Positions 1 to 64,000 of a DNA stretch of 64,000 nucleotides are shown piece after piece. Within the stretch, counting starts at the first letter, position 1. Every line of letters begins with the position of its first letter. Made by a program: the position numbers and the translations under genes. This stretch comes from Funiculus sociatus GB2-C1 (GTDB lineage Bacteria; Cyanobacteriota; Cyanobacteriia; Cyanobacteriales; FACHB-T130): positions 1 through 64,000 of the forward strand of contig NZ_JAMPKJ010000001.1 in assembly GCF_039962115.1 (NCBI RefSeq), given 5' to 3'. Below the pieces are notes generated by a model. It made no database searches. It was given only the letters and a program-made list of their open reading frames with translations, and had not been told where the DNA came from.

Positions 1-41
1 CTTTCTTCTTTTTGTTGTTGTTCCAGTAAAAAATTCTTCAT
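1..41 (-). CDS. IS630-type transposase, N-terminal ORF (partial, runs off the window)
   Basis: On the minus strand an ATG at 41 opens a frame reading MKNFLLEQQQKEE before the window ends. This opening resembles the N-terminal helix-turn-helix ORF of cyanobacterial IS630 (Tc1/mariner-like) elements, which typically begin MK(N/D)FL and soon reach a DNA-binding HTH. Only 13 residues are visible, so the assignment rests on this similarity and on the IS630 catalytic remnant just upstream (231-960). Whether this copy is intact cannot be seen. Confidence 0.4.
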   Translation of the reverse strand, partial: MKNFLLEQQQKEE

Positions 42-230
42 AGGTATAGGCCGCAATCAAGAGTTTAGTACAAATTTACCACAAGTTTGTAAATCCAATA
101 GGACTGCTATAGCATCCTAACTACCCTGGCGGTTGCTATAATTCTTCGCTTCAAGATTTTTCGCATCTTTTCAGGGCGCTATCGTAACCGTAGGAAACGA
201 TTTGGTTTGCGCTTAAACTTGATTGCTGGG

Positions 231-960
231 CTACTCAACTATGAACTGGCACATGCTTCCTGATTCATGCAGGAGGTCTAAGGTACAAAAACGTCGAACC
301 CCCGTTTTCGCTTGCGACCAGATATCCTCAATCCAATTCTGTTCTGGGCAATTAGGAGCAAAGCGAACACAGTGAATTTTCCATTCCTCTTCTGGTAAAC
401 CTTGGTTGATTTTGGCTAGAAAGCTCTGGGTTTCCTGGGAACGATAATATCTTGCCCCATCCCAAAAAATCAGCAATCTTTGATGGAGAGACTGGGCTAA
501 TAAATAACGCAGGTAATTAATGGTATTTTTGGAGTTACCCGCATCGTAGGCAATGAGTGCGTAATTCTCCTTCCAGATAGTCAACCGCCCCGTAGTATGT
601 CTGCTTGTCTCGTTCATTGACTACTGGGACTGCTATTTCTTGGTCGGTGAGTCCCCAGACATATCCACTTAAGTTTCCTCAGAGCAAATGACATTCATCC
701 ACCAGTAATACTCAAGGGCAGTCCTGCTTCGATTTCCTTTCGGTGCCTTGCCCACAGGGTTTTAATCTCTTTTTTTTTAGCCACCGCCTCTGGGTCGGCT
801 TTGGGGTTCAGTTTTGTAGTTTTTTTTCCAACTGATTCCTGCTGCCTCGAACAGCTCGTAATAGCTCTGTTTTGACTCGTAAGTTACTTCATACTCAAAA
901 GCTAATTTATATTCGAGTTCTCCGAGTTCCCAGATATCAATCGTAAAGCAGCCAACTTAA
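231..960 (-). pseudogene. IS630-family DDE transposase remnant
   Basis: The minus strand encodes pieces of an IS630/Tc1-mariner DDE transposase in several frames. From upstream to downstream one can read a segment around ESKQSYYELFEAAGISWKK (about 830-900), then VDECHLL with the first catalytic Asp followed by an in-frame TGA, then DQEIAVPVVNERDKQTYYG, and finally a clean 128-codon frame (231-617). That last frame contains LLIFWDGARYY (second Asp) and APNCPEQNWIEDIWSQAK (terminal acidic residue and trailing helix). Frame changes and stops between these blocks show the gene is dead. It is the remains of a cut-and-paste element inserting at TA. Confidence 0.75.
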
Positions 961-1048
961 TACTTCTTAGAGCTGCTGTTGGCTCAGGTAGCTCTTCCTT
1001 CCTTTATGCTTCAGGCGCAGTCCATTTATTCCCTGTTGGTCATAAGAG

Positions 1049-1468
1049 ATGCCAGAAGTAACCGACTTGGATGAACTGCTTTCCCTTTGTTGGCAATGCC
1101 GCCCAACAAACTTGCTTATTTGGTGTGCCGTTAATCACAAACAAGCTGGAATTCTGGCATGGGTGATAGGGTGCGCAGTGCAGAAACCTTTAAGCCCTTG
1201 TGGCTGCTCGTCAAGTGCTGGCACTGTTTGTTCTATGTCACCGATGGATGGAAGGTCTATCCGATGTTCATTGAGTTGGGCGACCAGAATTATCAGCAAG
1301 ACCTATATGAGTCGGGTTGAGGGGGCGAACACAAGGGCAGGGGCATTACCTGGCACGGTAGCACCGAAAAACCTTGTACTACTTCTGCCTCAGCCCTTGA
1401 TGTTGAAGTGTTCGCTTCGCTTGCTGCTCCACTATTTGAAGTATCGAACAGTTCCTCTTTTCGCTTAA
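1049..1468 (+). pseudogene. IS1-family transposase remnant
   Basis: The frame opens with VTDLDELLSLCWQC, a degenerate form of the IS1 transposase segment VDELWSFV, then continues LIWCAVNHKQAGILAWVIG, which is diagnostic of cyanobacterial IS1 transposases. Downstream the homology moves to another frame (WHCLFYVTDGWKVYPMF) and then back to LRLLLHYLKYRTVP, the usual C-terminus. At least two frameshifts make it non-functional. The C-terminal portion recurs at 23.3 kb and 28.2 kb. Confidence 0.7.
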
Positions 1469-1814
1469 ATCATTACTCTTTCAGAAACTTCTGGCAAGAA
1501 AGCACTTTTTTCTTAAGTCGTAGCTGTAGGGTGCAGGCATTTTTTTTGACGTTTCCTTTTTCTCTATTATCTCCTCACCTTTGCTTGGAGCGCTATACAA
1601 GTAAATTTTAAGAGAAAATGTATATGCAATTGGTTAAGGAACCGTTGAGTGGGCAGTTAAACAAATAGCTCGAAGGTTAAAGATTTCCGGGGCACAATGG
1701 TTACCCAAAAATGTGAATCAGATGCTAAGACTTCCTGGCGCCTACCTGAGAAAACTCTTACTAGCTTGACATTCTTGCAAAACCGTGATGCACCCACTAG
1801 ACACAGACTGGGTT
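1469..1814. other. Intergenic, no gene seen
   Basis: Between the IS1 remnant and mutM lie about 345 bases that are T-rich on the plus strand around 1500-1570. Short open frames exist on both strands but none has a recognisable domain, ribosome binding site or conserved composition. I see no RNA gene or strong hairpin. Confidence 0.5.
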
Positions 1815-2693
1815 TCAATTTTTCGGAGAAGTAAATTGTTGGCACTGGGGGCAGAAATGAGCCGAGCGTCCGGCTAATCTGATTCGTTCAATGGGTGTGT
1901 TACAGACTCGACAGGGGACACCAGCGCGGTTATAAACCCAGGCGACACCGCCATAGTTACCGTTGATCCCTTGGACGTTGAGAAAGTTACTAAAGGTTGT
2001 TCCTCCAGCATCAATACTGGCTTGCAAAACTTGAATAATTGCTTCGAGGAGACGCGCAATTTGCTTTAGGCTCAGGTTAGTACAGAGTGTTGTTGGTTGA
2101 ATTTTACTGAGAAATAAAGCTTCATCGGCGTAGATGTTGCCGATTCCAGCCACCAGAGACTGATCGAGCAGGGCAGTTTTAATGGGACGACGACGATTTT
2201 GCAGTTTTAGAGCCAGGTACTCAATGGTAAAATCTGCGGAAAAGGGATCTGGTCCTAAATTCTGTAACCCAGTGATGACTCTTTCTGGAGGAGTTCGTGG
2301 GGGTACCCACCACATTTTACCGAAGGTTCGCTGGTCAACAAAACGTAATTCTTGTGAAGTGAAGCGATCGCCTTCAGCCGAATCACCTGTAAAAAACAAC
2401 CGCACTCGCGTATGTTTCTGTAATGGCTCCTGCAAAGGGACCCACAGCAACTGACCAGTCATCCGCAGGTGAACCCCCAACCAGCCTGCGGGGGAAAGTT
2501 CAGCAAGCAGGTATTTACCGCGTCGGTGCCACTGGGTAATAACTGAACCTGCAACCTCAGCCAAGAAATCTACAGAGGAAAGGGGGTGGGCAATGGTGCG
2601 TTCAAGCAACACATCACCACCCCCAATTTCTTGGTTGAGGGTCAGTTTATTTAGACCCCGACGAACTGTTTCTACTTCAGGCAGTTCTGGCAC
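1815..2693 (-). CDS. mutM: Formamidopyrimidine-DNA glycosylase (Fpg/MutM)
   Basis: Base-excision repair enzyme that removes 8-oxoguanine and formamidopyrimidines and cleaves the abasic site by beta/delta-elimination. All hallmarks are visible: the N-terminal MPELPEVETV with catalytic Pro2 and Glu3, the conserved Lys60 (HRRGK), the helix-two-turn-helix region with VAGIGNIYADEALF near 183-196, and a C-terminal CRVC...CPQC zinc finger. The length of 292 is slightly above the usual 270-290. The start is fixed because Pro2 is the catalytic nucleophile. It lies 3 bases downstream of psaE on the same strand, so co-transcription with a photosystem gene is likely. This pairing is familiar in cyanobacteria and fits repair of photo-oxidative damage. 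Confidence 0.97.
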   Translation of the reverse strand: MPELPEVETVRRGLNKLTLNQEIGGGDVLLERTIAHPLSSVDFLAEVAGSVITQWHRRGKYLLAELSPAGWLGVHLRMTGQLLWVPLQEPLQKHTRVRLFFTGDSAEGDRFTSQELRFVDQRTFGKMWWVPPRTPPERVITGLQNLGPDPFSADFTIEYLALKLQNRRRPIKTALLDQSLVAGIGNIYADEALFLSKIQPTTLCTNLSLKQIARLLEAIIQVLQASIDAGGTTFSNFLNVQGINGNYGGVAWVYNRAGVPCRVCNTPIERIRLAGRSAHFCPQCQQFTSPKN

Positions 2694-2696
2694 AAC

Positions 2697-3074
2697 TTAA
2701 CGCGAGTCAGTTCCCTGATTGGGAGCGCCTTGTACAACCGAGCTACCTTCTCCAGACTCTGGTGCGGCAGCGGGGTTGCCATCAACAACTCGGTTCCCCT
2801 GACCTGTTCTGCGAGTACGTTCGTCGATGGTGGTTTGTTTGCCACCGGAAGCGGCCGTAGTAGTTTTCTTGGCTCCTGGCTTCGGCGCTTCAATCTCTAG
2901 CACTTCGTTCATACCAAAGTTGTTGGTATTAACACCAGCGTAGTTGACATTATTGAAGCGGACAATTACTGGATATTTGATGCCGCTTTGGTCTACGGAT
3001 GCAACAGTCCCAGTATCCTGAAACCAGAAAGATTCTTTGCGGAGAATCTGAACTTTTGAACCACGTTGAACCAT
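2697..3074 (-). CDS. psaE: Photosystem I reaction centre subunit IV (PsaE) with long C-terminal tail
   Basis: PsaE is the stromal SH3-fold subunit of photosystem I that helps ferredoxin docking and cyclic electron flow. Residues 1-65 give the whole conserved core: [44 protein letters not shown] and EVLEIE. Normal cyanobacterial PsaE ends at about 65-75 residues. This one continues in frame for some 56 more, a low-complexity stretch rich in Ala, Gly, Ser, Thr and Lys/Arg that looks disordered. The start matches the family N-terminus. mutM follows after 3 bases. Confidence 0.95.
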
Positions 3075-3156
3075 AAGTGTTTTTTCCCTTACGTCATTAA
3101 GCTAAAGCGTACTACTGGATCGGGACTCGCACCAACCATCTAGCCTTTAAGTTTTA

Positions 3157-3804
3157 TTACCGCTCCCGCCAGCGCACTCGGACGAAATGCGCGGGACGCC
3201 CCCAGATGTCAGGTGTCGCGGAAATCTCATCAATTGCCAAGTTGAAGGGAATTGATGTTGTAATGTACTTTTGGGCGAGACTACCCAGGTCAGGTGTTAA
3301 TTGGGCAGCAGCTGTGGCAGCGATGCCCAAACCCAAGATTTGCTCTATAGGACTGCGAGGTAGGATGAGATGGACACCCAAGGCTAGCCCGGCGGTCACG
3401 AGCATCCCGACAGACAAATTCGTGCCACAACGGGGATGCACAGCTAGGTTCCATTCGCCGCTGGTGGTGCGCTGGCGGGCGATGCGAACTGCACGATGCA
3501 ACTCGGAGGTGTTAACTTGACCGTAGATGTAAAAGCCTTGGTCGGTGGATAAACCGCCCAAGGTGTCGTTGTCCATTTGACGGGACATTGAAGCACTTCT
3601 TGAGGAATATGAGTTTAAGCGATCGCTCAAAACCCAAACTGTGGCGTGTTCCAAAGCGTGAACCTGACGCAGCATCAGAATTTCTTTCAAGCCGGGAACA
3701 AAGTTTAGCTGTTTGAGTAAATCAGCATCTTGTGTGGCTTGAGGGGCGGGAGAATCAAAGCTCCAGAAGTTGCCAGTATAAGAGGAAGCAGAAGCAGTAG
3801 TCAT
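3157..3804 (-). CDS. DUF6391 family membrane protein
   Basis: A 215-residue protein that I place in the cyanobacterial DUF6391 family from the HALEHATVWVL segment and overall layout. His49, Glu52 and His53 form an HxxEH pattern, like the inverted zinc site of some metallopeptidases; that reading is inference. A conserved HPRCGTN-type segment (AVHPRCGTNLSVG) precedes two hydrophobic stretches (about 131-150 and 156-170) that could be membrane spans. The C-terminus ends in a basic RVRWRER. It sits alone between psaE and a TolB-like gene on the same strand. Function unknown. Confidence 0.7.
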   Translation of the reverse strand: MTTASASSYTGNFWSFDSPAPQATQDADLLKQLNFVPGLKEILMLRQVHALEHATVWVLSDRLNSYSSRSASMSRQMDNDTLGGLSTDQGFYIYGQVNTSELHRAVRIARQRTTSGEWNLAVHPRCGTNLSVGMLVTAGLALGVHLILPRSPIEQILGLGIAATAAAQLTPDLGSLAQKYITTSIPFNLAIDEISATPDIWGRPAHFVRVRWRER

Positions 3805-3954
3805 AGATCAGAACTACTCCAAACTTGCAGATTGATTAACTGAGATGTTTTTCAACTGTAGCGTTTACGCCTGGAAGTCGTTAGGAAAAAATGGCAATCA
3901 TGCAAAGGTAAAAGGAAAAAAACAAGAATTCTTCACTTTTGTCTTTTTCCTTTT

Positions 3955-4533
3955 CTAGGGGCTAGGAGTGTTGGGAGGCGCAGGCTGTGACGCTTCTGGA
4001 AGCGACGCGGGTCTAGGTAAGGATAATTCTATGCTGGGGCCGCGATCGTAAATTTCAATGTCCCACTGTCCCGAACGGTTAGATTCAAAGGCTATAAATC
4101 GACCATTGCCACTAATTGTCGGATGGCGGACTTCGCCTGAAATATTGTCAGTAATGACTTCAGATTGCAAGGCTTGGCGGTCATAAACGAATACATCTGG
4201 CTTGCCTCGCTCCTCGGAGATGTACACAATGTAACGACCATCGGCACTGATGTCTGGTTGTTCCTGAATGATACTGGACTGATTGAGTCCTGGTAAGTTA
4301 ATCAGGCGACGTTGGCGGACATCATAAAGAAAGATGCCTCGATGGGCTTGGCGGGAGGAGGTAAAGACCAAGTAGCGCCCATCGTAGGATAGCTGGGGTT
4401 CTTGCTCGGCAGCTAAGCTATTTAAGGAGGCTCCGAGCAATTGTGGGGGTGGGGTGAGCAAGACACCATTGCTACAACTGCTCAATCCAGCGAATAATCC
4501 AACTGCTAAAACTGACAGATAACGAATAATCAT
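3955..4533 (-). CDS. TolB/PD40 beta-propeller lipoprotein
   Basis: A 192-residue secreted protein. The N-terminus has a hydrophobic signal ending in a lipobox (LSSC, Cys20), so it is probably lipid-anchored. The rest holds three PD40/TolB-type propeller repeats: SYDGRYLVFTSSR, SADGRYIVYISEERGKPDVF and SGNGRFIAFESNRSGQWDI. The tail is Pro-rich. Full TolB has more blades, so this is a short partial-propeller relative, not the Tol-Pal component itself. It follows pedR on the same strand after an inverted repeat. Role unknown, probably binding in the periplasm. Confidence 0.75.
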   Translation of the reverse strand: MIIRYLSVLAVGLFAGLSSCSNGVLLTPPPQLLGASLNSLAAEQEPQLSYDGRYLVFTSSRQAHRGIFLYDVRQRRLINLPGLNQSSIIQEQPDISADGRYIVYISEERGKPDVFVYDRQALQSEVITDNISGEVRHPTISGNGRFIAFESNRSGQWDIEIYDRGPSIELSLPRPASLPEASQPAPPNTPSP

Positions 4534-4540
4534 TATGGCT

Positions 4541-4585
4541 AATGGCTAATAGCTATTGACAATTAGCCATTAGCTATTAGCCATT
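4541..4585 (-). repeat. Inverted repeat with 14-bp arms after pedR
   Basis: AATGGCTAATAGCT (4541-4554) is exactly complementary to AGCTATTAGCCATT (4572-4585), with a 17-base spacer that itself repeats the GCTAAT motif. It starts immediately after the pedR stop and ends just before the next gene's ATG. It may end or attenuate pedR transcripts, but no T-run follows, so it may equally be a dispersed GCTAATGG-type repeat. Confidence 0.6.
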
Positions 4586-4861
4586 TTAGGAAATCACTTC
4601 ATCACTAGGCGTTGGCAAGGGGCAGCAGTTAACATCATTTATACAAACCTTTCCCCACTGCAACGCCCAGCGTAGTAGTTCTACACGATTGTTAGTTTTG
4701 GTCTTGGTCAAGATATTGCTAATGTGATTATCAACTGTGCGTTTGCTGATTTCTAGCTTCTGGGCAATTTTGTCGTTGGTTAAACCACCAGAAACTAGCT
4801 CGATGATTTGCAGTTCGCGATCGGAAAGACTCGCGGGGATATGGGTCTCGCTACTGGACAT
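4586..4861 (-). CDS. pedR: Small LuxR-type regulator, PedR-like
   Basis: A 91-residue protein that is almost entirely a GerE/LuxR helix-turn-helix (LSDRELQIIELVSGG ... KIAQKLEISKRTVDNHISNI) with no receiver domain. This matches PedR, a cyanobacterial regulator that responds to photosynthetic electron transport through thioredoxin acting on a cysteine. A short C-terminal tail carries Cys73, Cys79 and Cys80; Cys80 coincides with the redox cysteine reported for Synechocystis PedR, as I recall it. The match is by length, domain and cysteine position; no alignment was run. It is probably monocistronic, with a long leader. Confidence 0.75.
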   Translation of the reverse strand: MSSSETHIPASLSDRELQIIELVSGGLTNDKIAQKLEISKRTVDNHISNILTKTKTNNRVELLRWALQWGKVCINDVNCCPLPTPSDEVIS

Positions 4862-5067
4862 AAGTATTTCTTCCTTAGTATAACTACTTATTATCTATTT
4901 CAATTTTAGAAGATCCTTGGCGGGTAAGCCCGATCCCGACTGGGATTGGGGGCTAGGGGCAAGGAACAAGGAGGACTTGGAAGAATAATTCATTCTTTAT
5001 CCTTTATCCTTGGGGTAACTTTTTCCTTTTCTGGTAGGCTGAGTTTACGTACACAAGGAGTGCAGCT

Positions 5068-6051
5068 GTGACTCATCCCCGTGTTCTCTGCCTCGGAGAA
5101 ATTTTGTTTGATTTGCTAGCCGAGCAATTGGGGCGATCGCTTGAAGATGTCGAATCTTGGACACCATACCCAGGCGGCGCACCAGCTAATGTGGCGTGTG
5201 CGCTGGTAAAGTTGGGAACGCCATCTGGATTTATTGGCTGTGTTGGTGAAGATGCGCCGGGAAACGAATTGGTAAAGTTGTTGCAGGATGTAGGTGTAGA
5301 TACTAAGGGCGTACAGCGCCATCCTACGGCACCAACGCGACAAGTTTATGTTACACGCTCTTTGGAGGGCGATCGCACGTTTGCCGGGTTTGGCGAACTT
5401 GATACCACAGAATTTGCTGATACTCACCTGAGTGCGTCTAATCTGCCAGTGGCTTTGTTTGAAGAGGCTGATTTTCTAGTATTGGGGACGCTGGAGTTAG
5501 CTTATCCCGATAGTAAGGAAGCGATCGCTCAAGCGCTTAATCTCGCAGATCAGTACGATGTCAAAATTGTATTAGATGTCAATCGGCGCGATATGTTTTG
5601 GCCTGACCCTAGCGTATCTAAGCCTCTGATTTTAGAACTCTTAAAGCACGTCGATTTCCTCAAGGTTGCTGAAGAAGAAGCCGAATGGCTATTTGACACA
5701 ATGGATGCTGGTGCTATTACTTATCGTCTGGACTCAGTAGAAGGCGTTTTAGTGACTGCTGGGGAAAAAGGTTGTGCATACTGTCTGGGTGAAAATGAAG
5801 GTAGGCTGGCTGCTTTTTCCGTCCCGGTGGTGGATACAACAGGTGCGGGTGATGGGTTTGTTGCTGGTTTCATCCATCAGTTGTGTCAACATGGCATCAA
5901 AAGTCTTACCGATGCAGAAATGGCTAAGCGTGTGGTGACATATGCTAGTGCGGTGGGGGCGACGTGTGCAATGAAGCCGGGAGCGATCGCTTCCCAGCCA
6001 ACAGCAGCCCAAGTGGAAGAGTTTCTGGGAAAAATGAAGGATGAAGGATGA
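5068..6051 (+). CDS. PfkB-family sugar kinase, probable fructokinase
   Basis: ATP-dependent kinase of the ribokinase/PfkB family. The N-terminal glycine motif appears as PYPGGAPANVACALVKLG followed by GFIGCVGEDAPGN, and the C-terminal signature DTTGAGDGFVAGF supplies the catalytic Asp and anion hole. Length 327 is normal. The opening LCLGEILFDLLAE and overall pattern fit bacterial fructokinases (fructose to fructose 6-phosphate), but other sugars in this family cannot be excluded. Its last 11 bases overlap the next gene within a repeated ATGAAGG stretch, indicating translational coupling. Confidence 0.88.
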   Translation: MTHPRVLCLGEILFDLLAEQLGRSLEDVESWTPYPGGAPANVACALVKLGTPSGFIGCVGEDAPGNELVKLLQDVGVDTKGVQRHPTAPTRQVYVTRSLEGDRTFAGFGELDTTEFADTHLSASNLPVALFEEADFLVLGTLELAYPDSKEAIAQALNLADQYDVKIVLDVNRRDMFWPDPSVSKPLILELLKHVDFLKVAEEEAEWLFDTMDAGAITYRLDSVEGVLVTAGEKGCAYCLGENEGRLAAFSVPVVDTTGAGDGFVAGFIHQLCQHGIKSLTDAEMAKRVVTYASAVGATCAMKPGAIASQPTAAQVEEFLGKMKDEG

Positions 6052-7258
6052 ATTAATTCAGCCTTCTGAAATGCTGCTGCGAAGTTTAATTGCTAGTCGC
6101 ATCGCAGAAAGTCCCGAAAGGCGCATCACTTTTGCACAATATATGGAGTGGGTGCTGTACGAACCGCAGCACGGCTACTATGCTACTAATGCGGTTAATA
6201 TTGGGGCGGAGGGTGACTTTTTTACTTCCCCTCACCTGGGTGCTGACTTTGGCGAATTACTAGCTGAACAATTCGCCGAAATGTGGGATATTCTAGGGAA
6301 TCCGGTGCCTTTTACCCTTGTGGAAATGGGCGCTGGTGCGGGAATCTTGGCGGCAGATATTTTACGCTATTTGCAACAACACTATCCAGAAATTTTTGAG
6401 GTTTTGGAGTACGTTATTGTTGAAATTGCCCCTGGGTTAATTTCTCAACAACAGCAAGTTTTACAGAATATGCTGGGTAAAACTGCTGCCTTAGTAAGGT
6501 GGTGTTCTCTAGAAGAAATACCGAAAAACTCTATTGTCGGCTGCTTTTTTTCTAATGAGTTGGTGGATGCGTTACCAGTGCATCAGTTTGCTATTGAAGA
6601 AGGGCAAATTCGGGAAGTTTATGTTACTTCGAGGGATGGAGTGACTTTCGAGGAAGTGACGGGCGTTCCTTCGACACCAAAGCTGACAGAATATTTTGAC
6701 TTGGTGGGGATTGAATTACCTTCTAGTGTTTATGCAGATGGGTATCGCAGTGAAATTAATTTAGCAGCTTATAACTGGCTGAGTACAGTCGCCGAAGCGC
6801 TACAACGTGGGTATCTTTTAACAATTGATTATGGCTATCCGGCGACTCGTTATTATAGTCTAGGGCGGAGACAGGGGACGCTACAGTGCTATTACCGCCA
6901 TATGCACCATGACAACCCTTATATAAATATTGGGCAGCAGGACATCACAGCTCATGTGGATTTTACGGCTCTGGAGCGCTGGGGCGATCGCTTGCAATTG
7001 CCAAAGTTGGGTTTTACTCAGCAAGGGTTATTTTTGATGGCGTTGGGTTTGGGCGATCGCATTGCTGCCCTTTCCACAGGGGGAGAAAATATCGTTAAGT
7101 CGCAAGGCATTTCTGGTTTACTCCGCTGTCGAGATACGCTACACCAGCTAATTGATCCAATGGGTTTGGGCAATTTTGGGGTATTGGTGCAAACCAAAGG
7201 GTTGCGGGAGGAGGAAAGGGCGCGAAGTCTCAAAGGTTTAAAAATGCCATTGATGTGA
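6041..7258 (+). CDS. MidA/NDUFAF7-family SAM-dependent methyltransferase (DUF185)
   Basis: A 405-residue class I methyltransferase of the MidA/NDUFAF7 family; the mitochondrial relative methylates a complex I arginine. Visible features are the family opening ISFxQYME-type segment (ITFAQYMEWVLYEPQHGYY), the binding segment GADFGELLAEQFAEMW, the SAM glycine loop VEMGAGAGILAADIL near 94-108, and FFSNELVDALPVHQF. A role toward NDH-1 is suggested by homology only. It starts inside the sugar-kinase gene (11-base overlap) and is probably co-translated with it. Confidence 0.88.
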   Translation: MKDELIQPSEMLLRSLIASRIAESPERRITFAQYMEWVLYEPQHGYYATNAVNIGAEGDFFTSPHLGADFGELLAEQFAEMWDILGNPVPFTLVEMGAGAGILAADILRYLQQHYPEIFEVLEYVIVEIAPGLISQQQQVLQNMLGKTAALVRWCSLEEIPKNSIVGCFFSNELVDALPVHQFAIEEGQIREVYVTSRDGVTFEEVTGVPSTPKLTEYFDLVGIELPSSVYADGYRSEINLAAYNWLSTVAEALQRGYLLTIDYGYPATRYYSLGRRQGTLQCYYRHMHHDNPYINIGQQDITAHVDFTALERWGDRLQLPKLGFTQQGLFLMALGLGDRIAALSTGGENIVKSQGISGLLRCRDTLHQLIDPMGLGNFGVLVQTKGLREEERARSLKGLKMPLM

Positions 7259-7412
7259 TAAGTAAGCGATGCAAGAGAAAGTTTTATTTACCTTTGCACC
7301 TTCTTTGGGGGATTTTTAAATAATGGAGATCTATTTTAAAACAATTTAAATGTTATTTCTTCCTTATCAAAAACATGATATCAGAGAAAAACGGCTAAAG
7401 TCAATGCCTAAC

Positions 7413-7805
7413 TTAACTTTTTATTTCCATTGCCACAGCAACTAAATCCTCAATTTTCTTAATATTTGGATCGCCAGCTAAATAACCAATTCCGCGATGC
7501 AAATGGAGGCGAAATTGATTAGCTAAAGTTTCTCGTTCAGTACCTAAGCCATCATTGTGACAGCGTTGTTTCAGGGCGATTAACAAAATATCAGACATTT
7601 CTCCGCCAAAGACGCGCCATGTCATCTCGACATTGCTATCAGCAGGAATTGGCACTGGTGAAGGAATACTTGGTTCGGAGAGAGAACGACAAAACGCCCA
7701 ACGGCAAAGGATATTCCACTGCTCTATTTTAGTGCTGCGCTTTAGCTTAGTGAGCTGCTCTTTGGCAGTTTGGGAAAGTTTAATTCTGTCAAGTGGTGGT
7801 TCCAT
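7413..7805 (-). CDS. dndE: DNA sulfur modification protein DndE
   Basis: Small DndE subunit of the phosphorothioation complex that swaps a non-bridging backbone oxygen for sulfur; DndE binds nicked DNA as a tetramer in characterised systems. The 130-residue sequence has the typical opening PPLDRIKLSQTAKEQLTKLKR, the WNILCRWAFCRSL segment, TWRVFGGEMSDI, and the LHRGIGYLAG signature toward the C-terminus. It is last in the minus-strand order dndC-dndD-dndE. An unusually long gap of 362 bases separates it from dndD, so it may have its own promoter. Confidence 0.93.
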   Translation of the reverse strand: MEPPLDRIKLSQTAKEQLTKLKRSTKIEQWNILCRWAFCRSLSEPSIPSPVPIPADSNVEMTWRVFGGEMSDILLIALKQRCHNDGLGTERETLANQFRLHLHRGIGYLAGDPNIKKIEDLVAVAMEIKS

Positions 7806-8167
7806 GAGAAAGTGGCTCGGCTGTAGTAAAAGAAGAGATATGCTTATGAGAGTGGTGACGCTCCCGCTTATGGGGGAAGCGGGAAGCTGAGTTAATTAAG
7901 TGCGAACCCCTCACAAGGGTCGTCCCTTTGGAACATCGCTGGTATATTCTTTACATTTAAGCAGGAGTTCTTAAAGATTGTGCAAAAAATGACTTGATCG
8001 ATTGCACAGTTATGGTGAGCGAGTCAATAATGGTGACATAGGGAATTTACCCAAACGTACTCAAATAAGGTTTCAGAGGCGGGTTTCAAACCCCGCTTCT
8101 TCTGTTTAATTTTGTAGCCAATCCCAGGTTAAGCGGACTCGGTTGGATGAGACGGCGCGAGGTTGGA
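7806..8167. other. dndD-dndE intergenic region
   Basis: This 362-base gap between dndD and dndE has no convincing gene. It contains a GC-rich hairpin at 8075-8100, an inverted CCCGCTT/AAGCGGG pair near 7863-7886, and TGTGCAA/TTGCACA arms near 7978-8008. Most Dnd operons have D and E nearly touching, so the insertion is unusual. The hairpins suggest it may partly uncouple dndE expression. Confidence 0.5.
8075..8100 (-). terminator. GC-rich hairpin, possible terminator or attenuator
   Basis: A 9-pair stem with one G-U wobble (AGAGGCGGG against CCCGCTTCT) closes an 8-base loop. It lies about 70 bases past the dndD stop in transcription direction. No U-tract follows on the minus strand, so a classical intrinsic terminator is doubtful. 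Confidence 0.35.
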
Positions 8168-10171
8168 TTAGTCCCAGAAATAACCTGGTTCTATTACCGT
8201 CTGCTGTTTAGCGGAGTCGTATTTTAAGAGATATTCACGAGCGATCGCTTCATTTTCGTGCAATTTATCAACCTCATTTTTTCCTATCTCAGTATCAGTA
8301 GAAAGTAATATTACCTGATGACTGGCTGAGGGAAAGTATCTCTCTACCAAATTAGCTCTATGTGAGGAATCTAAACGTCCGAGAGGCGTATCAATTGCCA
8401 CTGGCAAATTGCGCCCGGAAACCCGCGCTAATCCCCACAGAAAACTGATGGCTAGTAGTTGTTTCTCCCCGGCTGAAAGGCGATGTTTAGGTACTGACTT
8501 ACCCTGTAAATCGTAAAGGGAAAGGCTGAAGCTGTTGGTGTCAATTGCCACGCGATGCACTAAATCTGATTTGTGCAAAAGATATCGAAAACACTCTGTC
8601 ACCTCAACTTCTAATTTATTGAGTTTTCTCAACGTCAATCGTTCGCGGAAAACCTTGAGTGTTTCTTGAACTTTAGCAGATGCAGCAATAATATGCTCGT
8701 TATTTTTTCGATCAATATTTTGCTCAGTATATTGTTTTAAGTCCTTTTTTAACTTAGCGATCGCAGCGTCTAATTCAACTAAACGACGATTAGCTGTTTC
8801 ATATGCGGCCTTAGCTTCAGCAACTTTATTTTGTGCTTCTTTAAGTGCTACAAGCAGATGATTATAATCTTCAGGTGATGCAGCAGTCTGTATTTGCCTT
8901 TCCAGCCTTATAATATCTTCTTCTTTATTTTTAATAATTCCTATTTGCTGCTTTGCGAGATTTTTGGCATTTTGCAAGTAGTAAAGGATATTACCCAATT
9001 GGCTCAAGCTTTCAGTATCAGCTAATAACCACAGTTTTTCAGGCTGGATAAAATGTGAATTCAATGTATCTACATCTTGGTCAAGAAAAGTTTTAATTTT
9101 TTCAATTTCTTCTTCTGAAATACCCACCTGACTAATCCAATTCAGCAGGCGCTTATCCCGTTCAAACAATATATCCCGTGCATTTTGTGCCTGTTGAATG
9201 CGAAATTCTTTTTCTGCTTGGGTTTGTGCCTGAGTAAGTAAAGGTTCAATCAAGGCTAGCGGTAAAACATCTGCCGCTAAGTCACACATTCCTTGACGAG
9301 CTTCATCAGCTTCCGCTGTCTTTTGGTGACGCTGTTTATCTAGCTGGCTACGTTCTCCTGCAATTTTACCTCCTTCAGATATGAATTTATCAAAAGCTTC
9401 TTGCTGCTCTTTTTCGCTTTCATCCAACTTCTTTTTTATAGTCTTTAAATTTCCTATTTGCCCATCATATTCTTCTTGTTGGTGCTTTAGCTTTTGTTCC
9501 ATCTCCTCTAAGTTGGCTAAGTCTTGAGTATCTGCCAGCTCCTTACGTTTGCGGTTGACTAATATTTCTAAATCACTGGATAAACGTTCAGCCAGTTCTA
9601 GCCCTAAAAGTCCGCGAATCGCATCAACTACAATAGGTGGGGGTGTTTCCTGTTCTGCAAGTTCTTTAACTTGTTCGCCATCAAATAGAAATAAGTTAGA
9701 GATCCCTAATGGCAGTAAATTTTCAATATAATCGTCCCAAGTATTAACTAGCTCTATTCTTAGCCAATCGTCCTTTTTGGCGATATCTAATTCCAAAATT
9801 CCTAAATGGTCTTTACCATCTTTAGGATTTCTTTCCCAAGTTCTTACGATGCGGTAAATTACAGGTTTGTCATTTTCAATGTGTTCAAAAGCCAACTCAA
9901 CGCGGGTTTTTTCAGATGGTAGAGTGTGGCTGTTAACGCACTGGGAGAGAAAATCGCTATAGCTCAAGTTGCCGCGAGTGGAACATTGAGCGCGATGTCC
10001 ATAAAGCGCGAGGCGAATAGCATCCATTAAGGTAGTCTTTCCGCCGCCATTCATCCCACCTAATAAAATAATTGGGCGACGAGAATTGTCATCAACTTGT
10101 GGATAAAGATTGATAACTTGATGTCCGCGGTAGGGGCCAAAATTTTGCAGTACGAGTTCAAGAAATATCAT
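8168..10171 (-). CDS. dndD: DNA sulfur modification protein DndD (SMC-like ATPase)
   Basis: SMC/Rad50-type ATPase of the Dnd complex, thought to open or nick DNA for sulfur insertion. The 667 residues show a Walker A near 38-47 (GGMNGGGKTT), the DndD-type motif NLFLFDGEQ near 160-170, long coiled-coil arms in the middle with no CxxC zinc hook, the ABC signature LSAGEKQ, and Walker B with D-loop (LPVAIDTPLGRLD). Length is standard. It lies 132 bases after dndC on the same strand; that gap holds a short CCCAG/CTGGG hairpin. Confidence 0.96.
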   Translation of the reverse strand: MIFLELVLQNFGPYRGHQVINLYPQVDDNSRRPIILLGGMNGGGKTTLMDAIRLALYGHRAQCSTRGNLSYSDFLSQCVNSHTLPSEKTRVELAFEHIENDKPVIYRIVRTWERNPKDGKDHLGILELDIAKKDDWLRIELVNTWDDYIENLLPLGISNLFLFDGEQVKELAEQETPPPIVVDAIRGLLGLELAERLSSDLEILVNRKRKELADTQDLANLEEMEQKLKHQQEEYDGQIGNLKTIKKKLDESEKEQQEAFDKFISEGGKIAGERSQLDKQRHQKTAEADEARQGMCDLAADVLPLALIEPLLTQAQTQAEKEFRIQQAQNARDILFERDKRLLNWISQVGISEEEIEKIKTFLDQDVDTLNSHFIQPEKLWLLADTESLSQLGNILYYLQNAKNLAKQQIGIIKNKEEDIIRLERQIQTAASPEDYNHLLVALKEAQNKVAEAKAAYETANRRLVELDAAIAKLKKDLKQYTEQNIDRKNNEHIIAASAKVQETLKVFRERLTLRKLNKLEVEVTECFRYLLHKSDLVHRVAIDTNSFSLSLYDLQGKSVPKHRLSAGEKQLLAISFLWGLARVSGRNLPVAIDTPLGRLDSSHRANLVERYFPSASHQVILLSTDTEIGKNEVDKLHENEAIAREYLLKYDSAKQQTVIEPGYFWD

Positions 10172-10303
10172 TTGACAAATGCCTTGGCAAGTTTCTTCCA
10201 GGCTCAGCGTGGGAATGTACTCAGGAAGCTGGAGCCTCCCGAAATTTAATTATTTGCCAGAGCCTAAACGTAAAGGTTTCCCAGTCAGAGTCTGGGAGGT
10301 CAG

Positions 10304-11920
10304 TTAATTTCCATCATCTATATTTCTGGCTTGGAATTTGATACTTGCCCAAGTTTCTTGTTTTACAGTTTCACTGTTATCTTCATCGACAGCATCCCCC
10401 AAGGTTAGCTGTTTTACCTTGGGAATATTGCCTTCATGAACTGCTGTTTTTAGATCGCGTTTCAAGTGGGCGTTTTTTATCGCTTCTTCTGGCGATCGCG
10501 AACTCGTCTCAAAGCATTTCTCTAGAGTGTCGTATATCCCGACGCGGCGAGACTTCTTGCGATACTCGTGTTCTGTGCCTAGCAGCTTCGCGATGAGTTC
10601 CAAGTGCATCTTATCGTCGTCGCAGATTTCCTCTAGCACAGCCCATTCATCGCTACCTAATAAACTATTGCCAGCACCAGGACGCGGATCTTTGAAAGGT
10701 TCGCCTGTGACTTCCTCATAGATGCGAGGTAAACTATCATCAAACTCGTGTCTTTCTTCTAACCAGATGCGACGAATTTCGCTCATTTCTTCTATTGTAA
10801 TTAGCGTAATGTCACGCATATTTTCTGGTGCTGTGCGCTGGATTTGTGTTTGAACAGTAAGGAGTTTTCTAAGCCAATCCTCCCGCGCTTCTTTAAGATA
10901 GGGGCCAGGAATAGGCTCAACCGATATCTCACCCTCTAAGTTGCGCTCATAGAGTTGCACTTCACCAGTTCTCCGCCGGAAATCACGGCGCTCACGGTTT
11001 TCTTCAGCATCTAATTCCATACGGAAATCAAGTAGAGGTTGCATCCACTCTTTCTCTTCGTCATTCTGAATCATTGCTGTCAGTGATTTATCCTGACTAA
11101 CCATTGTGCAAACCCAGCAACCAAAACGAGAGCTACCACAACTAGGAGTAGATGTATCAACAACTAAAGGACATTCATTATCAGCGGTAGCACCCCGATA
11201 CAGGGCGAATAAGTCTTTGTTACTGTATCCCCAAGGGTTTTGCCACTGCATTAGATAAATCCAAACTTCGTCGTTCTCCCAGTCTTCAATAGGGCTATAA
11301 ACCAGGGAGTTGGGCAAGTTCATGTTAGGGCTGAGGTGATCGCGTACCCGTTGAGCTTCCATTTTTTTCATTCTGTTAGCACGTTTTGTGCTTTCAGCTT
11401 TGCGAGTACCCAAGACAAGAATGGCTTCACCGCTGGAGCGAATAACATTACGAATAAAGCGGTTAGAGGGATTAATTTTGAGGCGTTCTGTACACCAGCG
11501 AAATTTTCCTCGCGGCGCTGGATACCCTTTACCAATCAAACCTACCCAAAATGTCTCTTTGAATTCTGGTTGTAGCAGATGGGGTTCAAAGGGCAGTCCT
11601 TGCGCTTCAGCCTCAGACTTCATCTGTTTAAGGGAATTGCGTACCCAGGCAGCAACTATTGGGTTCTCTACCAGCGTGTCTGTTGTGATAACATATATCG
11701 TCTTAGTCCGCTTTTCGGGCGGGAGGGAAGCGATCGCATTCCAGATCAACTGTAAGGTTGCACTAGAATCTTTCCCGCCACTATAGCCGACACACCAAGG
11801 TATTTCGTCTAAGCAGTATAACTCTTGGATTTCAGTGGTGAGAGCTTGGATATCATCCACTAATTCTGCCACAGTACGCGCTGGCTGATTTTTATTTTCT
11901 TGCTGTTGCGTTGTAGCCAT
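10304..11920 (-). CDS. dndC: DNA sulfur modification protein DndC (PAPS-reductase-like)
   Basis: DndC activates sulfur or the DNA backbone with an ATP-pyrophosphatase fold and an Fe-S cluster. The PP-loop SGGKDSS is at residues 47-53. The cysteine cluster typical of DndC lies near 248-275 (ECPLVVD, then PSCGSSRFGCWVC). The 538 residues fit the family. It is the first gene of the minus-strand dndCDE set and is transcribed away from dndB across a 163-base shared region. No dndA desulfurase is present, so sulfur presumably comes from a chromosomal IscS/SufS; that is inference. Confidence 0.96.
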   Translation of the reverse strand: MATTQQQENKNQPARTVAELVDDIQALTTEIQELYCLDEIPWCVGYSGGKDSSATLQLIWNAIASLPPEKRTKTIYVITTDTLVENPIVAAWVRNSLKQMKSEAEAQGLPFEPHLLQPEFKETFWVGLIGKGYPAPRGKFRWCTERLKINPSNRFIRNVIRSSGEAILVLGTRKAESTKRANRMKKMEAQRVRDHLSPNMNLPNSLVYSPIEDWENDEVWIYLMQWQNPWGYSNKDLFALYRGATADNECPLVVDTSTPSCGSSRFGCWVCTMVSQDKSLTAMIQNDEEKEWMQPLLDFRMELDAEENRERRDFRRRTGEVQLYERNLEGEISVEPIPGPYLKEAREDWLRKLLTVQTQIQRTAPENMRDITLITIEEMSEIRRIWLEERHEFDDSLPRIYEEVTGEPFKDPRPGAGNSLLGSDEWAVLEEICDDDKMHLELIAKLLGTEHEYRKKSRRVGIYDTLEKCFETSSRSPEEAIKNAHLKRDLKTAVHEGNIPKVKQLTLGDAVDEDNSETVKQETWASIKFQARNIDDGN

Positions 11921-12001
11921 TTCTCCCTACCTACCAAAACATGAGTATTCTTCACCCAACAATATCTACTGCAAGGGTAACTTCTGTATTTTAAAGCTTA
12001 A

Positions 12002-12017
12002 AGGTTTTTAAAAACCT
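12002..12017. promoter_or_regulatory. Perfect 16-bp palindrome between dndC and dndB
   Basis: AGGTTTTTAAAAACCT lies in the divergent dndC/dndB intergenic region, 82 bases from the dndC start and 67 from the dndB start. DndB is known in other bacteria to repress dnd transcription by binding near its own promoter, so a symmetric operator here is plausible. No binding evidence exists for this site. Confidence 0.45.
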
Positions 12018-12083
12018 ATATCTTAGCACGGACTTTTTTAGAAAATTAAGCTGTACTACCCCATACTCTGAAAGCCAATCACT

Positions 12084-13682
12084 ATGAATGACAGTGCATT
12101 TGACCCGACCGCTGATGTCCCTAGCGAATACCAGAAGGGGGAAATCCGAGATCAACAGATACTCGCTGTCCTGCTGGAGAACTATCTTGGGAGGAACGAT
12201 CAGATTTTCGTTCAGAAAACTGAGATGGGTGGTATTGAGGCTTATGTAGGCTCTGTCACCCTGGAATGGTTTGCAAATCGGGTTAACTTCGCCTCTTGCT
12301 TACCCCTGCTTCAGAAAAAATACAATCCAGAGACGGGTAACATCGAGATTGACGCGGATAGCATTGATGAAATTCAGCAGCGTCCGCTTGATTGGTCGCG
12401 TCAAGCACCCCTAGTGCAGTATTTGGCGGCTCGGAAAAATCACAAGTTTCCGCCAGTTCTCGTAGTTATTAACCAACCTTGGGTGGATACTCCCAAAGCT
12501 GGTGAGTGGGATAGCCACAGACGAGCCACAAAATCTACTACCGAATTCACGCCACTGGATAAAGATGGTAAAGTCGGTTTGCTCAACCTTTCTGAGGCGG
12601 ATGTAACCGTTTATGCGCTGGATGGTCAACATCGACTGATGGGGGTGCAGGGTTTGATGGAGTTGATTAGAACTGGTAAACTCCAACGGTACAAAAAGGA
12701 TAAAACTCCTTACGACACTTTCATTACGCTTGCTGACTTGATAGAACAGTATCAAGTCGAACCTGCTTATCTGCAAAGCTTACCCAAGGAAAAAATTGGT
12801 ATTGAGTTCATCTGCGCGATCGCTGCTGGGGAAACCCACGAACAAGCAAGGCGACGGGTGAGATCGCTCTTTGTTCATGTCAACCTGATGGCTACACCTT
12901 TGAGCAAAGGACAGTTAGCACAGCTGAATGAGGATGATGGGTTTTCGATTGTTGCTAGAAAAATCGCTGTAACCCATCCGCTTTTGCAACAGCACTCAGA
13001 TCGCAAGCCCCGCGTTAATTGGAATAGTGCGACTGTTGCAGCGAAGTCAACGGTTTTGACGACGTTACAAGCTCTCAAAGAGATGTCTGAGCGATATTTG
13101 GGGCAAAAATTTCCTCACTGGAAACCCTTGGAAAAAGGTCTAATTGCCATGCGGCCGGAGGATGAGGAACTGAAGGAGGGAATAGAGGATTTTCAGAAGC
13201 TTTTCGATAATTTGGCAAACCTTCCAAGTTATCAGATACTCGAAGACATGGATACGCCGGAATTACGACGCTTCAGCTTTGAGAAGGATGGCGGTGAGGG
13301 AAATATGCTTTTCCGTCCTGTTGGTCAAGTGGCTTTAGTTCAAGCTTTGGGAATCTTGGTATTTAGGAAAGGTTTATCGCTGGAAGACATTTTTAAGAAG
13401 CTGCGGAAGTTCGACCTGGAAGGCGGATTTAGTGGTATGGAGTACCCGCAATCTCTGTGGTATGGGGTTTTATATGACCCAAATAAAAAGCGGGTGCAGG
13501 TTTCTGGAAGGGATTTGGCGGCGAGGTTAGTAGTTTACATCTTGGGTGGAATTCAGGATCAGATGGAACGTGCGGAACTTCGCAAGGCTCTGGCTGATGC
13601 AAGAACTATTGAAAAACAAACGATGGGCTTTGATGGTAAGTTTGTTGAACCGAAAGCAGTAGGGCTTCCACCAGTCCTTTAA
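12084..13682 (+). CDS. dndB: DNA sulfur modification protein DndB (DGQHR domain)
   Basis: DGQHR-domain protein acting as transcriptional regulator of dnd genes and modulator of phosphorothioate density in studied systems. The motif VYALDGQHRLMGVQG puts DGQHR at residues 180-184. At 532 residues it is longer than many DndB proteins (about 360), with extra sequence before and after the core. Compatible features include VHVNLMATPLSKGQ, a typical downstream block. It is divergent from dndCDE and precedes the HNH/DGQHR pair. Confidence 0.92.
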   Translation: MNDSAFDPTADVPSEYQKGEIRDQQILAVLLENYLGRNDQIFVQKTEMGGIEAYVGSVTLEWFANRVNFASCLPLLQKKYNPETGNIEIDADSIDEIQQRPLDWSRQAPLVQYLAARKNHKFPPVLVVINQPWVDTPKAGEWDSHRRATKSTTEFTPLDKDGKVGLLNLSEADVTVYALDGQHRLMGVQGLMELIRTGKLQRYKKDKTPYDTFITLADLIEQYQVEPAYLQSLPKEKIGIEFICAIAAGETHEQARRRVRSLFVHVNLMATPLSKGQLAQLNEDDGFSIVARKIAVTHPLLQQHSDRKPRVNWNSATVAAKSTVLTTLQALKEMSERYLGQKFPHWKPLEKGLIAMRPEDEELKEGIEDFQKLFDNLANLPSYQILEDMDTPELRRFSFEKDGGEGNMLFRPVGQVALVQALGILVFRKGLSLEDIFKKLRKFDLEGGFSGMEYPQSLWYGVLYDPNKKRVQVSGRDLAARLVVYILGGIQDQMERAELRKALADARTIEKQTMGFDGKFVEPKAVGLPPVL

Positions 13683-13793
13683 CACGCCGAGTCAATGGGG
13701 TGTTTCTGAGTATGGAGTAGTTCCGGGTAAGACTTGGATCTCAGATACACTCCAATCAACTAAAATTAAACATGAAGTCTTTTATGTTAATCA

Positions 13794-14597
13794 ATGAATG
13801 GTACTAATCCAGGACAGGAACTACGCAACTTTTTAAAAGAGCTTTATCCTCATAATTATAACAATACAGATTTTAAGGAAATAGAATCTTTTATTTCAGA
13901 AATTGACAGCGCTTTAATAGCTAATGGTAATTTTTTTCAAATAGTTTATGAAAGCAGTATAAATTATATGGTAAGGAGATTTATAAATACTGCTGAGTAT
14001 TTAAAAAGGAAGTATGAATCAGACGAGTTTCCACCAGAAAAATTTGTAGAGGAGCTTAGACGTTTCATTATAAAAGCAACCCGTATTCCACGAGACAAAA
14101 CCGAAAAACTTTTAGTTTTATTACAGGCTTGTCTTCAGTCAAAAGGCAGAAAAGTAAAACCACCTCGTAAGAAACGCCTGCTCAAAGAATATCAGGCTAA
14201 AAATGAACTGCGTTGTTATATTTGTGGCAAGGATTTAGATGAACAGGAATCAGAGATTGAACATATATGGCCAAGAACGATGGGTGGTGCTACTGAAGAT
14301 TTCAACCTCAAAATATCTTGTTCTATTTGCAACGATAAAAAACAGCACTATATTGATGCAAGTGACTTTCACTATGAACAAATATGCTTGGTAAGTGATA
14401 AGAGTGATGAAAACTTTTCTAAGGAAATGAAAAAAGAGTATAGAATAGCGGTATGGGCAAAAAGTGATTATAGTTGCACAGTATGTGGAGAGCCAGCTTC
14501 AATTGTGGGTACATTAAATTTTGGTCGCATCAACCCAGATGACAGCTGGCACTTTCTTAACACTGAAGCCTATTGCGATGAACATACTCCAGAATAA
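13794..14597 (+). CDS. HNH endonuclease, Dnd-linked
   Basis: A 267-residue nuclease candidate. The N-terminal 120 residues are helical with no domain I recognise; 118-130 is very basic (KGRKVKPPRKKR). The HNH core follows: CYIC (141-144), EIEHIWPRTMGG with His157, Asn171, then CSICNDKK (176-183). A second zinc-binding pair CTVC appears near 228-231, with Cys and His close to the end. It lies 111 bases after dndB and 31 bases before a DndB-like gene. Phosphorothioate-dependent HNH enzymes exist (ScoMcrA class), but I see no sulfur-binding domain here, so a role in sensing the modification is inference. The gene is AT-rich and free of HIP1. Confidence 0.85.
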   Translation: MNGTNPGQELRNFLKELYPHNYNNTDFKEIESFISEIDSALIANGNFFQIVYESSINYMVRRFINTAEYLKRKYESDEFPPEKFVEELRRFIIKATRIPRDKTEKLLVLLQACLQSKGRKVKPPRKKRLLKEYQAKNELRCYICGKDLDEQESEIEHIWPRTMGGATEDFNLKISCSICNDKKQHYIDASDFHYEQICLVSDKSDENFSKEMKKEYRIAVWAKSDYSCTVCGEPASIVGTLNFGRINPDDSWHFLNTEAYCDEHTPE

Positions 14598-14616
14598 GTT
14601 TTTAACTAGACATAAT

Positions 14617-14623
14617 GAGGAGG
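14617..14623 (+). promoter_or_regulatory. Strong ribosome binding site fixing a GTG start
   Basis: GAGGAGG sits 5 bases before GTG at 14629. This decides the start of the DGQHR gene over in-frame ATG or TTG codons upstream, which would overlap the HNH gene. Confidence 0.75.
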
Positions 14624-14628
14624 TTTTT

Positions 14629-15792
14629 GTGGAAGATAGAATTTACTTTGGTTGTTTTGTAAGGCAACGCATAGATAAGAATACTACTCCTTTCTTTGTA
14701 TTTTATGCTCGTGTAAAAGATATTAAGCAGTGGGCTAGAGTTCGGCGAGTGGAAGATTCTACAGACGGTACCCAACGCTTGTTACGAGAAACTAGAAGCA
14801 AGGCAATAACTAGATTTGTAAAATCTGGCTTCAATAATACCATTCCTAATAATATTCTTTTGGCATTTGAGCCTGACAAAGCAAAATTTTCTTCTTTAGA
14901 AGAAAAGTTATCTGGATGTCTTTCTGAAGCTAACTTTCATAATGGTTGTGAACAACAGATGGAATGGGGAACACTTGAGTTCTCCTGTAATACTTCTGGA
15001 AATGACTATTGTGCATATGTAGTAGATGGACAACATCGCCTCTATGGTTTGTCAGAGTTTGATTCTGAAGATTTACCTATACTTGTTGTGAGCTTGGTCA
15101 ATGCTAGTATAGAAGAACAGGCATTTCAGTTCATAGTGATAAATAATAAAGCTGTAAGAGTTCCTACAAATAATGTTAAGGCTATAATTGCTAATTTAAA
15201 TGAAGAAGAACTTCAAAATCGCCTTTTAAAAGCGGGCGTAAAATATGGAAATACATCACCTACACTCCGAGATGTCAATGATCTAGATATAAGCCCTTTT
15301 CAAAATTTACTTAAGTGGCCATACAATAAAGAGGGTAATCAATTAGTTGAAATTGCAGCAATAGAACAATCTATAAAATATTTAAGAGCAATGTTTACAT
15401 TTTTGGATGAGGATGAAGATTCTTTAGTTGAGATTTTTTGTGCTATATGGCGAGTTATAAAAGACAACTATACAGAATTATGGGGTAAAGAAAACACATT
15501 CATGAAGAAAGTAAATATCAATGCCTTGAATGAGTTCATTACTGATCGTTTGAAGTTTGCATGGGAATTAAGCCTTGTAGATATTTTTAATTCTGAACAA
15601 TTAGAAACACAGGTTTTACATATTGTTAAATTACTTCCTCAAGAGTTTTGGAAAGCAGAATGGACTATTAAGCTTCAAGATAGTGCTAATGTGAGAAAAC
15701 AAATAAAAGAAGATTTGTCAACGTTAGCAGACAATTGCAGGCTAAGAAGGCCTTGGAACGAAGATTTAAATTTACCTATAACAGAAGGGTAA
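14629..15792 (+). CDS. DGQHR-domain protein, second DndB-like
   Basis: From the GTG start the product is 387 residues. VVDGQHRLYGL puts DGQHR at 133-137, and the block EQAFQFIVINNKAVRVPTN after it matches the general DGQHR/DndB layout. It is shorter than and clearly divergent from dndB 950 bases upstream. It follows the HNH gene after 31 bases, so the two are probably one transcript. DGQHR proteins bind DNA or nucleotide cofactors; here it might direct or restrain the HNH nuclease, which is inference. The gene is AT-rich and lacks HIP1 sites. Confidence 0.85.
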   Translation: MEDRIYFGCFVRQRIDKNTTPFFVFYARVKDIKQWARVRRVEDSTDGTQRLLRETRSKAITRFVKSGFNNTIPNNILLAFEPDKAKFSSLEEKLSGCLSEANFHNGCEQQMEWGTLEFSCNTSGNDYCAYVVDGQHRLYGLSEFDSEDLPILVVSLVNASIEEQAFQFIVINNKAVRVPTNNVKAIIANLNEEELQNRLLKAGVKYGNTSPTLRDVNDLDISPFQNLLKWPYNKEGNQLVEIAAIEQSIKYLRAMFTFLDEDEDSLVEIFCAIWRVIKDNYTELWGKENTFMKKVNINALNEFITDRLKFAWELSLVDIFNSEQLETQVLHIVKLLPQEFWKAEWTIKLQDSANVRKQIKEDLSTLADNCRLRRPWNEDLNLPITEG

Positions 15793-15817
15793 TGACCCAA
15801 CGATTTCAAAGATTAGT

Positions 15818-16291
15818 TCAAGACAAAAACTTGCTCAAGTCAAATTCCTCGTCTTGCTGCTCTTTGTACGTTCGTTCATAACTTAAAAATAATAAAATTC
15901 GCTCTGAATAATCTACTGATCCGCGCAACTCATTTTGCAGGATCTCTAGTCCACCATTAGCGTACTCTTCAAAGATATGATTGCGTTTAGCTTCATATTC
16001 TTCTTCATTAAGGGATAAAATTTTTATATCTTGAGTTTCAGTAATGCCTAATAATTTGATTACCCAATCATGACCCATTGTTGCAAAATACTCTAACCTA
16101 ATGGGAGAAGGTTCTCTTTTAGAAATTTCCCCTAAAGGTACACGCTTTTTATGCTTTGCACCTAAAGCTGCTGCAAACACGATCGCATCAGCATAGGTTT
16201 GGAAAGGTCCTGTTGCACCATCTGCCGATGTTAAAGCCTTCACTAAATCTGCTTTATCTTTAGCAACTCTAATTCTGCCCGTTTCAGCCAT
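15818..16291 (-). CDS. Dnd system-associated protein 4
   Basis: A 157-residue soluble protein matching my recollection of the family called dnd system-associated protein 4: opening RIRVAKDKADLVKALTSADG, then GPFQTYADAIVFAAALGAKH, and an acidic C-terminus. The family was defined by co-occurrence with dnd genes, and its biochemical role is unknown. It is convergent with the DGQHR gene (25 bases between them). It supports extending the Dnd locus to this point. Confidence 0.75.
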   Translation of the reverse strand: MAETGRIRVAKDKADLVKALTSADGATGPFQTYADAIVFAAALGAKHKKRVPLGEISKREPSPIRLEYFATMGHDWVIKLLGITETQDIKILSLNEEEYEAKRNHIFEEYANGGLEILQNELRGSVDYSERILLFLSYERTYKEQQDEEFDLSKFLS

Positions 16292-16463
16292 TTTATAAAT
16301 ATATGGTTTTTTGACATCTTAACTGAAAGCTGGAAGCGATCGCATTCTCCCAAAATACGCGATCGCATCCATCACCCAAATAACGCGATCGCTATCCCCA
16401 AGCCGTATTTAAACTTTTATAACAAATGTGTCAGAAGTTTTTGAGGATGCGATCGCATTTGAA

Positions 16464-18377
16464 TCATCCTGCCGTTTTCACAGTCAAAACCTGCGGTGGA
16501 GTAGAATCTGGGGGATAAAGAAAGTCTACCCGTACTTGCCTTTTTTCGCCTGGTGGCATCTTCAGCGTTACCAGCGGTTCACCAGGTTGTCCGCGTCGCT
16601 GTACCAGATGAACGTAGCGCGTTTTTCCAACTTTATTATCATCACTATAACTTACCCTCACTGTACCTCTAAAAAACACTTGATTAACTCGTGGATTTAA
16701 GAACAGAAGCCTGTCTCTACCACCTTCATCTTTCAACGGTGTTTGTACCGATACAGTAACAGTTTTGGTTTGATTTGTAGAGTTATTCAGGGGTAAACTA
16801 AGATTGTATTCTACTCCATAGTTACTATGGGCAAAATATGCCGTATCCGAATATCTAGCTAACATCGGAGCGCTTTGAATTTGCCCAGTACCAAGGGTAA
16901 TTAAATGTAGAGTACCTAAAGGATAAGAAATTGCTTTTCCTGGTGGAGGAATGCTCAAATCCGAACTATTATTATCAGTAATTTGAGCCTGCCACTGCGC
17001 CCCTTGAGAGACACCCGCCACGCGACTGAAAATGGTTGGTTCTCTGGGCGGATCTAAAGGCGTGGGAACTGGATCGCGCTTTCCTGCTAAACTGCCTGTA
17101 TCGAGTAACTTTTGCCACTCTGCTAAGGTGGGCGGACGACTGGAATTCTTGGCTAAGTTGGCGACATAGACAGCGCGATCGCTCGACAACCGCATCATCG
17201 TCGTGCGACCATTTGATGAAGGAGCCTGCACTGGAATTGCCCGATTCATCAACATTACCGATTGTCCAGGGGGTACTACCAACTTTTCGGGAAAATTCGA
17301 CTGTCTAACTCCCCGCAACACATCATTCATAGTACGACTGCCAGGGCCAGAATAGACTGTTCCATTGGGATTTTCTACGATGTCGGGTAAAGCTATAAAA
17401 GGCGCTTCTGGAGTAGAGAGATAACTAGCAGCTTGCAACACTTCCACAGTGGCGGGTTGATCGCCTGGATTGTGGACAATTATGCCTTGATATAAAGTGC
17501 TATTTTGAGTTTCCGATCTGGCGATGTGGTGAGAAAATATATCAAATCGCCCTTGAAAGGGAAAGTTTAAATGTGCTTGGGGTACTTGTTTACCAGTTGG
17601 GGGAAAGGTAGAAAGCAAAATACCTTCAGTTGTCACAAGTTCGGGGCTATTACTATTAAACGTGGGAACGGTATCGAGTTTTCCCGGTAAAGTCCGCACT
17701 TCCATCGGTTGCACTTCCACCCCGGCGATGTATTGTGGCGGTACAGCATATATATTTAACGCCCGGCACATCAACGCTGCGACTTCCCCACGAGTGGCAG
17801 TTTGATTAGGTTTTAGCTGTTTGACATTAGGATAGTTGACGACGATGCTGTTAACTGCGGCGGATGCGATCGCATTCTTGGCATATTCTGGAATCTGTGC
17901 GGCATCGTTAAAATACTGCCCAAGAGTTTGAGTCGGATTTTCCGGGATACTATAATTTTTAGCACCAGCCACAACGCCTACAGCTTGCGATCGCGGGATA
18001 GCTTGGTTGGGTTGAAAAACTCCGCCTGGATAGCCGGAAAAAAAGCCTCGTCTGTAAGCATTTTGAATTGCATTATGCGCCCAGTAACTCGTAGGCACAT
18101 CTTTAAAACTCGTGCCATTGCGCTTTATTGGTGCATCGGGAAAAGCATTCAGCATCAACACGGCAAATTCAGCGCGAGTGATAGTAGCGTTGGGGCGAAA
18201 AGTGCCATCTGGGTAGCCACTGACTAGCTTTCGCGGTGCCATCTGGCTGATACATTCTTTCGCCCAATGGCTGTTAATGTCACTAAAGGCGGCTTGATTA
18301 GGAGTTGCGATCAATAGGGAAGCGAAAAGCAGGGAACCAACGAAAGGATGTGTTAGGACTTTGAGACTTTTACTCAT
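16464..18377 (-). CDS. SLH-domain protein with DUF3370
   Basis: A 637-residue exported protein. After a signal peptide (about 1-30) come three S-layer homology repeats: FSDINSHWAKECISQM with GYPDGTFRPNATITRAEF, FKDVPTSYWAHNAIQNA with GYPGGVFQPNQAIPRS, and a weaker third with LKPNQTATRGEVAALM. Residues from about 215 to the end match the cyanobacterial DUF3370 family. SLH domains hold proteins to cell-wall polymers or the outer membrane. It sits between the two Dnd-related blocks on the minus strand with no apparent link to them. Confidence 0.88.
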   Translation of the reverse strand: MSKSLKVLTHPFVGSLLFASLLIATPNQAAFSDINSHWAKECISQMAPRKLVSGYPDGTFRPNATITRAEFAVLMLNAFPDAPIKRNGTSFKDVPTSYWAHNAIQNAYRRGFFSGYPGGVFQPNQAIPRSQAVGVVAGAKNYSIPENPTQTLGQYFNDAAQIPEYAKNAIASAAVNSIVVNYPNVKQLKPNQTATRGEVAALMCRALNIYAVPPQYIAGVEVQPMEVRTLPGKLDTVPTFNSNSPELVTTEGILLSTFPPTGKQVPQAHLNFPFQGRFDIFSHHIARSETQNSTLYQGIIVHNPGDQPATVEVLQAASYLSTPEAPFIALPDIVENPNGTVYSGPGSRTMNDVLRGVRQSNFPEKLVVPPGQSVMLMNRAIPVQAPSSNGRTTMMRLSSDRAVYVANLAKNSSRPPTLAEWQKLLDTGSLAGKRDPVPTPLDPPREPTIFSRVAGVSQGAQWQAQITDNNSSDLSIPPPGKAISYPLGTLHLITLGTGQIQSAPMLARYSDTAYFAHSNYGVEYNLSLPLNNSTNQTKTVTVSVQTPLKDEGGRDRLLFLNPRVNQVFFRGTVRVSYSDDNKVGKTRYVHLVQRRGQPGEPLVTLKMPPGEKRQVRVDFLYPPDSTPPQVLTVKTAG

Positions 18378-18478
18378 GAAAATGTTTTTATGTCAACTAA
18401 AATAAAAGAAGTATTTTTACGCTTTCTCGTTCCCTTACTTAAGGCTGATAACGAGGGAAGGAATGCGATCGCGCTGTT

Positions 18479-19135
18479 TTAATTTTTGCTAAATCTTTGG
18501 AGTAACCAGCGAGTAATTGCCCCATCATCCTCTGTTTGACTCCGTTGCAGTGCTTCTTTAACTAAAGCTATTTCTAATCCTGGTAATACTAGCGACTCGT
18601 GTATTTCACCGCTGCGTCCTTCAGAGATAGAGAATGCGATCGCATCCCTTAAATTAGCATCAACAACCCAATATTCCCCTACTCCCGAACGTTCGTATAA
18701 TAACCGCTTTCGCCCCAAATCATCACTAATAGTAGATGCACCGATTTCTACCGCCAACGTAGGGGGATCGTACTCATTCAAATCAACAGGTGAATTAGTT
18801 TCAGGAGGTATCTTCAATTCCGAACCGATGTAGAAAGCCAAGTCAGGTTGAAATTCATCTAAACCTGCTTTTCTAAAACTGGTATTTGTGAACACAACAA
18901 TTGGAATATTTTTAATAGTTGCATAAAGAAGAATAATGTAGGAAACAATTGAATTTTGTCGTCCGTGTCGAGGCCCTACTGCTGCCATTTCAATCCTCAT
19001 GTACCCTTTATGGTAATAGAACCTTCCTTTGTCATAATCTGGGCTATTAGCAAATACTAAAAACTCATCCCAACTGGCTTTTACCCAGGTATCTGTCACC
19101 AAATCCTGCACATTAGGCGCTGAACTAGAAACCAT
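18479..19135 (-). CDS. Uma2-family (PD-(D/E)XK) nuclease-like protein
   Basis: A 218-residue member of the Uma2 family, very abundant in cyanobacteria and predicted to have a PD-(D/E)XK nuclease fold. Motifs seen are the opening SWDEFLVFANSPDYDKGRFYY, the core QPDLAFYIG, then PPTLAVEIGASTISDDLGRKR (acidic and Lys/Arg residues of the fold) and GVGEYWVVDA. Its first 11 bases overlap the 3' end of the upstream ATPase gene, so it is cotranscribed and could be a nuclease partner. Uma2 genes are so common here that this may be chance. Confidence 0.88.
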   Translation of the reverse strand: MVSSSAPNVQDLVTDTWVKASWDEFLVFANSPDYDKGRFYYHKGYMRIEMAAVGPRHGRQNSIVSYIILLYATIKNIPIVVFTNTSFRKAGLDEFQPDLAFYIGSELKIPPETNSPVDLNEYDPPTLAVEIGASTISDDLGRKRLLYERSGVGEYWVVDANLRDAIAFSISEGRSGEIHESLVLPGLEIALVKEALQRSQTEDDGAITRWLLQRFSKN

Positions 19136-21194
19136 AATCGACCTCTACAATTTCCGTATATTCAAACTCATTCGGGCTTTGCCGCACCAAAGAATATATA
19201 TTTCCATTTATCTCAATTGAATCTTGTTCGCAGTCAGGTTTAGAAGAATAATAAATCAATACATACTCTCTACCTATTCTATCGGCTATTTCTTCGGCAA
19301 CTTCACCCCGCCACTGAGTTTTTGTCACCAACACTACCAATTGATTTGCTAATTTTGGAATTATCTTAGCAATTTGTCGCCGATAAATTTCATCCAAACT
19401 GCCAAACGGAGAATCCATCACAATCGGGAAGGTGTTGCTGTCTGGAACCATCAGCATTTTGTTTTGGCTCCATTCTCGCACCTTGTCAATAATGCTACCG
19501 ATAAACGATAGACTGAGAATTTGATTTTCGCCCGTAGAAGCCGCAACAGGAGCATCTAAACCTGCGGTATTTTCCACTAGAGTCAGCTCGTATTTCTCGC
19601 TAATTCTGGGGATGTAAGGCGTAAAAGAAATGTCCGTAAATATTTGTTGTACTCTTTTCTCTAACTCTAAGCGAAACTGTTGTTCTTGCAATATCTTCAC
19701 TTTCGTTAAACGTTCAATTGCCTCTTGAGTTGCAGCAATGCGTCGCTGAGCTAATGCTTGCTTTTCCTCATTCATTTTATGTTTAGAAATTTGTTTCCCT
19801 AAGTCTTCAATTTCAGCTTTTAAATTTATAACTTGCTGCTGATTTCCTCCTTGATCTAGCGTTAGCTCTAAAATTCTGGATTCAATTTCATCCAACCGTT
19901 TTTGTAGGTTGCGAATATCATCACTTGGATCTTTTCTCAATTTTTCTTGAATTTTATCTAATTCCGCTTCTATCTGAGAAATATCTTGTCTAAATTTACT
20001 AATATTAGCTTGCTCTCTGTCAATTTCTTCCCAAAAAGCCGGAGCTTGCTTATCAATTTCATCTACCTGAGCTATCATGCGAATTGCTGTTTCTTCTACA
20101 GCCGCAATTCCCGCTTTATCTAGCCAACCGCTCACATTTGCATGAGCATGATTTCCATCGTGCAATTCTCCACCACAAATACAGCGTTTAGAGTTCAGTA
20201 AATCTTTAACAAATTCTCGCGAAATTCCAGTCGTTAACTCGCCTCGCTGCTTCAAATTATCCACAATTGTCCGAAATTGAGCGGTGGTTTCCGATAGCAG
20301 TACCGTATATCCCCGCGTAGAAATTGCTTTTTTCAGTGCTTCCTTGCTTCTTTTAAGGTTTTCTAGGTTGGATGCTTTCAGGTTTTCTAATTCTTGCCGT
20401 CTTTCTTGCAACTGTTTAGCTGCACTAAGTTCGCGCAAACGGTGACTGGTTTCTTTTTTTAAGGTTTGTTGGTTTGACAATTCTTGGATTATCTCATGTT
20501 GACGCTGGGCAAGTTGTTCGCTTTCCTTTTCGAGTTTTTGTTGCTGTTTTAATAGTTGTTTGGTTTCGGAGTCGCCAATCGCTTCTAACTCACTTCTGAG
20601 AGTTTTTTCAGCTTCTTTCAGATGCTTAATAGAGTTATTTAACACTTCCACACCCAGAAGCTTTTTAGTAGCTTCGGCAATTTCGGCTTTTTTATCAGAG
20701 CGAACTATTTGTTCAATTCGCTCTCCGTCAAAGAAAAAATACTGATGCAAACTACCTGGTAAAATTTGATTAATTATATCTTCTGGATGTTCTCGCGGCA
20801 GTAACCAGCGCCCATCATCTCCAGCTACATACATCAGTAATTGACTTTTGCCAGCTTCAAAGTCAGTTTCATTTTTATAAACACGGCAGAGGCGTTGAGC
20901 TTGATAGCGTCTACTGTCATGTTCCCAGCCAATTTTTACCCAGCATTCGACAGCTTCGCCCGATTTCGCTTCTGCGATCGCTCTCTTATTCACTAATTGC
21001 TCAACTGAGGCAAAAGCCGCGCTAAATTTCTCGTACAGCACCCAAGAAAACGCATTTAATAAACTGGTTTTTCCGGCGCCGTTGTTGCCATGAATAATAG
21101 TAGTATTGCGAACATCTCCACTGGCTAACAAAATTTCTGGTGTCTTGCCATAGAAGGAGCGAAAGTTGCAAAGTTTGATTGAAGTAAGCTTCAT
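19125..21194 (-). CDS. SMC/Rad50-like AAA ATPase, DndD-related
   Basis: A 689-residue ATPase built like DndD. Walker A GNNGAGKTS is at 36-44. The motif QYFFFDGERIEQIV near 150-163 matches the FDGEQ element in the dndD product. Long coiled coils flank a CxCGG-type turn (RCICGG, near 337) that may be half a zinc hook. The ABC signature is STGENQ, and Walker B with D-loop is FPIVMDSPFGSLDE. Its ATG overlaps the stop of a 57-residue ORF (ATGA) and its end overlaps a Uma2 gene. With the helicase upstream it probably forms an effector arm of the phosphorothioation system; that is inference. Confidence 0.85.
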   Translation of the reverse strand: MKLTSIKLCNFRSFYGKTPEILLASGDVRNTTIIHGNNGAGKTSLLNAFSWVLYEKFSAAFASVEQLVNKRAIAEAKSGEAVECWVKIGWEHDSRRYQAQRLCRVYKNETDFEAGKSQLLMYVAGDDGRWLLPREHPEDIINQILPGSLHQYFFFDGERIEQIVRSDKKAEIAEATKKLLGVEVLNNSIKHLKEAEKTLRSELEAIGDSETKQLLKQQQKLEKESEQLAQRQHEIIQELSNQQTLKKETSHRLRELSAAKQLQERRQELENLKASNLENLKRSKEALKKAISTRGYTVLLSETTAQFRTIVDNLKQRGELTTGISREFVKDLLNSKRCICGGELHDGNHAHANVSGWLDKAGIAAVEETAIRMIAQVDEIDKQAPAFWEEIDREQANISKFRQDISQIEAELDKIQEKLRKDPSDDIRNLQKRLDEIESRILELTLDQGGNQQQVINLKAEIEDLGKQISKHKMNEEKQALAQRRIAATQEAIERLTKVKILQEQQFRLELEKRVQQIFTDISFTPYIPRISEKYELTLVENTAGLDAPVAASTGENQILSLSFIGSIIDKVREWSQNKMLMVPDSNTFPIVMDSPFGSLDEIYRRQIAKIIPKLANQLVVLVTKTQWRGEVAEEIADRIGREYVLIYYSSKPDCEQDSIEINGNIYSLVRQSPNEFEYTEIVEVDYGF

Positions 21195-21364
21195 TTTACA
21201 ACTTCCTTTACAATTGCTAAAATATCATTATTAATATGTCCAAGACTTTTCTTATCTAGCCTGCCTTTTTCTAACTGGCACACTCGTTCGATAATTTGTT
21301 GCACTTCCGGTGAAGCTGACTTTATTGGCTCTTGCACATCATTTGTATTCGCTTCGTTTGTCAT
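21191..21364 (-). CDS. 57-residue protein coupled to the DndD-like ATPase
   Basis: An ATG at 21364 opens a frame of 57 codons whose TGA overlaps the ATPase start codon as ATGA, a classic translational-coupling arrangement. The product (MTNEANTNDVQEPIKS ... LAIVKEVVK) is soluble, highly charged, and probably two helices: an acidic, disordered N-terminus, then VQQIIERVCQLEKG and HINNDILAIVKEVV. No domain is recognised. Position and coupling suggest a small partner subunit of the ATPase. Reality as a gene is inferred from the overlap and clean helical composition. Confidence 0.65.
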   Translation of the reverse strand: MTNEANTNDVQEPIKSASPEVQQIIERVCQLEKGRLDKKSLGHINNDILAIVKEVVK

Positions 21365-21433
21365 TTTTATGCCACCCTGAAAGGTTACTTAATTTTAGCT
21401 TAAATTTATAAAAGCATAAAGTGGTAAGAGGAA

Positions 21434-21535
21434 TGAACCGCAAAGACGCAAAGAAAAGAGGGAACAAGAGAAAAGAAACTAGAAGCAAATTAATATTCTC
21501 TCTTTCTCTGCGTTCTAAGCGTCTGGAACGGTTGG
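21434..21535. repeat. Imperfect inverted repeat, MITE-like
   Basis: The left arm AACCGCAAAGACGCAAAGAA and the right arm (reverse complement of TCTGCGTTCTAAGCGTCTGG plus AACGGTT) resemble each other as AACCG..AGACGC..AGAACGCAGAG. Both are familiar cyanobacterial intergenic repeat sequences. It occupies the space between the helicase gene and the 57-residue ORF. Confidence 0.5.
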
Positions 21536-21555
21536 TTTCTCATTTCTTAGATAAT

Positions 21556-23091
21556 TTACAAATCCAACAATTCATAGCGCTTTTGCAAAGCTAACAATTT
21601 CATTCTGGCTTCTCCTGCATTGTCAGCTAAATCGGCAAATTCTACAAAGCGCCGCAACTCCTTTCGCAGCAAATTTCTCTCTACTTCAAAAGTGTCTCTA
21701 TCTAAAGTTGGAGGCAGTACAATTGTGTCAAATAGAGTAGCGCGTTGCTTGCCTGGATGAGGGCGCAAAATTCGCCCTCGACGCTGAATAAATTGGCGCG
21801 GATTGCTACTACTCGCCAAAATTACCGCGTTTTGAATTGCTGGAATATCGACACCTTCATCTAAACAACGAATAGCAACCAAACCCTGTAATTCGCCATT
21901 TTCAAATTGTCGCCGCAAATTCTCTCTTTCTGACAAAGGTGTTTCGGCAGTGTAGGTATTAACGCGATACCCTAGTTCTTCTCCCAGAATTTTAACAACA
22001 GCTTTGAATTGGCGTGAAACGAAATTATTTGAGTTAGCGAAATCGCTATGTACGGAACCATCGCCGCAATAAAATAAGGTGTGGGAAGTATCCAGGCGTT
22101 GACTCATTAACTCGCGCAAAGCTTCTAACTTATTAGCAGCAGCGCCAATTAACCTCGCCCGCTTCATCAACAACGGCTTCAATTCTTCATTGTCTTCAAA
22201 ATTTGCGGCAATATTATCCCGTTGTTTAAACAGAAGATGTCTGCCAATACTGGCACTTAGTTTGGTATAAGTACGCGCTTCCGCTTCTGTTAGTTCTACA
22301 AGTATGGGATAATAAAGATAATGTACCAGCGCCCCCTGTTGAATTGCATCTTTCAGGGTAAATTCTGGTTTTATAACTGTGCCAAAGTAATCAAATAAAG
22401 ATTGCGTACCTGCATCATCAAAATAGCGTTCTGGTGTTGCCGAAAGTCCTAAGCGCAACCCAATACTAGAAGGCAAACTTTCCTCTAAACGTCGTGCGCC
22501 GAGGTTATGAGCTTCGTCTCCCACAATTAAAGTTTTTGGGGGAAAATACTTTAATTGGGACTGCAACCCCTCACCGATCAGTGTGGAATTTGTAGTAATG
22601 ACTGTGAGAAAATGTTGGTTGCCAGAACGCAAGTTGTAAAGTTGCGTCGATAGCTGACTTTGCCAGTTGCGGACATTCTCAAAAGCTAAGACTGGTTCTA
22701 ATCCAAATTTCTCGCATTCTCGCGCCCATTGCGTCACCAAATGCCGATATGGGCAGACTATCAGCAACACTCGCAAGCCGATTTGTTGATACAGTTCAGT
22801 TGCGATCGCTAATGCCGCAATAGTCTTGCCGCTACCAGTCGCCATCTTCAGCGTACCACGCCCTTTGTTGGCAAACCAATTAGCAACAGCTTCCCGCTGA
22901 TACTGTCGCAGCTGAATAGATGGTGGCATTCGGGGACATCCCTTTCGCGGTGGATTTCCCTCCGTTGAGTAGCTACCCTTATTTTCGCCCGCTACAGGTA
23001 ATCTTAATCTGAACTGAAGTCCTTCAAATCGGGGAGTTGCCTTGGGGGGAATCGTAGGCGTTAGTTTCGGGGCATTGTAGGCGGCATTCAT
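21556..23091 (-). CDS. DEAH-box helicase, DNA phosphorothioation-system restriction type
   Basis: A superfamily 2 helicase of 511 residues. Walker A ATGSGKT is at 84-90 and DEAH at 192-195 (LIVGDEAHNLGARRL). SAT motif LGLSATPERY follows, then LDEGVDIP, and motif VI FIQRRGRILRP. The pattern matches the family described as DNA phosphorothioation system restriction enzyme, found by co-occurrence with dnd genes. The first about 55 residues are Pro-rich and weakly conserved-looking, so a later start (near Met55) is possible. It is the most upstream gene of the minus-strand helicase / small ORF / ATPase / Uma2 series. There is no obvious nuclease domain, so cutting must come from a partner or a cryptic site. 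Confidence 0.85.
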   Translation of the reverse strand: MNAAYNAPKLTPTIPPKATPRFEGLQFRLRLPVAGENKGSYSTEGNPPRKGCPRMPPSIQLRQYQREAVANWFANKGRGTLKMATGSGKTIAALAIATELYQQIGLRVLLIVCPYRHLVTQWARECEKFGLEPVLAFENVRNWQSQLSTQLYNLRSGNQHFLTVITTNSTLIGEGLQSQLKYFPPKTLIVGDEAHNLGARRLEESLPSSIGLRLGLSATPERYFDDAGTQSLFDYFGTVIKPEFTLKDAIQQGALVHYLYYPILVELTEAEARTYTKLSASIGRHLLFKQRDNIAANFEDNEELKPLLMKRARLIGAAANKLEALRELMSQRLDTSHTLFYCGDGSVHSDFANSNNFVSRQFKAVVKILGEELGYRVNTYTAETPLSERENLRRQFENGELQGLVAIRCLDEGVDIPAIQNAVILASSSNPRQFIQRRGRILRPHPGKQRATLFDTIVLPPTLDRDTFEVERNLLRKELRRFVEFADLADNAGEARMKLLALQKRYELLDL

Positions 23092-23206
23092 GGTAGATAC
23101 AGGACAGCATATAATCTAATGAATTATACATCTAGTGTTTATGGGGTTCCCTTCACAGTAACTTCACACTATATGCGTAAATTTTATTATCAAAAACTCA
23201 TATTTA

Positions 23207-23431
23207 TTGACAAAATGCCTTTCCGAAGACTATTTTTATCCCCATTCCGCATCCTCATTTCGACATATGACACTTGAGGGGGCGGAATGTGGACTAAGAC
23301 ATTATTTGGCTCAACTTAAAGGAAAGACACTTTGTTATTCCAAGTCGCAAGAGATGCTGAAATTATCAATTCGCTTGTTACATTACCTAAAGTATAAAAC
23401 TGTCCCCGTACCTCCCAGTATTATCCCCTGA
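23207..23431 (+). pseudogene. IS1-family transposase C-terminal remnant
   Basis: The frame contains LRHYLAQLKGKTLCYSKS then MLKLSIRLLHYLKYKTVPVP, the usual C-terminus of cyanobacterial IS1 transposases. Nothing upstream of about 23270 matches, so only the last 45 residues survive. It lies between the divergently placed helicase start and the NRPS 3' end. Confidence 0.65.
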
Positions 23432-23463
23432 CTGTGCAACGCCAAAAATCGAAAACTTACAAC

Positions 23464-26400
23464 TTATACCTTCTCAATACAAGCTTTTAGCTGTTCGCTG
23501 AGAACCTGAACATGAGGTTTCTTTAGCATAGTTAGATGATTGCCAGGAATATTATGAATTTCCACTCCTCCAACAGCTAGATTGCTCCAGCCCATACTGG
23601 TATCTTGCTCCGTTTTTAACTGAACGCTAGTCTTAAAAAGAGTAATTCGATTTGGGTAGATTTGTGGAGTATAGTTGAGAGTTGCTTCGCTATTAGCATG
23701 GAAAACGCGAAGCATAGGCTGAATTGTTAACTCTCTTAAAATCTGCGACCTAGACTCCTGAGACATGAGATTACCTATAGCCTCCTCGCCCAATATCGAG
23801 CGCCAGAAAAGATGTTCTCCCAGCCGCAGAACCAACTTATTTAAAATAGGAAACCGAGATATAAAACTCTGATACTCGTTTTTACTAGGAGTAAGCAAAT
23901 AAAAATAATCTATAACAAATGACCATATATATCGCGTCGCTATGGTAAAAAGAAACCTGAAACCATCTTTAAAAGAAGGTTGATTATCCGAACCTGGTGC
24001 TAAAGTATCAAGCATAGCAACTAGACCCACTTCATGCCCGGATTTTTGCAATTGTTGAGCCATTTCAAAAGCAACCAAACCTCCAAAAGACCACCCTCCT
24101 AAAAAATAAGGGCCTTTTGGCTGCACCACGCGCAACGCTTCAATATAATAAGCTGCCATATCTTCAATGCGATTTATTGGGGGCTGTTCTCCGTCAATAC
24201 CTCGCGGTTGTAACCCATAAAAAGGCTGATTTTTGCCCAAATGATACGCTAATTCGTAATAAGGGAAAACTACGCCAAAAATAGGATGTACGCAGAAGAA
24301 AGGTGGATTTGAACCTTTAGGCTGAATTGCAACTAAAGGCGACCAAGACTGAGAATTATTTTCTACAAATAAAGTAGTTGCTAAACTTTCAACTGTCGGA
24401 TTTAAGAAGAGGGTAGACAGCGGTAACTCGCGCTTAAACTGCTTGTATACCTCATCCATGAGGCGTATAGCCAGCAGGGAATTTCCACCTAAGTCAAAGA
24501 AGTTATCGCCAATACCTACACGCTCAATGTTAAGAACTTCAGCCCAAATTTTTGCTAACGTTGATTCTGTAGAAGTACGAGGAACAACGTTTAAGGTTAA
24601 ATTCGAGATTTCTGATTTTAAGTTGAATGGTGTAGGTAATGCTAGACGATCTACTTTTCCATTAACAGTCAGCGGTAGAGAATCTATCAATACAAAAAAT
24701 GAAGGCACCATGTAATCTGGTAACTTCTTCTTCAGAAAATCGCGAATTTCAATGGTGGTTAACGCCTGATTTTGCTGCGGTACAATATAAGCTATTAAAC
24801 GCTTGTTATCAGGTATATCTTCGCGCACAATTACCACCGCTTCTTTAACTGCTGGATACTGCCTCAGCAGCGCCTCAATCTCTCCTAATTCGATGCGAAA
24901 ACCGCGAATTTTTACCTGTTGGTCGATGCGTCCTAAAAACTCAATGTTTCCGTCTAGTTTAAACGTCGCTAAGTCACCTGTTTTATAAAGACGCTCGGTT
25001 CTACTCTCCTTTTTAAGGGAGGATAAAGAAGAATTTTCCTGTATTGAGGCTTCATTTTCTATTTTTACTTTGGCCTTTATAAAAAGGTTAGGAATAAACC
25101 GTTCAGCAGTTAACTCCGGACGGTTTAGATAGCCGCGTGCTAGTCCATCACCACTGATGTACAATTCGCCAGTAATACCGATAGGTACTGGCTGTAAATA
25201 TCCATCTAATATATAAATTTGAGTATTAGCAATTGGGCAACCGATGGGCGGCTTTTCGCTATCGTCATTAATTTCTGCAATTGTAGCCCAAACAGTTGCT
25301 TCAGTTGGCCCATAAGCGTTAAAAAATCTGCGATCAGAAGTCCATTTGTTGACAATATCTTTAGAACAAGATTCGCCTGCACAAATTATAGTATGCAGTG
25401 CGGGAAGTTCTTCTTTTGGTAATACTGCAAGTACAGCAGGCGGAAGGGTGACGCAAGTAATATTATTGTCTTTGCATAGCTTTATTAAAGCTTGTCCAGG
25501 CAAAAGAGATTCTTTTTTAGCTATGTAAAGTGTTGCTCCTATTCGCAATGCCATGATAATTTCAAAGATTGAGGCATCAAAACTCAAGGATGCAAATTGT
25601 AAGATGCGATCGCTTGGCTGTAACTTGAAAACTTCGATCTGAGCTTCTGCTAAGTTAGACAGTCCTCTATGCTGTACTAAAACGCCTTTTGGTTTTCCGG
25701 TTGAGCCAGAGGTATAGATAACATAAGCTAGATTATCAAATGTTACGTTACTGGTTGGGTTGTGTTGGGGATGGGAAGCGATCGCATTCCAGTCTGTATC
25801 CAAACAAACTACAGACAAACCGTGTTGGCGATCCCCCCAACAGGGCTTCCAAAGGGGAGCTAATATGGATTGCGTTAATAAGATGGATATTTGAGCGTCT
25901 TCCACCATGAAGTTAAGACGTTCTTGCGGATAGCTTGGATCTAAAGGTAGGTATGCTCCACCTGCTTTGAGGATGCCCAATAGTCCCACTATCATATCTA
26001 CAGAACGCTCTACACAAATGCCCACTAAAACATCTGGAAATACTCCCAATTGTTGCAGGTGGTGTGCAAGTTGATTGGCTCTGATGTTCAATTCGCGGTA
26101 GGTTAACTGCTGATTTTCAAAAATGAGCGCGATCGCATCCGGGCTTTGCTCTACCTGCGCTTCAAATAACTGATGAAAACACTGCTCTATTTTGGATGGT
26201 AAATTTTGGATTTCAAATTTATTCTGGCTAAATATTAATAGTTCTTTCTGCTCTGCATCGGTCAAGATTGTTAATTCACCAAGGCGTTTTTGTGGATTTG
26301 CAACAATACTTTCCAGCAGCGTTTGGTAATGTCCCAGCATTCGAGTAATGGTAGCATCATCAAATAAATCAGTGCTGTATATTACTTGTCCTTTAAAACT

Positions 26401-27597
26401 TTCCGGCGATTCCCACAAGTGAAACTCTAGATCGAACTTGGCGCTTAGGCTGTCAAACTCCAACTGCGAGAGCATTAAACCTGGCAATTCTAATGCCTCA
26501 ATGGGAGTATTTTGCAGACTAAACGCAACTTGGAACAAGGGATGTTGGCTCAGGTTGCGCTCTGGATGCAGTTCTTCTACTAGCTTCTCAAAGGGTAAGT
26601 CTTGATGGGCATAAGCTCCTAGCGTAACCTCCCGTACTCTGCTCAGCAATTCTAGAAATGTTGGATTGCCTGATAAATTAGTACGCAGCACCAAACTATT
26701 GACAAAAAAACCAATTAATCCCTCAATTTCGCGACGGTTGCGGTTAGCAATTGGTGAGCCGACAACAATATCTGATTGCTGAGTGTAGCGATGGAGTAAG
26801 ATTTGAAATGCCGCCAAGAGAGTCATAAACACAGTCACGCCTTGGCGCTGCGAAAGCGCCTCTAATTCCTCACTCAGGCTTTTCGGTAACTCTAGAAATT
26901 TCGTCGCGCCTCGGTAGGTTGGAGCGGTTGGGCGAGGTTTATCACTAGGCAAATTCAGTGAGGGGATATTGTCCAGCTGCTGCTTCCAGTAGGCTAACTG
27001 AGACTCCAGAACCTCACCCTGTAGCCATTCGCGCTGCCAGTCGGCAAAGTCTGCATATTGAATCGGCAGTTCTGGCAAGGGCGAGCGCTCTTTATTTGCA
27101 AAGGCTGCATAGAGTGTTCCTAGTTCCCGAATTAGCACCCCAATAGACCAACCATCACAGATAATGTGGTGCAGATTCAGCAGGAGTACATATTCTGAAG
27201 AGTCTAGCTGTAACAGCATCACTCGCAGTAACGAGTCCTGAGATAAATCGAAAGGACGCGATCGCTCCTCGGTAGCTATCCGTCGAGTTTCCGCTTCCCG
27301 TTCGGTTGCTGGTAGCGATTGCAAATCTACTACTGGCAGAGGTATGGTTAAGCTGGGAGCAATTACCTGGACGGGTTGCCCATCAAGCATCCTAAAAGTA
27401 GTACGCAAAGCTTCGTGGCGACACACAATTTCGTTGAACGTCTCTTCCAGCGCCGAAGTGTTGAGCGAACCTTTTAGGCAAAGTGCAGCCGCTACATTGT
27501 AAAAGGTATTGCCTGGGAAGAGTTGGTCGAGAAACCACAATCGCTGTTGAGCAAAAGATGCTGGAAATACAAAAACTTCTGTTTCCTCAGCTTTCAT
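23464..27597 (-). CDS. Single-module non-ribosomal peptide synthetase (C-A-PCP-TE)
   Basis: A 1377-residue NRPS. The condensation domain covers about 8-450 with intact HHIICDG at 143-149. Adenylation covers about 470-990 with YVIYTSGSTGKPKG, FNAYGPTEATVW, YKTGDLA and FLGRIDQQVKIRGFRIELGE. The carrier domain has NFFDLGGNSLLAIRL (phosphopantetheine Ser). The thioesterase starts near 1120 with GGWSFGG. Aligning by hand to PheA gives a specificity code DAFTIAAVW(K), closest to Phe-type codes (DAWTIAAICK), so an aromatic substrate is inferred. No tailoring gene, second module or PPTase is nearby. A C domain with no upstream module suggests it acts on an acyl or peptidyl donor made elsewhere. Confidence 0.93.
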   Translation of the reverse strand: MKAEETEVFVFPASFAQQRLWFLDQLFPGNTFYNVAAALCLKGSLNTSALEETFNEIVCRHEALRTTFRMLDGQPVQVIAPSLTIPLPVVDLQSLPATEREAETRRIATEERSRPFDLSQDSLLRVMLLQLDSSEYVLLLNLHHIICDGWSIGVLIRELGTLYAAFANKERSPLPELPIQYADFADWQREWLQGEVLESQLAYWKQQLDNIPSLNLPSDKPRPTAPTYRGATKFLELPKSLSEELEALSQRQGVTVFMTLLAAFQILLHRYTQQSDIVVGSPIANRNRREIEGLIGFFVNSLVLRTNLSGNPTFLELLSRVREVTLGAYAHQDLPFEKLVEELHPERNLSQHPLFQVAFSLQNTPIEALELPGLMLSQLEFDSLSAKFDLEFHLWESPESFKGQVIYSTDLFDDATITRMLGHYQTLLESIVANPQKRLGELTILTDAEQKELLIFSQNKFEIQNLPSKIEQCFHQLFEAQVEQSPDAIALIFENQQLTYRELNIRANQLAHHLQQLGVFPDVLVGICVERSVDMIVGLLGILKAGGAYLPLDPSYPQERLNFMVEDAQISILLTQSILAPLWKPCWGDRQHGLSVVCLDTDWNAIASHPQHNPTSNVTFDNLAYVIYTSGSTGKPKGVLVQHRGLSNLAEAQIEVFKLQPSDRILQFASLSFDASIFEIIMALRIGATLYIAKKESLLPGQALIKLCKDNNITCVTLPPAVLAVLPKEELPALHTIICAGESCSKDIVNKWTSDRRFFNAYGPTEATVWATIAEINDDSEKPPIGCPIANTQIYILDGYLQPVPIGITGELYISGDGLARGYLNRPELTAERFIPNLFIKAKVKIENEASIQENSSLSSLKKESRTERLYKTGDLATFKLDGNIEFLGRIDQQVKIRGFRIELGEIEALLRQYPAVKEAVVIVREDIPDNKRLIAYIVPQQNQALTTIEIRDFLKKKLPDYMVPSFFVLIDSLPLTVNGKVDRLALPTPFNLKSEISNLTLNVVPRTSTESTLAKIWAEVLNIERVGIGDNFFDLGGNSLLAIRLMDEVYKQFKRELPLSTLFLNPTVESLATTLFVENNSQSWSPLVAIQPKGSNPPFFCVHPIFGVVFPYYELAYHLGKNQPFYGLQPRGIDGEQPPINRIEDMAAYYIEALRVVQPKGPYFLGGWSFGGLVAFEMAQQLQKSGHEVGLVAMLDTLAPGSDNQPSFKDGFRFLFTIATRYIWSFVIDYFYLLTPSKNEYQSFISRFPILNKLVLRLGEHLFWRSILGEEAIGNLMSQESRSQILRELTIQPMLRVFHANSEATLNYTPQIYPNRITLFKTSVQLKTEQDTSMGWSNLAVGGVEIHNIPGNHLTMLKKPHVQVLSEQLKACIEKV

Positions 27598-27733
27598 TTT
27601 GTTGTTGCTGTTCAGTCAGCACTCCAATCTTAAAAATTTGAATCACCCCGTCATGCAGTTCATAGCGTCCAATTTCGGGCTTCCACTCTAGAAAGTCTTC
27701 AAATGCGATCGCTTTGGGTAAGGCTTGAGTCAT
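27587..27733 (-). pseudogene. Uma2-family gene, N-terminal fragment
   Basis: From ATG at 27733 the frame reads 48 residues: MTQALPKAIAFEDFLEWKPE followed by IGRYELHDGVI, the standard Uma2 N-terminus. It then loses homology and stops just inside the NRPS start. The catalytic core is missing, so it is a truncated remnant. Confidence 0.65.
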
Positions 27734-27753
27734 GGCTTGCTGCTTTCCCAGAA

Positions 27754-27951
27754 TCAATATAAGTGCATTTTATTCAATTGTGCGATCGCGCTAATTTCGG
27801 CGCTCACTTCTTTTTCTACTTCTTCCCACCCCAGTAAAGGTTGACCACTCGCCACAATTTTTTGGCGAATCTCCCACAGTTTGCATCCGAGGAGTGTTTT
27901 CGGCTCAAACAGTTTATCCTGCATGGCAGTTTTTATCGATTCGGTTCCCAT
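27754..27951 (-). CDS. Small antitoxin-like protein
   Basis: A 65-residue protein with PKTLLGCKLWEIRQKIVASG followed by QPLLGWEEVEKEV. This resembles small cyanobacterial proteins (LGRKLWEIRxxIIASGEPLLxWEDLExE) that usually sit beside PIN-type toxins, so it is antitoxin-like by resemblance only. The normal family tail is altered at the end. No toxin gene follows; instead there is the Uma2 fragment. It could be a solitary or decaying gene. Confidence 0.45.
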   Translation of the reverse strand: MGTESIKTAMQDKLFEPKTLLGCKLWEIRQKIVASGQPLLGWEEVEKEVSAEISAIAQLNKMHLY

Positions 27952-28071
27952 TGAATTTACCTTGGCTCTATTACGATAGGATAACCAGTATCCAAGTGAA
28001 AGCGATCGCCTGCACGAGTTCCCCCTTCACCAAGACAAACGTAGTGCATTTTTGTAGCGATCGCTCAGCGT

Positions 28072-28126
28072 GCGATCGCCCAAATGCTCAAAGAAAATTC
28101 TCAGCAGATGGAAGCGATCGCAATTT
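28072..28126 (+). repeat. Dispersed repeat flanked by HIP1 sites (copy 1)
   Basis: This stretch begins and ends with GCGATCGC and is almost identical (one difference that I can see in about 51 bases) to the reverse complement of 53933-53984. Both copies could encode an AIAQMLKE(N/S)SQQMEAIAI peptide followed by a stop or near-stop, possibly the tail of a shared ancestral gene. Confidence 0.6.
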
Positions 28127-28129
28127 AGA

Positions 28130-28261
28130 AAGGGGCATTACTTGGCACGGCTGCACCGTAAAACGAAAGTGCTACTCCTGCGTCAACCCTTGATGTTGAA
28201 GTGTTCCCTCCGCTTGCTGCTCCACTATTTGAAATATCGAATAGTTCCTGTTCAAGGTTAG
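28130..28261 (+). pseudogene. IS1-family transposase C-terminal remnant
   Basis: Reading across frames gives GITWHGCTVK / HYLARLHRKTK, then MLKCSLRLLLHYLKYRIVPVQ. This is the same C-terminal block as the remnants at 1.4 kb and 23.3 kb. The region 27952-28130 before it holds several HIP1 octamers and no other gene. Confidence 0.6.
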
Positions 28262-28291
28262 TTTATTACTCTTTCAGCAAAACCCCAATGA

Positions 28292-29455
28292 CTAATTACC
28301 AGCTTGCCAAATCGGAATTCCTCCTACCGTTGGAACAGCCAACATCTGACCATCTGGACTAAATAATCCTGTACTAGCACCACTACTCACATCAAAACCA
28401 CTAAGAGGCCATTCCTTGCGAATTTCGGCATTAAAAATACGTGAACCAGCTACCTGACCAGCAACCAGATAGGTTTTAGCATCAGGACTGAGTGATAACT
28501 GGTCATCCGTTCTGTCTACCGAAGCCGAAACAGTACGCACAGTTCCACCCGTTTTCACGTCCCAAGTCCGGAGGTGAGCTTCATATATCGCGTCTTTTGA
28601 CAGACTGGTTAACGTTTGACCATCCGGGCTAAAGGCTATGCTCATGGGAATTAACTCATTCTTTTCTTTTAGGGTATGGAGGAGTTGACCTGTTTTAGGA
28701 TTCCAAAGTTGAATCAAGCCTTGCCAGTGATAAGTTCCTCCCTTGAGGATAGATTGACTGGAACCGAGGCTGGCTAAGACTTGGCTATCAGGGCTAAAAC
28801 TCATCCCTCGTAAAGATTTGATATTACTCCTGAGTACAAAACGCTTTTCGCCGGTTGCTACATCCCATAGCTGAATCTGCGGATTTTCGGAACCAAAATA
28901 TTTTCGGGCGCTACTGGCAATAAATTGTCCGTTTGGGCTAAATTCCAGGCTGGAAACAATGCTAGCCGGGAAATTTTCCCCAGAATCCTTAGGGGATCGA
29001 AACTCTGCGCTATTGGTAAAAATTGGTTTTTTCCAGATAGCTTCTCCGGTTTTGCTATTCCACACACCAACTGCTATTGATTTATCAATTTGCGAGTAGA
29101 CGATACTGGCAACAAACTGTCCATCAGGGCTGATGGTAACATCTCCAAAGGAAGTGGTATCGTCGGCTTTGATAGATGAGAGTAATTCCCCTTTCCTTAC
29201 ATCCCACAACTGAATGGCTTTACCCTGTTCACCATTACAGACGAGTAGAAGTCCATTAGAGCTAAACTTGGCATAGTTCGCGACAGTGGGCAACTTGTGA
29301 ACTAGCTTGGAGTTTTCCCAAGATGGTTTAGCTTGAACCACGGAAGGGGTTGGTGCTTGAGCGAAGAAGCCAGCCGATTTTGCCACAGATGTCCCCACAA
29401 GTGTAGCGATCGCGAGGACGGTCACTGTTAAGGCAGTTGTTTTCTTCATACTCAA
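28292..29455 (-). CDS. Exported WD40 beta-propeller protein
   Basis: A 387-residue protein with an N-terminal signal sequence (hydrophobic 8-25, ending near AKSAGFFAQA) and a propeller of about six or seven blades. Blade ends are readable as IQLWDVRKGELL, VGVWNSKTGEAIW, IQLWDVATGEKRF, IQLWNPKTGQLLHTL and LRTWDVKTGGTV, each preceded by SPDGQ-type turns. It is probably a periplasmic scaffold. A paralogue with the same layout lies at 60738-61868. No enzymatic motif is present. Confidence 0.85.
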   Translation of the reverse strand: MSMKKTTALTVTVLAIATLVGTSVAKSAGFFAQAPTPSVVQAKPSWENSKLVHKLPTVANYAKFSSNGLLLVCNGEQGKAIQLWDVRKGELLSSIKADDTTSFGDVTISPDGQFVASIVYSQIDKSIAVGVWNSKTGEAIWKKPIFTNSAEFRSPKDSGENFPASIVSSLEFSPNGQFIASSARKYFGSENPQIQLWDVATGEKRFVLRSNIKSLRGMSFSPDSQVLASLGSSQSILKGGTYHWQGLIQLWNPKTGQLLHTLKEKNELIPMSIAFSPDGQTLTSLSKDAIYEAHLRTWDVKTGGTVRTVSASVDRTDDQLSLSPDAKTYLVAGQVAGSRIFNAEIRKEWPLSGFDVSSGASTGLFSPDGQMLAVPTVGGIPIWQAGN

Positions 29456-29630
29456 GGCAAAAGTAGTAGTGATTCACTACTAACTAATGACTCTCGATGA
29501 ATGATTCTGTTTCCCTTCGCTTGGCAACACTTCGCCCAAGATAGAGGCATGAATGGATGAGGCTTTGTTTGCGATCGCCTTCTTTTAGAATTGCTTGTAA
29601 GTTGGGTGGATGCCGCAATTGAGCCGATCT

Positions 29631-29957
29631 TCAATAATTCTTCTGCTGCTCATCGGCAAAACACCACAGCCATTGCTCTCCTAATTCTGCTGAACTGATT
29701 ACAGTATGTCCCGTTTCCTCATAGTGACGGCGAGAATGCTGATTTTCTGAGGAGTCGCAGCACAGCATCTTACCGCAGGTCTGACAAATGCGAAGATGCA
29801 CCCAGCGACCATTGATCCGAATGCACTCTTCACAGCGAAACACGGGATAGTTGGCTTTAGAGATTAGGTTTTCTAGAGTCACTTCATTGAGGTGTTGGCA
29901 GGGCATAGGGTTTCCCGATCCGTTTATGAGTTGGAGTTGCTGATTGAATGCTTCCAA
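29631..29957 (-). CDS. UBP-type zinc finger protein
   Basis: A 108-residue protein with the ZnF-UBP pattern. Cys20 and His22 (CQHL) open it, then CEEC in the middle, CQTCGKMLCCDSS, and HSRRHYEETGHTV, the histidine-rich end typical of the fold, followed by WCFADEQ. In eukaryotes the domain binds the ubiquitin C-terminus; bacterial stand-alone versions have no assigned role. It is monocistronic, with a HIP1 site just upstream. Confidence 0.85.
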   Translation of the reverse strand: MEAFNQQLQLINGSGNPMPCQHLNEVTLENLISKANYPVFRCEECIRINGRWVHLRICQTCGKMLCCDSSENQHSRRHYEETGHTVISSAELGEQWLWCFADEQQKNY

Positions 29958-30055
29958 TTCTAAGGTCTAAACTAGCGATCGCTTTCTTCTCTAGTGGATG
30001 GAACTTAATATAAATCCAGATTTAATGGTTACAGCTTTTCTCCTGCTAAGTTTAT

Positions 30056-30388
30056 TCAGCCAAGCTTTAGCATGATCGCGAGATGTTCAATTCGCTCATA
30101 CTCGTTGAGTTCTTCAATCTCACTTGCTGTGATATTGCCGCTTTGATTTTTGGCAAGTAACGTACTGAGTCGCTCTTGCATTTCAGGTGTGGGGTGAAAG
30201 GCGGCGATTTGTTCTGGGGTTGGCTGACTTGTTAGAAAGTCCAGAATGTAGCGGTAGACATGAGCCGGAAGGACAGCCTGCTGAACGCACTGCCGTAATA
30301 GTTCTGGCAGGCGATCGCCTAATTTAGTCCGTTGTTCGGAGAGGTCGTCTGGAATTTCCATCGTGATAGTTGTCACAGCGAGAGCCAC
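30056..30388 (-). CDS. Hypothetical protein, conserved-looking
   Basis: A 110-residue soluble protein. The likely functional start is ATG 30388 or the internal Met10 (MEIPDDLSEQRTKLGDRLPE). It has an all-helical layout with LPELLRQCVQQAVLP and EELNEYERIEHLAIML. Small proteins of this kind are common in cyanobacteria and sometimes pair with toxins, but I do not recognise a domain. It is divergent from a VapB/VapC-type pair 60 bases away. Confidence 0.55.
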   Translation of the reverse strand: MALAVTTITMEIPDDLSEQRTKLGDRLPELLRQCVQQAVLPAHVYRYILDFLTSQPTPEQIAAFHPTPEMQERLSTLLAKNQSGNITASEIEELNEYERIEHLAIMLKLG

Positions 30389-30450
30389 GCAATAGCTACA
30401 CTATTCGCTATTCTATGAGGAAATCAGTTTGTAGGTACGGAGTGAGAACT

Positions 30451-30675
30451 ATGCACAGCATCATACTAAAATCCCATATCGGTAGCGATAGTCTTTTGAA
30501 GGTTCATTTACCTGACATGAGAGATACCGATATCGAGGTTGTCATTGTCTATCAAACTACCCTGCCCAAAGGTGTTGAAGCTGCATCTGTTTCACAGTTT
30601 TACGGATGTATTCAGGATGACTCATTTATTCGGCATCCTCAAAACGAACAACCTGAACGCAAGCCTCTGGAATGA
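30451..30675 (+). CDS. VapB-like antitoxin
   Basis: Starting at ATG 30451 (MHSIILKSHIGSDSLLKVHL), this 74-residue protein has the layout of the small antitoxins that precede cyanobacterial VapC toxins: a beta-strand-rich N-terminal half, DTDIEVVIVYQ, then a flexible acidic tail. The upstream in-frame start at 30370 would add 27 residues of basic, non-conserved-looking sequence and is less likely. Its stop overlaps the ATG of a truncated vapC (ATGA), the usual operon coupling. Confidence 0.6.
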   Translation: MHSIILKSHIGSDSLLKVHLPDMRDTDIEVVIVYQTTLPKGVEAASVSQFYGCIQDDSFIRHPQNEQPERKPLE

Positions 30676-30788
30676 AATATCTTCTTGATACAAATGTCTA
30701 CATCATTTATCTAAAAGGCAGAAATTTGAACTTAAAGCAGAGACTTGAAGCAGTTCCTATTCAATACGCAACTAAAGGATTTTTATAA
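30672..30788 (+). pseudogene. VapC (PIN-domain) toxin, N-terminal fragment
   Basis: ATG 30672 opens MKYLLDTNVYIIYLKGRN, the classic PIN start with the first catalytic Asp, and homology runs to LKQRLEAVP. After about codon 29 the frame loses similarity and ends at codon 38. A full VapC has about 130 residues and three further acidic residues, so this toxin is dead. The breakpoint near 30760 lies just before the DUF262 gene. Confidence 0.75.
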
Positions 30789-30834
30789 TAAATACTCGAT
30801 TATGCTTGCAGATAAGTAAATAAGTATTAATGCC

Positions 30835-30840
30835 AAGGAG
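30835..30840 (+). promoter_or_regulatory. Ribosome binding site for the DUF262 gene
   Basis: AAGGAG lies 7 bases before GTG at 30848. It favours GTG over the ATG at 30830, which would place the Shine-Dalgarno inside the coding region. Confidence 0.65.
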
Positions 30841-30847
30841 TACCGTC

Positions 30848-32020
30848 GTGACAGAGCTGAAGAACCTAAACACAGAATTCCCGGACGAAGATACTGAAAT
30901 CGATGATGATATCTGGATCGAGCTAGAAGAAGAGGATGTTGAGTTACAGGAAGAGGAAATTACTGAGCCGTTTGACCCAACCAAGATTAGGGTTGACACC
31001 AGACAAATAACGATCGACTTGGTGCTTGGCAGAATTAAGCTTAAAGAAATTGACTTAGCCCCTGATTTTCAGCGTCAAGCGGGAATCTGGAAAGACGCCG
31101 CTAAAAGCCGGCTGATTGAGTCTATCCTCATCCGTATTCCACTTCCAGCCTTCTATATGGACGCAACTGATGAGGATAAATGGTTGGTTATAGATGGACT
31201 ACAACGGCTAACTGCCCTTAAGCAGTTTGTCCTTGATAAGCAACTTAAGCTACGTAGACTAGAGTACCTCACCGACGTTGAGGGCAAAACCTATGATGAA
31301 CTGCCTCGTAAGTACCAGCGTCGAATCCAGGAGACTCAGATCACCGTTTATCTGATTGAAAAAGGCACCCCCCCTGAAGTTAAATTTAATATTTTCAGAC
31401 GCATTAACACAGGGGGCTTACCTCTCTCACCCCAGGAACTTCGCCACGCTTTAAACCAGGGGAAAGCAACAAAATTTTTGGCTCAGCTTGCTGATTCGCA
31501 AGAGTTCAAGCAGACAACAGGTATTACAAATACTCGTAAACAGCTTCGTATGGAGGATCGTGATTTTGTCCTTCGTTTTTTAGCTTTCACTCTTACCTCA
31601 TACACGGATTACAAAGCTAAGAGCCTAGATTTTTTTCTAAATGAAACGATGGTTGATATTAATAAAATGTCTGATTCAGAAATAAATATCCTCGGAGAAA
31701 GTTTTTTGCGAACGATGGTCATAGCATTTGACATATTCGGAGACTATGCTTTTCGGAAAATATCCAAGCATAATAAAGAACAAAAGAATCCCCTCAATAA
31801 AGCATTGTTTGAGGCTTGGGCAGTCAACCTTAGCAAGCTAGAGGAGCAAGCAATTGACACTCTGAGAGAGCGAAAGCAATATTTAATCGATAATTTTATT
31901 GCAATTCTGGAAAGTGATGCTAAATTTATGGGGTCTATTTCCCAGAGTACTGACAGTGTTAGTAAAGTTAAGTATCGGTTTAGTACTATTGAGAACTTGT
32001 TAAAGGAAGTGCTGGCATGA
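30848..32020 (+). CDS. DUF262 (GmrS/ParB-like) domain protein
   Basis: From GTG 30848 the product is 390 residues. After an acidic N-terminus (EEEDVELQEEEITE) the DUF262 core shows LAPDFQRQAGIW and VIDGLQRLTAL, the two signature blocks that form a ParB/sulfiredoxin-like nucleotide-binding pocket. It then has FNIFRRINTGGLPLSPQELRH. DUF262 is the specificity or NTP-binding half of type IV GmrSD enzymes and occurs in other defence operons. No C-terminal HNH (DUF1524) is present, so a separate nuclease must act. The stop overlaps the next ATG (ATGA). No HIP1 sites occur in this gene or the next two. Confidence 0.88.
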   Translation: MTELKNLNTEFPDEDTEIDDDIWIELEEEDVELQEEEITEPFDPTKIRVDTRQITIDLVLGRIKLKEIDLAPDFQRQAGIWKDAAKSRLIESILIRIPLPAFYMDATDEDKWLVIDGLQRLTALKQFVLDKQLKLRRLEYLTDVEGKTYDELPRKYQRRIQETQITVYLIEKGTPPEVKFNIFRRINTGGLPLSPQELRHALNQGKATKFLAQLADSQEFKQTTGITNTRKQLRMEDRDFVLRFLAFTLTSYTDYKAKSLDFFLNETMVDINKMSDSEINILGESFLRTMVIAFDIFGDYAFRKISKHNKEQKNPLNKALFEAWAVNLSKLEEQAIDTLRERKQYLIDNFIAILESDAKFMGSISQSTDSVSKVKYRFSTIENLLKEVLA

Positions 32021-33132
32021 TTCGGATTCGTTCTCTGTGCTTGAAAAACTTCAAACCTTTTGAAGCCGAGTTTCTTGAGTTCAGATCACTCACCCTGCTT
32101 TCTGGTCTCAACAGCACAGGCAAATCCTCAGTACTTCAATCCCTGCTGCTGCTACGTCAATCTTACCAACAAGGCTTACTGCGAAAAACAGGCTTGGCGC
32201 TCAATGGTGACTTGGTTTGTATTGGTACGGCTCAAGATGCGCTTTTTGAGGGTGCAAAAGATGATTCAATTGGTTTTGAGCTTGTTTGGGAAGATGGCAT
32301 CAAGGGGATATGGCGTTTCGACTACAACCGAGAGGCAGACGTGATAGCTCTTTCCGCATCACAAACTGCTCCTGATGTCTATAAATCAAATCTTTTCAGC
32401 GATAATTTCCATTATATTCAAGCAGAACGTATTGGTCCGCGCACATACTTTGAGATATCGGATTTTCAGGTACGACAGCATGGGCAACTCGGCACCAGGG
32501 GCGAATACACAGCATACTTCCTCTCAACTTATAGAGATAGAGATATTCCTAACAGTAATCTGAGCCATCCAGAGGCAAAGTCATTTAATCTGAGAGATCA
32601 GGTCGAGGCATGGATGGGAGAAGTCAGCCCAGGTACACGCATCGAAATTAAGTCAAACCCAGATATGGATTTGGTGAGTTTTCAATACTCCTACGGACTA
32701 AGCAACCCTTACCGTGCAACCAACGTTGGGTTTGGAATTACCTACACCCTTCCCATCATTGTGGCAGTGCTTTCATCCCCCCCTGGCACACTAATCCTAA
32801 TAGAAAATCCAGAAGCACATCTCCATCCTAAAGGGCAAGCCAAAATGGGTGAGTTGTTGGCGCTTGCAGCTAGCTGTGGCGTTCAAGTTGTGATAGAAAC
32901 TCATAGCGACCATGTTTTAAACGGTATTCGTCTTGCTGTTCATGACGGTAAGCTTAACCCCAAAGATGTCCAGTTGCACTACTTTGAGCGTAAAGAAAAA
33001 GATGGACAAGCTTACACAGAAGTAGTATCGCCACACATTGATCGCAACGGACGAATTGATCAATGGCCAGAAGGGTTCTTTGATGAATGGGATAAAAGTT
33101 TAGAGGCTTTATTAGAACCAGCAGGAGAATAA
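32017..33132 (+). CDS. AAA ATPase with DUF3696-type C-terminus
   Basis: A 371-residue ABC/OLD-like ATPase. Walker A is GLNSTGKSSVLQSLLLLRQS near 29-48. Walker B and neighbours read LILIENPEAHLHPKGQAKMG followed by VVIETHSDHVLNGIRLAV, the predicted-ATPase layout of AAA_21/DUF3696 proteins; the tail DEWDKSLEALLEP is the DUF3696-like end. The gene is translationally coupled to DUF262 (4-base overlap) and 3 bases from the third gene, so the three form one operon. Such ATPases typically sense a trigger and license a nuclease. Confidence 0.88.
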   Translation: MIRIRSLCLKNFKPFEAEFLEFRSLTLLSGLNSTGKSSVLQSLLLLRQSYQQGLLRKTGLALNGDLVCIGTAQDALFEGAKDDSIGFELVWEDGIKGIWRFDYNREADVIALSASQTAPDVYKSNLFSDNFHYIQAERIGPRTYFEISDFQVRQHGQLGTRGEYTAYFLSTYRDRDIPNSNLSHPEAKSFNLRDQVEAWMGEVSPGTRIEIKSNPDMDLVSFQYSYGLSNPYRATNVGFGITYTLPIIVAVLSSPPGTLILIENPEAHLHPKGQAKMGELLALAASCGVQVVIETHSDHVLNGIRLAVHDGKLNPKDVQLHYFERKEKDGQAYTEVVSPHIDRNGRIDQWPEGFFDEWDKSLEALLEPAGE

Positions 33133-33135
33133 GAC

Positions 33136-34089
33136 ATGGATTTAGAGATGGTACTCAATGAACTGTCTCTGCGAACTCCTGCTGCTGATATTCCAACAGC
33201 ACAGCAATTAATGTCAGAGCTGATTGGCACTGTGCGTCAAGCAACTTCCAGTGGTGTGAAGCGAGTGCTTCGCACTTCAGATGAGATTAACACCATCGAA
33301 CTCGCACCTGGCTATCCTGTGGCTCGTTGGCGCAACGATGCGACGGTAAATCGGGAAGAGCGTAGTTTCTTCAGAACTCTCACAGCAAAAGCTCCCTTCT
33401 GGACAGATGTTGCTGAAGAGATTAAAAACGACTTTGATTTGTCTCAGGTTTGGCATCAAGGAGAGGAAGCAAGAGGACTTGGCTTTGCTGTAGTGATTGA
33501 TGGACTTGTGGTGAGCTTGATTTCAGAAGCACGATGGGATTGTAGCCGCTTAGAGTTGGAAATCAGACGGTTGGATGAAAATGAAGAATTAATTGATGAA
33601 CCGCTAGAAATTATCCACGCCAGTCGTAGCAACCATGTACAGGAACACTCTAATTGGATTAACAACCGTATCCGCTCAACAGTGGTTGATGGGTTAGAAC
33701 TCTGGAATCGTAAAGATGAGTTATTTCCCAACCTGATATTCTGTGAGGCTGTCCGTGAGCAATTGCAGAACCTTGGCGCGAAACACCCGATGTTGCACCA
33801 TGTTAAAAATAAATTGTCAGAGATTGAAGGCTACTGCAAGATTTGGACAGATGAGGCTTTTGGTCCAAAGAGCCTAAAAAATGTCTCAGTAGAAAGCCCA
33901 GTCACACTTCAGAATCCCACGTATAGCAAAGAGCGAATGTTTCTTTGTCCCGATGGTCAGAAGCAAGTCTTCAGTTGGCACGCTAAGCTATCATTTGGTT
34001 GGCGTATTTATTTCTTACCAAATGAGCAAAGAAGGATGATTATCGGTTATGTTGGTTGTCACCTCCGCACTGTGAAATACTCTAATTAA
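33136..34089 (+). CDS. Third protein of the DUF262/DUF3696 operon, possible effector
   Basis: A 317-residue soluble protein I do not recognise as a whole. The N-terminal part is helical with VRQATSSGVKRVLRTSDE. The centre is strand-rich (GFAVVIDGLVVSLISEARWD). The last about 45 residues (FSWHAKLSFGWRIYFLP then RRMIIGYVGCHLRTVKY) look like a RelE/ParE-type toxin fold tail: WRIYF strand, then IIGYVGxHL. That reading is inference. It starts 3 bases after the ATPase gene. In operons of this kind the third gene is often the effector. Confidence 0.65.
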   Translation: MDLEMVLNELSLRTPAADIPTAQQLMSELIGTVRQATSSGVKRVLRTSDEINTIELAPGYPVARWRNDATVNREERSFFRTLTAKAPFWTDVAEEIKNDFDLSQVWHQGEEARGLGFAVVIDGLVVSLISEARWDCSRLELEIRRLDENEELIDEPLEIIHASRSNHVQEHSNWINNRIRSTVVDGLELWNRKDELFPNLIFCEAVREQLQNLGAKHPMLHHVKNKLSEIEGYCKIWTDEAFGPKSLKNVSVESPVTLQNPTYSKERMFLCPDGQKQVFSWHAKLSFGWRIYFLPNEQRRMIIGYVGCHLRTVKYSN

Positions 34090-34165
34090 TCTCAATATTC
34101 AAGAGTTCTTATGAAATGTTTTGAATAATCAGTGATCGCACTTTCCTAACAACCCAAGAAAAAAA

Positions 34166-34432
34166 CTACTTCGACTTTCGTTTCGACTTGGGTGGCGTTC
34201 GGTGTGCGCCAAAATATTTTTCACTACGGTAGCGAAGCCACACCCGCAACTGCTGCGGAATCTGGTCTTTTTGTTCTTTTGTCAGCGTGTTGTAAAGGGC
34301 TAGAGCGCGATCGCGTTCTCCCCGACAAGCAGCATTATTATGAGCATCCCAGTAGCTACGGGCAACCCGAATCCGCCGACAGACTTCCTTAATTAGTGCT
34401 TCTCCCGTGAGGGGATTTTCCTGCTTTGCCAT
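34166..34432 (-). CDS. 88-residue basic protein, copy 1
   Basis: A small protein with a helical N-terminal part (LTGEALIKEVCRRIRVARS), a central YWDAHNNAACRGERDRAL, then LTKEQKDQIPQQLRVWLRYR and a Lys/Arg/Ser-rich tail ending KSKRKSK. The protein is identical to that encoded at 36354-36620. About ten base differences separate the two genes, and all fall at synonymous positions. Function not recognised; the basic tail suggests nucleic-acid or membrane contact. It is convergent with the DUF262 operon. Confidence 0.75.
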   Translation of the reverse strand: MAKQENPLTGEALIKEVCRRIRVARSYWDAHNNAACRGERDRALALYNTLTKEQKDQIPQQLRVWLRYRSEKYFGAHRTPPKSKRKSK

Positions 34433-34531
34433 ACTTGAATTTTGCTTACTGGTGCGATCGTAGCTTATTGAAGAATTAATAAAATAGCTGCTCTAAACAG
34501 GTACCTTGTTGATTGCTTGGAGGCGATAGCA

Positions 34532-34815
34532 ATGTCTTCGAGCGTTGAAGTAAGTGAATCAGGCACTTACAGCTACCCGCCGACATTTTACAGGCAATTG
34601 CGCCCAATACCCGCTTCGTAGTAGAGGTGCAAAGCGATCGCGACAGCGTTGCGAAGCAATACCGCTTAATCCTGTCCCCCGTTCCCCTAGAGCAACCCTT
34701 TTGGGCAACCGCCACGCCTGAAGAACGTCCTGAACGGCTTCACCAGTGGGTACACCACAAGGATGGCCCTAATCTGCCAGACGAAGCCTTGCGACGGGAG
34801 AATATTTACGATTGA
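34532..34815 (+). pseudogene. VapB-type antitoxin, frameshifted
   Basis: A start ATG at 34532 with GGAGG 8 bases upstream opens MSSSVEVSESGTY. After a one-base deletion near 34570 the homology continues in another frame as QLPADILQAIAPNTRFVVEV, then EQPFWATATPEERPERLHQW and NLPDEALRRENIYD. The end is that of a common cyanobacterial VapB-type antitoxin family. A HIP1-containing palindromic insert (34631-34660) also lies inside it. Its stop overlaps a PIN-domain fragment by one base. Confidence 0.65.
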
Positions 34816-34943
34816 TGACAACTTATCTGTTGCATACCAATGCTTTACTGAGAAGTAGCGATCGCTTCCTGGGACAGCGGTGCAGCAATGCTCAATGGTA
34901 CGCTCTTGAAGTGTCAATGCTTCTGACTTTCACCATATTGTAG
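34815..34943 (+). pseudogene. VapC (PIN) toxin remnant
   Basis: ATG 34815 overlaps the antitoxin stop and opens MTTYLLHTNALLRSSD, the PIN-domain N-terminus with the catalytic Asp changed to His (LLDTN to LLHTN). Homology stops after 16 codons and the frame ends at codon 43. With the frameshifted antitoxin it forms a decayed toxin-antitoxin pair. Confidence 0.6.
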
Positions 34944-35060
34944 GGACGTCTGCAAAGATCGGACGCACATCTATATTTTGGTATCTGCTCACTCAATATA
35001 GAGCTTCATTGAAGGGCATACTCAGCATCGGAGTCCAAAACTACTAGAAAAGGAACACCC

Positions 35061-36002
35061 ATGAAAAACTTCTTTTTAGGAAGCATAGTGCTGCTGCTTG
35101 CACTGTCGGGGACAGCAAGAGCAAGCGCACAGAATCTCACCTCCGCAGAAGCTTGCCAGAAGGGAGAACCAGAGTGCGTAGACCTCGTTATCGAAGAGAT
35201 GGAGCGCCGATACGAGCTACTCGCAGAGCTATGCGACCATGATGCCTTGTTTGCACTTACCTACCTGCGAAGTACTGAAACGTTTCTAGAGACACTCGAC
35301 GAAATTGGGTATGACGACCCTGCTTCCGTGGTTCGAGAGGATGCACTGTTCGCAGAATACTATTTTCGCCCTTACGACGCCTACCACTCAGGACAAGGCA
35401 ACGTACCACCGGCTTGGCAGATTGCCTTTGATGCAGCACAGAATCGTTCAGTGGCAGGCGCAGGAAACCTACTTTTAGGCTTCAACGCCCACATTCAACG
35501 GGACTTACCCTTTGTGCTGTACGACCTTTATACCCAAGGCACTCCCGTAAGTTACTCAGACCATAACCGCGCCAACCAATTCCTCCAACAAGTGGATGTA
35601 ACCGAGGAACTGGTACAGAAGTTTGACCCGACCATTGACGACGCAGACTTGCCGGGTGAAGAAGATGACCAGCAGCAGTTTCAACTCATCGCTCAGTGGC
35701 GCGAAAGAGCCTTCCGCAATTTTGAACGACTCCGAGATGCTTCTACCGACGCAGAGCGAACACAGGTGGCAGCAGAAATTGAAGGGTATTCAGCAGCATT
35801 CGCACAGGGAGTGCAACTGGGATTTGCTTACCCACCCGGCACGGATAGCTCTGCCAGGGATGCTTACTGTCAGCGATGCCAAGAAGGAAATCACGCTTCC
35901 GTTCCCGAACCCCATGCTGGGTCGGGATTATTGGTGGTGAGTGGCATTTGGCTGCTCATCAACAAGTTCAAACCCAAACGATTTGCCTCTCAACGTTCCT
36001 AG
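35061..36002 (+). CDS. DUF5995 protein with PEP-CTERM sorting tail
   Basis: A 313-residue exported protein. The signal peptide (about 1-24) ends near ARASA. The body matches DUF5995 as I know it (FALTYLRSTETFLETLDEIG, FNAHIQRDLPFVLYDL). The C-terminus has a PEP-CTERM arrangement: VPEPHAGSGLLVVSGIWLL, a hydrophobic helix, then basic KPKR, the signal for exosortase sorting in cyanobacteria. The mature protein is therefore probably surface- or matrix-attached after cleavage. DUF5995 function is unknown. It has AAAGGA upstream of its ATG. Confidence 0.8.
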   Translation: MKNFFLGSIVLLLALSGTARASAQNLTSAEACQKGEPECVDLVIEEMERRYELLAELCDHDALFALTYLRSTETFLETLDEIGYDDPASVVREDALFAEYYFRPYDAYHSGQGNVPPAWQIAFDAAQNRSVAGAGNLLLGFNAHIQRDLPFVLYDLYTQGTPVSYSDHNRANQFLQQVDVTEELVQKFDPTIDDADLPGEEDDQQQFQLIAQWRERAFRNFERLRDASTDAERTQVAAEIEGYSAAFAQGVQLGFAYPPGTDSSARDAYCQRCQEGNHASVPEPHAGSGLLVVSGIWLLINKFKPKRFASQRS

Positions 36003-36141
36003 TCGTTTCGAGATTGAGAACCATTGTGTCCGGTATGGGTGCGATTCACTCCTGAAAAATCGCACCTGACACTAACCTAAACTTCAGTCCCGCAGCATCA
36101 ATGAAATTCTAGTTGTTCATCCCCAAGCGATCGCCCCCACG

Positions 36142-36347
36142 TCAAAAAAGGGTTCAACCTCGGTGCGCGATCGCTTATTTTCTGTACCCCTTGAAGATAT
36201 GACTGTGCGTTCGGTTGTCAAAGCTGAGTTGTTCTATGGTGCGCGGCGAAGTAACAACCCAACTCGAACTCTGGAACAGCAACAGGAATTTCTAGGGCGG
36301 TTTGCCTCCCTTTCTTTTGGGGATGAGGCTGCGATCGCACTTTCCCC
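36142..36347 (+). pseudogene. VapC (PIN) toxin, internal fragment
   Basis: In one frame the sequence reads RDRLFSVPLEDMTVRSVVKA, ELFYGARRSNNPTRTLEQQQ and EFLGRFASLSFGDEAA, matching the central part of VapC toxins with the second acidic residue (Glu in KAELFYG). Neither the LLDTN start nor the NDLLIAA half is present. On the right it is cut by the second copy of the 88-residue gene. Confidence 0.7.
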
Positions 36348-36353
36348 AGAATC

Positions 36354-36620
36354 TTACTTCGACTTTCGCTTCGACTTAGGCGGCGTTCGATGTGCGCCAA
36401 AGTATTTTTCACTGCGATAGCGAAGCCACACCCGCAACTGCTGCGGAATCTGGTCTTTTTGTTCTTTCGTCAGCGTGTTGTAAAGGGCTAAAGCGCGATC
36501 GCGTTCTCCCCGACAAGCAGCATTATTATGAGCATCCCAGTAGCTACGGGCAACCCGAATCCGCCGACAGACTTCCTTAATGAGTGCTTCTCCCGTGAGG
36601 GGATTTTCCTGCTTTGCCAT
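36354..36620 (-). CDS. 88-residue basic protein, copy 2
   Basis: This copy encodes exactly the same 88 residues as 34166-34432. The shared DNA extends only slightly beyond the coding region, from about GATCGCACTTTCC on the left (36333 and 34133) to the ATG with a few bases upstream. The surroundings differ: here the gene interrupts a vapC fragment, and upstream lies unrelated sequence. Conservation of protein with only synonymous changes indicates both copies are, or recently were, under selection. Confidence 0.75.
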   Translation of the reverse strand: MAKQENPLTGEALIKEVCRRIRVARSYWDAHNNAACRGERDRALALYNTLTKEQKDQIPQQLRVWLRYRSEKYFGAHRTPPKSKRKSK

Positions 36621-36753
36621 ACTTCAATCAGAACGCCTTACGGTGAGAATCTTGAGTAATAAAAGTAATAAAGGAACCAGCAATTCGTTGTCCGAGTACA
36701 CGCGAATCGCTGGCTGCGGCTATAAAGCGATCGCGCTAGGTGAATCGCCACTG

Positions 36754-37029
36754 CTAATCCTTATCTTCTCCATCCTTCTCCTCATCGTCATCTTTATCGG
36801 AGGAGCCAGTGGTCTCATGGCCCTCGTCATCGTCATCATCAGCCTGATTAACCTGGTTGGATTTTTGTTCCGATTCTTCTACAGGTTCGGAATTTTTAGC
36901 GGGTTCACTACAACCAACTAGAACGATATTACCTGCGAACATCACAAGCAGACCCAAGCAAAAAGCACTAAAAGATTTATTCCACAGCGGTATCATTTGG
37001 GATTTGGGTTCTCCATCAATACTATTCAT
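36754..37029 (-). CDS. Small acidic lipoprotein
   Basis: A 91-residue protein with an N-terminal signal anchor and lipobox LVGC (Cys40), followed by a tail composed mostly of Asp, Glu, Ser and Lys (ADDDDDEGHETTGSSDKDDD). It is probably a membrane-attached, disordered, cation-binding peptide; that role is inference. The opposite strand has a longer open frame (36580-36921), but it is hydrophobic only because it is antisense to the acidic repeats. Confidence 0.6.
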   Translation of the reverse strand: MNSIDGEPKSQMIPLWNKSFSAFCLGLLVMFAGNIVLVGCSEPAKNSEPVEESEQKSNQVNQADDDDDEGHETTGSSDKDDDEEKDGEDKD

Positions 37030-37202
37030 ATCTTTTTAAACTTTAGCGAACTGCACGGGATTTAAACCTTAGATTTGATTTGTCTATGGTCATGGATTGG
37101 GTTGTGGCTGGACTTGTGCTTGCCAGCCTCCATTGAATTGGCTATTCCAATGACCAGGTATTTTTGCACAAATGGGATGCTTCCGCCGATCGCCTTAAAA
37201 TA

Positions 37203-38933
37203 TCAGGTGGTTGATGGAAGTTCCAACAACTCCGGTTGTTCTTCAATCAGCGCCAGAGGTTGTTTTATTTGCCACGTCTTATCTTGGGAAAGTTTCAGCA
37301 AAGACTGATGATAATTTGCCAACGTAGCGCGATGTCCCACACTCAAGAAAGTAGTCCCTTTCGCTTGCAAATGTTTATACAACCGTTCCTCGTTATCCAA
37401 ATCTAGGGCGCTGGTTGCTTCATCTAAGATGGCGTAGTTGGGTTTGTTTAGCAGCAACCGGGCGAAAGTTAGCCGTTGTTGTTCGCCCAAAGAGAGGACA
37501 TCTGCCCAATCCTGTTCGGCATCAAAGCCACCAAATCTTTCCTCTAAACCTGCTAAATTAACCTGTTCCAGCACTTGCTTTAAGTGTTCGTCGTCAACCT
37601 CAAGGTGCGTGTTGGGATAGAGCAATTGATCGCGCAGAGTACCCAACACCATATAAGGACGTTGCGGCAAAAATAGGATCTGGTTCGATTCAGGACGAAT
37701 AATCGTTCCTGTACCAGAATCCCACAAACCCGCGATCGCTCTCAGCAGCGAACTCTTACCACAACCACTTGGCCCCATCACCAAAAGTCCTTGTCTAGCA
37801 GCTAACTCTAGCGACAAATCTTCTACTAATGTGCGTTGATAGTTGGGCGTTTGCAGGTTGAGATGTTCGACGGCGAGGCGTTCTGCTTCCACGGTTTGAA
37901 TTTTGGGCTGTTCCTGATTCGATTCCCTCCGCTCTAAAAATTCTGCAAAGGTATAGAGACGATTAATTCCAGCGCCAAACGTGGTTAATTGCTGGAAACG
38001 AGCAACCACAACATTCAGTGAGAAAAAGACTCTTACAAAAGCGCCTTGCGCTTCAGAAACTTTGCCCACCTCCATTTCTCCAGCAAAAATTGCGGGTGCA
38101 ACCACTAAAGCAGGCAAGATAAACGGGATAAACTCATAAGCATTTGTGAGAACATTTAAGTTCAATTCCCAAACCAACAGCCGCTTGACATTCTCAAACA
38201 CATCGAAAAACCGCTGCTTAACTTGGTTTGACTCTTGTTCTTCCCCTCGATAGAATGCGATCGCTTCCGCATTCTCCCGAATTCTCACCAGACCAAAACG
38301 GAGATTCGCTTCCTTCTTCAGTTGTTCAAAATTCAGTCGGACAAGCGGCTTCCCAAACACAACCGTCGTCACCAGAGTGCCAATCAAGGCATACAGCACC
38401 AGAAAAAGCACCAGAGGTTTAGAAATACCCCAGAGTACACTGCTGAAGGCGATCGTTGACAGCACTGACTCCACCAACCGCAGCAAAAAGGTGAGGGATT
38501 CCTGGGTAAAACTGCGAACATCTTCCGAAATCCGCTGATCTGGGTTATCGATTTCGGTGCCTGAGATATGCAGATTATAGTACGAGCGATCGCGAAAGTA
38601 GCTATCCACGAATCGATGGGTTAGCCATTTGCGCCATTGCAAACTCAGGCGATCGCGCAGATAGGTATAGCCTGCTAAAAGGGGTGCATAGATTACCAGC
38701 ACGCCGATGAAAACGATCACGGTTTGCCAAAAGCGCGGCTCATCCTGGGCTGAGAGCGATGAAATCAGCACCCCTCGCTTATTGTTGAGGATGACGCTCA
38801 ACCCCGTATACGCCAGCAAACATAGCACAACGCCCAGCAGTAACCCTCTGGCTTGCCATTTCTCATCCCCTGACCAATAGGACTTGGCGATCGTCCAAAA
38901 CTGCTGAAATACGTTGAAATTCAATCGATCCAT
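37203..38933 (-). CDS. ABC transporter, fused permease/ATPase, ABCD/YddA type
   Basis: A 576-residue half-transporter. The N-terminal transmembrane region has spans near 31-50, 70-90 and 150-190 and the segment RDRSYYNLHISGTEIDNPDQ followed by RISEDVRSF, characteristic of the ABCD/SbmA-like/YddA family (peroxisomal fatty-acid and vitamin B12 transporters). The ATPase has Walker A MGPSGCGKSSLLRAIAGLW, signature LSLGEQQRLTFARLLL and Walker B YAILDEATSALD. It works as a homodimer. Substrate unknown. It stands alone. Confidence 0.92.
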   Translation of the reverse strand: MDRLNFNVFQQFWTIAKSYWSGDEKWQARGLLLGVVLCLLAYTGLSVILNNKRGVLISSLSAQDEPRFWQTVIVFIGVLVIYAPLLAGYTYLRDRLSLQWRKWLTHRFVDSYFRDRSYYNLHISGTEIDNPDQRISEDVRSFTQESLTFLLRLVESVLSTIAFSSVLWGISKPLVLFLVLYALIGTLVTTVVFGKPLVRLNFEQLKKEANLRFGLVRIRENAEAIAFYRGEEQESNQVKQRFFDVFENVKRLLVWELNLNVLTNAYEFIPFILPALVVAPAIFAGEMEVGKVSEAQGAFVRVFFSLNVVVARFQQLTTFGAGINRLYTFAEFLERRESNQEQPKIQTVEAERLAVEHLNLQTPNYQRTLVEDLSLELAARQGLLVMGPSGCGKSSLLRAIAGLWDSGTGTIIRPESNQILFLPQRPYMVLGTLRDQLLYPNTHLEVDDEHLKQVLEQVNLAGLEERFGGFDAEQDWADVLSLGEQQRLTFARLLLNKPNYAILDEATSALDLDNEERLYKHLQAKGTTFLSVGHRATLANYHQSLLKLSQDKTWQIKQPLALIEEQPELLELPSTT

Positions 38934-39043
38934 CGGCTTGCTTCCCTTACAACTCGGTCTGCCGGGAGATAATAAGTAAAGGTGAATCAGAGCAAAATTT
39001 ACTCAAATACTGGTGTGACTCATCTCTGGGCAATTGTTAAATT

Positions 39044-39148
39044 ATGCTACAAATTTCTAATACCGTAAGTATTCCAGAGTATGAGATTGAGATGAGTGCA
39101 GTCCGCTCTCAAGGGGCAGGAGGGCAAAACGTCAACAAGGTGGCAACT
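39044..39148 (+). pseudogene. arfB, 5' fragment
   Basis: The first about 35 codons ([20 protein letters not shown], then [15 protein letters not shown]) copy the start of the intact arfB at 40430, including the GGQ motif. After GGCAAC near 39147 the homology stops and the frame runs on into unrelated sequence until 39292. The minus strand of that downstream stretch could encode part of another protein (AFVQLAFAIGTALRTF), so the break looks like a recombination joint. Confidence 0.75.
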
Positions 39149-39310
39149 TCTGAGCGTAGTTGCAGCCAATCAATACAAACTTCTGCCAAATCTTCAGATG
39201 TAAAGGTGCGGAGTGCGGTGCCAATTGCAAAAGCTAACTGTACAAAGGCACGAATAATAAGTGAGAAAAGGGCAACTTTAGCGGAAAACTAGCTTGTTTA
39301 TACTCAGTAA

Positions 39311-39386
39311 TGTAGGTTGGGTTGAGGCACGAAACCCAACACGGTCAAGGCTTTGATGGGTTTCGCTACCGCTCTACCCATCCTAC
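39311..39386. repeat. Dispersed palindromic repeat (GTAGGTTGGGTT type)
   Basis: The stretch TGTAGGTTGGGTTGAGGCAC, AAACCCAACA and TGGGTTTCG...CCCATCCTAC forms nested inverted repeats. It is a well-known dispersed repeat type in filamentous cyanobacteria. It lies between the arfB fragment and the L,D-transpeptidase gene. Confidence 0.65.
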
Positions 39387-39475
39387 AAATAATTAAGTGC
39401 TTCTACTTATACTCAGCTTGATTTGGGAACAAAGAGCATTACCCCGATTGCAGAAAACACAACCACGTCAATACA

Positions 39476-40225
39476 TTAATCAACAATCGTTACTGTGGTA
39501 CCTAACTTCACCCAACCCTTCTCAATCAACTGCTGCAATGTGTTTGAGTCGAGATGGATGCAGCCACCTGAGTTAGCTTGACCAATATTCTCCGGATTGG
39601 GTGTACCATGAAGTGCGATTGAGAACCAGTAGGGCGTTCCCTGAAATGTACTCATCTTGGGACCCGTGATGCTTGTCGTTGAAGTGAGTCCGATATAGCC
39701 ATTTCCATAGGCTCTGTCTGGGCTACCGTTCCCATCAAAATCAAGAGAATTCATGTTCTTGAATAGCTGAGCTAATCCTTGCCGAGGGTTAACTAAGCTG
39801 CGATATTGAGTAACCTTGACAAAACGCTTAACGTTATCTTGGGCAATCTGGTTGTACTCAGACTTTTTGTAGAGAATCAAGTCTACGCTCATCTCGCCTG
39901 TGGGGGTAACAAAGTCATTCATATTTTGTTTGTCTTTGAGTCCGCCCTTACCAATACCAATACTTGCCTTGTAAATCGGAACGCTTTGGTTATTGAGTAC
40001 CTCTAAGCGCTTGTCTACTCGATGAATGAGCAGCGAGTAACGTTCTTCTTGAATGCTGTTGAGTTTATCAGCATTTTTTACGGATGCTGGGGAGAATTGT
40101 GGCTTGGCTTCAGTTGCTTTTTTTGGAGTTGGAACGACAGCATCAGATGATGTACAAGCGCATAGGGCTATTGGTAGTACTGCAACTAAGATCCAGTTTG
40201 AGATGAGACGAGATGTTCTGAACAC
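39476..40225 (-). CDS. L,D-transpeptidase (YkuD) lipoprotein
   Basis: A 249-residue envelope protein. The N-terminus has a signal with lipobox LCAC (Cys24). The catalytic YkuD motif is HGTPNPENIGQANSGGCIHL, giving the His and the nucleophilic Cys in SGGCIHLD. The domain starts near residue 60 (YSLLIHRVDKRLEVLNNQS) and spans the rest. L,D-transpeptidases crosslink peptidoglycan 3-3 or attach lipoproteins. It is expressed divergently from arfB, with about 205 bases between starts. Confidence 0.88.
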   Translation of the reverse strand: MFRTSRLISNWILVAVLPIALCACTSSDAVVPTPKKATEAKPQFSPASVKNADKLNSIQEERYSLLIHRVDKRLEVLNNQSVPIYKASIGIGKGGLKDKQNMNDFVTPTGEMSVDLILYKKSEYNQIAQDNVKRFVKVTQYRSLVNPRQGLAQLFKNMNSLDFDGNGSPDRAYGNGYIGLTSTTSITGPKMSTFQGTPYWFSIALHGTPNPENIGQANSGGCIHLDSNTLQQLIEKGWVKLGTTVTIVD

Positions 40226-40429
40226 AACTAACCTAACTGAGGCTTGCTCAACTAATTCTCATAATATAAGGGAGACCCTGTAAGTTGTTCTACGCCGTGT
40301 TTGATATTGCAGCTAGAGAGGGAGCTAGAGGCGAAGCTACTACTTTATGCTGGAATCAGCACCAATAGAGCGAAACCGGGCAAACATTTCCGTGCAATGC
40401 TGCACTGTTTATAGTCAACCGAATCAATC

Positions 40430-40846
40430 ATGCTGCAAATTTCTAACACCGTGAGTATCCCAGAGCATGAGATTGAGATGAGTGCGGTGCGATCGCAAGG
40501 TGCTGGCGGGCAAAACGTGAATAAGGTAGCAACCGCCATTCACCTGCGCTTTGACATTGTGGCTTCCTCACTACCTGAACGCTACAAAGAGCGGCTGTTG
40601 AAGCTTTCCGACCAGCGCATTACCAAAGATGGGGTAATTGTCATCAAGGCTCAAGAACACCGCAGCCAGGAGCAAAATCGGGAAGAAGCATTGCAACGAC
40701 TGCAAGACTTGATTAAGAGTGCGATCGCCGTCGTCAAACTCCGCAAAAAGAGCAAACCAACTCGGAGTTCTCAAAGAAAGCGTTTGGATAGTAAAACTAA
40801 GCGATCGCACGTTAAGTCGATGCGAGGGAAGGTTACGGATGAGTGA
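40430..40846 (+). CDS. arfB: Alternative ribosome-rescue factor / peptidyl-tRNA hydrolase ArfB
   Basis: A 138-residue codon-independent rescue factor (ArfB/YaeJ/ICT1 class) that enters stalled ribosomes and hydrolyses peptidyl-tRNA. The catalytic GGQ is at 26-28 in [20 protein letters not shown]. The basic C-terminal tail ([16 protein letters not shown]) is the part that sits in the empty mRNA channel. Size is typical. Its last 8 bases overlap the next methyltransferase gene. Fragments of its two ends flank this locus at 39044 and 41611. Confidence 0.93.
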
Positions 40847-41576
40847 GTGGTACAGAAAAGACCTTGCTTATATTCACGATGTCGGCTTCAGGAGTTATGT
40901 TCTGCAAGCAATGCCAGGAATTCTGGCAACTCTCAAACAGCATGGCATTCAGGATGGACTGGTTGTAGATTTGGGGTGTGGTAGTGGTTTGTCAGCTGAG
41001 GAGTTGGTTAGGGCAGGCTACCAAGTATTGGGAGTTGATATCTCAGCTGACATGATTGAGATTGCCCGTTGTCGAGTTCCTATGGCTGAATTTCAGCTAG
41101 GCTCGTTGTTCAAGGTTGAAATTCCTGACTGTAATGCGGTGATTTCGATTAGTGAATGTTTTAACTACCTGTTTGACCCCGACCACCAAACACTTATCCA
41201 AGTGTTTCAACGCATCTATGATGCTCTCGCACCGGGAGGCGTTTTTATCTTTGATATTGCAGAACCCGGACAGCTGACTTCTGCAACTCCAGTCAAAAGC
41301 TTTACCGAAGGCGAAGATTGGATTGTTTTGGTGGAAAAACAGGAAGACCCAGATCGGCACATCCTGACTCGGCGAATCATTACCTTTCGGCAAGTAGGAA
41401 ACGATTATCGTCGAGATGACGAGGTTCATCGCCAGCAACTATATGCAGCAGCAGAAATTGCCACGATGTTGCAACAAGTGGGCTACCAAGTCGAAATTCA
41501 GCGTTGTTATGGTCAGTTTGCTTTACCCAACGCCCATGCTGCATTGATTGCCAGAAAGTCTATGAACAACCCTTGA
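40839..41576 (+). CDS. Class I SAM-dependent methyltransferase
   Basis: The start at ATG 40839 ([17 protein letters not shown]) overlaps the arfB stop by 8 bases, which fits coupling; a longer in-frame start at 40719 would lie deep inside arfB and is unlikely. The 245 residues show motif [17 protein letters not shown], motif [14 protein letters not shown], and [15 protein letters not shown] after it. The substrate cannot be told. Next to a ribosome-rescue gene it may modify a small molecule or RNA, but nothing in the sequence says so. Confidence 0.85.
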
Positions 41577-41610
41577 CTGTTCCCGGTTGTTCCGGCAGCC
41601 ATCAAGACTT

Positions 41611-41660
41611 TAAGCGATCGCAGATTAAGTCGATGCGAGGGAAGGTTACGGATGAATGAG
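41611..41660 (+). repeat. Duplicate of the arfB 3' end
   Basis: About 47 of 50 bases match 40798-40847, the last codons of arfB through its stop and the start of the following gene. Here it lies just past the methyltransferase gene with no arfB body. Together with the 5' fragment at 39044 it marks an old tandem duplication. Confidence 0.75.
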
Positions 41661-41677
41661 CGTGCTGGATTGAATCT

Positions 41678-42922
41678 TTAATGCCAATTGCGGTCGGGTT
41701 CTGGCTGCAATCGTTTAGCCGCATCAATCACATCTTGCAGTTCTACTGGATCGCTCAAGGGGTCATCATCAAGTGTCGTGACCCGATTGAATTCCTTCTG
41801 CCAGCGTCGTAGCTCTGCAATGTATGGTTCGCAAGGCACCCGCTTTAGATTATCCCCTTCCTCCACTAAATCGTAAATCCCGTTGTGCAGCCACTTTCCG
41901 GTATGCCAATCCGGCATATCAACAGCAGGGAATAAACAAATGCCATGCAAATCCATCCCAGAATTAACCGCTGCTAGAGACTCTTCTACTACGTCCTTTA
42001 GCCACTCATCTCTGCCTGCTTCCATCCCACTGGTTTCGCCAACGATCATCGGTCTGCGATAACGTTCCCACACCCACTGCATTAAGTCATGGAGCGGTTT
42101 GATGCGATCGTCGTGGGGTTCTAGCGCCTGATGGGGGCCTTGTTCCCGGTATTCCATCTGACCGAAAGAATAGTGATTTGCGCCAACGATATCGAGAATT
42201 TCTGGGGAACCGCCGAGTTCGGGATGCTCTTTCCCATAGAGAATATCCCACGCTAAAAACGTATCTACATAGGTTTCGTGATGTGCTGCCTCGATTTGAT
42301 CCGGGCGATCGCGCGGTGCGACCACCTGAACCAAGGGATCGATCTGGATCATCCTGGCGGAGGGTTCCACTTCTCGAATTGCCTTAACACCTGCGATCGC
42401 TGCCTTACACAAGGCTAGACGAAAGCGAAAACGGTCTTCTTTTGTGGTTTTATACGGAGCCACCCAGCCCCATTCTCCACCGCAGAAAGAGAAAAAGGTA
42501 ATTTCATTAATCGGGGTGAAAAAATAGGGGCCAGGTAAGCGGGAGATCGTATACTCAGCTGCTGCGCGACAGTAACGGGCAAAGCGATCGCTAAACTCAT
42601 TACTAAATGGATCGAGATCGTCTGGATACCCGTAGTGGCAGAGATCCCAGATGGGAACGATCTGCGTCTGCTGCATTGCTTCGATCATCGGGTCAATGCT
42701 AGAGAAGTCGTAGCCGCCATTACGATCGACTAGGGGCCAGGGAATCCCTTCCCGCGCCACATCAATCCCCAGCGATCGCAAGATGTTGTAGTCTTCCTGT
42801 GCGTGACGACCGTGCTGTGTCTCTGCAATCAGATTTCGCCGTCCCTTGTCTTTCCAGAGAAATGTCGAACACTCAAAGCCAGAAATGAAGAAAGTAGGGA
42901 AGATTCCAGGTCGTTGAGCCAT
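41678..42922 (-). CDS. Glycoside hydrolase, beta-glycosidase-like (TIM barrel)
   Basis: A 414-residue clan GH-A type enzyme. The early segment GFECSTFLWKDKGRRNLIA then TQHGRHAQEDYNILRSLGID resembles the entry loops of GH1-like beta-glycosidases. An acid/base Glu is readable in FFTPINEITFFSF and a nucleophile Glu in MIVGETSGMEAG. Length is a little short for GH1 (about 450). The substrate is unknown; it may act on plant- or self-derived beta-glycosides. It is codirectional with an aldo-keto reductase 99 bases upstream. Confidence 0.75.
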   Translation of the reverse strand: MAQRPGIFPTFFISGFECSTFLWKDKGRRNLIAETQHGRHAQEDYNILRSLGIDVAREGIPWPLVDRNGGYDFSSIDPMIEAMQQTQIVPIWDLCHYGYPDDLDPFSNEFSDRFARYCRAAAEYTISRLPGPYFFTPINEITFFSFCGGEWGWVAPYKTTKEDRFRFRLALCKAAIAGVKAIREVEPSARMIQIDPLVQVVAPRDRPDQIEAAHHETYVDTFLAWDILYGKEHPELGGSPEILDIVGANHYSFGQMEYREQGPHQALEPHDDRIKPLHDLMQWVWERYRRPMIVGETSGMEAGRDEWLKDVVEESLAAVNSGMDLHGICLFPAVDMPDWHTGKWLHNGIYDLVEEGDNLKRVPCEPYIAELRRWQKEFNRVTTLDDDPLSDPVELQDVIDAAKRLQPEPDRNWH

Positions 42923-43021
42923 GCGTTTGCTCTGTAAGTTTACTCGTCATGGTAGGCACTTTTGCTCATTTGAAACACTATCCAACGCGAGATAAATCCG
43001 TTGAGTTCCTTAGAGAAGTGT

Positions 43022-43867
43022 TTACAGCATTTCTAAGGAAACAGGTTTAGTGGGCGGTGGGAAGGCGGCATCTAAGGAAGCCAATTCATCAGCACTCAAT
43101 TTCAAATCCAGGGCAGCATAATTTTGCTCTACATGGTCAATGCGGCTGGATTTGGGAATAACAATTACATTCTCCTGATGCAACAACCAGGCGATCGCTA
43201 CTTGAGCCGCAGTAACTTCTCGTTCTTGAGCGATCGCCTTGAGTGTTCCATTGTTCAGCAAACGACCTTGCTCAATTGGGGAATACGCCATAATTGGGAT
43301 GCTTCGTTGCCGGCACCAGGGCAATAAATTCCACTCAATTCCCCGTCGCATTAGGTTATAGAGGACTTGATTGGTCGCGATCGCGTTTCCGTCCTCCATC
43401 TGGCTGGCTTCCTCCATATCCTCGACATCAAAATTACTCACCCCATAGCTGCGAATTTTCCCGGCTTGTTGAAGCGTCTGAAATGCTTCGAGAGTTTCTG
43501 CTAATGGAACAGAACCGCGCCAGTGCAATAGGTAAAGGTCAAGATAGTCAGTTTTCAACCGTTTCAAACTTCGTTCGCACGCAGCGATCGCACCTTGCTT
43601 GGAGGCGTTGTGCGGATAAACTTTGCTGACTAAAAAAACGGATGCACGACGACTTGCGATCGCTTCTGCGATTACTTCCTCTGCACCGCCTTCGCCATAC
43701 ATTTCGGCAGTGTCAATCAGAGTTAGACCCAGATCGAGTCCGTGGCGTAAGGCATCAATTTCGCTTTGGCGATTCCTGGCATTTTCCCCCATCTGCCAGG
43801 TGCCCATACCAAGAATCGGAATTAATTGTCCAGAGGGTAGTTTAAGTGTTCGCATAGCAGTTTTCAT
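43022..43867 (-). CDS. Aldo/keto reductase
   Basis: A 281-residue NADPH-dependent reductase with the full AKR layout. Asp and Tyr of the tetrad are in LIDTAEMYGEGGAEE, Lys in FLVSKVYPHN, His in YLLHWRGSVPL. The cofactor-binding tail is VIVIPKSSRIDHVEQN. The physiological carbonyl substrate cannot be inferred. It precedes the glycosidase on the same strand and follows a Uma2 gene after 9 bases. Confidence 0.92.
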   Translation of the reverse strand: MKTAMRTLKLPSGQLIPILGMGTWQMGENARNRQSEIDALRHGLDLGLTLIDTAEMYGEGGAEEVIAEAIASRRASVFLVSKVYPHNASKQGAIAACERSLKRLKTDYLDLYLLHWRGSVPLAETLEAFQTLQQAGKIRSYGVSNFDVEDMEEASQMEDGNAIATNQVLYNLMRRGIEWNLLPWCRQRSIPIMAYSPIEQGRLLNNGTLKAIAQEREVTAAQVAIAWLLHQENVIVIPKSSRIDHVEQNYAALDLKLSADELASLDAAFPPPTKPVSLEML

Positions 43868-43876
43868 CCATTCAAG

Positions 43877-44473
43877 CTATTTCTGGAGCGTCTGTTGAAA
43901 GGTCTTGATAGCATCAACGTGATTCACCATATTGATGCAACGTAACAACAAATCCACATCGATCCCTTTGATTTCCTCACTATTGGAAATCTTTTCGTAG
44001 TCCAGAGTGTTGCCCTCTCCCCGCAGGTGATAAATCTCTAGCACTCCGTCTTCCCAGAACCACACTTCAGGAATCTTCAGCCGCTTGTATGTCTCCAGTT
44101 TGTTAATGCCGCCACTGGTAAACACCACTTCGATAGCCAGATCGGGACGCACTCGACCAGGGGCAAGTTTATAGGATTTATCTGCCTCTCGCTTGACGGC
44201 ACCCCCTTCACTTCCTAGGGTCATGGAGCCAGTTGGGGTGAAGTCAAACTCTGCCATAAGCAGGTAAAGCTCCAACAATGCGCCGATCCTCTCCTTTATT
44301 GTTTCGTGGGGTTCTCCTGGCATCCGTCGAATCTCCAGTACTCCATCCAGGAAGGAAAGCCGATATCCTGGACGGTCTAACAATTGCTCAACTGCTTTGA
44401 ACTCTCTCCAGGTCAATCCCTCAAACAGGAGGGGTTCTTCCCTTTGGGGTGTTGCTATCGTTGCCGTGGTCAT
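43877..44473 (-). CDS. Uma2-family nuclease-like protein
   Basis: A 198-residue Uma2 protein. The core is VRPDLAIEVVFTSGGINKLE, followed by YKRLKIPEVWFWEDGVLEIY, containing the acidic and Lys residues of the PD-(D/E)XK fold. It is a separate copy from the one at 18479, with low resemblance outside the core. It lies 9 bases upstream of the aldo-keto reductase and is divergent from the CHAT gene. Confidence 0.88.
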   Translation of the reverse strand: MTTATIATPQREEPLLFEGLTWREFKAVEQLLDRPGYRLSFLDGVLEIRRMPGEPHETIKERIGALLELYLLMAEFDFTPTGSMTLGSEGGAVKREADKSYKLAPGRVRPDLAIEVVFTSGGINKLETYKRLKIPEVWFWEDGVLEIYHLRGEGNTLDYEKISNSEEIKGIDVDLLLRCINMVNHVDAIKTFQQTLQK

Positions 44474-44632
44474 AAGAGTCTCTGGTCTGTTTCCAGATTA
44501 GGAGTGATTGGGTTTGGATGGCGATCGCTTTAACGTAACTTCTTTTATAGTATGGGTTTATTAAATCAGAAGGAGCCTGGTATTAGAGACCGATCGCTAT
44601 CCTTAAAATTCCTTGCCTTCAAAGTACTTGAG

Positions 44633-44660
44633 CTATCTTGGATAAAACCCTGCAAGATAG
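44633..44660 (+). promoter_or_regulatory. Inverted repeat overlapping the CHAT translation start region
   Basis: CTATCTTG (44633-44640) and CAAGATAG (44653-44660) are exact complements with a 12-base loop, ending 3 bases before the ATG at 44664. There is no good Shine-Dalgarno outside it. The hairpin could be an operator or could mask ribosome entry, keeping a dangerous protease low. Binding partner unknown. Confidence 0.45.
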
Positions 44661-44663
44661 TCT

Positions 44664-47600
44664 ATGCTCACGCTTCGCCTTACCCAACACGCAGATAGTC
44701 AACCAGCCTACTATCGGGTTGAAGTTGCCTTGAAGGGTGATGGTTCGAGACAAACGGCGACAGTACGTTTCCAGTTCAAGCTGACTCAGCAGGAGCAGGA
44801 AAACATCCGTTGGTATTTGGAGGATTATCTCCAGTATCTCTCCGACCCTGCCCCTCAGATTGCAGCAAAGGTAGAGAGACGGATGGCGGAGATCGGAGTT
44901 GAGCTATTTAAAGAAATTTTTCAGGCGAATGATGATGCTCGTGATCTGTGGGCAACCCTGCGTCAGAACTTGAATCATACTCGTGTGGAAATTCTGACGG
45001 ATATTGCCCAGGCAACAGCGATTCCCTGGGAATTGTTGCGCGATCCCAAAACCGATGCTTGTCTGGCGTTGCGATCGCCTGCGTTTGTTCGTAGCTATTC
45101 GCAACCTGCTCAACGTCCACGACTGCCTCAAACTAATGGAGATACCATTCGGATTCTACTGGTGATTTGTCGTCCTCAAGGTAGGGACGATGTGCCATTT
45201 CGTTCTGTTGCTAGTCGGTTGATTAAGGGACTTGGCACCAGAACTGATGGGTTTCAGTTAGATGTTTTGCGTCCACCGACCTTCGAGCAACTCAGCCGTG
45301 TTCTACGGCAGGCGAAGGCGCAAGGCAAACCGTATCATGTCGTTCACTTCGATGGACATGGAGTTTACCAGGATAGTAGTCAACTGACGCTAAACAAAAA
45401 TCCGCTATTTTTTGCGGATCGTCGTCCGGGGATGCACGGCTACCTGGCATTTGAAAATGGGATGGCTGACGAGAATGTTGAGTTTGTCAGTGGTTCAGAT
45501 TTAGGGCAACTGCTGGTAGAGACGGATGTCCCAGTTTTAGTGCTGAATGCCTGTCGCTCAGGTCATGCTGAGGCACAGGATGCTCCAACACAAATCGAGG
45601 GTGCAACTTCAGATCAGATAGGTGATGCCCATTCACCGGTGCGATCATTTGGTTCATTGGCGCAGGAAGTGATGGATGCAGGGGTAGCTGGTGTGGTTGC
45701 CATGCGTTACAACCTTTATGTGATGACAGCCGCTCAGTTTGTGGCGGATCTGTATGCATCGCTGGTGCAGGGGCAGACGTTAGGCGAGGCTGTAACCTCA
45801 GGACGGAAACAACTCAAGGATCAACCTCAGCGAGAAGTTGCCTACAAACCTGTGGCATTGCAAGACTGGCTGGTTCCTGTGGTGTATGAGGCAGCTGCGA
45901 TCACCCTTTTCCCAGCACCTGTTCACTCGCAAAAGCTAACAATCCAATTGCATGAGAATGATGCTCTCCCTGTAACTGGAATGTTGGATGCTCAACTACC
46001 CAAAGCTCCAGATGCTGGATTCTTTGGACGGGATGAGACGTTGTTGGCAATTGACCGAGCATTTGACCATCATGCGATCATATTACTCCATGCGTTTGCT
46101 GGAAGCGGAAAGACCAGCACGGCGGCTGAGTTTGGTCGTTGGTATGCATTAACAGGTGGATTGCTTGAGGCTGGAAAACAGGGATACGTATTGTTCACGT
46201 CGTTTCAGCGATATCTGCCGTTATCAAGGGTGCTGGATAAGCTCGGTCAGGTTTTTGAGCGCGATTTGGAACGATCTGGAATTCAGTGGCTGGCATTGAG
46301 TGATGAACAGCAAAGGGCTGTTGCGTTGCAGGTGCTATCCCAAGTTCCGGTGCTATGGATTTGGGACAATGTGGAACCTGTTGCAGGATTTCCTGATGGC
46401 GAGACTCAACGCTGGAGCGAAGCCGAGCAGCAGGAACTGGCAGACTTTCTTCGAGATGCGCGAGACACTAAAGCTAAATTTTTGCTGACTTCTCGACGCG
46501 ATGAACGAGGATGGTTAGGCGATTTACCTGTGCGAGTGCAAGTGCTACCAATGCCTATGCAAGAACGGGTGCAATTCGCACGAGCGTTAGCAAAGAAACA
46601 TGGGCACCGTCTAACAAATGTAGAGGATTGGCGACCGTTGCTGAGATACACACAAGGAAATCCGTTGACGATTACGGTAGTAGTTGGTCAAGCACTGCGT
46701 AATGGATATAGAAGCAAAGAGCAAATTGAAAAATTTGTTGCTGACTTGCAATCTGGTGAAGCTGAATTGGATGATGACGAGAGCGACGGGCGAGCTAAAT
46801 CTCTAAGTGCATCTTTGAGCTACGGATTTGAACATAACTTTACCCTAAAGGAGAAAGAGAGACTCGCTTTACTATCTTTCTTTCAAGGGTTTGTTACTGC
46901 TTTTGTATTTTCTACGATCGGTTATCCTGATAATGAATGGAGAACTCCAAAAGTTGCAGACTTTGAAGAATTTTATCGTACAGCTATATCAATACTGAAG
47001 CGTGCAACTGAAATTGGGTTTCTCCAAGAAATCGAAGTGGATTTTTATTGGATTCATCCAGCTTTACCTTGGTATTTCAATCGCTTATTTAGACAGCTTT
47101 ACGCACTTAAGGAAACTAGACTATCTGCCACTTATGCATTTGTAAGAGCAATAGGAGACTGGGGGACAGGCTATCACAACCTTTACTTTGATGGGAATCG
47201 AGATGTGGCTGCTTTTCTAATTGCTGAGGAATTAAACTTGCTGTATGCCTTAAAATTAGCGATAGTTAATAACTGGAAAAAAGAGTTGAATGATGTAGCG
47301 AGAGGTCTATTTGCACTCTATGAACATATAGGTGATAGAAGCCAAGAAGAGAGCCTTACAGTAAAATTACTTCCCTATTTTGTTGATTCTAAAACTAGAG
47401 AACCAATATTAAATTTAGAAGAGGAGTGGGATAGGCTCACTCACCATTACTTCAAACTTCTACTTCATCATGGGCGAATGGAAGAAGCAAAACAACTCCA
47501 ACAGAAAAAAGTCGAGTGGAATCGAAAGCAAACTCAGACAATTATAAATCTGTCGCCGGAAGAGTTGGATGAGACCCAAAAAATCGATATTAGGAACCTG

Positions 47601-48308
47601 GCTGTATCAATTGAAGGTATAGGTGTAATTTTTCGTTCGCAAAATAACCCTGAATGTGTTGGCTATTTTGAAGAAGCTGTATCACTTTATCAAAAGATCA
47701 GTAATAGAACTGCTGAAGCTGTGGTTGCACACAATTTGGCTCAAGCATATAAAGATATATCTGAAATTCAGAATTATACAGAAGCCCAAGAGTGGCTCTT
47801 AAAAGCTTTTCAACTATATGGTGAAAATGATTTCCTTGGAAAAGGGAAAAGCGCAATTCTATTTGGTAAGGTGTGTCATGAGCGTTTCGAAAAAGCGCGG
47901 CCTTTTGGAGAGGAGAAAGCCCTGCTTCGAGAACTAAATCTAGGAATAGAGTTTTATCACAAAGCACTTAAGTCTTTGCCTTCCAATGCTGTAGCAGACT
48001 TGGTTGAGGCATCTATAGGTCTTGGAGATACATACAGCGATGCAGTCGAATTTGAGTTAGCTTTATCGTATTATCAACAAGCAATTCGCTACAGTGAAGA
48101 AATCGGAAACTTTTACAAAGCAGCTCAAGCGCGTTATAGCGCTGCTATCACTCTTGCACGGGCAGAAAGATATGATGATGCTCTTTTCTATGCACAAGCT
48201 GCACTAAGGACTGTAGAAACTTGTGGAATAAACGAAAAGATACAACCAACAAAAGATTTGATTTCAAACCTTGAGCAGAAGTTACTTGAAAGATCAGGAT
48301 TAAGCTAA
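44664..48308 (+). CDS. CHAT protease / NTPase / helical-repeat protein
   Basis: A 1214-residue multidomain protein. The CHAT caspase-like protease covers about 1-400 with the His in HFDGHG (His232) and Cys in LVLNACRSG (Cys297). A STAND-type NTPase follows, Walker A HAFAGSGKTS (476-485) and Walker B VLWIWDNVEP near 565. The C-terminal third is helical with TPR-like repeats (AEAVVAHNLAQAYKDISEIQ; SYYQQAIRYSEEIGNFYKAA). The combination is typical of sensor-NTPase-protease immune proteins. Its stop overlaps the next start by one base (TAATG). The last 1.5 kb is more AT-rich than the CHAT half, suggesting a mosaic. Confidence 0.9.
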   Translation: MLTLRLTQHADSQPAYYRVEVALKGDGSRQTATVRFQFKLTQQEQENIRWYLEDYLQYLSDPAPQIAAKVERRMAEIGVELFKEIFQANDDARDLWATLRQNLNHTRVEILTDIAQATAIPWELLRDPKTDACLALRSPAFVRSYSQPAQRPRLPQTNGDTIRILLVICRPQGRDDVPFRSVASRLIKGLGTRTDGFQLDVLRPPTFEQLSRVLRQAKAQGKPYHVVHFDGHGVYQDSSQLTLNKNPLFFADRRPGMHGYLAFENGMADENVEFVSGSDLGQLLVETDVPVLVLNACRSGHAEAQDAPTQIEGATSDQIGDAHSPVRSFGSLAQEVMDAGVAGVVAMRYNLYVMTAAQFVADLYASLVQGQTLGEAVTSGRKQLKDQPQREVAYKPVALQDWLVPVVYEAAAITLFPAPVHSQKLTIQLHENDALPVTGMLDAQLPKAPDAGFFGRDETLLAIDRAFDHHAIILLHAFAGSGKTSTAAEFGRWYALTGGLLEAGKQGYVLFTSFQRYLPLSRVLDKLGQVFERDLERSGIQWLALSDEQQRAVALQVLSQVPVLWIWDNVEPVAGFPDGETQRWSEAEQQELADFLRDARDTKAKFLLTSRRDERGWLGDLPVRVQVLPMPMQERVQFARALAKKHGHRLTNVEDWRPLLRYTQGNPLTITVVVGQALRNGYRSKEQIEKFVADLQSGEAELDDDESDGRAKSLSASLSYGFEHNFTLKEKERLALLSFFQGFVTAFVFSTIGYPDNEWRTPKVADFEEFYRTAISILKRATEIGFLQEIEVDFYWIHPALPWYFNRLFRQLYALKETRLSATYAFVRAIGDWGTGYHNLYFDGNRDVAAFLIAEELNLLYALKLAIVNNWKKELNDVARGLFALYEHIGDRSQEESLTVKLLPYFVDSKTREPILNLEEEWDRLTHHYFKLLLHHGRMEEAKQLQQKKVEWNRKQTQTIINLSPEELDETQKIDIRNLAVSIEGIGVIFRSQNNPECVGYFEEAVSLYQKISNRTAEAVVAHNLAQAYKDISEIQNYTEAQEWLLKAFQLYGENDFLGKGKSAILFGKVCHERFEKARPFGEEKALLRELNLGIEFYHKALKSLPSNAVADLVEASIGLGDTYSDAVEFELALSYYQQAIRYSEEIGNFYKAAQARYSAAITLARAERYDDALFYAQAALRTVETCGINEKIQPTKDLISNLEQKLLERSGLS

Positions 48309-48604
48309 TGACATCATCTCTATGGTTCGACAATTTGCCTACGCTTGGGCAGTTAGCTCCTGGACAGGCTGCAACTAAGCTACGTGAGCTTGGTGAAATT
48401 GCTGATGCTGAGGTTCTAGAATCTGCTGAGAAAGATGTTCCGCAAACTTATGCTGCCTGGTCTCTTCTAGGCGATAAACCCTGGTAGCACACGCCTCACA
48501 CGCTTGGCTATCTTGCCCCTGCTCCTCCCAACAGTCACGACTTATCGATTCAATCTGCCAGCAATATCGCTCCTGACCTCACCGTGAAAAGCGATCACAA
48601 TTGA
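48308..48604 (+). pseudogene. CHAT-partner gene, broken copy
   Basis: ATG 48308 overlaps the CHAT stop. The frame reads LWFDNLPTLGQL ... AATKLRELG for 59 codons, then meets TAG at 48485. Past the stop the same frame goes on with HTPHTLGYLAPAPPNSHDLS, matching residues about 72-105 of the intact copy 330 bases downstream, then ends at 48602. It is a truncated duplicate. If TAG is read as a true stop, a 59-residue peptide could still be made from a strong coupled start. Confidence 0.75.
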
Positions 48605-48641
48605 GTATGATCAATCTCTTAAACTCTCAAATCTTTACTGC

Positions 48642-49568
48642 ATGATGGACACTGCTCTTTGGTTTGATGACCAACCTGTTTTAGGTCATCTTCCTCATTT
48701 ACAGGCTGCTGCAAAACTCAGGGAAATTGGAGATGAAGTTACTGCTGAAGTTTTAGAGGAAGATGTAGATCCTAACATCGCTAACTTTAGTGCAAGAAGT
48801 TCTTGGCCTTTCCACGATAAACCCTGGCAGCACACGGCTCACACACTTGGCTATCTTGCACCTGCTCCTCCCAATAGCCACGACTTACCGATTCAGTCTG
48901 CCAGCAATATCGCTCCTAACCTCACCCTGAAAAGTGATCGCATCAAAATTACCCTCAACGCTTTACGGGTTGCCGATTACCCTGGTAGTGGCACCCATCA
49001 AATTTTGTTTGACTTCTACGCTCAGAACCAACTTCCTGACACTACGGAACATCTACACTTCAACAGCACCTATCGAGTCCGAGAAGGCGAACGTGCTGCC
49101 CTGCTTAACTACCCCATCTTCCTGGGATTGAATGTTGGCAACAATGGGTTGATCTTTAAGTGCTTCACCGTCAACGTCAAAAACGAAGAAGATGAAGCCG
49201 CTATTCAGTTTCTAGAGTCCGATGTATTCAAAACTGGGTTGCAATTGGCAACCACTGTACAACCTGCGATCAAGCCTCTGTCGGAAATGGCGATTGGGTT
49301 CACTAAGGCAATTGCCAATCGTCGCAAGAACGTTCCCGTGCAAGATATCCATATTGGTCTGGATTTCAGCAACAATCCGATGGGTGCTCGTTTAGCAGAG
49401 GGAGTTTACATCGCTGTGCAAATTCCCGAAACACTTACCCGTGTCTGGGATTGGAGCGATTGGATTTACGACACCAGCACAGGACAAATCGTTAAAGACT
49501 ACAGCCGCGACCAGTTGATTCCCTACAATTACATCGCCTTTGGCATCAGTCGCTATGAGGCAAGTTAA
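48642..49568 (+). CDS. CHAT-linked partner protein, unknown family
   Basis: A 308-residue soluble protein. An N-terminal module with LWFDDQPVLGHL, AAAKLREIG and PFHDKPWQHTAHTLGYL (about 1-75) leads to a strand-rich body starting near residue 95 (TLKSDRIKITLNALRVADYP), ending with VYIAVQIPETLTRVWDWSDW and YIAFGISRYEAS. No domain is recognised. A diverged, stop-containing copy of its first third sits between it and the CHAT gene. Position suggests it is the CHAT substrate, inhibitor or effector; that is inference. Confidence 0.75.
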   Translation: MMDTALWFDDQPVLGHLPHLQAAAKLREIGDEVTAEVLEEDVDPNIANFSARSSWPFHDKPWQHTAHTLGYLAPAPPNSHDLPIQSASNIAPNLTLKSDRIKITLNALRVADYPGSGTHQILFDFYAQNQLPDTTEHLHFNSTYRVREGERAALLNYPIFLGLNVGNNGLIFKCFTVNVKNEEDEAAIQFLESDVFKTGLQLATTVQPAIKPLSEMAIGFTKAIANRRKNVPVQDIHIGLDFSNNPMGARLAEGVYIAVQIPETLTRVWDWSDWIYDTSTGQIVKDYSRDQLIPYNYIAFGISRYEAS

Positions 49569-50012
49569 ATGAACAGAACTGCTAGTATGCTTCGTAAAAA
49601 CTAAAGCTAGCGCTTACGCCCCTTCACCTTTTAGAACACGAGGGGAGAATACCTCACTGTTGTTCAGTGAACCATAACACTTCCATGCCCAAGGTTTTGC
49701 TCAGAGGAGTGATCGCATAGCGTCCGCTTTGTGGAGTGGGCGACAATAGAAACCTCAACTCAAGAAAGCCGCTACTTTCTCTGGAACCCCGAATGTGCAA
49801 AGAGTCGGGAGAAAATAAGGTCATTTTGTTTAACCTTGGCGGTCATGGACACTTTGATATGCAGGCGTACATGAACTATCAGACCGGAAAACTGGTAGAT
49901 ACTGAGTACAGTGCAGAGGAAGTCGCGATCGCTCTGGCAGGATTACCTGTTGTCGGTTAGGGTTCTGGAGAGCTGATTTCTTGCCGTCCTCAGTTGTGGT
50001 TGTGTTTGTGTT
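49569..50012. other. Intergenic region with gene remnant
   Basis: Apart from the trpB-like remnant (49736-49960), this stretch holds a HIP1-linked short palindrome near 49711-49736 (GATCGCATAGCGTCCGC then TTTGTGGAG) and no intact gene. Confidence 0.5.
49736..49960 (+). pseudogene. Tryptophan synthase beta-like (TrpB2) C-terminal remnant
   Basis: From about 49793 the frame reads CKESGENKVILFNLGGHGHF then DMQAYMNYQTGKL and EVAIALAGLP. This is the C-terminal block of TrpB-like PLP enzymes (VILFNLCGHGHFDMxAY). Nothing upstream matches, so only about 55 of some 450 residues remain. Confidence 0.65.
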
Positions 50013-50633
50013 ATGCTCAGTGTCCCTCTGCAACTGCCTGACGCAGATATCGTGTTCTACCCGTCTCTGCTGGATGGGCAGGAAAGCGATCGCTTGCTCA
50101 CACAACTGACTGAAACGATTGACTGGCGACAGGACTGGATTACCATCTACGGGCGCTCAATGCCTCAACCGAGACTGACGGCTTGGTATGGCGATCCTGG
50201 TACATCCTACACTTACTCTGGTATCACGATGCACCCTTCTCCCTGGACAGGCACATTACTTGACCTCAAGGCAAAGGCTGAAGCCGTTTCTGGTGTCGTG
50301 TTCAACAGTGTGCTGCTCAATCTCTACCGAGATGGCAACGACAGTATGGGCTGGCACAGCGATGATGAACCGGAGCTAGGGCAAAATCCGGTCATTGGTT
50401 CTCTGAGTTTGGGAGGAACACGGCGGTTCATACTGCGGCACCGAGCCGGAAAAGGCTTGAAGCATCAACTGGAGTTAACTTCTGGTAGTTTCTTGTTGAT
50501 GCAGGGGACAACGCAACATTACTGGCAGCATCAAATTCCGAAAACTAAACGTCCGGTTCCTCCCCGGATTAATTTGACCTTTCGAGTCATTGACTTGTCA
50601 GTTCGCCTAACTAGCGAACTTGACACTGATTGA
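50013..50633 (+). CDS. AlkB-family 2-oxoglutarate/Fe(II) dioxygenase
   Basis: A 206-residue demethylase that removes N-alkyl lesions from nucleic acids oxidatively. The iron ligands are in MGWHSDDEPELG (HxD); the 2OG-binding part is FRVIDLSVRL-type C-terminal Arg region with RINLTFRVI. GSLSLGGTRRFILRHR is the conserved central block, and PRLTAWYGDPGTSYTYSG the substrate-lid segment. Length matches AlkB. Its 3' end overlaps the convergent GUN4 gene by 23 bases. Confidence 0.93.
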   Translation: MLSVPLQLPDADIVFYPSLLDGQESDRLLTQLTETIDWRQDWITIYGRSMPQPRLTAWYGDPGTSYTYSGITMHPSPWTGTLLDLKAKAEAVSGVVFNSVLLNLYRDGNDSMGWHSDDEPELGQNPVIGSLSLGGTRRFILRHRAGKGLKHQLELTSGSFLLMQGTTQHYWQHQIPKTKRPVPPRINLTFRVIDLSVRLTSELDTD

Positions 50634-51801
50634 GCTTAGTAAATAAAGCAGGCACATAGTCGTAATAGCGATCGCTAGCAAGATAAATGGCATCTGTGGT
50701 ACAACTGCCACAACCAGGTTCGCTGAGAATGTCACTCAATAAGTTAGAGGAAATCCCCCCCCAAGGAAACTGTCCGATTGGTGCCGTAGCAGTAGAGTTT
50801 AGTTCCGAATCCAACCGCCATTTGGTTCCAGCTAACACGACCCCAAAAGGATTGTTTTCCGGTAATGGTTGGGATCTGTACCATCCCACTGCCTGACCAA
50901 ACTTTTCAACTCGTGCTTTCGGATTTTTCGTCTGAGAGGCAGTCTGCTGCCAGATACGCTTTTGAGCGCTGTACCCAAAGCGTCCCTTACTGGCTTGCGA
51001 CCAGAGGGTGTCTATGCTACGAAAATCCTCACAGGGAAAGCGATTGAGCAGGGTTTTGCTGCCATAGAGTAAGTCCGCACCCTGTCCTTGTAGTTTCTGC
51101 AATCGCTGAAAAATGGCGCGAGTCTCGACATCCGCACCCCGCCAGTCACCTGCTGCCAAAAGGCTTTTGAGGCGGCTGTAGTTGATGCGCCATTTGTTAG
51201 GAGAAGTGCTTGCGATCGCATCGAAGGTAACGCTTTTAACGATGTCCTGATATACCTGTCGGATAGAATCGTTCTTTTGCAGGTAGGCTCCTTGTAGGCG
51301 AAATACATAGCGACCATCAGGACTGCTGAACAGCACATTATCAGACTCGTAGAGTCCAGTGGAAGTGTAGGCGATCGCTTTCTGTCCAGCAACGGTGAGG
51401 GGGCGATCGTCATTCTGGCTCAATTCGCCTTTCCAGCTTGTCAGGGGCAACCGCTTAGAGTTGTCGTAGATGCTAATGCTGATGATCGGAGGGGTTTCAG
51501 GTAGACTCTCCCGGTTCACAAAATCTTGCTGCTGCCAAACCTCTAGAACTTCTAGCGGGGGGCTTGGCTTCGTCGATTGAGTCGTACTGGTAGGCGTAAT
51601 CACATAGCCCTTTGGGGAAACGAAGCGAAACCCAAAGCGATCGCTCAGGTAAAACACATCCCGACTTTGCATTGAGGCGTTGGGAGCAGGTTTGGCGGCA
51701 ATTGCCTCAGGCGTGGGAGATTGAGTGGATGATGTTGGAAGATTGCTGCTACAGCCAATAGCCAGAAATGTTAGTAACCCAACTACAATAGAGCGCTTCA
51801 T
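50611..51801 (-). CDS. Lipoprotein with C-terminal GUN4-like domain
   Basis: A 396-residue protein. The signal sequence ends in a lipobox (LAIGC, Cys17). The middle (about 50-195) is a strand-rich part with FRFVSPKGYVITPTS and YVFRLQGAYLQ. Residues about 205-380 match GUN4: LLAAGDWRGADVETRAIF, FPCEDFRSIDTLWSQAS, GRFGYSAQKRIWQ. GUN4 binds porphyrins and activates Mg-chelatase; an exported, lipid-anchored version is unusual. The pairing of a secreted front with GUN4 suggests tetrapyrrole sensing at the envelope, which is inference. Confidence 0.8.
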   Translation of the reverse strand: MKRSIVVGLLTFLAIGCSSNLPTSSTQSPTPEAIAAKPAPNASMQSRDVFYLSDRFGFRFVSPKGYVITPTSTTQSTKPSPPLEVLEVWQQQDFVNRESLPETPPIISISIYDNSKRLPLTSWKGELSQNDDRPLTVAGQKAIAYTSTGLYESDNVLFSSPDGRYVFRLQGAYLQKNDSIRQVYQDIVKSVTFDAIASTSPNKWRINYSRLKSLLAAGDWRGADVETRAIFQRLQKLQGQGADLLYGSKTLLNRFPCEDFRSIDTLWSQASKGRFGYSAQKRIWQQTASQTKNPKARVEKFGQAVGWYRSQPLPENNPFGVVLAGTKWRLDSELNSTATAPIGQFPWGGISSNLLSDILSEPGCGSCTTDAIYLASDRYYDYVPALFTKLNQCQVR

Positions 51802-52028
51802 ATCGCTAGATTAAGTATTCTTCGATCTTGATGTCGTCTCCAGTCTGGCAAGTTTGCGATTGAATCGGTTACTTTGTTTCAGTTTGAGATACAAAGGCAT
51901 AGCGACCCGCTTTCCCCAGCATCAGCAAGCAAATACGCCGTTTTGACGAGCGCACAACATCGCATACAAGCGTGATCGCGCCTGACAATAGTGGTTGAGA
52001 AGAAGAGCGAGCGCACTCCAGTTAAGAC

Positions 52029-52589
52029 TCATTGCTCCAAAAGAAGTGGTAATAGCCGCTGTAATTCTCCACAAGCTGCCTGAAGTGATTCTGGTGCATC
52101 TTCTGGTAAGTTTTGAGAACGGCATTGATCTGCCAGTTTCTCAACATAGGGCTTGCAAGAAGCTTCATTTTTCAGAAATTTTGAATAGGTATCTTCCTCG
52201 TTTACAGGTTCTTCCTGCAAGTAGTGTATCCAGGTTTCAATATTGCGTTTAGGTACAAATACTGCGATCGCTTCATCTGGTTGACGATTTTCCTGGGAAT
52301 CTTCGCTGAGGGCGTGAGCTAACTGATTGAGTCGTTCCTGCGATGTGTCAGTATCTGCATCAATCAACACGACTAATCCAATCGATACACGGTTTTTATT
52401 TTGGCGATATGCTTTTACTTCCGCCGGATACTGAGTGCGTACATACTGTTCCCCAGATTGGCTACCTGGAGGACAGATTTCAGCTCGGAATCGACCTGCA
52501 AAACCTCGTTTTTTTAAGAAATAACGAGCAAAAACCTCCTGCTGTCTATCTTCACAGAGGATGACAATCTGGACTCTATGCTGGCTCAT
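52029..52589 (-). CDS. TOPRIM-like / DUF4276-type protein, partner of the ATPase
   Basis: A 186-residue protein with TOPRIM-like acidic positions: Glu13 in VILCEDRQQE and DADTD (Asp77, Asp79) in LVVLIDADTDTS. The C-terminal half is helical with NIETWIHYL. This is the architecture of small nucleases paired with OLD/RecF-like ATPases (RloB, AriB and DUF4276 proteins). Its first 14 bases overlap the upstream ATPase gene, so both come from one transcript. Which family it belongs to needs a profile search. Confidence 0.7.
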   Translation of the reverse strand: MSQHRVQIVILCEDRQQEVFARYFLKKRGFAGRFRAEICPPGSQSGEQYVRTQYPAEVKAYRQNKNRVSIGLVVLIDADTDTSQERLNQLAHALSEDSQENRQPDEAIAVFVPKRNIETWIHYLQEEPVNEEDTYSKFLKNEASCKPYVEKLADQCRSQNLPEDAPESLQAACGELQRLLPLLLEQ

Positions 52590-53697
52590 TCAACCAGCCC
52601 CGTGCAATGAGTTCTGAAACGGGTAGTCCAGAATTTTCAGCTACTTCACTACTAATTCGTTTTACTCGGACAGGGGCATTGCTTTGACGCTCAAACCAAT
52701 AGCCGATTGGTGAAGCCAAAAGGTAATTAATTAATTCAGGATGGTGAGAAATTAGTAACGTTTGAAGTTTTCTTTCGCTACAAAAATCGTAAAGCTCAAT
52801 AAGCCAGGGTTGAATTTCTGGCAATGCTAAGAAGTTTTCAGGTTCATCAATGCACAAGGTATAGTCTTCGGATTTGGTACCATGAATAAGTGTGTACAAA
52901 GCAACTAACGTTTTTTGTCCATCGGACAATTCTCCCAGGCGATATTCAATCGGTTTTGTGGTCGCTGCTCCTCCTGAAAAACGTAGTTTTAGCACCAAGT
53001 TTTGTTCGCTTACTCGCTCAAATCTAAAGTTTGTGAAGCCATCCAGTACATTTCTTAAAATATTTCCAATTTCAGCGACCTTGCCTTGATCTTCAGAAAG
53101 GTAGCGATACCAAGAAACAAAATTTTCTGCCTTACTGACCAAACGCATTTCTTCCTGGTTACTCTCATCAACCATCAAACTGGGAATGATTCGCACGATG
53201 ATAAATCGTGCCATCCGTTCTCTAAACCAAGTTAACTTTGTGTTATCCCTTATCGGCATTAAAGATGGCAGCATAGACTGAGACCAATCAAACGAGTATT
53301 TCGATCCCTCGGAATGATCGTCTCGATAGAGTTCAACGCTACCTAACTCAAATTTCAGTAAAAGCCGATTATCAAACCACAGACGCTCGTACTCAACGCG
53401 AATTTTATCCCGATATGGACCAATACCCAACTCATATTTGTAGCTGCCGCCATTACCTAAAATCTCTAGCTCAAAACGTTGAATTTGGGAGGTTTGCCAG
53501 CGGGTGCAGTCCACAGATTTGAAAATTCCCTCGACCTTACTATCACCACTGACAAATGCCTGAATTTTCTGCAATACTTCAAAAACAGTGGATTTACCTG
53601 CTCCGTTAGAACCTAGAAATAAATTAATGGCGTCAACATTAAGTTCAAAATTAACTAGGCAGCGAAAATTATCAATATATATACGTTTCAGCATCAA
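52576..53697 (-). CDS. OLD/RecF-like AAA ATPase
   Basis: A 373-residue ABC-type ATPase. Walker A GSNGAGKST is at 29-37, signature LSDGQKTLVALYTL near 250, Walker B and following YTLCIDEPENFLALPE near 273, and a switch His in LLISHHPELINYLL. This is the AAA_21 layout of overcoming-lysogenization-defect type proteins. It overlaps the TOPRIM-like gene by 14 bases. Pairs of this kind act as abortive-infection or toxin systems in other bacteria; the role here is inferred. Confidence 0.85.
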   Translation of the reverse strand: MMLKRIYIDNFRCLVNFELNVDAINLFLGSNGAGKSTVFEVLQKIQAFVSGDSKVEGIFKSVDCTRWQTSQIQRFELEILGNGGSYKYELGIGPYRDKIRVEYERLWFDNRLLLKFELGSVELYRDDHSEGSKYSFDWSQSMLPSLMPIRDNTKLTWFRERMARFIIVRIIPSLMVDESNQEEMRLVSKAENFVSWYRYLSEDQGKVAEIGNILRNVLDGFTNFRFERVSEQNLVLKLRFSGGAATTKPIEYRLGELSDGQKTLVALYTLIHGTKSEDYTLCIDEPENFLALPEIQPWLIELYDFCSERKLQTLLISHHPELINYLLASPIGYWFERQSNAPVRVKRISSEVAENSGLPVSELIARGWLNEPA

Positions 53698-54098
53698 TTT
53701 TTCTCAGTAAAAACTACTATAGACAAAGGTGTTTGATTCTTTTCTCCTCAATCCATCCTAATCGACAGAGTAATCAACTTGAACCGCAAGTGGGGTATCA
53801 AGTGGACTTGGGGAACGTTCACCCAGCTTCTCGTAGGAAAGGTGGGAGCGATCGCACTTACCCAACACTAAACAAGTGCGATCGCTACAGGTGCAATGAG
53901 GCAGTCAAACACTTGGTTAGATTTTTCCTAGATTGCGATCGCTTCCATCTGCTGAGAACTTTCTTTGAGCATTTGGGCGATCGCATTGTTGATGAAGGGA
54001 GAGCGATCGCATAGCATACCAGAAGCGATCGCTATAATTCCCTGCTTGAGAAAAAGAAACCGATCGCGACAAACCCGTGATCTAGAAGCAAAGACACA
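53698..54098. other. HIP1-rich intergenic region with dispersed repeat (copy 2)
   Basis: This 400-base gap has six GCGATCGC octamers within about 190 bases. It also has the second copy (53933-53984, inverted) of the 52-base repeat at 28072-28126. Apparent open frames on the plus strand are created by the HIP1 sites and show no domain. Confidence 0.6.
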
Positions 54099-54764
54099 TT
54101 ACCAGGGCAGCACCTCACCATTAGCGTGCCAAAAAGTACCTGTATTTTCCAGTGTCAACTCATCAATCCTCGCCAACAACCCCTTCACCGACTCCTCCGG
54201 CGTAATGCCACCAGATGTAAAATTCGTCATGCGGGTTTGAACTAAGCCTGGATGCAGAATTGCCACCGCGATCGCACGAGGTTTGAGATCGAGAGATAGC
54301 GACTTGCCAGCCATCGACAACGCCACCTTCGACATCCGGTAGCCATAGGAACTGCCAGAGGTATTATCTGCAATTGACCCCATCCGACTTGTCATCAAGG
54401 CGATTTTGGAGCCGGCTTTGAGAAGTGGCAATAGCGCGTGAGTGACACGTAAAGGCCCCAGAGCATTTACCTCAAACTGCTCTCGAATGCTCTCAAAATC
54501 TAAGTCTTCAAGGGTGACACGCTTGATAATTCCCGCATTGTTAATCAGGACATCAATGGTGGTATCACCCAGGCGATCGCGTAAAGAAGCAACCGAAGCC
54601 TCTGAGGTAATATCAACCCCTTCCTCAACCTGCACCCCTAGCTGCTTCAACTCCTCAGAAGCACTGCGACAGACGGCAATAACGCGATCGCCCCGCGCTT
54701 GCAGTTGACGGCAGTATTCATAACCAATGCCGCGATTAGCACCCGTAACCAGATAAGTTGCCAT
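54099..54764 (-). CDS. Short-chain dehydrogenase/reductase
   Basis: A 221-residue NAD(P)-dependent SDR. The cofactor site is TGANRGIGYEYCRQL; NNAG appears in VLINNAGIIKR; the catalytic Ser and YxxxK are in SSYGYRMSKVALSM. HPGLVQTRMTNF follows. It is last in a minus-strand group (MAPEG, DUF4336, SDR) with 20-35 base spacings. The group is divergent from an AraC regulator that may control it. Substrate unknown. Confidence 0.92.
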   Translation of the reverse strand: MATYLVTGANRGIGYEYCRQLQARGDRVIAVCRSASEELKQLGVQVEEGVDITSEASVASLRDRLGDTTIDVLINNAGIIKRVTLEDLDFESIREQFEVNALGPLRVTHALLPLLKAGSKIALMTSRMGSIADNTSGSSYGYRMSKVALSMAGKSLSLDLKPRAIAVAILHPGLVQTRMTNFTSGGITPEESVKGLLARIDELTLENTGTFWHANGEVLPW

Positions 54765-54783
54765 GCGAACTCCAATGTCTTGA

Positions 54784-55494
54784 TTAGAGAGACGTTCCTA
54801 GAAACCACTCATAGCCTACCTGAAACTGTCGCTTACCATCGTGTTCTATAATGCTGCCGTGTGCCACGATCGCTCGGTCAAAATCCCAGGTGAGAATCTG
54901 TTGAATGGACTGCTTTACCTGGTCTTTCTCCTGAGTTGCGATTTTTTCCAGTAATGATGGACGAAGTTGCTGGTAGCCACCGAGCAGTTTGGCAACTAAC
55001 TGTGCGGTGAGCGAACTGTTTCCATCAAAATGAAATGCCAGGTCGGTCACAATCAAAGTGCGACTTTTGGGATGGAAGAAAACCCATTCATTCAGAGGAG
55101 AGTATCCTTTGATATCCAGTGTGTTGAACCCTGTAACCATTGCAGCTTCAACGCCATCAAAAAGCTGGCTGGTGCGATCGCTAAGAATCCGGTCAATCAC
55201 TAAATCGGGGCGCTTCTGTTCTAAACCCGGTGTTGCCCAAAGTTCTGCATCAGGATAAATCTGCTTGAACTGGGCGACGAACAAGTGATGATACAAATTG
55301 GGAACAACGATGTAACCAACGTCTCCTAATTGATTCAATTGATGAATCAGTACCTCATCAATGCGAATTGGCGAGATGACCATTAATCTGTCATCGTTCA
55401 GACGAATCACCGTCATTCTCGTCCCAACTTCTAACCCAAAATATTTCAGCGGTTGTTCAGCAACCCAAATGTCGGTATCAATAGCTCTCAGCAT
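54784..55494 (-). CDS. DUF4336 protein (metallo-hydrolase-like)
   Basis: A 236-residue member of DUF4336. Typical blocks are IWVAEQPLKYFGLEVGTRMT, YIVVPNLYHHLF, LWATPGLEQKRPDL and TLIVTDLAFHF. The family resembles metallo-beta-lactamases with an altered metal site. No activity is assigned. It lies between MAPEG and SDR genes and is probably co-expressed with them. Confidence 0.85.
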   Translation of the reverse strand: MLRAIDTDIWVAEQPLKYFGLEVGTRMTVIRLNDDRLMVISPIRIDEVLIHQLNQLGDVGYIVVPNLYHHLFVAQFKQIYPDAELWATPGLEQKRPDLVIDRILSDRTSQLFDGVEAAMVTGFNTLDIKGYSPLNEWVFFHPKSRTLIVTDLAFHFDGNSSLTAQLVAKLLGGYQQLRPSLLEKIATQEKDQVKQSIQQILTWDFDRAIVAHGSIIEHDGKRQFQVGYEWFLGTSL

Positions 55495-55528
55495 TGTGAT
55501 GATTCAATTAGATTCGGTGGGTGAAGGA

Positions 55529-56032
55529 TTAGAATTGCCGCACGCTGTAGTAGAGACACGCCAAACTGCCGACGATATAAACTAACCAGGTGCCGAAAAA
55601 GCCAATCGCCCGTCCTGGTGACGGCCCATAGGTTTGGATTAATCCCCAAGCATGAGCAATCCGCGCCAGAATCAGCGTTGCACCCAGCAGCCACAGCAGC
55701 CCAGATGCCGCTTGCATCCACTCCAAGGCAATCAGAAATAATAAGCCGAGGGGTACGTACTCGGTGAAATTGCCATGCGCCCGGATTGTCCGTTGTAACA
55801 CGCCATCATCCACCTCTTTCCTGGCAACGGACTGTTGCGTCAGTTTCTCTACAAATGCTGCCCAGGCGTTGGGATGCTTCAAGTAATTGGGCTGTGAGGC
55901 AATTTCTGCGGGGGTCGCACCATGCCAAATGCGAGTCCGGGTACGTTCCATCGCCACCCGATAGGACAAACCTAGAGCCAGTAACCCGTGACAGCCAATG
56001 AAGAAGGTTGAAATCGGAATCAGTGCAGACAT
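55529..56032 (-). CDS. MAPEG-family membrane protein
   Basis: A 167-residue protein with four transmembrane helices (about 3-22, 88-106, 108-128, 142-162) and the MAPEG pattern around GNFTEYVPLGLLFLIALEWM then ARIAHAWGL. MAPEG proteins conjugate glutathione or modify lipophilic substrates. This is the first gene of the minus-strand group, 201 bases from the AraC start. Confidence 0.88.
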   Translation of the reverse strand: MSALIPISTFFIGCHGLLALGLSYRVAMERTRTRIWHGATPAEIASQPNYLKHPNAWAAFVEKLTQQSVARKEVDDGVLQRTIRAHGNFTEYVPLGLLFLIALEWMQAASGLLWLLGATLILARIAHAWGLIQTYGPSPGRAIGFFGTWLVYIVGSLACLYYSVRQF

Positions 56033-56233
56033 TGATACTCAACAATCGCAATTCTGGTACTGAGGTTATTTGATGTTGGCGATCGCAGTCTTTTAAATTC
56101 TTGCGGAATATCGCCATCAGCTTTTTGGGACAATCAATTTTGAGCGAATGTCACCGAAATTGGATCTAGATAGCAGGCTTCTTGAAGAAGCCGGGTATCT
56201 GAGTAGCAATTCAATGATCCATCGCCCCTGCCT

Positions 56234-57139
56234 ATGAATCTCTTGCAAGAGTTTCTGTTCAACCCAAGCGATCGCAAAATTCCCCTCGACCAGCCACCGA
56301 TGGAAACCTTACCGCAATGGGGACATTGGCTGGAAACGCCAGAGATGATGGTGGCAATCATCCCACCGGGACATCTGGAAGTGAATCTGCGATCGCCACT
56401 TCATCTGGTAGTCACCAGTTTTGGCGTAACTCGTGGAGTTGCTGCCTTTGATAGCGATCGCCTGCGACCTTACGAAGCCCTGCCGGGAGGATTTGATATT
56501 GTGCCTCAAGGCAGCACTTACCGTTCTGTCGAAGATGCCTCCTGTTTTGTGGTGTTTGCGTATTCGCAAGCGTTCCTGTCGCGCACAGCGGCAGATGAGC
56601 AAAGAGTTGAGTTACTGCCGGGGCAGATTCCAAAGACGCATTGGGGTTTAAGTACAGCGATCGCGATACAGGAGTTTTTTAACAGCGGACAGGTTGGTGG
56701 TGCGTTCTACCTAGAATCCGTGGCAACGGCAGTCCTAGGTCAAATGATCTACCGGAGATCGAATCGCGCTAGACAATTCAAACGTCCGCCAGAATTTTTG
56801 TCACCCAAGCTATTAAAAACTAGCCTGGAATATATCCAGGCACACCTGTCACAGGAATTGAACCTGAGCCATATTGCTGCGGCGGCGGGGTTTAGCCCGT
56901 ACCATTTTGCACGGGCATTCAAAGCAGCCACGGGGCTGTCACCCTATCAATACGTCCTGCGGTGTCGGTTGAAATATGCCCAGAAACTTTTGCATGACCC
57001 AACCCGCAGGCTAGCTGAAGTTGCAGTGGAAGCGGGATTTGGCAACCAGAGTCACATGACCAGCGTGTTTCGGAGAATGTTGCAGACAACCCCAAGACGT
57101 TACCAACAGGAGAAGGGGCTACAGCTACCCATTCTCTGA
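56234..57139 (+). CDS. AraC-family transcriptional regulator
   Basis: A 301-residue regulator. The N-terminal sensor part (about 1-190) is not a recognised ligand domain. The C-terminal 100 residues hold the double HTH: LNLSHIAAAAGFSPYHFARA then GLSPYQYVLRCRL and VAVEAGFGNQSHMTSVFRRM. It is divergent from the MAPEG/DUF4336/SDR group. The simplest reading is local control of those genes, perhaps in response to a small electrophile. Confidence 0.9.
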   Translation: MNLLQEFLFNPSDRKIPLDQPPMETLPQWGHWLETPEMMVAIIPPGHLEVNLRSPLHLVVTSFGVTRGVAAFDSDRLRPYEALPGGFDIVPQGSTYRSVEDASCFVVFAYSQAFLSRTAADEQRVELLPGQIPKTHWGLSTAIAIQEFFNSGQVGGAFYLESVATAVLGQMIYRRSNRARQFKRPPEFLSPKLLKTSLEYIQAHLSQELNLSHIAAAAGFSPYHFARAFKAATGLSPYQYVLRCRLKYAQKLLHDPTRRLAEVAVEAGFGNQSHMTSVFRRMLQTTPRRYQQEKGLQLPIL

Positions 57140-57179
57140 CAATGCCAGCATTACTGATGACGGCGGCTGTATAGGGTCG

Positions 57180-59090
57180 TTAGGTCGAGGATGGCTTGTA
57201 GCCCAGCATTCGGAAGTAAAGTCCTTGTTGGGACAGAAGTTCGTCATGGGTGCCTTCCTCGACGACCTCGCCCTCTTGCATGACAAAAATGCGATCGCAG
57301 TCTACGGCGGTTTCGAGTCGGTGCGTCACTAAGATAATCGTTCTTTTGCGACGCAGACGCTGGAGGGTTTCTATTACCCACTGCTCGTGCTTCAAATCCA
57401 GCGAACTCGTCGGTTCGTCGAGGATGAGTATTGGAGCCTTAGTAGCTAGCGCCCGCGCGATCGCTAGACGCTGCCGTTGTCCGCCCGATAGGTTTTGTCC
57501 GCCCTCACTAAGTAGGGTATCGTACTGATCCGGCAAGGCTTCGATGAACTCAGCCGCCCCGGATTCCACCGCCGCCTCCCGAATCTCGTTCAAGGTCGCG
57601 TCCGCGCAGCCGTAGGCAATATTCTCCGCAATCGTTCCGGGGAAAAGTGGGCTGCCTTGCGTCACCAGCGCCATGTGTTTGCGGACATCGGCAACCTTAA
57701 GCGTGCGGATGTCGAAACCGTCGAGTTGAACGCTCCCGTGTGTCGGGTCGTAGAAGCGTGGCAAGAGGTTGAGCAGCGTGCTTTTTCCCGTCCCGCTAGG
57801 CCCCAAAAACGCCACCATCTGACCCGGTTCGATAGTCGCATCGATTTCCCGTAACACGGGTCGCTCAGAGATGTACTCAAAGCTTACGTCGGCAAGGGTT
57901 AGAGTGCGGGGATGGACGGGAAACGATCGCGCGTCAGGCTCGTCGGTTATGGCAGGCGGCTCGTCAATGATTGTAAAGACGCGATCGCATGAAGCTACAA
58001 ACGTCTGGATCTTGGTAGTGAACCCCAACACCCAACCGATTGGGTCCCAGAACTGATTAAGGTACGCCAAGAATACGATCAGATCGCCGAGGGTCAGGCC
58101 GTTCGGCACCTGGCGCAAAAACTGGTCGCGATAGACCAGATACCCGCCATAGCCGAAGATTACCCCGCTTCCCAGAGCAAAGACTACCTGAACCGCGAGC
58201 GGATAGAGGTTCTCCTGCCAATGGAGTCGCATGGCGGCACCGACGCTGCGATCGACCATCCGTGCGAAGCGCCGCGACTCTGTCGCTTCTCGACGGAAAG
58301 ACTGGATCAGTCCAATCAACTCTATCGCTTGCTGCATGGTTGAGGTCATGACTGCATCGGTCTGCTTCGACTCAAACGCTCGACGCCTAATCCTTCCCTC
58401 GAAGTACCAATTCGCCAGTAGCAGAAGCGGCGTGAATGAAAGTGCGAACACAGTGAGAAGGACGTGGCGCGACAGCATGATCCAGATCATCGCCGTCAGC
58501 GTCACCGATGCGGCGGTAGAGCCGATGAGCGTATCGATCACCCCCCAAGGGCCGAGGCTGTCGTAGCTCAACCGATAGATTGCGTCACCTTGCGATCGCG
58601 AACCGTGCCAGCCTAGACTCAGCGCCTGCATTTTGTCGTATAATTCGGTGCGAACCCGCAAGGTGCCGTTGTACTGGATGCGGTAGTTCAACATCTTACG
58701 AAGCATGAAGACGGTATCGCTCATGATCCTGATGATCGTCGCGACGAACGCCATTCCGAAAATTCGGTTCAGCTTGCCTTCGCCGAACGGGGCAAGAAAC
58801 AGCGTATGAACCCAGTTGGGTTTCGGGGTTGGTGAGAGAACCGTATCAACTAGAATCGCCATAGGCCAAGCGTTGAGAAGGTTGAAAAGCACCGATGCCC
58901 CGATCAAAAATAAGAGCGTGACGATCAGCCAGAAGTCCTTGCGGAAGTAGGAAATAGACCGGAGGACGATCCGCAGCAACCAATGTTGGTTGATTGAAGG
59001 CACCACCATTTTTGGTGAATTTTTAGGGGTTTTTAAACGTGCTTTGAGTGGAAAAGTCATGAATGTGCTGGGTGACTCTAAGCAGGACAA
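57180..59090 (-). CDS. ABC exporter, MsbA-like fused permease/ATPase
   Basis: A half-transporter of up to 636 residues. Six transmembrane helices lie in about 50-340, including FWLIVTLLFLIGASVLFNLL. The ATPase has Walker A GPSGTGKSTLLNLLPRFYD, signature LSGGQRQRLAIARALA and Walker B ILILDEPTSSLDL. A later start at Met11 (ATG 59060) is equally possible. It is the lipid- or drug-export class and works as a homodimer. The coding sequence looks more GC-rich than its neighbours, hinting at separate origin. The last gene of the AraC region is convergent with it. Confidence 0.9.
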   Translation of the reverse strand: MSCLESPSTFMTFPLKARLKTPKNSPKMVVPSINQHWLLRIVLRSISYFRKDFWLIVTLLFLIGASVLFNLLNAWPMAILVDTVLSPTPKPNWVHTLFLAPFGEGKLNRIFGMAFVATIIRIMSDTVFMLRKMLNYRIQYNGTLRVRTELYDKMQALSLGWHGSRSQGDAIYRLSYDSLGPWGVIDTLIGSTAASVTLTAMIWIMLSRHVLLTVFALSFTPLLLLANWYFEGRIRRRAFESKQTDAVMTSTMQQAIELIGLIQSFRREATESRRFARMVDRSVGAAMRLHWQENLYPLAVQVVFALGSGVIFGYGGYLVYRDQFLRQVPNGLTLGDLIVFLAYLNQFWDPIGWVLGFTTKIQTFVASCDRVFTIIDEPPAITDEPDARSFPVHPRTLTLADVSFEYISERPVLREIDATIEPGQMVAFLGPSGTGKSTLLNLLPRFYDPTHGSVQLDGFDIRTLKVADVRKHMALVTQGSPLFPGTIAENIAYGCADATLNEIREAAVESGAAEFIEALPDQYDTLLSEGGQNLSGGQRQRLAIARALATKAPILILDEPTSSLDLKHEQWVIETLQRLRRKRTIILVTHRLETAVDCDRIFVMQEGEVVEEGTHDELLSQQGLYFRMLGYKPSST

Positions 59091-59250
59091 TGCACCAATT
59101 GGGTGATGTCAGAGGACTGGGGAGGTCAGGAATCTACTTTGGGTTTTCACTCCTGTCCAAAAATCCTCAATCGAACCTCTGTAATATCCCCTGATCAACA
59201 GGACATTTTTGTAGTTAGGTGTAAGAAGTTAATTAAAAGTTATCAAGCTG
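59091..59250. other. Intergenic, no gene seen
   Basis: Upstream of the ABC exporter, before the IS remnant, no open frame with a recognisable domain or strong signal is visible. Confidence 0.4.
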
Positions 59251-59337
59251 GTGGTGCTGCGACAAAAAGAGCGTAAGGGGTTTGTCTTGTTGCCCAAGCG
59301 ATGGGTGGTAGAACTGACTGATGTGTTGACCCCTTGA
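59251..59337 (+). pseudogene. IS5-type transposase C-terminal remnant
   Basis: The frame reads VVLRQKERKGFVLLPKRWVV then E and a stop. This is the C-terminal DDE block (KGFxxLPRRWVVERTFAWL) of IS5-like transposases, with the last part lost. Confidence 0.6.
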
Positions 59338-59419
59338 CCATTTCAACCCGTTTTAACGGGTTTGAGCTTTGAGCCGGAACTTTAGTTCGCTGCAAGGTGC
59401 AATTGAAGCTTACATAATT

Positions 59420-59509
59420 GACGTTGCTGAATATGGGAATGATTTTCCAAAATTTAGAACGAGCCTTCGATGTTCCAGCGCTCGCTTCATATCTACATTC
59501 AGTAACACC
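59420..59509 (+). mobile_element. MITE-like element, left copy
   Basis: About 90 bases with terminal inverted repeats (GACGTTGCTGAAT ... ATTCAGTAACACC). The internal part GAATGATTTTCC / AAATTTAGAACGAGCC / TTCGATGTTCCAGCG is nearly the reverse complement of the element at 60447-60539. No coding capacity. It is probably mobilised in trans by a full-length IS. Confidence 0.7.
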
Positions 59510-59601
59510 GATAATTCCAACCCAGTTATGATTGAATTGTTTCTATCCTCTGTATCAAGACATTATATACTTGTTGAAACATTTAGATAAGGTACAAGAC
59601 T

Positions 59602-60438
59602 GTGAATGAGAAATTTGCAGAGGTAGTCACCCAGTGTAGAAAACCGACTATCGAATTACTTAGGAAAGTGCTTTCAGCTAGACAAGGATTCTCTGAAATT
59701 GAAAGTAACTTCATTACATACATGGCTGGATTTTCTCATCATGAAATTGCAGAAAGTTTATTTTCGGATTTCAATTTATCTTTCTTAAAAGGAACTTCGA
59801 TATTTTTTGATAAAGAAAATAATAAGTTTCACTTCAAAATATTATTAAACGACCAAAATCATTACTGTAGTAAGTTACATATGGGAAGGATAGAGCGTGA
59901 TTACAACTCTCCAATGTTTTGGAGTAAAATGGAATTCAGAGATAAAGATGGTTTATATATTGATAGCCTTGGAAAGCAGCTACGCGGATGTTCTGGAGAA
60001 CAGGTCAGAGCGTACATCGCACAAGGAACATCAGGTATATCTGAAAATGTGGTGTCTTATCAAAGAGATTTGCAAGGTTATTGCGTAGTTACTCATTTCG
60101 TTAGAGCGGCTGAACCTAATACGGATATCAATGTGAAAACTGTTTTTAGCAGAGTCACAGCGTGCATTTTTGTAAACACCTCCGAAAAATCTTTCTATAA
60201 TCTGTCACTTTATCAATTTCAACACCGAACCGAGCTATACCCGTTACTAAAAAGTATATATTGGTATGTCATAGATGCCATACCGCCTGAAAAAGTTATA
60301 GATTTCCTACACAAAATTAAAGCCGATTTCAAGCTCATGCAATATGCAGGTACAAAGCATGACTATCTTCAAGAAGTACTACCTGAGATTGAGCTGATGG
60401 TACTAGAGCGATGCAATCAACTTTTGAGAACTCCTTAA
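59602..60438 (+). CDS. Unknown protein between two inverted MITEs
   Basis: A 278-residue soluble protein (GTG or ATG at 59602) with no family I can name. Visible blocks are FLKGTSIFFDKENNKFHFKI, MGRIERDYNSPMFWSKMEF, GEQVRAYIAQGTSGISENVV and a helical C-terminus. Several Lys/Asp/Asn-rich loops give a low-GC composition unlike the genes on both sides, and there are no HIP1 sites. The position between inverted repeats suggests a transferred cassette. Function unknown. Confidence 0.65.
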   Translation: MNEKFAEVVTQCRKPTIELLRKVLSARQGFSEIESNFITYMAGFSHHEIAESLFSDFNLSFLKGTSIFFDKENNKFHFKILLNDQNHYCSKLHMGRIERDYNSPMFWSKMEFRDKDGLYIDSLGKQLRGCSGEQVRAYIAQGTSGISENVVSYQRDLQGYCVVTHFVRAAEPNTDINVKTVFSRVTACIFVNTSEKSFYNLSLYQFQHRTELYPLLKSIYWYVIDAIPPEKVIDFLHKIKADFKLMQYAGTKHDYLQEVLPEIELMVLERCNQLLRTP

Positions 60439-60446
60439 AGAGGAAA

Positions 60447-60539
60447 TGGCGTTGCTGAGTGCAGGTATAAAGCTATCGCTAGAACCTCGAAGGCTCGTTC
60501 TAAATTTTAGGAAATCATACCCGTATTCAGCAACGCCAC
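60447..60539 (-). mobile_element. MITE-like element, right copy (inverted)
   Basis: 93 bases ending in TGGCGTTGCTGA and TCAGCAACGCCA. In reverse complement it aligns with 59420-59509 along its full length, including the shared AAATTTAGAACGAGCC core. It starts 9 bases past the stop of the unknown gene. Confidence 0.75.
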
Positions 60540-60737
60540 ATAATTCACTCCTGCCAGTTCAAAAAAGCATCAATCAATTAGGTGAATAAACTGGGTGATG
60601 TGCAGCACATAACTTTGTTAAGGTCGGGTTGTTGTAACTGTTATGACAGAAACATTGGCGGATACAACTGCCGTCTTATTGGATTGTATCGGCTAGTAAT
60701 AGAGTTGTTGTCCTACTAGAGCTACATACCTATCTAT

Positions 60738-61868
60738 ATGAAAAATCTCAACCAGTTGTCTTGGAAAAACGCAATCGCTCTGGCTGTTATGGCAACAATT
60801 GCCACTGGCGCGATTGCGCGGAGCGCAGCGCTCGAAGCGATCGCTAAACTCCCATCAACAGCCCAATCCTCAATCCAACCCAACTCAACAACACCAACAG
60901 CCTCTAACTCCAAAAAAGACTTTGAGCAAATCTACAATTTAAGCGGGCATCAATACGATGTTACTTTCCTGGCCTTCAATCCGAATAGTCAAATCCTGGT
61001 CAGCCATAGCGCTGGTAAGGCAATCAAGCTGTGGAACCTCAAGACAGGTAAGCTGCTGCGTACCCTGAATGAAAACGTATATGCCGCAGGTGTTGTTGCA
61101 ATTACTCCCGATGCCCAAACCTTGGTGACTGTTGACCATAAGGCACAGGCTAATGGCAAAACGATTAAGGTGTGGAACCTGAAAACTAATAAACTTCTCC
61201 GCACCTTGAACGGTCATTCACAACCAGTCAATCACCTTGAAATTAGTGCCGATGGGCAAACTTTAGTCAGTGCTAGTAATGACAAGAAAGTGTTGGTGTG
61301 GAACCTGAAAACAGGCAAACGCCTACAGACCATCAATCCCCAATCAACGCCGATTCTGGCGATTGCCCTCAGCCCAAACGGTCAGCTGCTTGCGACTGGT
61401 GGTGGAGAGAGTGTGGATCAAAATACCAGTAAGGACACCAGCATTCAGCTATGGGATATCAAGACGGGAAAACTGCTGGGTACTCTCGAAGGACAGACTA
61501 GCCCAATTAGTTCCATTGCGATCGCTCCCGATGGGCAGACGCTTGTCAGTGTTGCAGATTCCATCAAGATATGGAACCTGAGAACAAAGCAGCTTCTCCA
61601 CACATTACCTGGAGGTTCCGCTTCCATTTCAATTAGCCAGGATGGGCAGAAGCTGGTTACGGCTGCTTGGGATCATTCAGTCAAATTGTGGAATTTGCGG
61701 ACTGGAACGTTAGTTAAAACCTTGTTTGAGCCTTCCATTAACGACCAACACGTTGGTCGCATATACTCAACCAGCATTGCCTTTAGCCCGGATGGCAAAA
61801 AGATTGCCATCGGTTCTGGGGGTGTTTTGTCCACTTTTGGAATCAGTGTTTTGCGCGGGTCTTTTTGA
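60738..61868 (+). CDS. Exported WD40 beta-propeller protein
   Basis: A 376-residue paralogue of 28292-29455. The signal sequence ends near Ala residue 30; a HIP1-linked short repeat (60809-60845) encodes ARSAALEAIAK just after it. The propeller blade ends are IKLWNLKTGKLLRTL, IKVWNLKTNKLLRTL, VLVWNLKTGKRLQTI, IQLWDIKTGKLLGTL, IKIWNLRTKQLLHTL and VKLWNLRTGTLVKTL. Likely a periplasmic binding scaffold. Confidence 0.88.
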   Translation: MKNLNQLSWKNAIALAVMATIATGAIARSAALEAIAKLPSTAQSSIQPNSTTPTASNSKKDFEQIYNLSGHQYDVTFLAFNPNSQILVSHSAGKAIKLWNLKTGKLLRTLNENVYAAGVVAITPDAQTLVTVDHKAQANGKTIKVWNLKTNKLLRTLNGHSQPVNHLEISADGQTLVSASNDKKVLVWNLKTGKRLQTINPQSTPILAIALSPNGQLLATGGGESVDQNTSKDTSIQLWDIKTGKLLGTLEGQTSPISSIAIAPDGQTLVSVADSIKIWNLRTKQLLHTLPGGSASISISQDGQKLVTAAWDHSVKLWNLRTGTLVKTLFEPSINDQHVGRIYSTSIAFSPDGKKIAIGSGGVLSTFGISVLRGSF

Positions 61869-62057
61869 AGCAGTGGCGATCGCATTTTGATAAGTTAGCG
61901 TCGTAAGAGAAATTCATCAAAACGGTGTCTTTGTTCGTAAATGCAAATCTCCAGATTGTGGATGCACAAAGGGAAGTTCCCTGGCGTGTAGATCTAACCG
62001 GCTGGCAGTTGCCCGACATCCGTAAAGGCGATCGCCCAATATCGTAACAAATAATTT

Positions 62058-62765
62058 CTAAGTGACCGCTGCAACCTTGGCAGTATCACTTATTAAGTGT
62101 CCATCTTCCATGTGAACAATGCGATCGGCAATATCTAAAATGCGGTTGTCATGAGTGACCAGTAGAATTGTGCAACCTTGTTCTTTTGCCAGTGTTTGCA
62201 TCAGGCTAACGACTTCACGACCGGATTTGCTATCGAGAGCAGCAGTCGGTTCATCAGCAAGAATTAGTTTAGGATGGCTTACCAAGGCGCGGGCGATCGC
62301 TACTCGCTGCTTTTGCCCACCCGATAGATCGGCGGGATAGTAATTGATCCGATTTCCCAATCCTACCTGTTCTAGCATTTCGGCTGAGCGCTGGCGCATC
62401 TGGTGCAGAGAAATATCCCTGTGCAACTCTAAGCCCATCTTGACGTTCTGGAGTGCCGTTAAGCTACCGTGCAAGTTGTGTGCCTGAAAGATATAACCAT
62501 TGTGCCGTCGCGCTTGTACCAGTGCTGTTGGATTTGCACCACAGAGTTCTTGTCCTAACACCTTGAGACTACCCGATTGGGCAGATCGCAATCCACCAAC
62601 TAAAGTTAGCAGTGTGGTTTTGCCGGAACCAGAAGGCCCGGTCATGATGATAATCTCACCAGCTTTAATTTCTAAACTGATGTCAAATAAAACTTGTTTG
62701 CGGAGTTGACCTTGACCAAAGTAGTGATCGAGGTTGTGAATAGAGATGACAGGTTGAAGAGACAT
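62058..62765 (-). CDS. devA: DevA-family ABC transporter ATP-binding protein
   Basis: A 235-residue ATPase. Walker A is TGPSGSGKTTLLTLVGG, the signature LSGGQKQRVAIARALVSHPK, and Walker B LILADEPTAALD, within the MacB/DevA layout (FQAHNLHGSLTALQNVKMGL). DevBCA exporters work with TolC to export heterocyst-envelope glycolipids or other compounds in cyanobacteria. It is the last gene after devB and devC on the minus strand (9-base spacing). Confidence 0.92.
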   Translation of the reverse strand: MSLQPVISIHNLDHYFGQGQLRKQVLFDISLEIKAGEIIIMTGPSGSGKTTLLTLVGGLRSAQSGSLKVLGQELCGANPTALVQARRHNGYIFQAHNLHGSLTALQNVKMGLELHRDISLHQMRQRSAEMLEQVGLGNRINYYPADLSGGQKQRVAIARALVSHPKLILADEPTAALDSKSGREVVSLMQTLAKEQGCTILLVTHDNRILDIADRIVHMEDGHLISDTAKVAAVT

Positions 62766-62774
62766 AATATAAAC

Positions 62775-63947
62775 CTAAAACATATCAGCCGGGTCAGCCG
62801 ATTGTAATTTGCGGGTAGCGATCGCTCCAGACAAGGTACACATCACCATCGTCAACATCAACACGAAAATTCCTCGTGCCACAGTCATGTAGAGAGGCAA
62901 ATTCGTCGCATTACGAGTCAGGTGGTACAATCCTGCGGAAATGGCAATACTAGGGATAAAGCCGATGATTGCCAAGATAACGGCTTCTTCAAACACCACC
63001 ATGAGTAGGTAGCGATTGCGGTAGCCCATTGCCTTGAAAGTGGCGTATTCTCCCATGTGTGCGTTCACATCCGTTGAGAGAACTTGGTAGACAATAATGA
63101 CGCCAACAATGAAGCCCATTGTCACGCCCAAGTTAAAAATAAATCCAATCGGTGTATTCTTTGCCCAGTAGCTTCTTTCAAATTCGATAAATTCCTGCCG
63201 AGTCAGAACCTGAACATCATTCGGCAAGTGTGCTTTCAAAGCTTGTACCGTTTGCACTGGATCGGTTCCAGGTTGCAGTTGCAGTAAGCCGACACTGACG
63301 CTGCTTGCCTGTCTGCGGGGAAATAGCCGCAGAAAGTTTTGGTCGCTGGTAATCAGGTGTCCGTCTGCACCAAAGGAAGATCCGATGCGAATTTTGCCAG
63401 CAACGGTAACACTATGGCGCTCAATTTCTGTCTTTAGTGGCTGGTTTTGTTCGAGTTGCGCGATCGCTGCTTTGTAGTCTCCACGGCTACCGCTGTCAAA
63501 CAAAACTGTGTTAGGTAGCTTGATCGAGTTTAATTGTTGGTTAATGTCTGGTTGCTCAAAGACTGAGCTATTAGGGTCAAATCCCAACATCAGCATACTG
63601 GTTTCGCGCTGGGTGGTCGGATGCTTCCAGTTCACCATGTTGGCGTACAGCGCTTCCGCAGACTGAACGCCCGGAATATCCATCGACTGGTACAAACGCC
63701 GTCGCGGGAAGGACGACATATTGGTTAGATTGCGCGCTTGAGGGCTGAGCAGAACGACATCGGCGCGAACGCTATTGTGGACAAGAACGGCACTGTTGAA
63801 TAGCGCACCTTGAAACCCCAACTGCATCAACATCAAGACATCTGCAAAGACAACGCCCGCACAGGCTACGACCAGTTTTCCTTTTTGATGACTCAGTTGC
63901 AGCCATCCTAAAGGTGTCCGGCGTTGGAGTTGTTGGAAGCCAATCAT
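62775..63947 (-). CDS. devC: DevC-type ABC permease
   Basis: A 390-residue permease of the DevC family. One N-terminal transmembrane span (about 25-50) is followed by a large periplasmic part, and three spans lie near 265-285, 310-340 and 355-375, with STDVNAHMGEYATFKAMGYR between them, a diagnostic coupling-helix block. ATG at 63947 overlaps the upstream devB stop (ATGA). It acts with DevA and DevB. Confidence 0.92.
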   Translation of the reverse strand: MIGFQQLQRRTPLGWLQLSHQKGKLVVACAGVVFADVLMLMQLGFQGALFNSAVLVHNSVRADVVLLSPQARNLTNMSSFPRRRLYQSMDIPGVQSAEALYANMVNWKHPTTQRETSMLMLGFDPNSSVFEQPDINQQLNSIKLPNTVLFDSGSRGDYKAAIAQLEQNQPLKTEIERHSVTVAGKIRIGSSFGADGHLITSDQNFLRLFPRRQASSVSVGLLQLQPGTDPVQTVQALKAHLPNDVQVLTRQEFIEFERSYWAKNTPIGFIFNLGVTMGFIVGVIIVYQVLSTDVNAHMGEYATFKAMGYRNRYLLMVVFEEAVILAIIGFIPSIAISAGLYHLTRNATNLPLYMTVARGIFVLMLTMVMCTLSGAIATRKLQSADPADMF

Positions 63948-64000
63948 AATTTAATGACCACCTTAACTTGCTGATTCGTTAGTCGAGCAGCCTTGCCACT
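63944..64000 (-). CDS. devB: DevB/HlyD-type adaptor, C-terminus (partial)
   Basis: The last 18 codons read SGKAARLTNQQVKVVIKL and stop, overlapping the devC start. The sequence runs off the window. The tail resembles the end of DevB membrane-fusion proteins, and its place before devC supports the identification. Confidence 0.65.
   Translation of the reverse strand, partial: SGKAARLTNQQVKVVIKL

Follow-up and report, generated by a model that had tools for sequence, protein, structure and literature searches.

The window, a 64,000-nucleotide stretch of the cyanobacterium Funiculus sociatus GB2-C1, carries on its forward strand an HNH endonuclease gene (13794..14597; ATG start, 267 aa; PF14279 HNH_5 and PF01844 HNH) followed by the gene of a DGQHR partner protein, probably of the ParB/Srx superfamily (14629..15792; GTG start, 387 aa; TIGR03187). 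A 31-nt spacer separates the two (14598..14628, forward strand) and contains the Shine-Dalgarno sequence GAGGAGG (14617-14623), which ends 5 nt before the GTG start; the short gap and strong ribosome binding site given in an earlier note on this DNA are therefore accurate.

The pair lies in a cyanobacterial dnd locus, dnd being the DNA phosphorothioation (PT) system. Upstream are, on the reverse strand, dndE (7413..7805), dndD (8168..10171; TIGR03185, 709 bits), and dndC, which encodes the phosphorothioation sulfurtransferase (10304..11920; TIGR03183, 720 bits), and, on the forward strand, the first DGQHR-domain gene of the locus (12084..13682; 532 aa), which occupies the dndB position. The dndE assignment is based on operon position and homology, with homologues at the matching position in other cyanobacterial dnd loci (e.g., L061, 83% identical). 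The protein in the dndB position falls short of the DndB equivalog model and sits with other cyanobacterial homologues on a very long branch. Directly downstream of the pair is the gene for dnd-associated protein 4 (dnd_assoc_4; 15818..16291, reverse strand; TIGR04062, 204 bits). Farther on, a PbeC/CxC-type ABC ATPase (19125..21194, reverse strand; PDLC02753, 1156 bits) and a PbeA/dnd_restrict_1 helicase (21556..23091, reverse strand; TIGR04095, 665 bits) make 19125-23091 a second candidate PT restriction module beside the dnd genes. Elsewhere in the same genome (G000), contig C32 (L042:986-12941) holds a mixed Dpd/Dnd-looking island with a divergent DndB-type gene between DpdD-like and DpdJ-like genes; no dpdA was seen within the 14 kb read.

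The pair is AT-rich, as had been noted earlier, with a GC content of 33.9% versus 45.2% for the window, which places it among the lowest 0.24% of 2-kb stretches. The lack of HIP1 octamers, also reported at that time, is real, but HIP1 is missing from 13% of the window's 2-kb stretches as well, so its absence is not significant as evidence of acquisition, and the low GC content is the real signal.

The HNH protein consists of a helical N-terminal domain (residues ~1-135), a beta-beta-alpha-metal core with a zinc knuckle, and a C-terminal C..C/C..H tail. Residues 141-189 match PF14279 HNH_5 with an E value of 8e-14, and the predicted structure (pLDDT 92.6) has strands at 153-157 and 172-176 and a helix at 177-183. 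The core residues are C141, C144, H157, N171, C176, C179, N180, and K183, the first six of which are invariant across 33 HNH homologues, while N180 (>90%) and K183 are nearly so. With H157, N171, and N180 on a beta-beta-alpha-metal core, the protein belongs to the His-Me finger nucleases, and Foldseek matches its model to the HNH nickase 4h9d with a probability of 1.0. The catalytic site assumed by the earlier note is thus supported by both residue conservation and the modelled core. The all-helical N-terminal domain returned no known structural match. Profile searches and significant structure matches revealed neither a sulfur-binding (SBD)/wHTH domain nor an SRA domain in the HNH protein.

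The partner protein scores 118.8 bits against TIGR03187 (cutoff 58.85) and contains three motifs, Q49R50, D133GQHR137, and F168xxxN172, that are conserved in 29-33 homologues. Its structural model has a pLDDT of 85 and a modest pTM (0.53), and yields repeated weak matches to ParB/sulfiredoxin folds, none below an E value of 0.001. The partner had been taken for a second DndB-like protein, an assignment that is rejected by both profile and phylogeny: the DndB equivalog TIGR03233 gives no match at E ≤ 1, TIGR04172 reaches 51 bits where 450 are required, and in a tree of 64 rows the DGQHR proteins of such pairs form a single clade (97/93) that is nearest to DpdB and away from DndB, although several long branches limit deep placement. 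The first DGQHR protein of the window is likewise distant from this clade. DpdB is also the nearest named family by profile, at 87.6 bits, far under the NF041060 cutoff (300 bits).

A scan of genome contigs, one genome per species, with the DGQHR alignment recovered a clade of 36 loci (L061-L096; E ≤ 1e-34) that is clearly separated from the remaining matches (about 1e-12 and weaker) and spans Cyanobacteria, Chloroflexota, Planctomycetota, Verrucomicrobiota, Bacteroidota, Acidobacteriota, and Pseudomonadota. The HNH gene is directly upstream of the DGQHR gene in 33 of these, and intact loci have start-to-stop distances ranging from about -14 to +37 nt. Two of the other loci are broken cassettes, L065, in which the HNH gene and the start of its partner are deleted, and L089, in which an IS5 element lies where the HNH gene should be; in L094, the HNH gene was not found. 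A further broken cassette, L037, has its HNH and DGQHR genes split by an IS5 element. A relative of the same family (G002) carries the complete locus, and among 386 cyanobacterial genomes the partner gene is present in one further genome, again alongside an HNH gene. The pair also adjoins dndEDCB on a Pseudomonas aeruginosa plasmid, and on an Agrobacterium vitis plasmid it lies, interrupted by an IS5 element, within a Dpd island (dpdA, dpdB, dpdD-K, and queCDE). Two other Dpd islands, L098 (9311-11678) and L103 (11204-13371), contain overlapping genes in the reversed DGQHR-to-HNH order with divergent partners and may represent another lineage of this gene pairing. Viral contigs contained distant DGQHR proteins only, none of which had an adjacent HNH gene in a profile check. 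A separate family of DGQHR proteins of ~750-800 aa, whose genes are immediately followed by a weakly helicase-like gene, occurs in L106, L107, L109, L111, L114, L120, and L130; neither dnd nor dpd genes lie near these loci.

The two genes evolve together. For 29 loci, the pairwise distances of HNH and DGQHR proteins show a correlation of 0.76, and none of 2000 permutations exceeded 0.41. Across 16 PT loci, the rank correlation (rho) between HNH and DGQHR is 0.90, whereas the correlations with DndC are 0.35 and 0.42, and the cassette therefore moves as a unit. The joint arrival proposed for the two genes accords with this rho and with the position of the HNH gene upstream in 33 of 36 loci. Lower GC content than the surroundings is common among mobile defence genes, and the pair is below its flanks in 28 of 28 loci. 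The HNH and DGQHR genes are a mobile cassette and not a local coincidence. Low GC content and patchy distribution, together with the frequency of homing nucleases among HNH genes, would also suit a mobile or homing HNH element inserted beside a DGQHR gene; this is highly improbable, given that the two genes remain neighbours in seven phyla, whichever of them comes first, that the helical N-terminal domain is conserved and the HNH and DGQHR histories are congruent, and that neither an intron or intein nor a pattern of insertion sites was apparent.

The cassette is strongly associated with DNA-modification systems, namely dnd and Dpd, the latter being the system that places 7-deazaguanine in DNA. 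Modification genes occur within the stored 10-kb flanks of 32 of the 36 pair loci, of which 21 are PT (dnd and/or pbe) and 11 are Dpd; one locus counted as PT, L078, is at a contig end and has pbe genes only. Among the more distant DGQHR loci of the same scan, dnd or dpd genes are nearby in 3 of 43, two of which are the reversed pairs L098 and L103. The Fisher p value for 32/36 versus 3/43 is 2.7e-14, which takes loci as independent when L081/L082 and L061/L065 are related, although a contrast of this size is robust to that. Of the four exceptions, L069 and L070 have dndC elsewhere in the genome, while L079 and L094 are on contigs cut short and neither dndC nor dpdA was found in their assemblies. 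All 12 cyanobacterial carriers possess dndC, against a background of 94 of 386 (p 4e-8). Since 11 of 36 loci are in Dpd islands, the cassette is not dnd-specific; of what the earlier note expected from the neighbourhood, the tie to modification holds and exclusivity to dnd does not. The pair would, by that note, have been discredited by wide occurrence away from dnd genes or by HNH residues that form no catalytic site, and neither was observed, because the pair is tied to modification systems and the HNH active site is conserved.

A stand-alone Type IV restriction enzyme that targets foreign modified DNA, sharing defence islands but uncoupled from the host mark, would have the HNH plus DGQ(H/Q)R architecture of GmrSD, which cuts phage DNA bearing glucosylated hydroxymethylcytosine (PMC4619093), and the movement of the cassette independently of DndC would suit it too. 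It is nonetheless improbable, because the association with dnd and dpd is specific (the 32/36 versus 3/43 contrast above) and because two carriers outside the islands nonetheless have dndC elsewhere in the genome.

Within the clade, PT- and Dpd-linked DGQHR members interleave such that two changes of state are needed, and grouping all PT-linked members as one clade is rejected (p-AU 0.004); the cassette has therefore switched modification system. In favour of an effector role, some islands have the pair but lack the usual restriction genes: of 23 PT-linked genomes or records, dndH was detected in 1, and of 13 Dpd-linked genomes, dpdJ is missing from 4. For cyanobacteria, the scarcity of dndH is uninformative given its presence in only 1 of 386, and no mutual exclusion of the pair and DndFGH is therefore claimed.

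The kinship to DpdB raises the main rival explanation, a role in modification, because a function in base insertion has been proposed for DpdB. In PMC10853773 and PMC12839542, DndB is presented as an ATP-dependent PT regulator, and DpdB is presented as the ATPase that serves base insertion. The partner could accordingly be a third DpdB/DndB-type ATPase that helps to target or limit modification, with the HNH protein nicking DNA for base exchange or sulfur insertion. This is unlikely, though less so than the Type IV alternative. The pair accompanies DndB, or both DpdB copies, rather than replacing them. Only 2 of the 94 sampled cyanobacteria with dndC carry it, so it is not required for modification. 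Moreover, it is difficult to envisage one enzyme serving two chemistries that are unrelated, and there is no tight co-evolution with DndC.

The closest parallels to the pair combine a DGQ-x-R domain with an HNH nuclease. In SspE and DndI, a D-G-Q-Q-R motif forms the NTPase site that gates an HNH domain in a single chain that reads PT (PMC9646914, PMC11662687), and GmrS and DGQHR domains share three motifs, QR, DGQ-x-R, and FxxxN (PMC4619093). DndI from Salmonella (PDB 9JFL) resembles the pair in having an HNH nuclease beside dndBCDE and a DGQ-x-R NTPase unit of ParB fold, a fold and activity only predicted for the pair, and it works with modification genes without DndFGH, as the pair would. 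However, DndI is one chain of DUF262 (DGQQR) and DUF1524, while the pair comprises two genes of the DGQHR and HNH_5 families, and neither of the DndI domains is matched significantly in its proteins by Pfam cutoffs: PF03235 (DUF262/GmrSD_N) reaches 16.2 bits, below its cutoff of 33.2, and DUF1524 (PF07510) is not matched, with HNH_5 and HNH matched instead. SspE, in which PT is sensed by a DGQQR NTPase at the N terminus that controls an HNH nickase at the C terminus, is likewise a fused protein of the DUF262/DUF1524 families and belongs to sspABCD single-strand PT. In the Type IV enzymes GmrSD/BrxU, GmrS (DGQQR, ParB/Srx) and GmrD (HNH) can be separate proteins, as in the pair, but GmrSD targets foreign modified DNA and has no dnd/dpd tie. 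DpdB, the nearest named family and tree sister of the partner, differs in that two copies of it share an island with the pair, and no description of a DpdB with an HNH partner was found. DndB/TIGR04172 proteins have in common with the partner a DGQHR domain and the dnd neighbourhood, but form a separate clade. Finally, the PT-dependent SBD-SRA-HNH enzymes of the ScoMcrA type are HNH nucleases linked to dnd loci, but the pair's HNH protein contains a helical domain in place of their SBD/wHTH and SRA domains.

Having the same two parts as SspE and DndI, in separate genes and with a similar tie to the host mark, the pair appears to be a split modification-coupled effector. The best reading by analogy is that of a split counterpart of the fused SspE/DndI/GmrSD proteins that lies outside those families (HNH_5 rather than DUF1524, and DGQHR rather than DUF262). 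As a two-part antiviral restriction effector working with the host DNA-modification system, a function to which we assign a probability of about 0.6, it would sense modification much as SspE, DndI, and GmrSD do. The HNH protein would be the nuclease, probably a nickase, with its helical N-terminal domain as the likely docking or DNA-binding part, and the DGQHR protein would be a ParB/sulfiredoxin-fold NTP-binding regulator responsive to the host mark. This mark would be the phosphorothioate made by DndCDE here and the 7-deazaguanine base from DpdA/DpdB in other islands. Contact of the DGQHR protein with marked self DNA may alter NTP turnover and thereby release or restrain the nuclease, such that unmarked phage DNA is cut. 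The data themselves establish the gene pair, its co-evolution, its linkage to two modification chemistries, the conserved catalytic and motif residues, and the HNH fold; the HNH-DGQHR complex, its NTP hydrolysis, recognition of the mark, which way the switch works, and the restriction of phages are inferred. Weighing against this assignment are the partner's closeness to DpdB, its modest structural model with weak ParB/Srx matches, the absence of any identified binding site for PT or deazaguanine, and the Pbe-type restriction module that the window already carries.

The same components could instead act in abortive infection, in which the DGQHR protein, on sensing that the cell is infected or has lost its modification, would allow the HNH nuclease to damage host DNA, so that the cell dies. 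Unrestrained DndFGH and DndI do damage PT-deficient host DNA (PMC11662687), but the sequence gives no reason to prefer suicide to restriction, and such an outcome is very unlikely. If the pair is instead the proposed restriction effector, one two-gene family may have been re-fitted to two unrelated self marks through its DGQHR NTPase gate and thus be a portable reader-cutter, a tentative proposal.

Between them, two surveys record HNH genes near both types of system. The one on dnd neighbourhoods includes HNH in its list of nucleases and describes a wHTH-SRA-HNH type (PMC10853773), and the Dpd survey reports HNH genes near islands without a restriction operon, including LW23 (PMC11888242), whose island contains the reversed pair L098. 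The HNH-DGQHR pair was not found described in the passages available from either, nor in the open-access main texts searched, so its novelty is provisional.

The functional assignment bears on a recurrent gap in these systems. Many dnd loci occur without DndFGH, and some dpd islands occur without the dpd restriction operon. Where either is missing, the pair is a testable candidate for the nuclease that cuts invading DNA. If this is true, the DGQHR/ParB switch would be retunable from a backbone sulfur to a modified base, and DGQHR proteins, for the most part classed as regulators or as ATPases of insertion, would also have a role in restriction.

Follow-up and report, generated by a model that had tools for sequence, protein, structure and literature searches.

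Organisation of the locus

In the 64,000-nucleotide stretch of Funiculus sociatus GB2-C1 that was analysed (the window), a gene for a CHAT protease - NTPase - TPR protein of 1214 amino acids (44664..48308) is followed by a 5' remnant of a small gene (48308..48604) and by an intact copy of that gene (48642..49568), which encodes a protein of 308 amino acids, further called the partner. These genes and all features given below lie on the forward strand.

The CHAT domain (residues 95-396; 44946..45851) is recognized by Pfam CHAT (PF12770) with an E-value of 2.6e-18 and 66.9 bits against a cut-off of 24. Its catalytic residues H232 and C297, for which the sequence-only reading that preceded this work had predicted conservation and which we take to belong to the CHAT protein, are indeed invariant in 9/9 aligned CHAT proteins, the window protein among them, and are kept even in the broken CHAT gene of locus L007. 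Residues 453-599 (46020..46460) form a STAND-like NTPase region, which matches AAA_16 below the Pfam cut-off (E 1.8e-5, 25.7 bits compared to 32.6) and in which a P-loop, AGSGKT, was spotted by eye. The remainder, from about residue 735 (46866..48305), is a putative sensor module with TPRs (TPR_12, 47.1 bits, cut-off 30.1). This sensor differs between close relatives: the window protein and that of L010 are 85% identical over residues 20-735 and 33% identical over residues 760-1205, while the L007 protein has its nearest relatives in L010 and the window for the NTPase part (84/83%) and in L021 for the C-terminal module (62%). From this drop in sequence identity the module is apparently exchangeable. 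Other candidate defence genes lie nearby in the window, namely Uma2 PDC-S17 and a HEC-01-like pair.

The first copy of the partner gene

The ATG of the first copy, at 48308, has one base in common with the TAA of the CHAT gene, and its frame contains a TAG at 48485-48487 and ends with a TGA at 48602-48604, giving 98 codons with the TAG counted in. The overlap, the in-frame TAG and the intact second copy had all been described correctly in the sequence-only reading, which had moreover considered the first copy to be cut by the TAG. That part did not stand: the copy lacks the 3' two thirds of the gene (about 210 family codons), so that the TAG is not the cause of its loss of function. In the Leptolyngbyaceae locus L007, a remnant in a more advanced state of decay is found at the corresponding position and shares the right-hand junction. 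Judged by these comparisons, the first copy is a decaying relic (a pseudogene) with a 3' junction common to another genus. A functional coupled mini-gene was rejected, because in L007 the relic has an internal deletion besides frame errors, and in L010 the copy is gone.

As had been noticed before, the N-terminal parts of both copies have diverged (81/164 identical nucleotides) compared to the shared part (116/128). Residues that are identical also use the identical codon in 8/24 cases in the N-terminal part versus 29/35 in the shared part (Fisher p 2.5e-4). Synonymous sites thus differ too, which selection at the protein level alone would not give; this supports different histories of the N-terminal and shared blocks. 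Gene conversion had been one of the explanations offered earlier for the divergence; a recent event of this kind proved to be unsupported, since the identity between the copies in the shared block is not significantly higher than the 112/128 found between copy 2 and L010 (p 0.55). When intact genes are compared, fourfold sites are conserved in 17/20, 15/18 and 13/18 cases within the shared 41 codons versus 47/82, 38/78 and 39/78 outside them. Joint import of the copy-1 N-terminus and the CHAT sensor was also considered, the L021 sensor resembling that of L007; this idea remains conjecture because L021 resembles the L007 remnant no more closely than other members of the family do.

The partner family and its predicted fold

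Models of the partner family are absent from Pfam, NCBIfam, PADLOC and PHROGs, and the window protein by itself matches nothing in Pfam at E 1. Among the titles and abstract openings covered by our literature search, which left bioRxiv and most subscription papers aside, nothing on this family was encountered. The family is undescribed, rare and patchy in distribution. Phage carriage was not found in 50,697 phage records (0 matches), and of the 3 and 29 candidate stretches on viral contigs none was confirmed.

Two related AlphaFold2 models (pLDDT 75.8 and 76.0) and the conservation by region together predict, with moderate confidence, a protein built of a conserved N-terminal motif (residues 5-36; 48654..48749), a variable linker (residues 37-61; 48750..48824) and a C2-like beta-sandwich core (residues 62-308; 48825..49565) with a three-helix insert (residues 182-227; 49185..49322; DSSP, both models). 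The linker has the lowest conservation after residues 1-4 (1.6 bits, compared to 2.6-3.2 bits for the core) and a pLDDT below 50 at residues 42-59. The best structural matches are C2-containing chains (Z 8.6, rmsd 3.2, 122 aligned, and Z 8.4, rmsd 3.6, 121 aligned, for models 1 and 2 respectively), scores close to those of unrelated models; the best Foldseek E-values are 5.3e-3 and 6.5e-3. At E 1 the sole PDB chain found with family profile A1 is multicystatin (E 0.012). A cystatin-like inhibitor was rejected, as this single chain matches over 55 positions without any stretch passing by itself.

We also considered whether the N-terminal motif could be an EAD-like adaptor of wide occurrence and rejected this, since in the own genome and 23 others all matches below 1e-4 are partner genes, in a search that misses the G448 partner (L016). 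One weaker match (6.5e-4) is a non-partner ORF of 118 amino acids in G024. The own genome holds only two copies matching the motif well, a similar short ORF at E 2.3 seeming unrelated by eye.

Protease neighbours across the family

The partner family is linked to three kinds of protease. Among 33 loci surveyed, the partner adjoins a CHAT protease in 12 (of which one is inferred, as a contig break intervenes, and one is weak), a C14 caspase in 10 and the S8 protease of IetAS in four; six loci have no protease neighbour of these kinds and one is undecidable. A CHAT, C14 or S8 ORF is present in 24/33 loci, to which two were added separately: L013, where contig ends that overlap exactly over 80 nt place a CHAT gene upstream of the partner, and L017, whose neighbour scores just over the Pfam CHAT cut-off (27.6 bits versus 24) and yielded no His/Cys motif in a simple motif scan. 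Such proteases make up 22/36 of the same-strand ORFs at no more than 300 nt, against 5/250 of the other ORFs in the same loci (Fisher 5.5e-19).

The pairing with CHAT genes on which the earlier proposal had relied thus recurs elsewhere, in five phyla (Cyanobacteriota, Acidobacteriota, Bacteroidota, Pseudomonadota and Chloroflexota). The link is wider than had been suggested there, taking in C14 caspases and the S8 proteases of IetAS too. A close CHAT orthologue occurs in 2/100 relatives, which are exactly the two with a partner beside the CHAT gene. In the single-copy relatives L016, L022, L023, L015 and L020, CHAT and partner genes overlap or abut, so the earlier description of the partner as coupled holds there; it fails for the working gene of the window, where the overlapping copy is the relic. 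Nor is the pairing obligatory, given the orphan loci and the lack of a close CHAT homologue in the four orphan genomes searched (G440, G443, G444 and G450, of which the assemblies may be incomplete): at 1e-20 the CHAT search returned zero matches in G440, G443 and G450 and a 34% paralogue in G444.

In the family tree, the C14 rows form one branch (100/100) and the two S8 rows another (100/99), with the CHAT partners outside both, together with the orphans. The catalytic H/C is kept in 10/10 C14 neighbours and, by eye, the D/H/S in 4/4 S8 neighbours. All four S8 loci contain IetA (E 1.2e-120 to 2e-131) and IetS (E 1.7e-244 to 4.2e-260), with the S8-clade partner gene standing behind the pair. 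At five C14 loci the next large gene was scanned, revealing EAD10 in three, one of these with VMAP-C, NACHT-HEAT in one and a helicase-like gene in the fifth.

Proposed role of the partner

CHAT and caspase genes abound in bacteria and, to our knowledge, few substrates of their products are known. One rare family accompanying three protease kinds yields a small set of protease-partner pairs open to testing and is a candidate for the protein acted on by these three proteases in bacterial immunity. Our leading reading, which we consider evenly balanced, is that the intact gene encodes a dedicated partner of an immune-type protease, probably a proteolysis-gated substrate or effector, as the sequence-only reading had suggested, of which we infer both the cleavage and the toxicity. 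The CHAT protein would detect an invader through its C-terminal TPR sensor, upon which the NTPase would switch on the protease; this could then cut the partner, most likely in the linker between the N-terminal motif and the C2-like core, and the freed core may halt the infected cell by acting at the membrane or against some other target. Two other clades could play the equivalent part for C14 caspases, of which several lie in EAD10, VMAP or NACHT clusters, and, in IetAS, for the S8 protease, while the first copy would be a relic without a role. In favour of this reading are the enrichment of proteases among near ORFs, the catalytic residues kept in all three protease kinds, the single branches formed by the C14 and by the S8 partners, the joint occurrence with CHAT in two of the 100 relatives and the clustering of fungal gasdermins with proteases (see below).

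Several observations count against this proteolysis-gated reading, among them the six loci without a protease neighbour and a C2 similarity close to the level of unrelated models. Inspection of the linker by eye gave no conserved cleavage motif, although Craspase CHAT proteases are reported to cleave non-conserved sites (PMC11106740). A clear transmembrane segment is lacking in the window partner, whose hydropathy over 19 residues peaks at 1.23, and across 28 members the maxima, judged by hydropathy only and not by a TM predictor, range from 0.87 to 1.62 at differing places. The CHAT partners, moreover, are not one clade, requiring 5 changes on the family tree.

CHAT and C14 proteases belong to one clan and S8 proteases fall outside it. 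This bears on a rival that we regard as somewhat doubtful, namely a role of the partner as regulator, adaptor or inhibitor without being cut itself, its C2-like core for instance holding the protease at the membrane or keeping it off: because one family serves CHAT, C14 and S8, a single docking or inhibitory surface would need to fit all three. The partner further accompanies only 2/10 full-length IetS in a sample of 299 genomes (8/10 being without it), and 6/33 loci have no such protease neighbour. On the other hand, the conserved N-terminal motif would suit docking, partner and protease genes often overlap or abut, and membranes or partners are common targets of C2 domains. Trypco1 and Trypco2, the trypsin-co-occurring domains, are likewise families that take their name from accompanying one class of protease in conflict systems (PMC7159879). 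They differ in that the partner has no Pfam match at E 1 and accompanies CHAT, C14 and S8.

A role of the partner in sensing or ligand binding, by which it would report infection to the protease, is improbable. The variable N-terminal part and linker of the partner, the members that stand alone and the VMAP/EAD10 proteins of some C14 clusters, which might relay signals, would agree with such a role; the core, however, is the most conserved part of the protein, unlike a diversifying sensor, and the strong variation sits in the C-terminal module of the CHAT protein instead. Passive clustering in defence islands without a functional tie to the proteases, which the candidate defence genes near the locus could suggest, is highly improbable considering the overlapping or near-abutting same-strand genes, the restriction of two clades to one protease type each and the enrichment among near ORFs.

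Comparison with known systems

More tentatively than the leading reading, the family might represent, independently of the gasdermins, a second class of bacterial death effector gated by proteolysis: a C2-like membrane protein with an inhibitory N-terminal motif, freed by CHAT, caspase or subtilisin proteases, the CHAT version having an exchangeable sensor cassette. If the partner is indeed cut and kills, it would stand beside the gasdermins as a second protease-gated death effector. Like the gasdermins (bGSDM; HET-Q1/HET-Q2), the partner is encoded by a small gene without a recognized enzyme domain, adjoining a CHAT or S8 protease gene. Both Pfam and the PDB contain gasdermins; at E 1 the partner profile finds no gasdermin chain in the PDB, and the window partner matches no Pfam family. 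The predicted fold, C2-like, is different as well, and the inhibitory part of gasdermins is C-terminal whereas the variable linker of the partner lies near the N-terminus. Gasdermins were not among the 50 matches listed for either fold comparison, a ranked list that does not amount to an exclusion. Fungal gasdermins are reported to cluster with S8 (~60%) or CHAT (~17%) proteases regulating them, and HET-Q2-like proteins to bear TPR, ANK or WD40 repeats (PMC10989679); some CHAT neighbours of the partner family also bear TPR or WD40.

Craspase, with the TPR-CHAT protease Csx29 and its substrate Csx30, similarly joins a TPR-bearing CHAT protease to a dedicated protein encoded next to it, but the window CHAT protein has in addition an NTPase region. 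By eye, no CRISPR effector, Cas7-11 included, was recognized among the ORFs at 40-54 kb. CHAT profile A3 matched 39 PDB sequences at 0.01, in the TPR part and with no Craspase chain among them, and the partner profile gave none at E 1.

The EAD10, VMAP-C and NACHT-HEAT genes beside C14 partner loci recall the EAD/VMAP/MoxR-vWA conflict systems with caspases (Kaur et al. 2020, 2021). In the passages of these accounts that were consulted, no component resembling the partner family is described. Compared to the constant component of EACC1, a single conserved TM helix encoded 5' of the caspase gene, the partners show the above-mentioned varying hydropathy maxima and no Pfam match at E 1.

IetAS (AAA ATPase and S8 protease) is a two-gene anti-phage system that is included in PADLOC. 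The S8-clade partners directly behind IetA-IetS make for a likeness; the window locus differs in having a CHAT-NTPase-TPR neighbour and neither IetA nor IetS. For some IetAS loci the partner would be an extra component. Elsewhere, different genes stand close behind IetS, and such a variable position would look like an effector slot.

Proteases beside the partner family

In a neighbourhood census of 33 partner loci, that is, loci carrying relatives of the intact 308-aa gene of the window (copy 2, 48642-49568, plus strand), three types of protease were found beside the partner. CHAT proteases occur at 12 of the 33, namely the window, L007 (broken), L009, L010, L015 (with WD40), L016, L020, L021, L022 and L023, together with L017, where the gene lies downstream of the partner, scores 27.6 bits against a cut-off of 24 and gave no His/Cys motif in a simple motif scan, and L013. 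The latter was placed here because the first 80 bases of its contig are also the last 80 of the CHAT-bearing contig of the same genome, so that its CHAT neighbour would lie across a contig break, with small toxin-antitoxin-like genes (named by eye) between the two. C14 caspases adjoin the partner at 10 loci (L024, L025, L026, L029, L038-L042, L061) and S8 proteases at four (L027, L028, L059, L060), while L008, L011, L012, L018, L019 and L058 (6/33) have no CHAT, C14 or S8 neighbour; L014, which starts too close to a contig end, was left unassigned. The association is broader than the CHAT pairing proposed in the sequence-only reading, since it takes in two other protease types, and it is not universal. 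Some loci are not independent (L018 and L019 are near-copies, L039 and L040 come from one genome, as do L012 and L061), and the partner itself is damaged in L027, L029 and L058.

Within 300 nt of the partner, 22 of 36 same-strand ORFs encode one of these proteases, compared to 5 of 250 other ORFs (two of the five being the own CHAT genes of the window and L007); the profiles derive from these very neighbours, so distant proteases elsewhere may escape, and a sample was confirmed by Pfam. Catalytic residues are conserved in 9/9 aligned CHAT proteins, as had been anticipated for their His and Cys, in 10/10 C14 and, by eye, in 4/4 S8 proteins.

For a family that accompanies CHAT, caspase and S8 proteases and has no recognised enzyme domain, the reading that fits best is that of a cleavage-gated substrate or effector, to which we give an even chance. 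PMC10989679 describes S8 or CHAT proteases as regulating the fungal gasdermins with which they cluster, and dedicated proteases as activating bacterial gasdermins; in PMC11106740, Craspase CHAT proteases cut at non-conserved sites in a dedicated neighbour. The partner resembles these systems in gene organisation, but by sequence it is no gasdermin. That it regulates the protease is possible though rather unlikely, a role as sensor is distinctly less probable, and a partner without any functional tie to the proteases deserves very little credence.

Phylogeny, co-occurrence and distribution

In the partner tree (28 rows), nine C14 members form a single branch (100/100), and a second (100/99) is made up of two S8 members. 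All 11 CHAT members lie in the other 17 rows, alongside L008, L011, L012 and L018, and require five changes; L013 and L014, labelled unknown, are among the same 17. Close CHAT orthologues (E 1e-120) were present in 2 of 100 relatives, exactly the two whose partner adjoins CHAT, and in the phylum sample in the own genome only, five others at 30-34% having no CHAT-linked partner. At 1e-20 no CHAT homologue was found in genomes G440, G443, G446 and G450, although their partners come from the same region of the tree, which argues against mutual occurrence of CHAT and partner; the search likewise found none in G449, where the CHAT beside the partner is too divergent to be picked up in this way.

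The partner gave no above-chance match in Pfam, NCBIfam, PADLOC or PHROGs. One genome-contig scan yielded 16 loci, from Cyanobacteriota, Chloroflexota, Acidobacteriota, Thermodesulfobacteriota, Bacteroidota and Pseudomonadota (the phyla of the rows in the tree). The family is rare and patchy: it was present in 5/100 relatives and 6/386 genomes of the phylum (own genome included in both), in 3/301 genomes around G440 and 3/299 around G449 (centre genomes included) and in 5/72,556 plasmids, and none was found in phage records.

According to PADLOC, all four S8 loci are IetA-IetS (AAA ATPase and S8 protease), and IetAS is among its known or candidate defence systems; Gao et al. 2020 reportedly found that it protects against phages. 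An IetS match at 1e-30 occurs in 20 of the 299 genomes around G449, and the partner is present in 2 of 10 genomes with a full-length match (14 of 27 match places read). Some other full-length IetS genes (L101, L102, L104, L105) have other genes closely downstream, one of them HsdR-like; the genes behind IetS may fill a variable third IetAS slot or may be ordinary neighbours. The next large gene, scanned at five C14 loci, encodes EAD10 at three (one with VMAP-C), NACHT-HEAT at one and a helicase-like protein at one; EAD and VMAP are given as marks of Kaur et al. conflict systems in PMC7159879 and PMC8195603.

Predicted fold

In two structure models built from the same 17 sequences (pLDDT 75.8 and 76.0), short helices at the N-terminus are followed by a linker of low confidence and then by a beta sandwich, which carries a three-helix insert at 182-227. 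Among the matches listed are C2-containing chains (PI3K, PLC, Vps34), C2 domains (Munc13, cPLA2, synaptotagmin-like) and two syNOS rows. In the long chains the match is taken to fall on their C2 domains. With best Z values of 8.6 and 8.4, near the level of unrelated models, a C2-like core is predicted with moderate confidence only. The sole viral match below 0.001, to the model of the L009 partner (mbbdd86528356), is an uncharacterised Hokovirus HKV1 protein (A0A1V0SF49, E 1.7e-6, 262 columns).

Organisation of the locus in the window

The CHAT gene (44664-48308, plus strand) is a 1214-aa ORF that combines a CHAT protease domain with an NTPase region and TPRs; its TAA overlaps the ATG of copy 1 (48308) by a single base. 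The copy 1 frame, on the same strand, runs for 59 codons up to a TAG (48485-48487) and 38 more up to a TGA (48602-48604). The copies are homologous and copy 1 corresponds to just the first third of copy 2; given that loss, it is not the in-frame TAG, first thought to cut the gene, that disables it. In L007 (Leptolyngbyaceae), the DNA downstream of the frame-broken CHAT gene can be aligned to copy 1 once frame errors and an internal deletion are allowed for, and the right-hand junction is common to both (18 nt at 94%, 12 nt identical). A hicBA-like pair (L007:6478-6932) separates this remnant from the intact partner gene, and in L010, which has lost copy 1, a hicB-like piece lies at this position (L010:6833-7000; hic names by eye). 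Copy 1 is a relic, and in the simplest reading its truncation would predate the split of the window and L007/L010 lineages, with the TAG added later.

At identical residues, the copies share 8/24 codons in the N-terminal part and 29/35 in the shared part (p 2.5e-4). Since synonymous sites differ too, the two blocks have different histories, for which the earlier proposal of N-terminal selection at the protein level is insufficient; for the gene conversion proposed as its alternative, a recent event found no support in the shared-block identity test (p 0.55). Across the whole family, conservation is lowest in the linker, between N-terminal motif and core, and the first residues. A shared stretch of ~41 codons (48815-48942) has fourfold sites better conserved between genera than the remainder of the gene.

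Between the CHAT proteins of the window and L010, identity is 85% across residues 20-735 and 33% across 760-1205, the drop coming as a sharp step near residue 735. The L007 protein changes likewise: it has 83-84% identity to both in the NTPase part, while its C-terminal part is nearest to that of L021 (62%) and just 36-37% identical to window and L010. Fourfold-site identity is 148/302 up to residue 750 and drops to 17/61 beyond it (p 0.003), to which misalignment may contribute at 33% protein identity. We read this as a putative exchange of the C-terminal sensor module (46866-48305), whose sequence in close relatives diverges abruptly at a fixed point near residue 735.

Downstream, a 74-aa ORF (49736-49960) is probably a gene fragment; it presumably resembles the terminal part of a TrpB-like PLP enzyme, a label for which Pfam gave no support. 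On the minus strand, an AAA ATPase gene and a small, weakly DUF3226-like gene (52029-53697) match HEC-01A/B and PDC-M25A in PADLOC, and the Uma2-family gene upstream of CHAT (43877-44473) has a strong PADLOC PDC-S17 match (5e-74).
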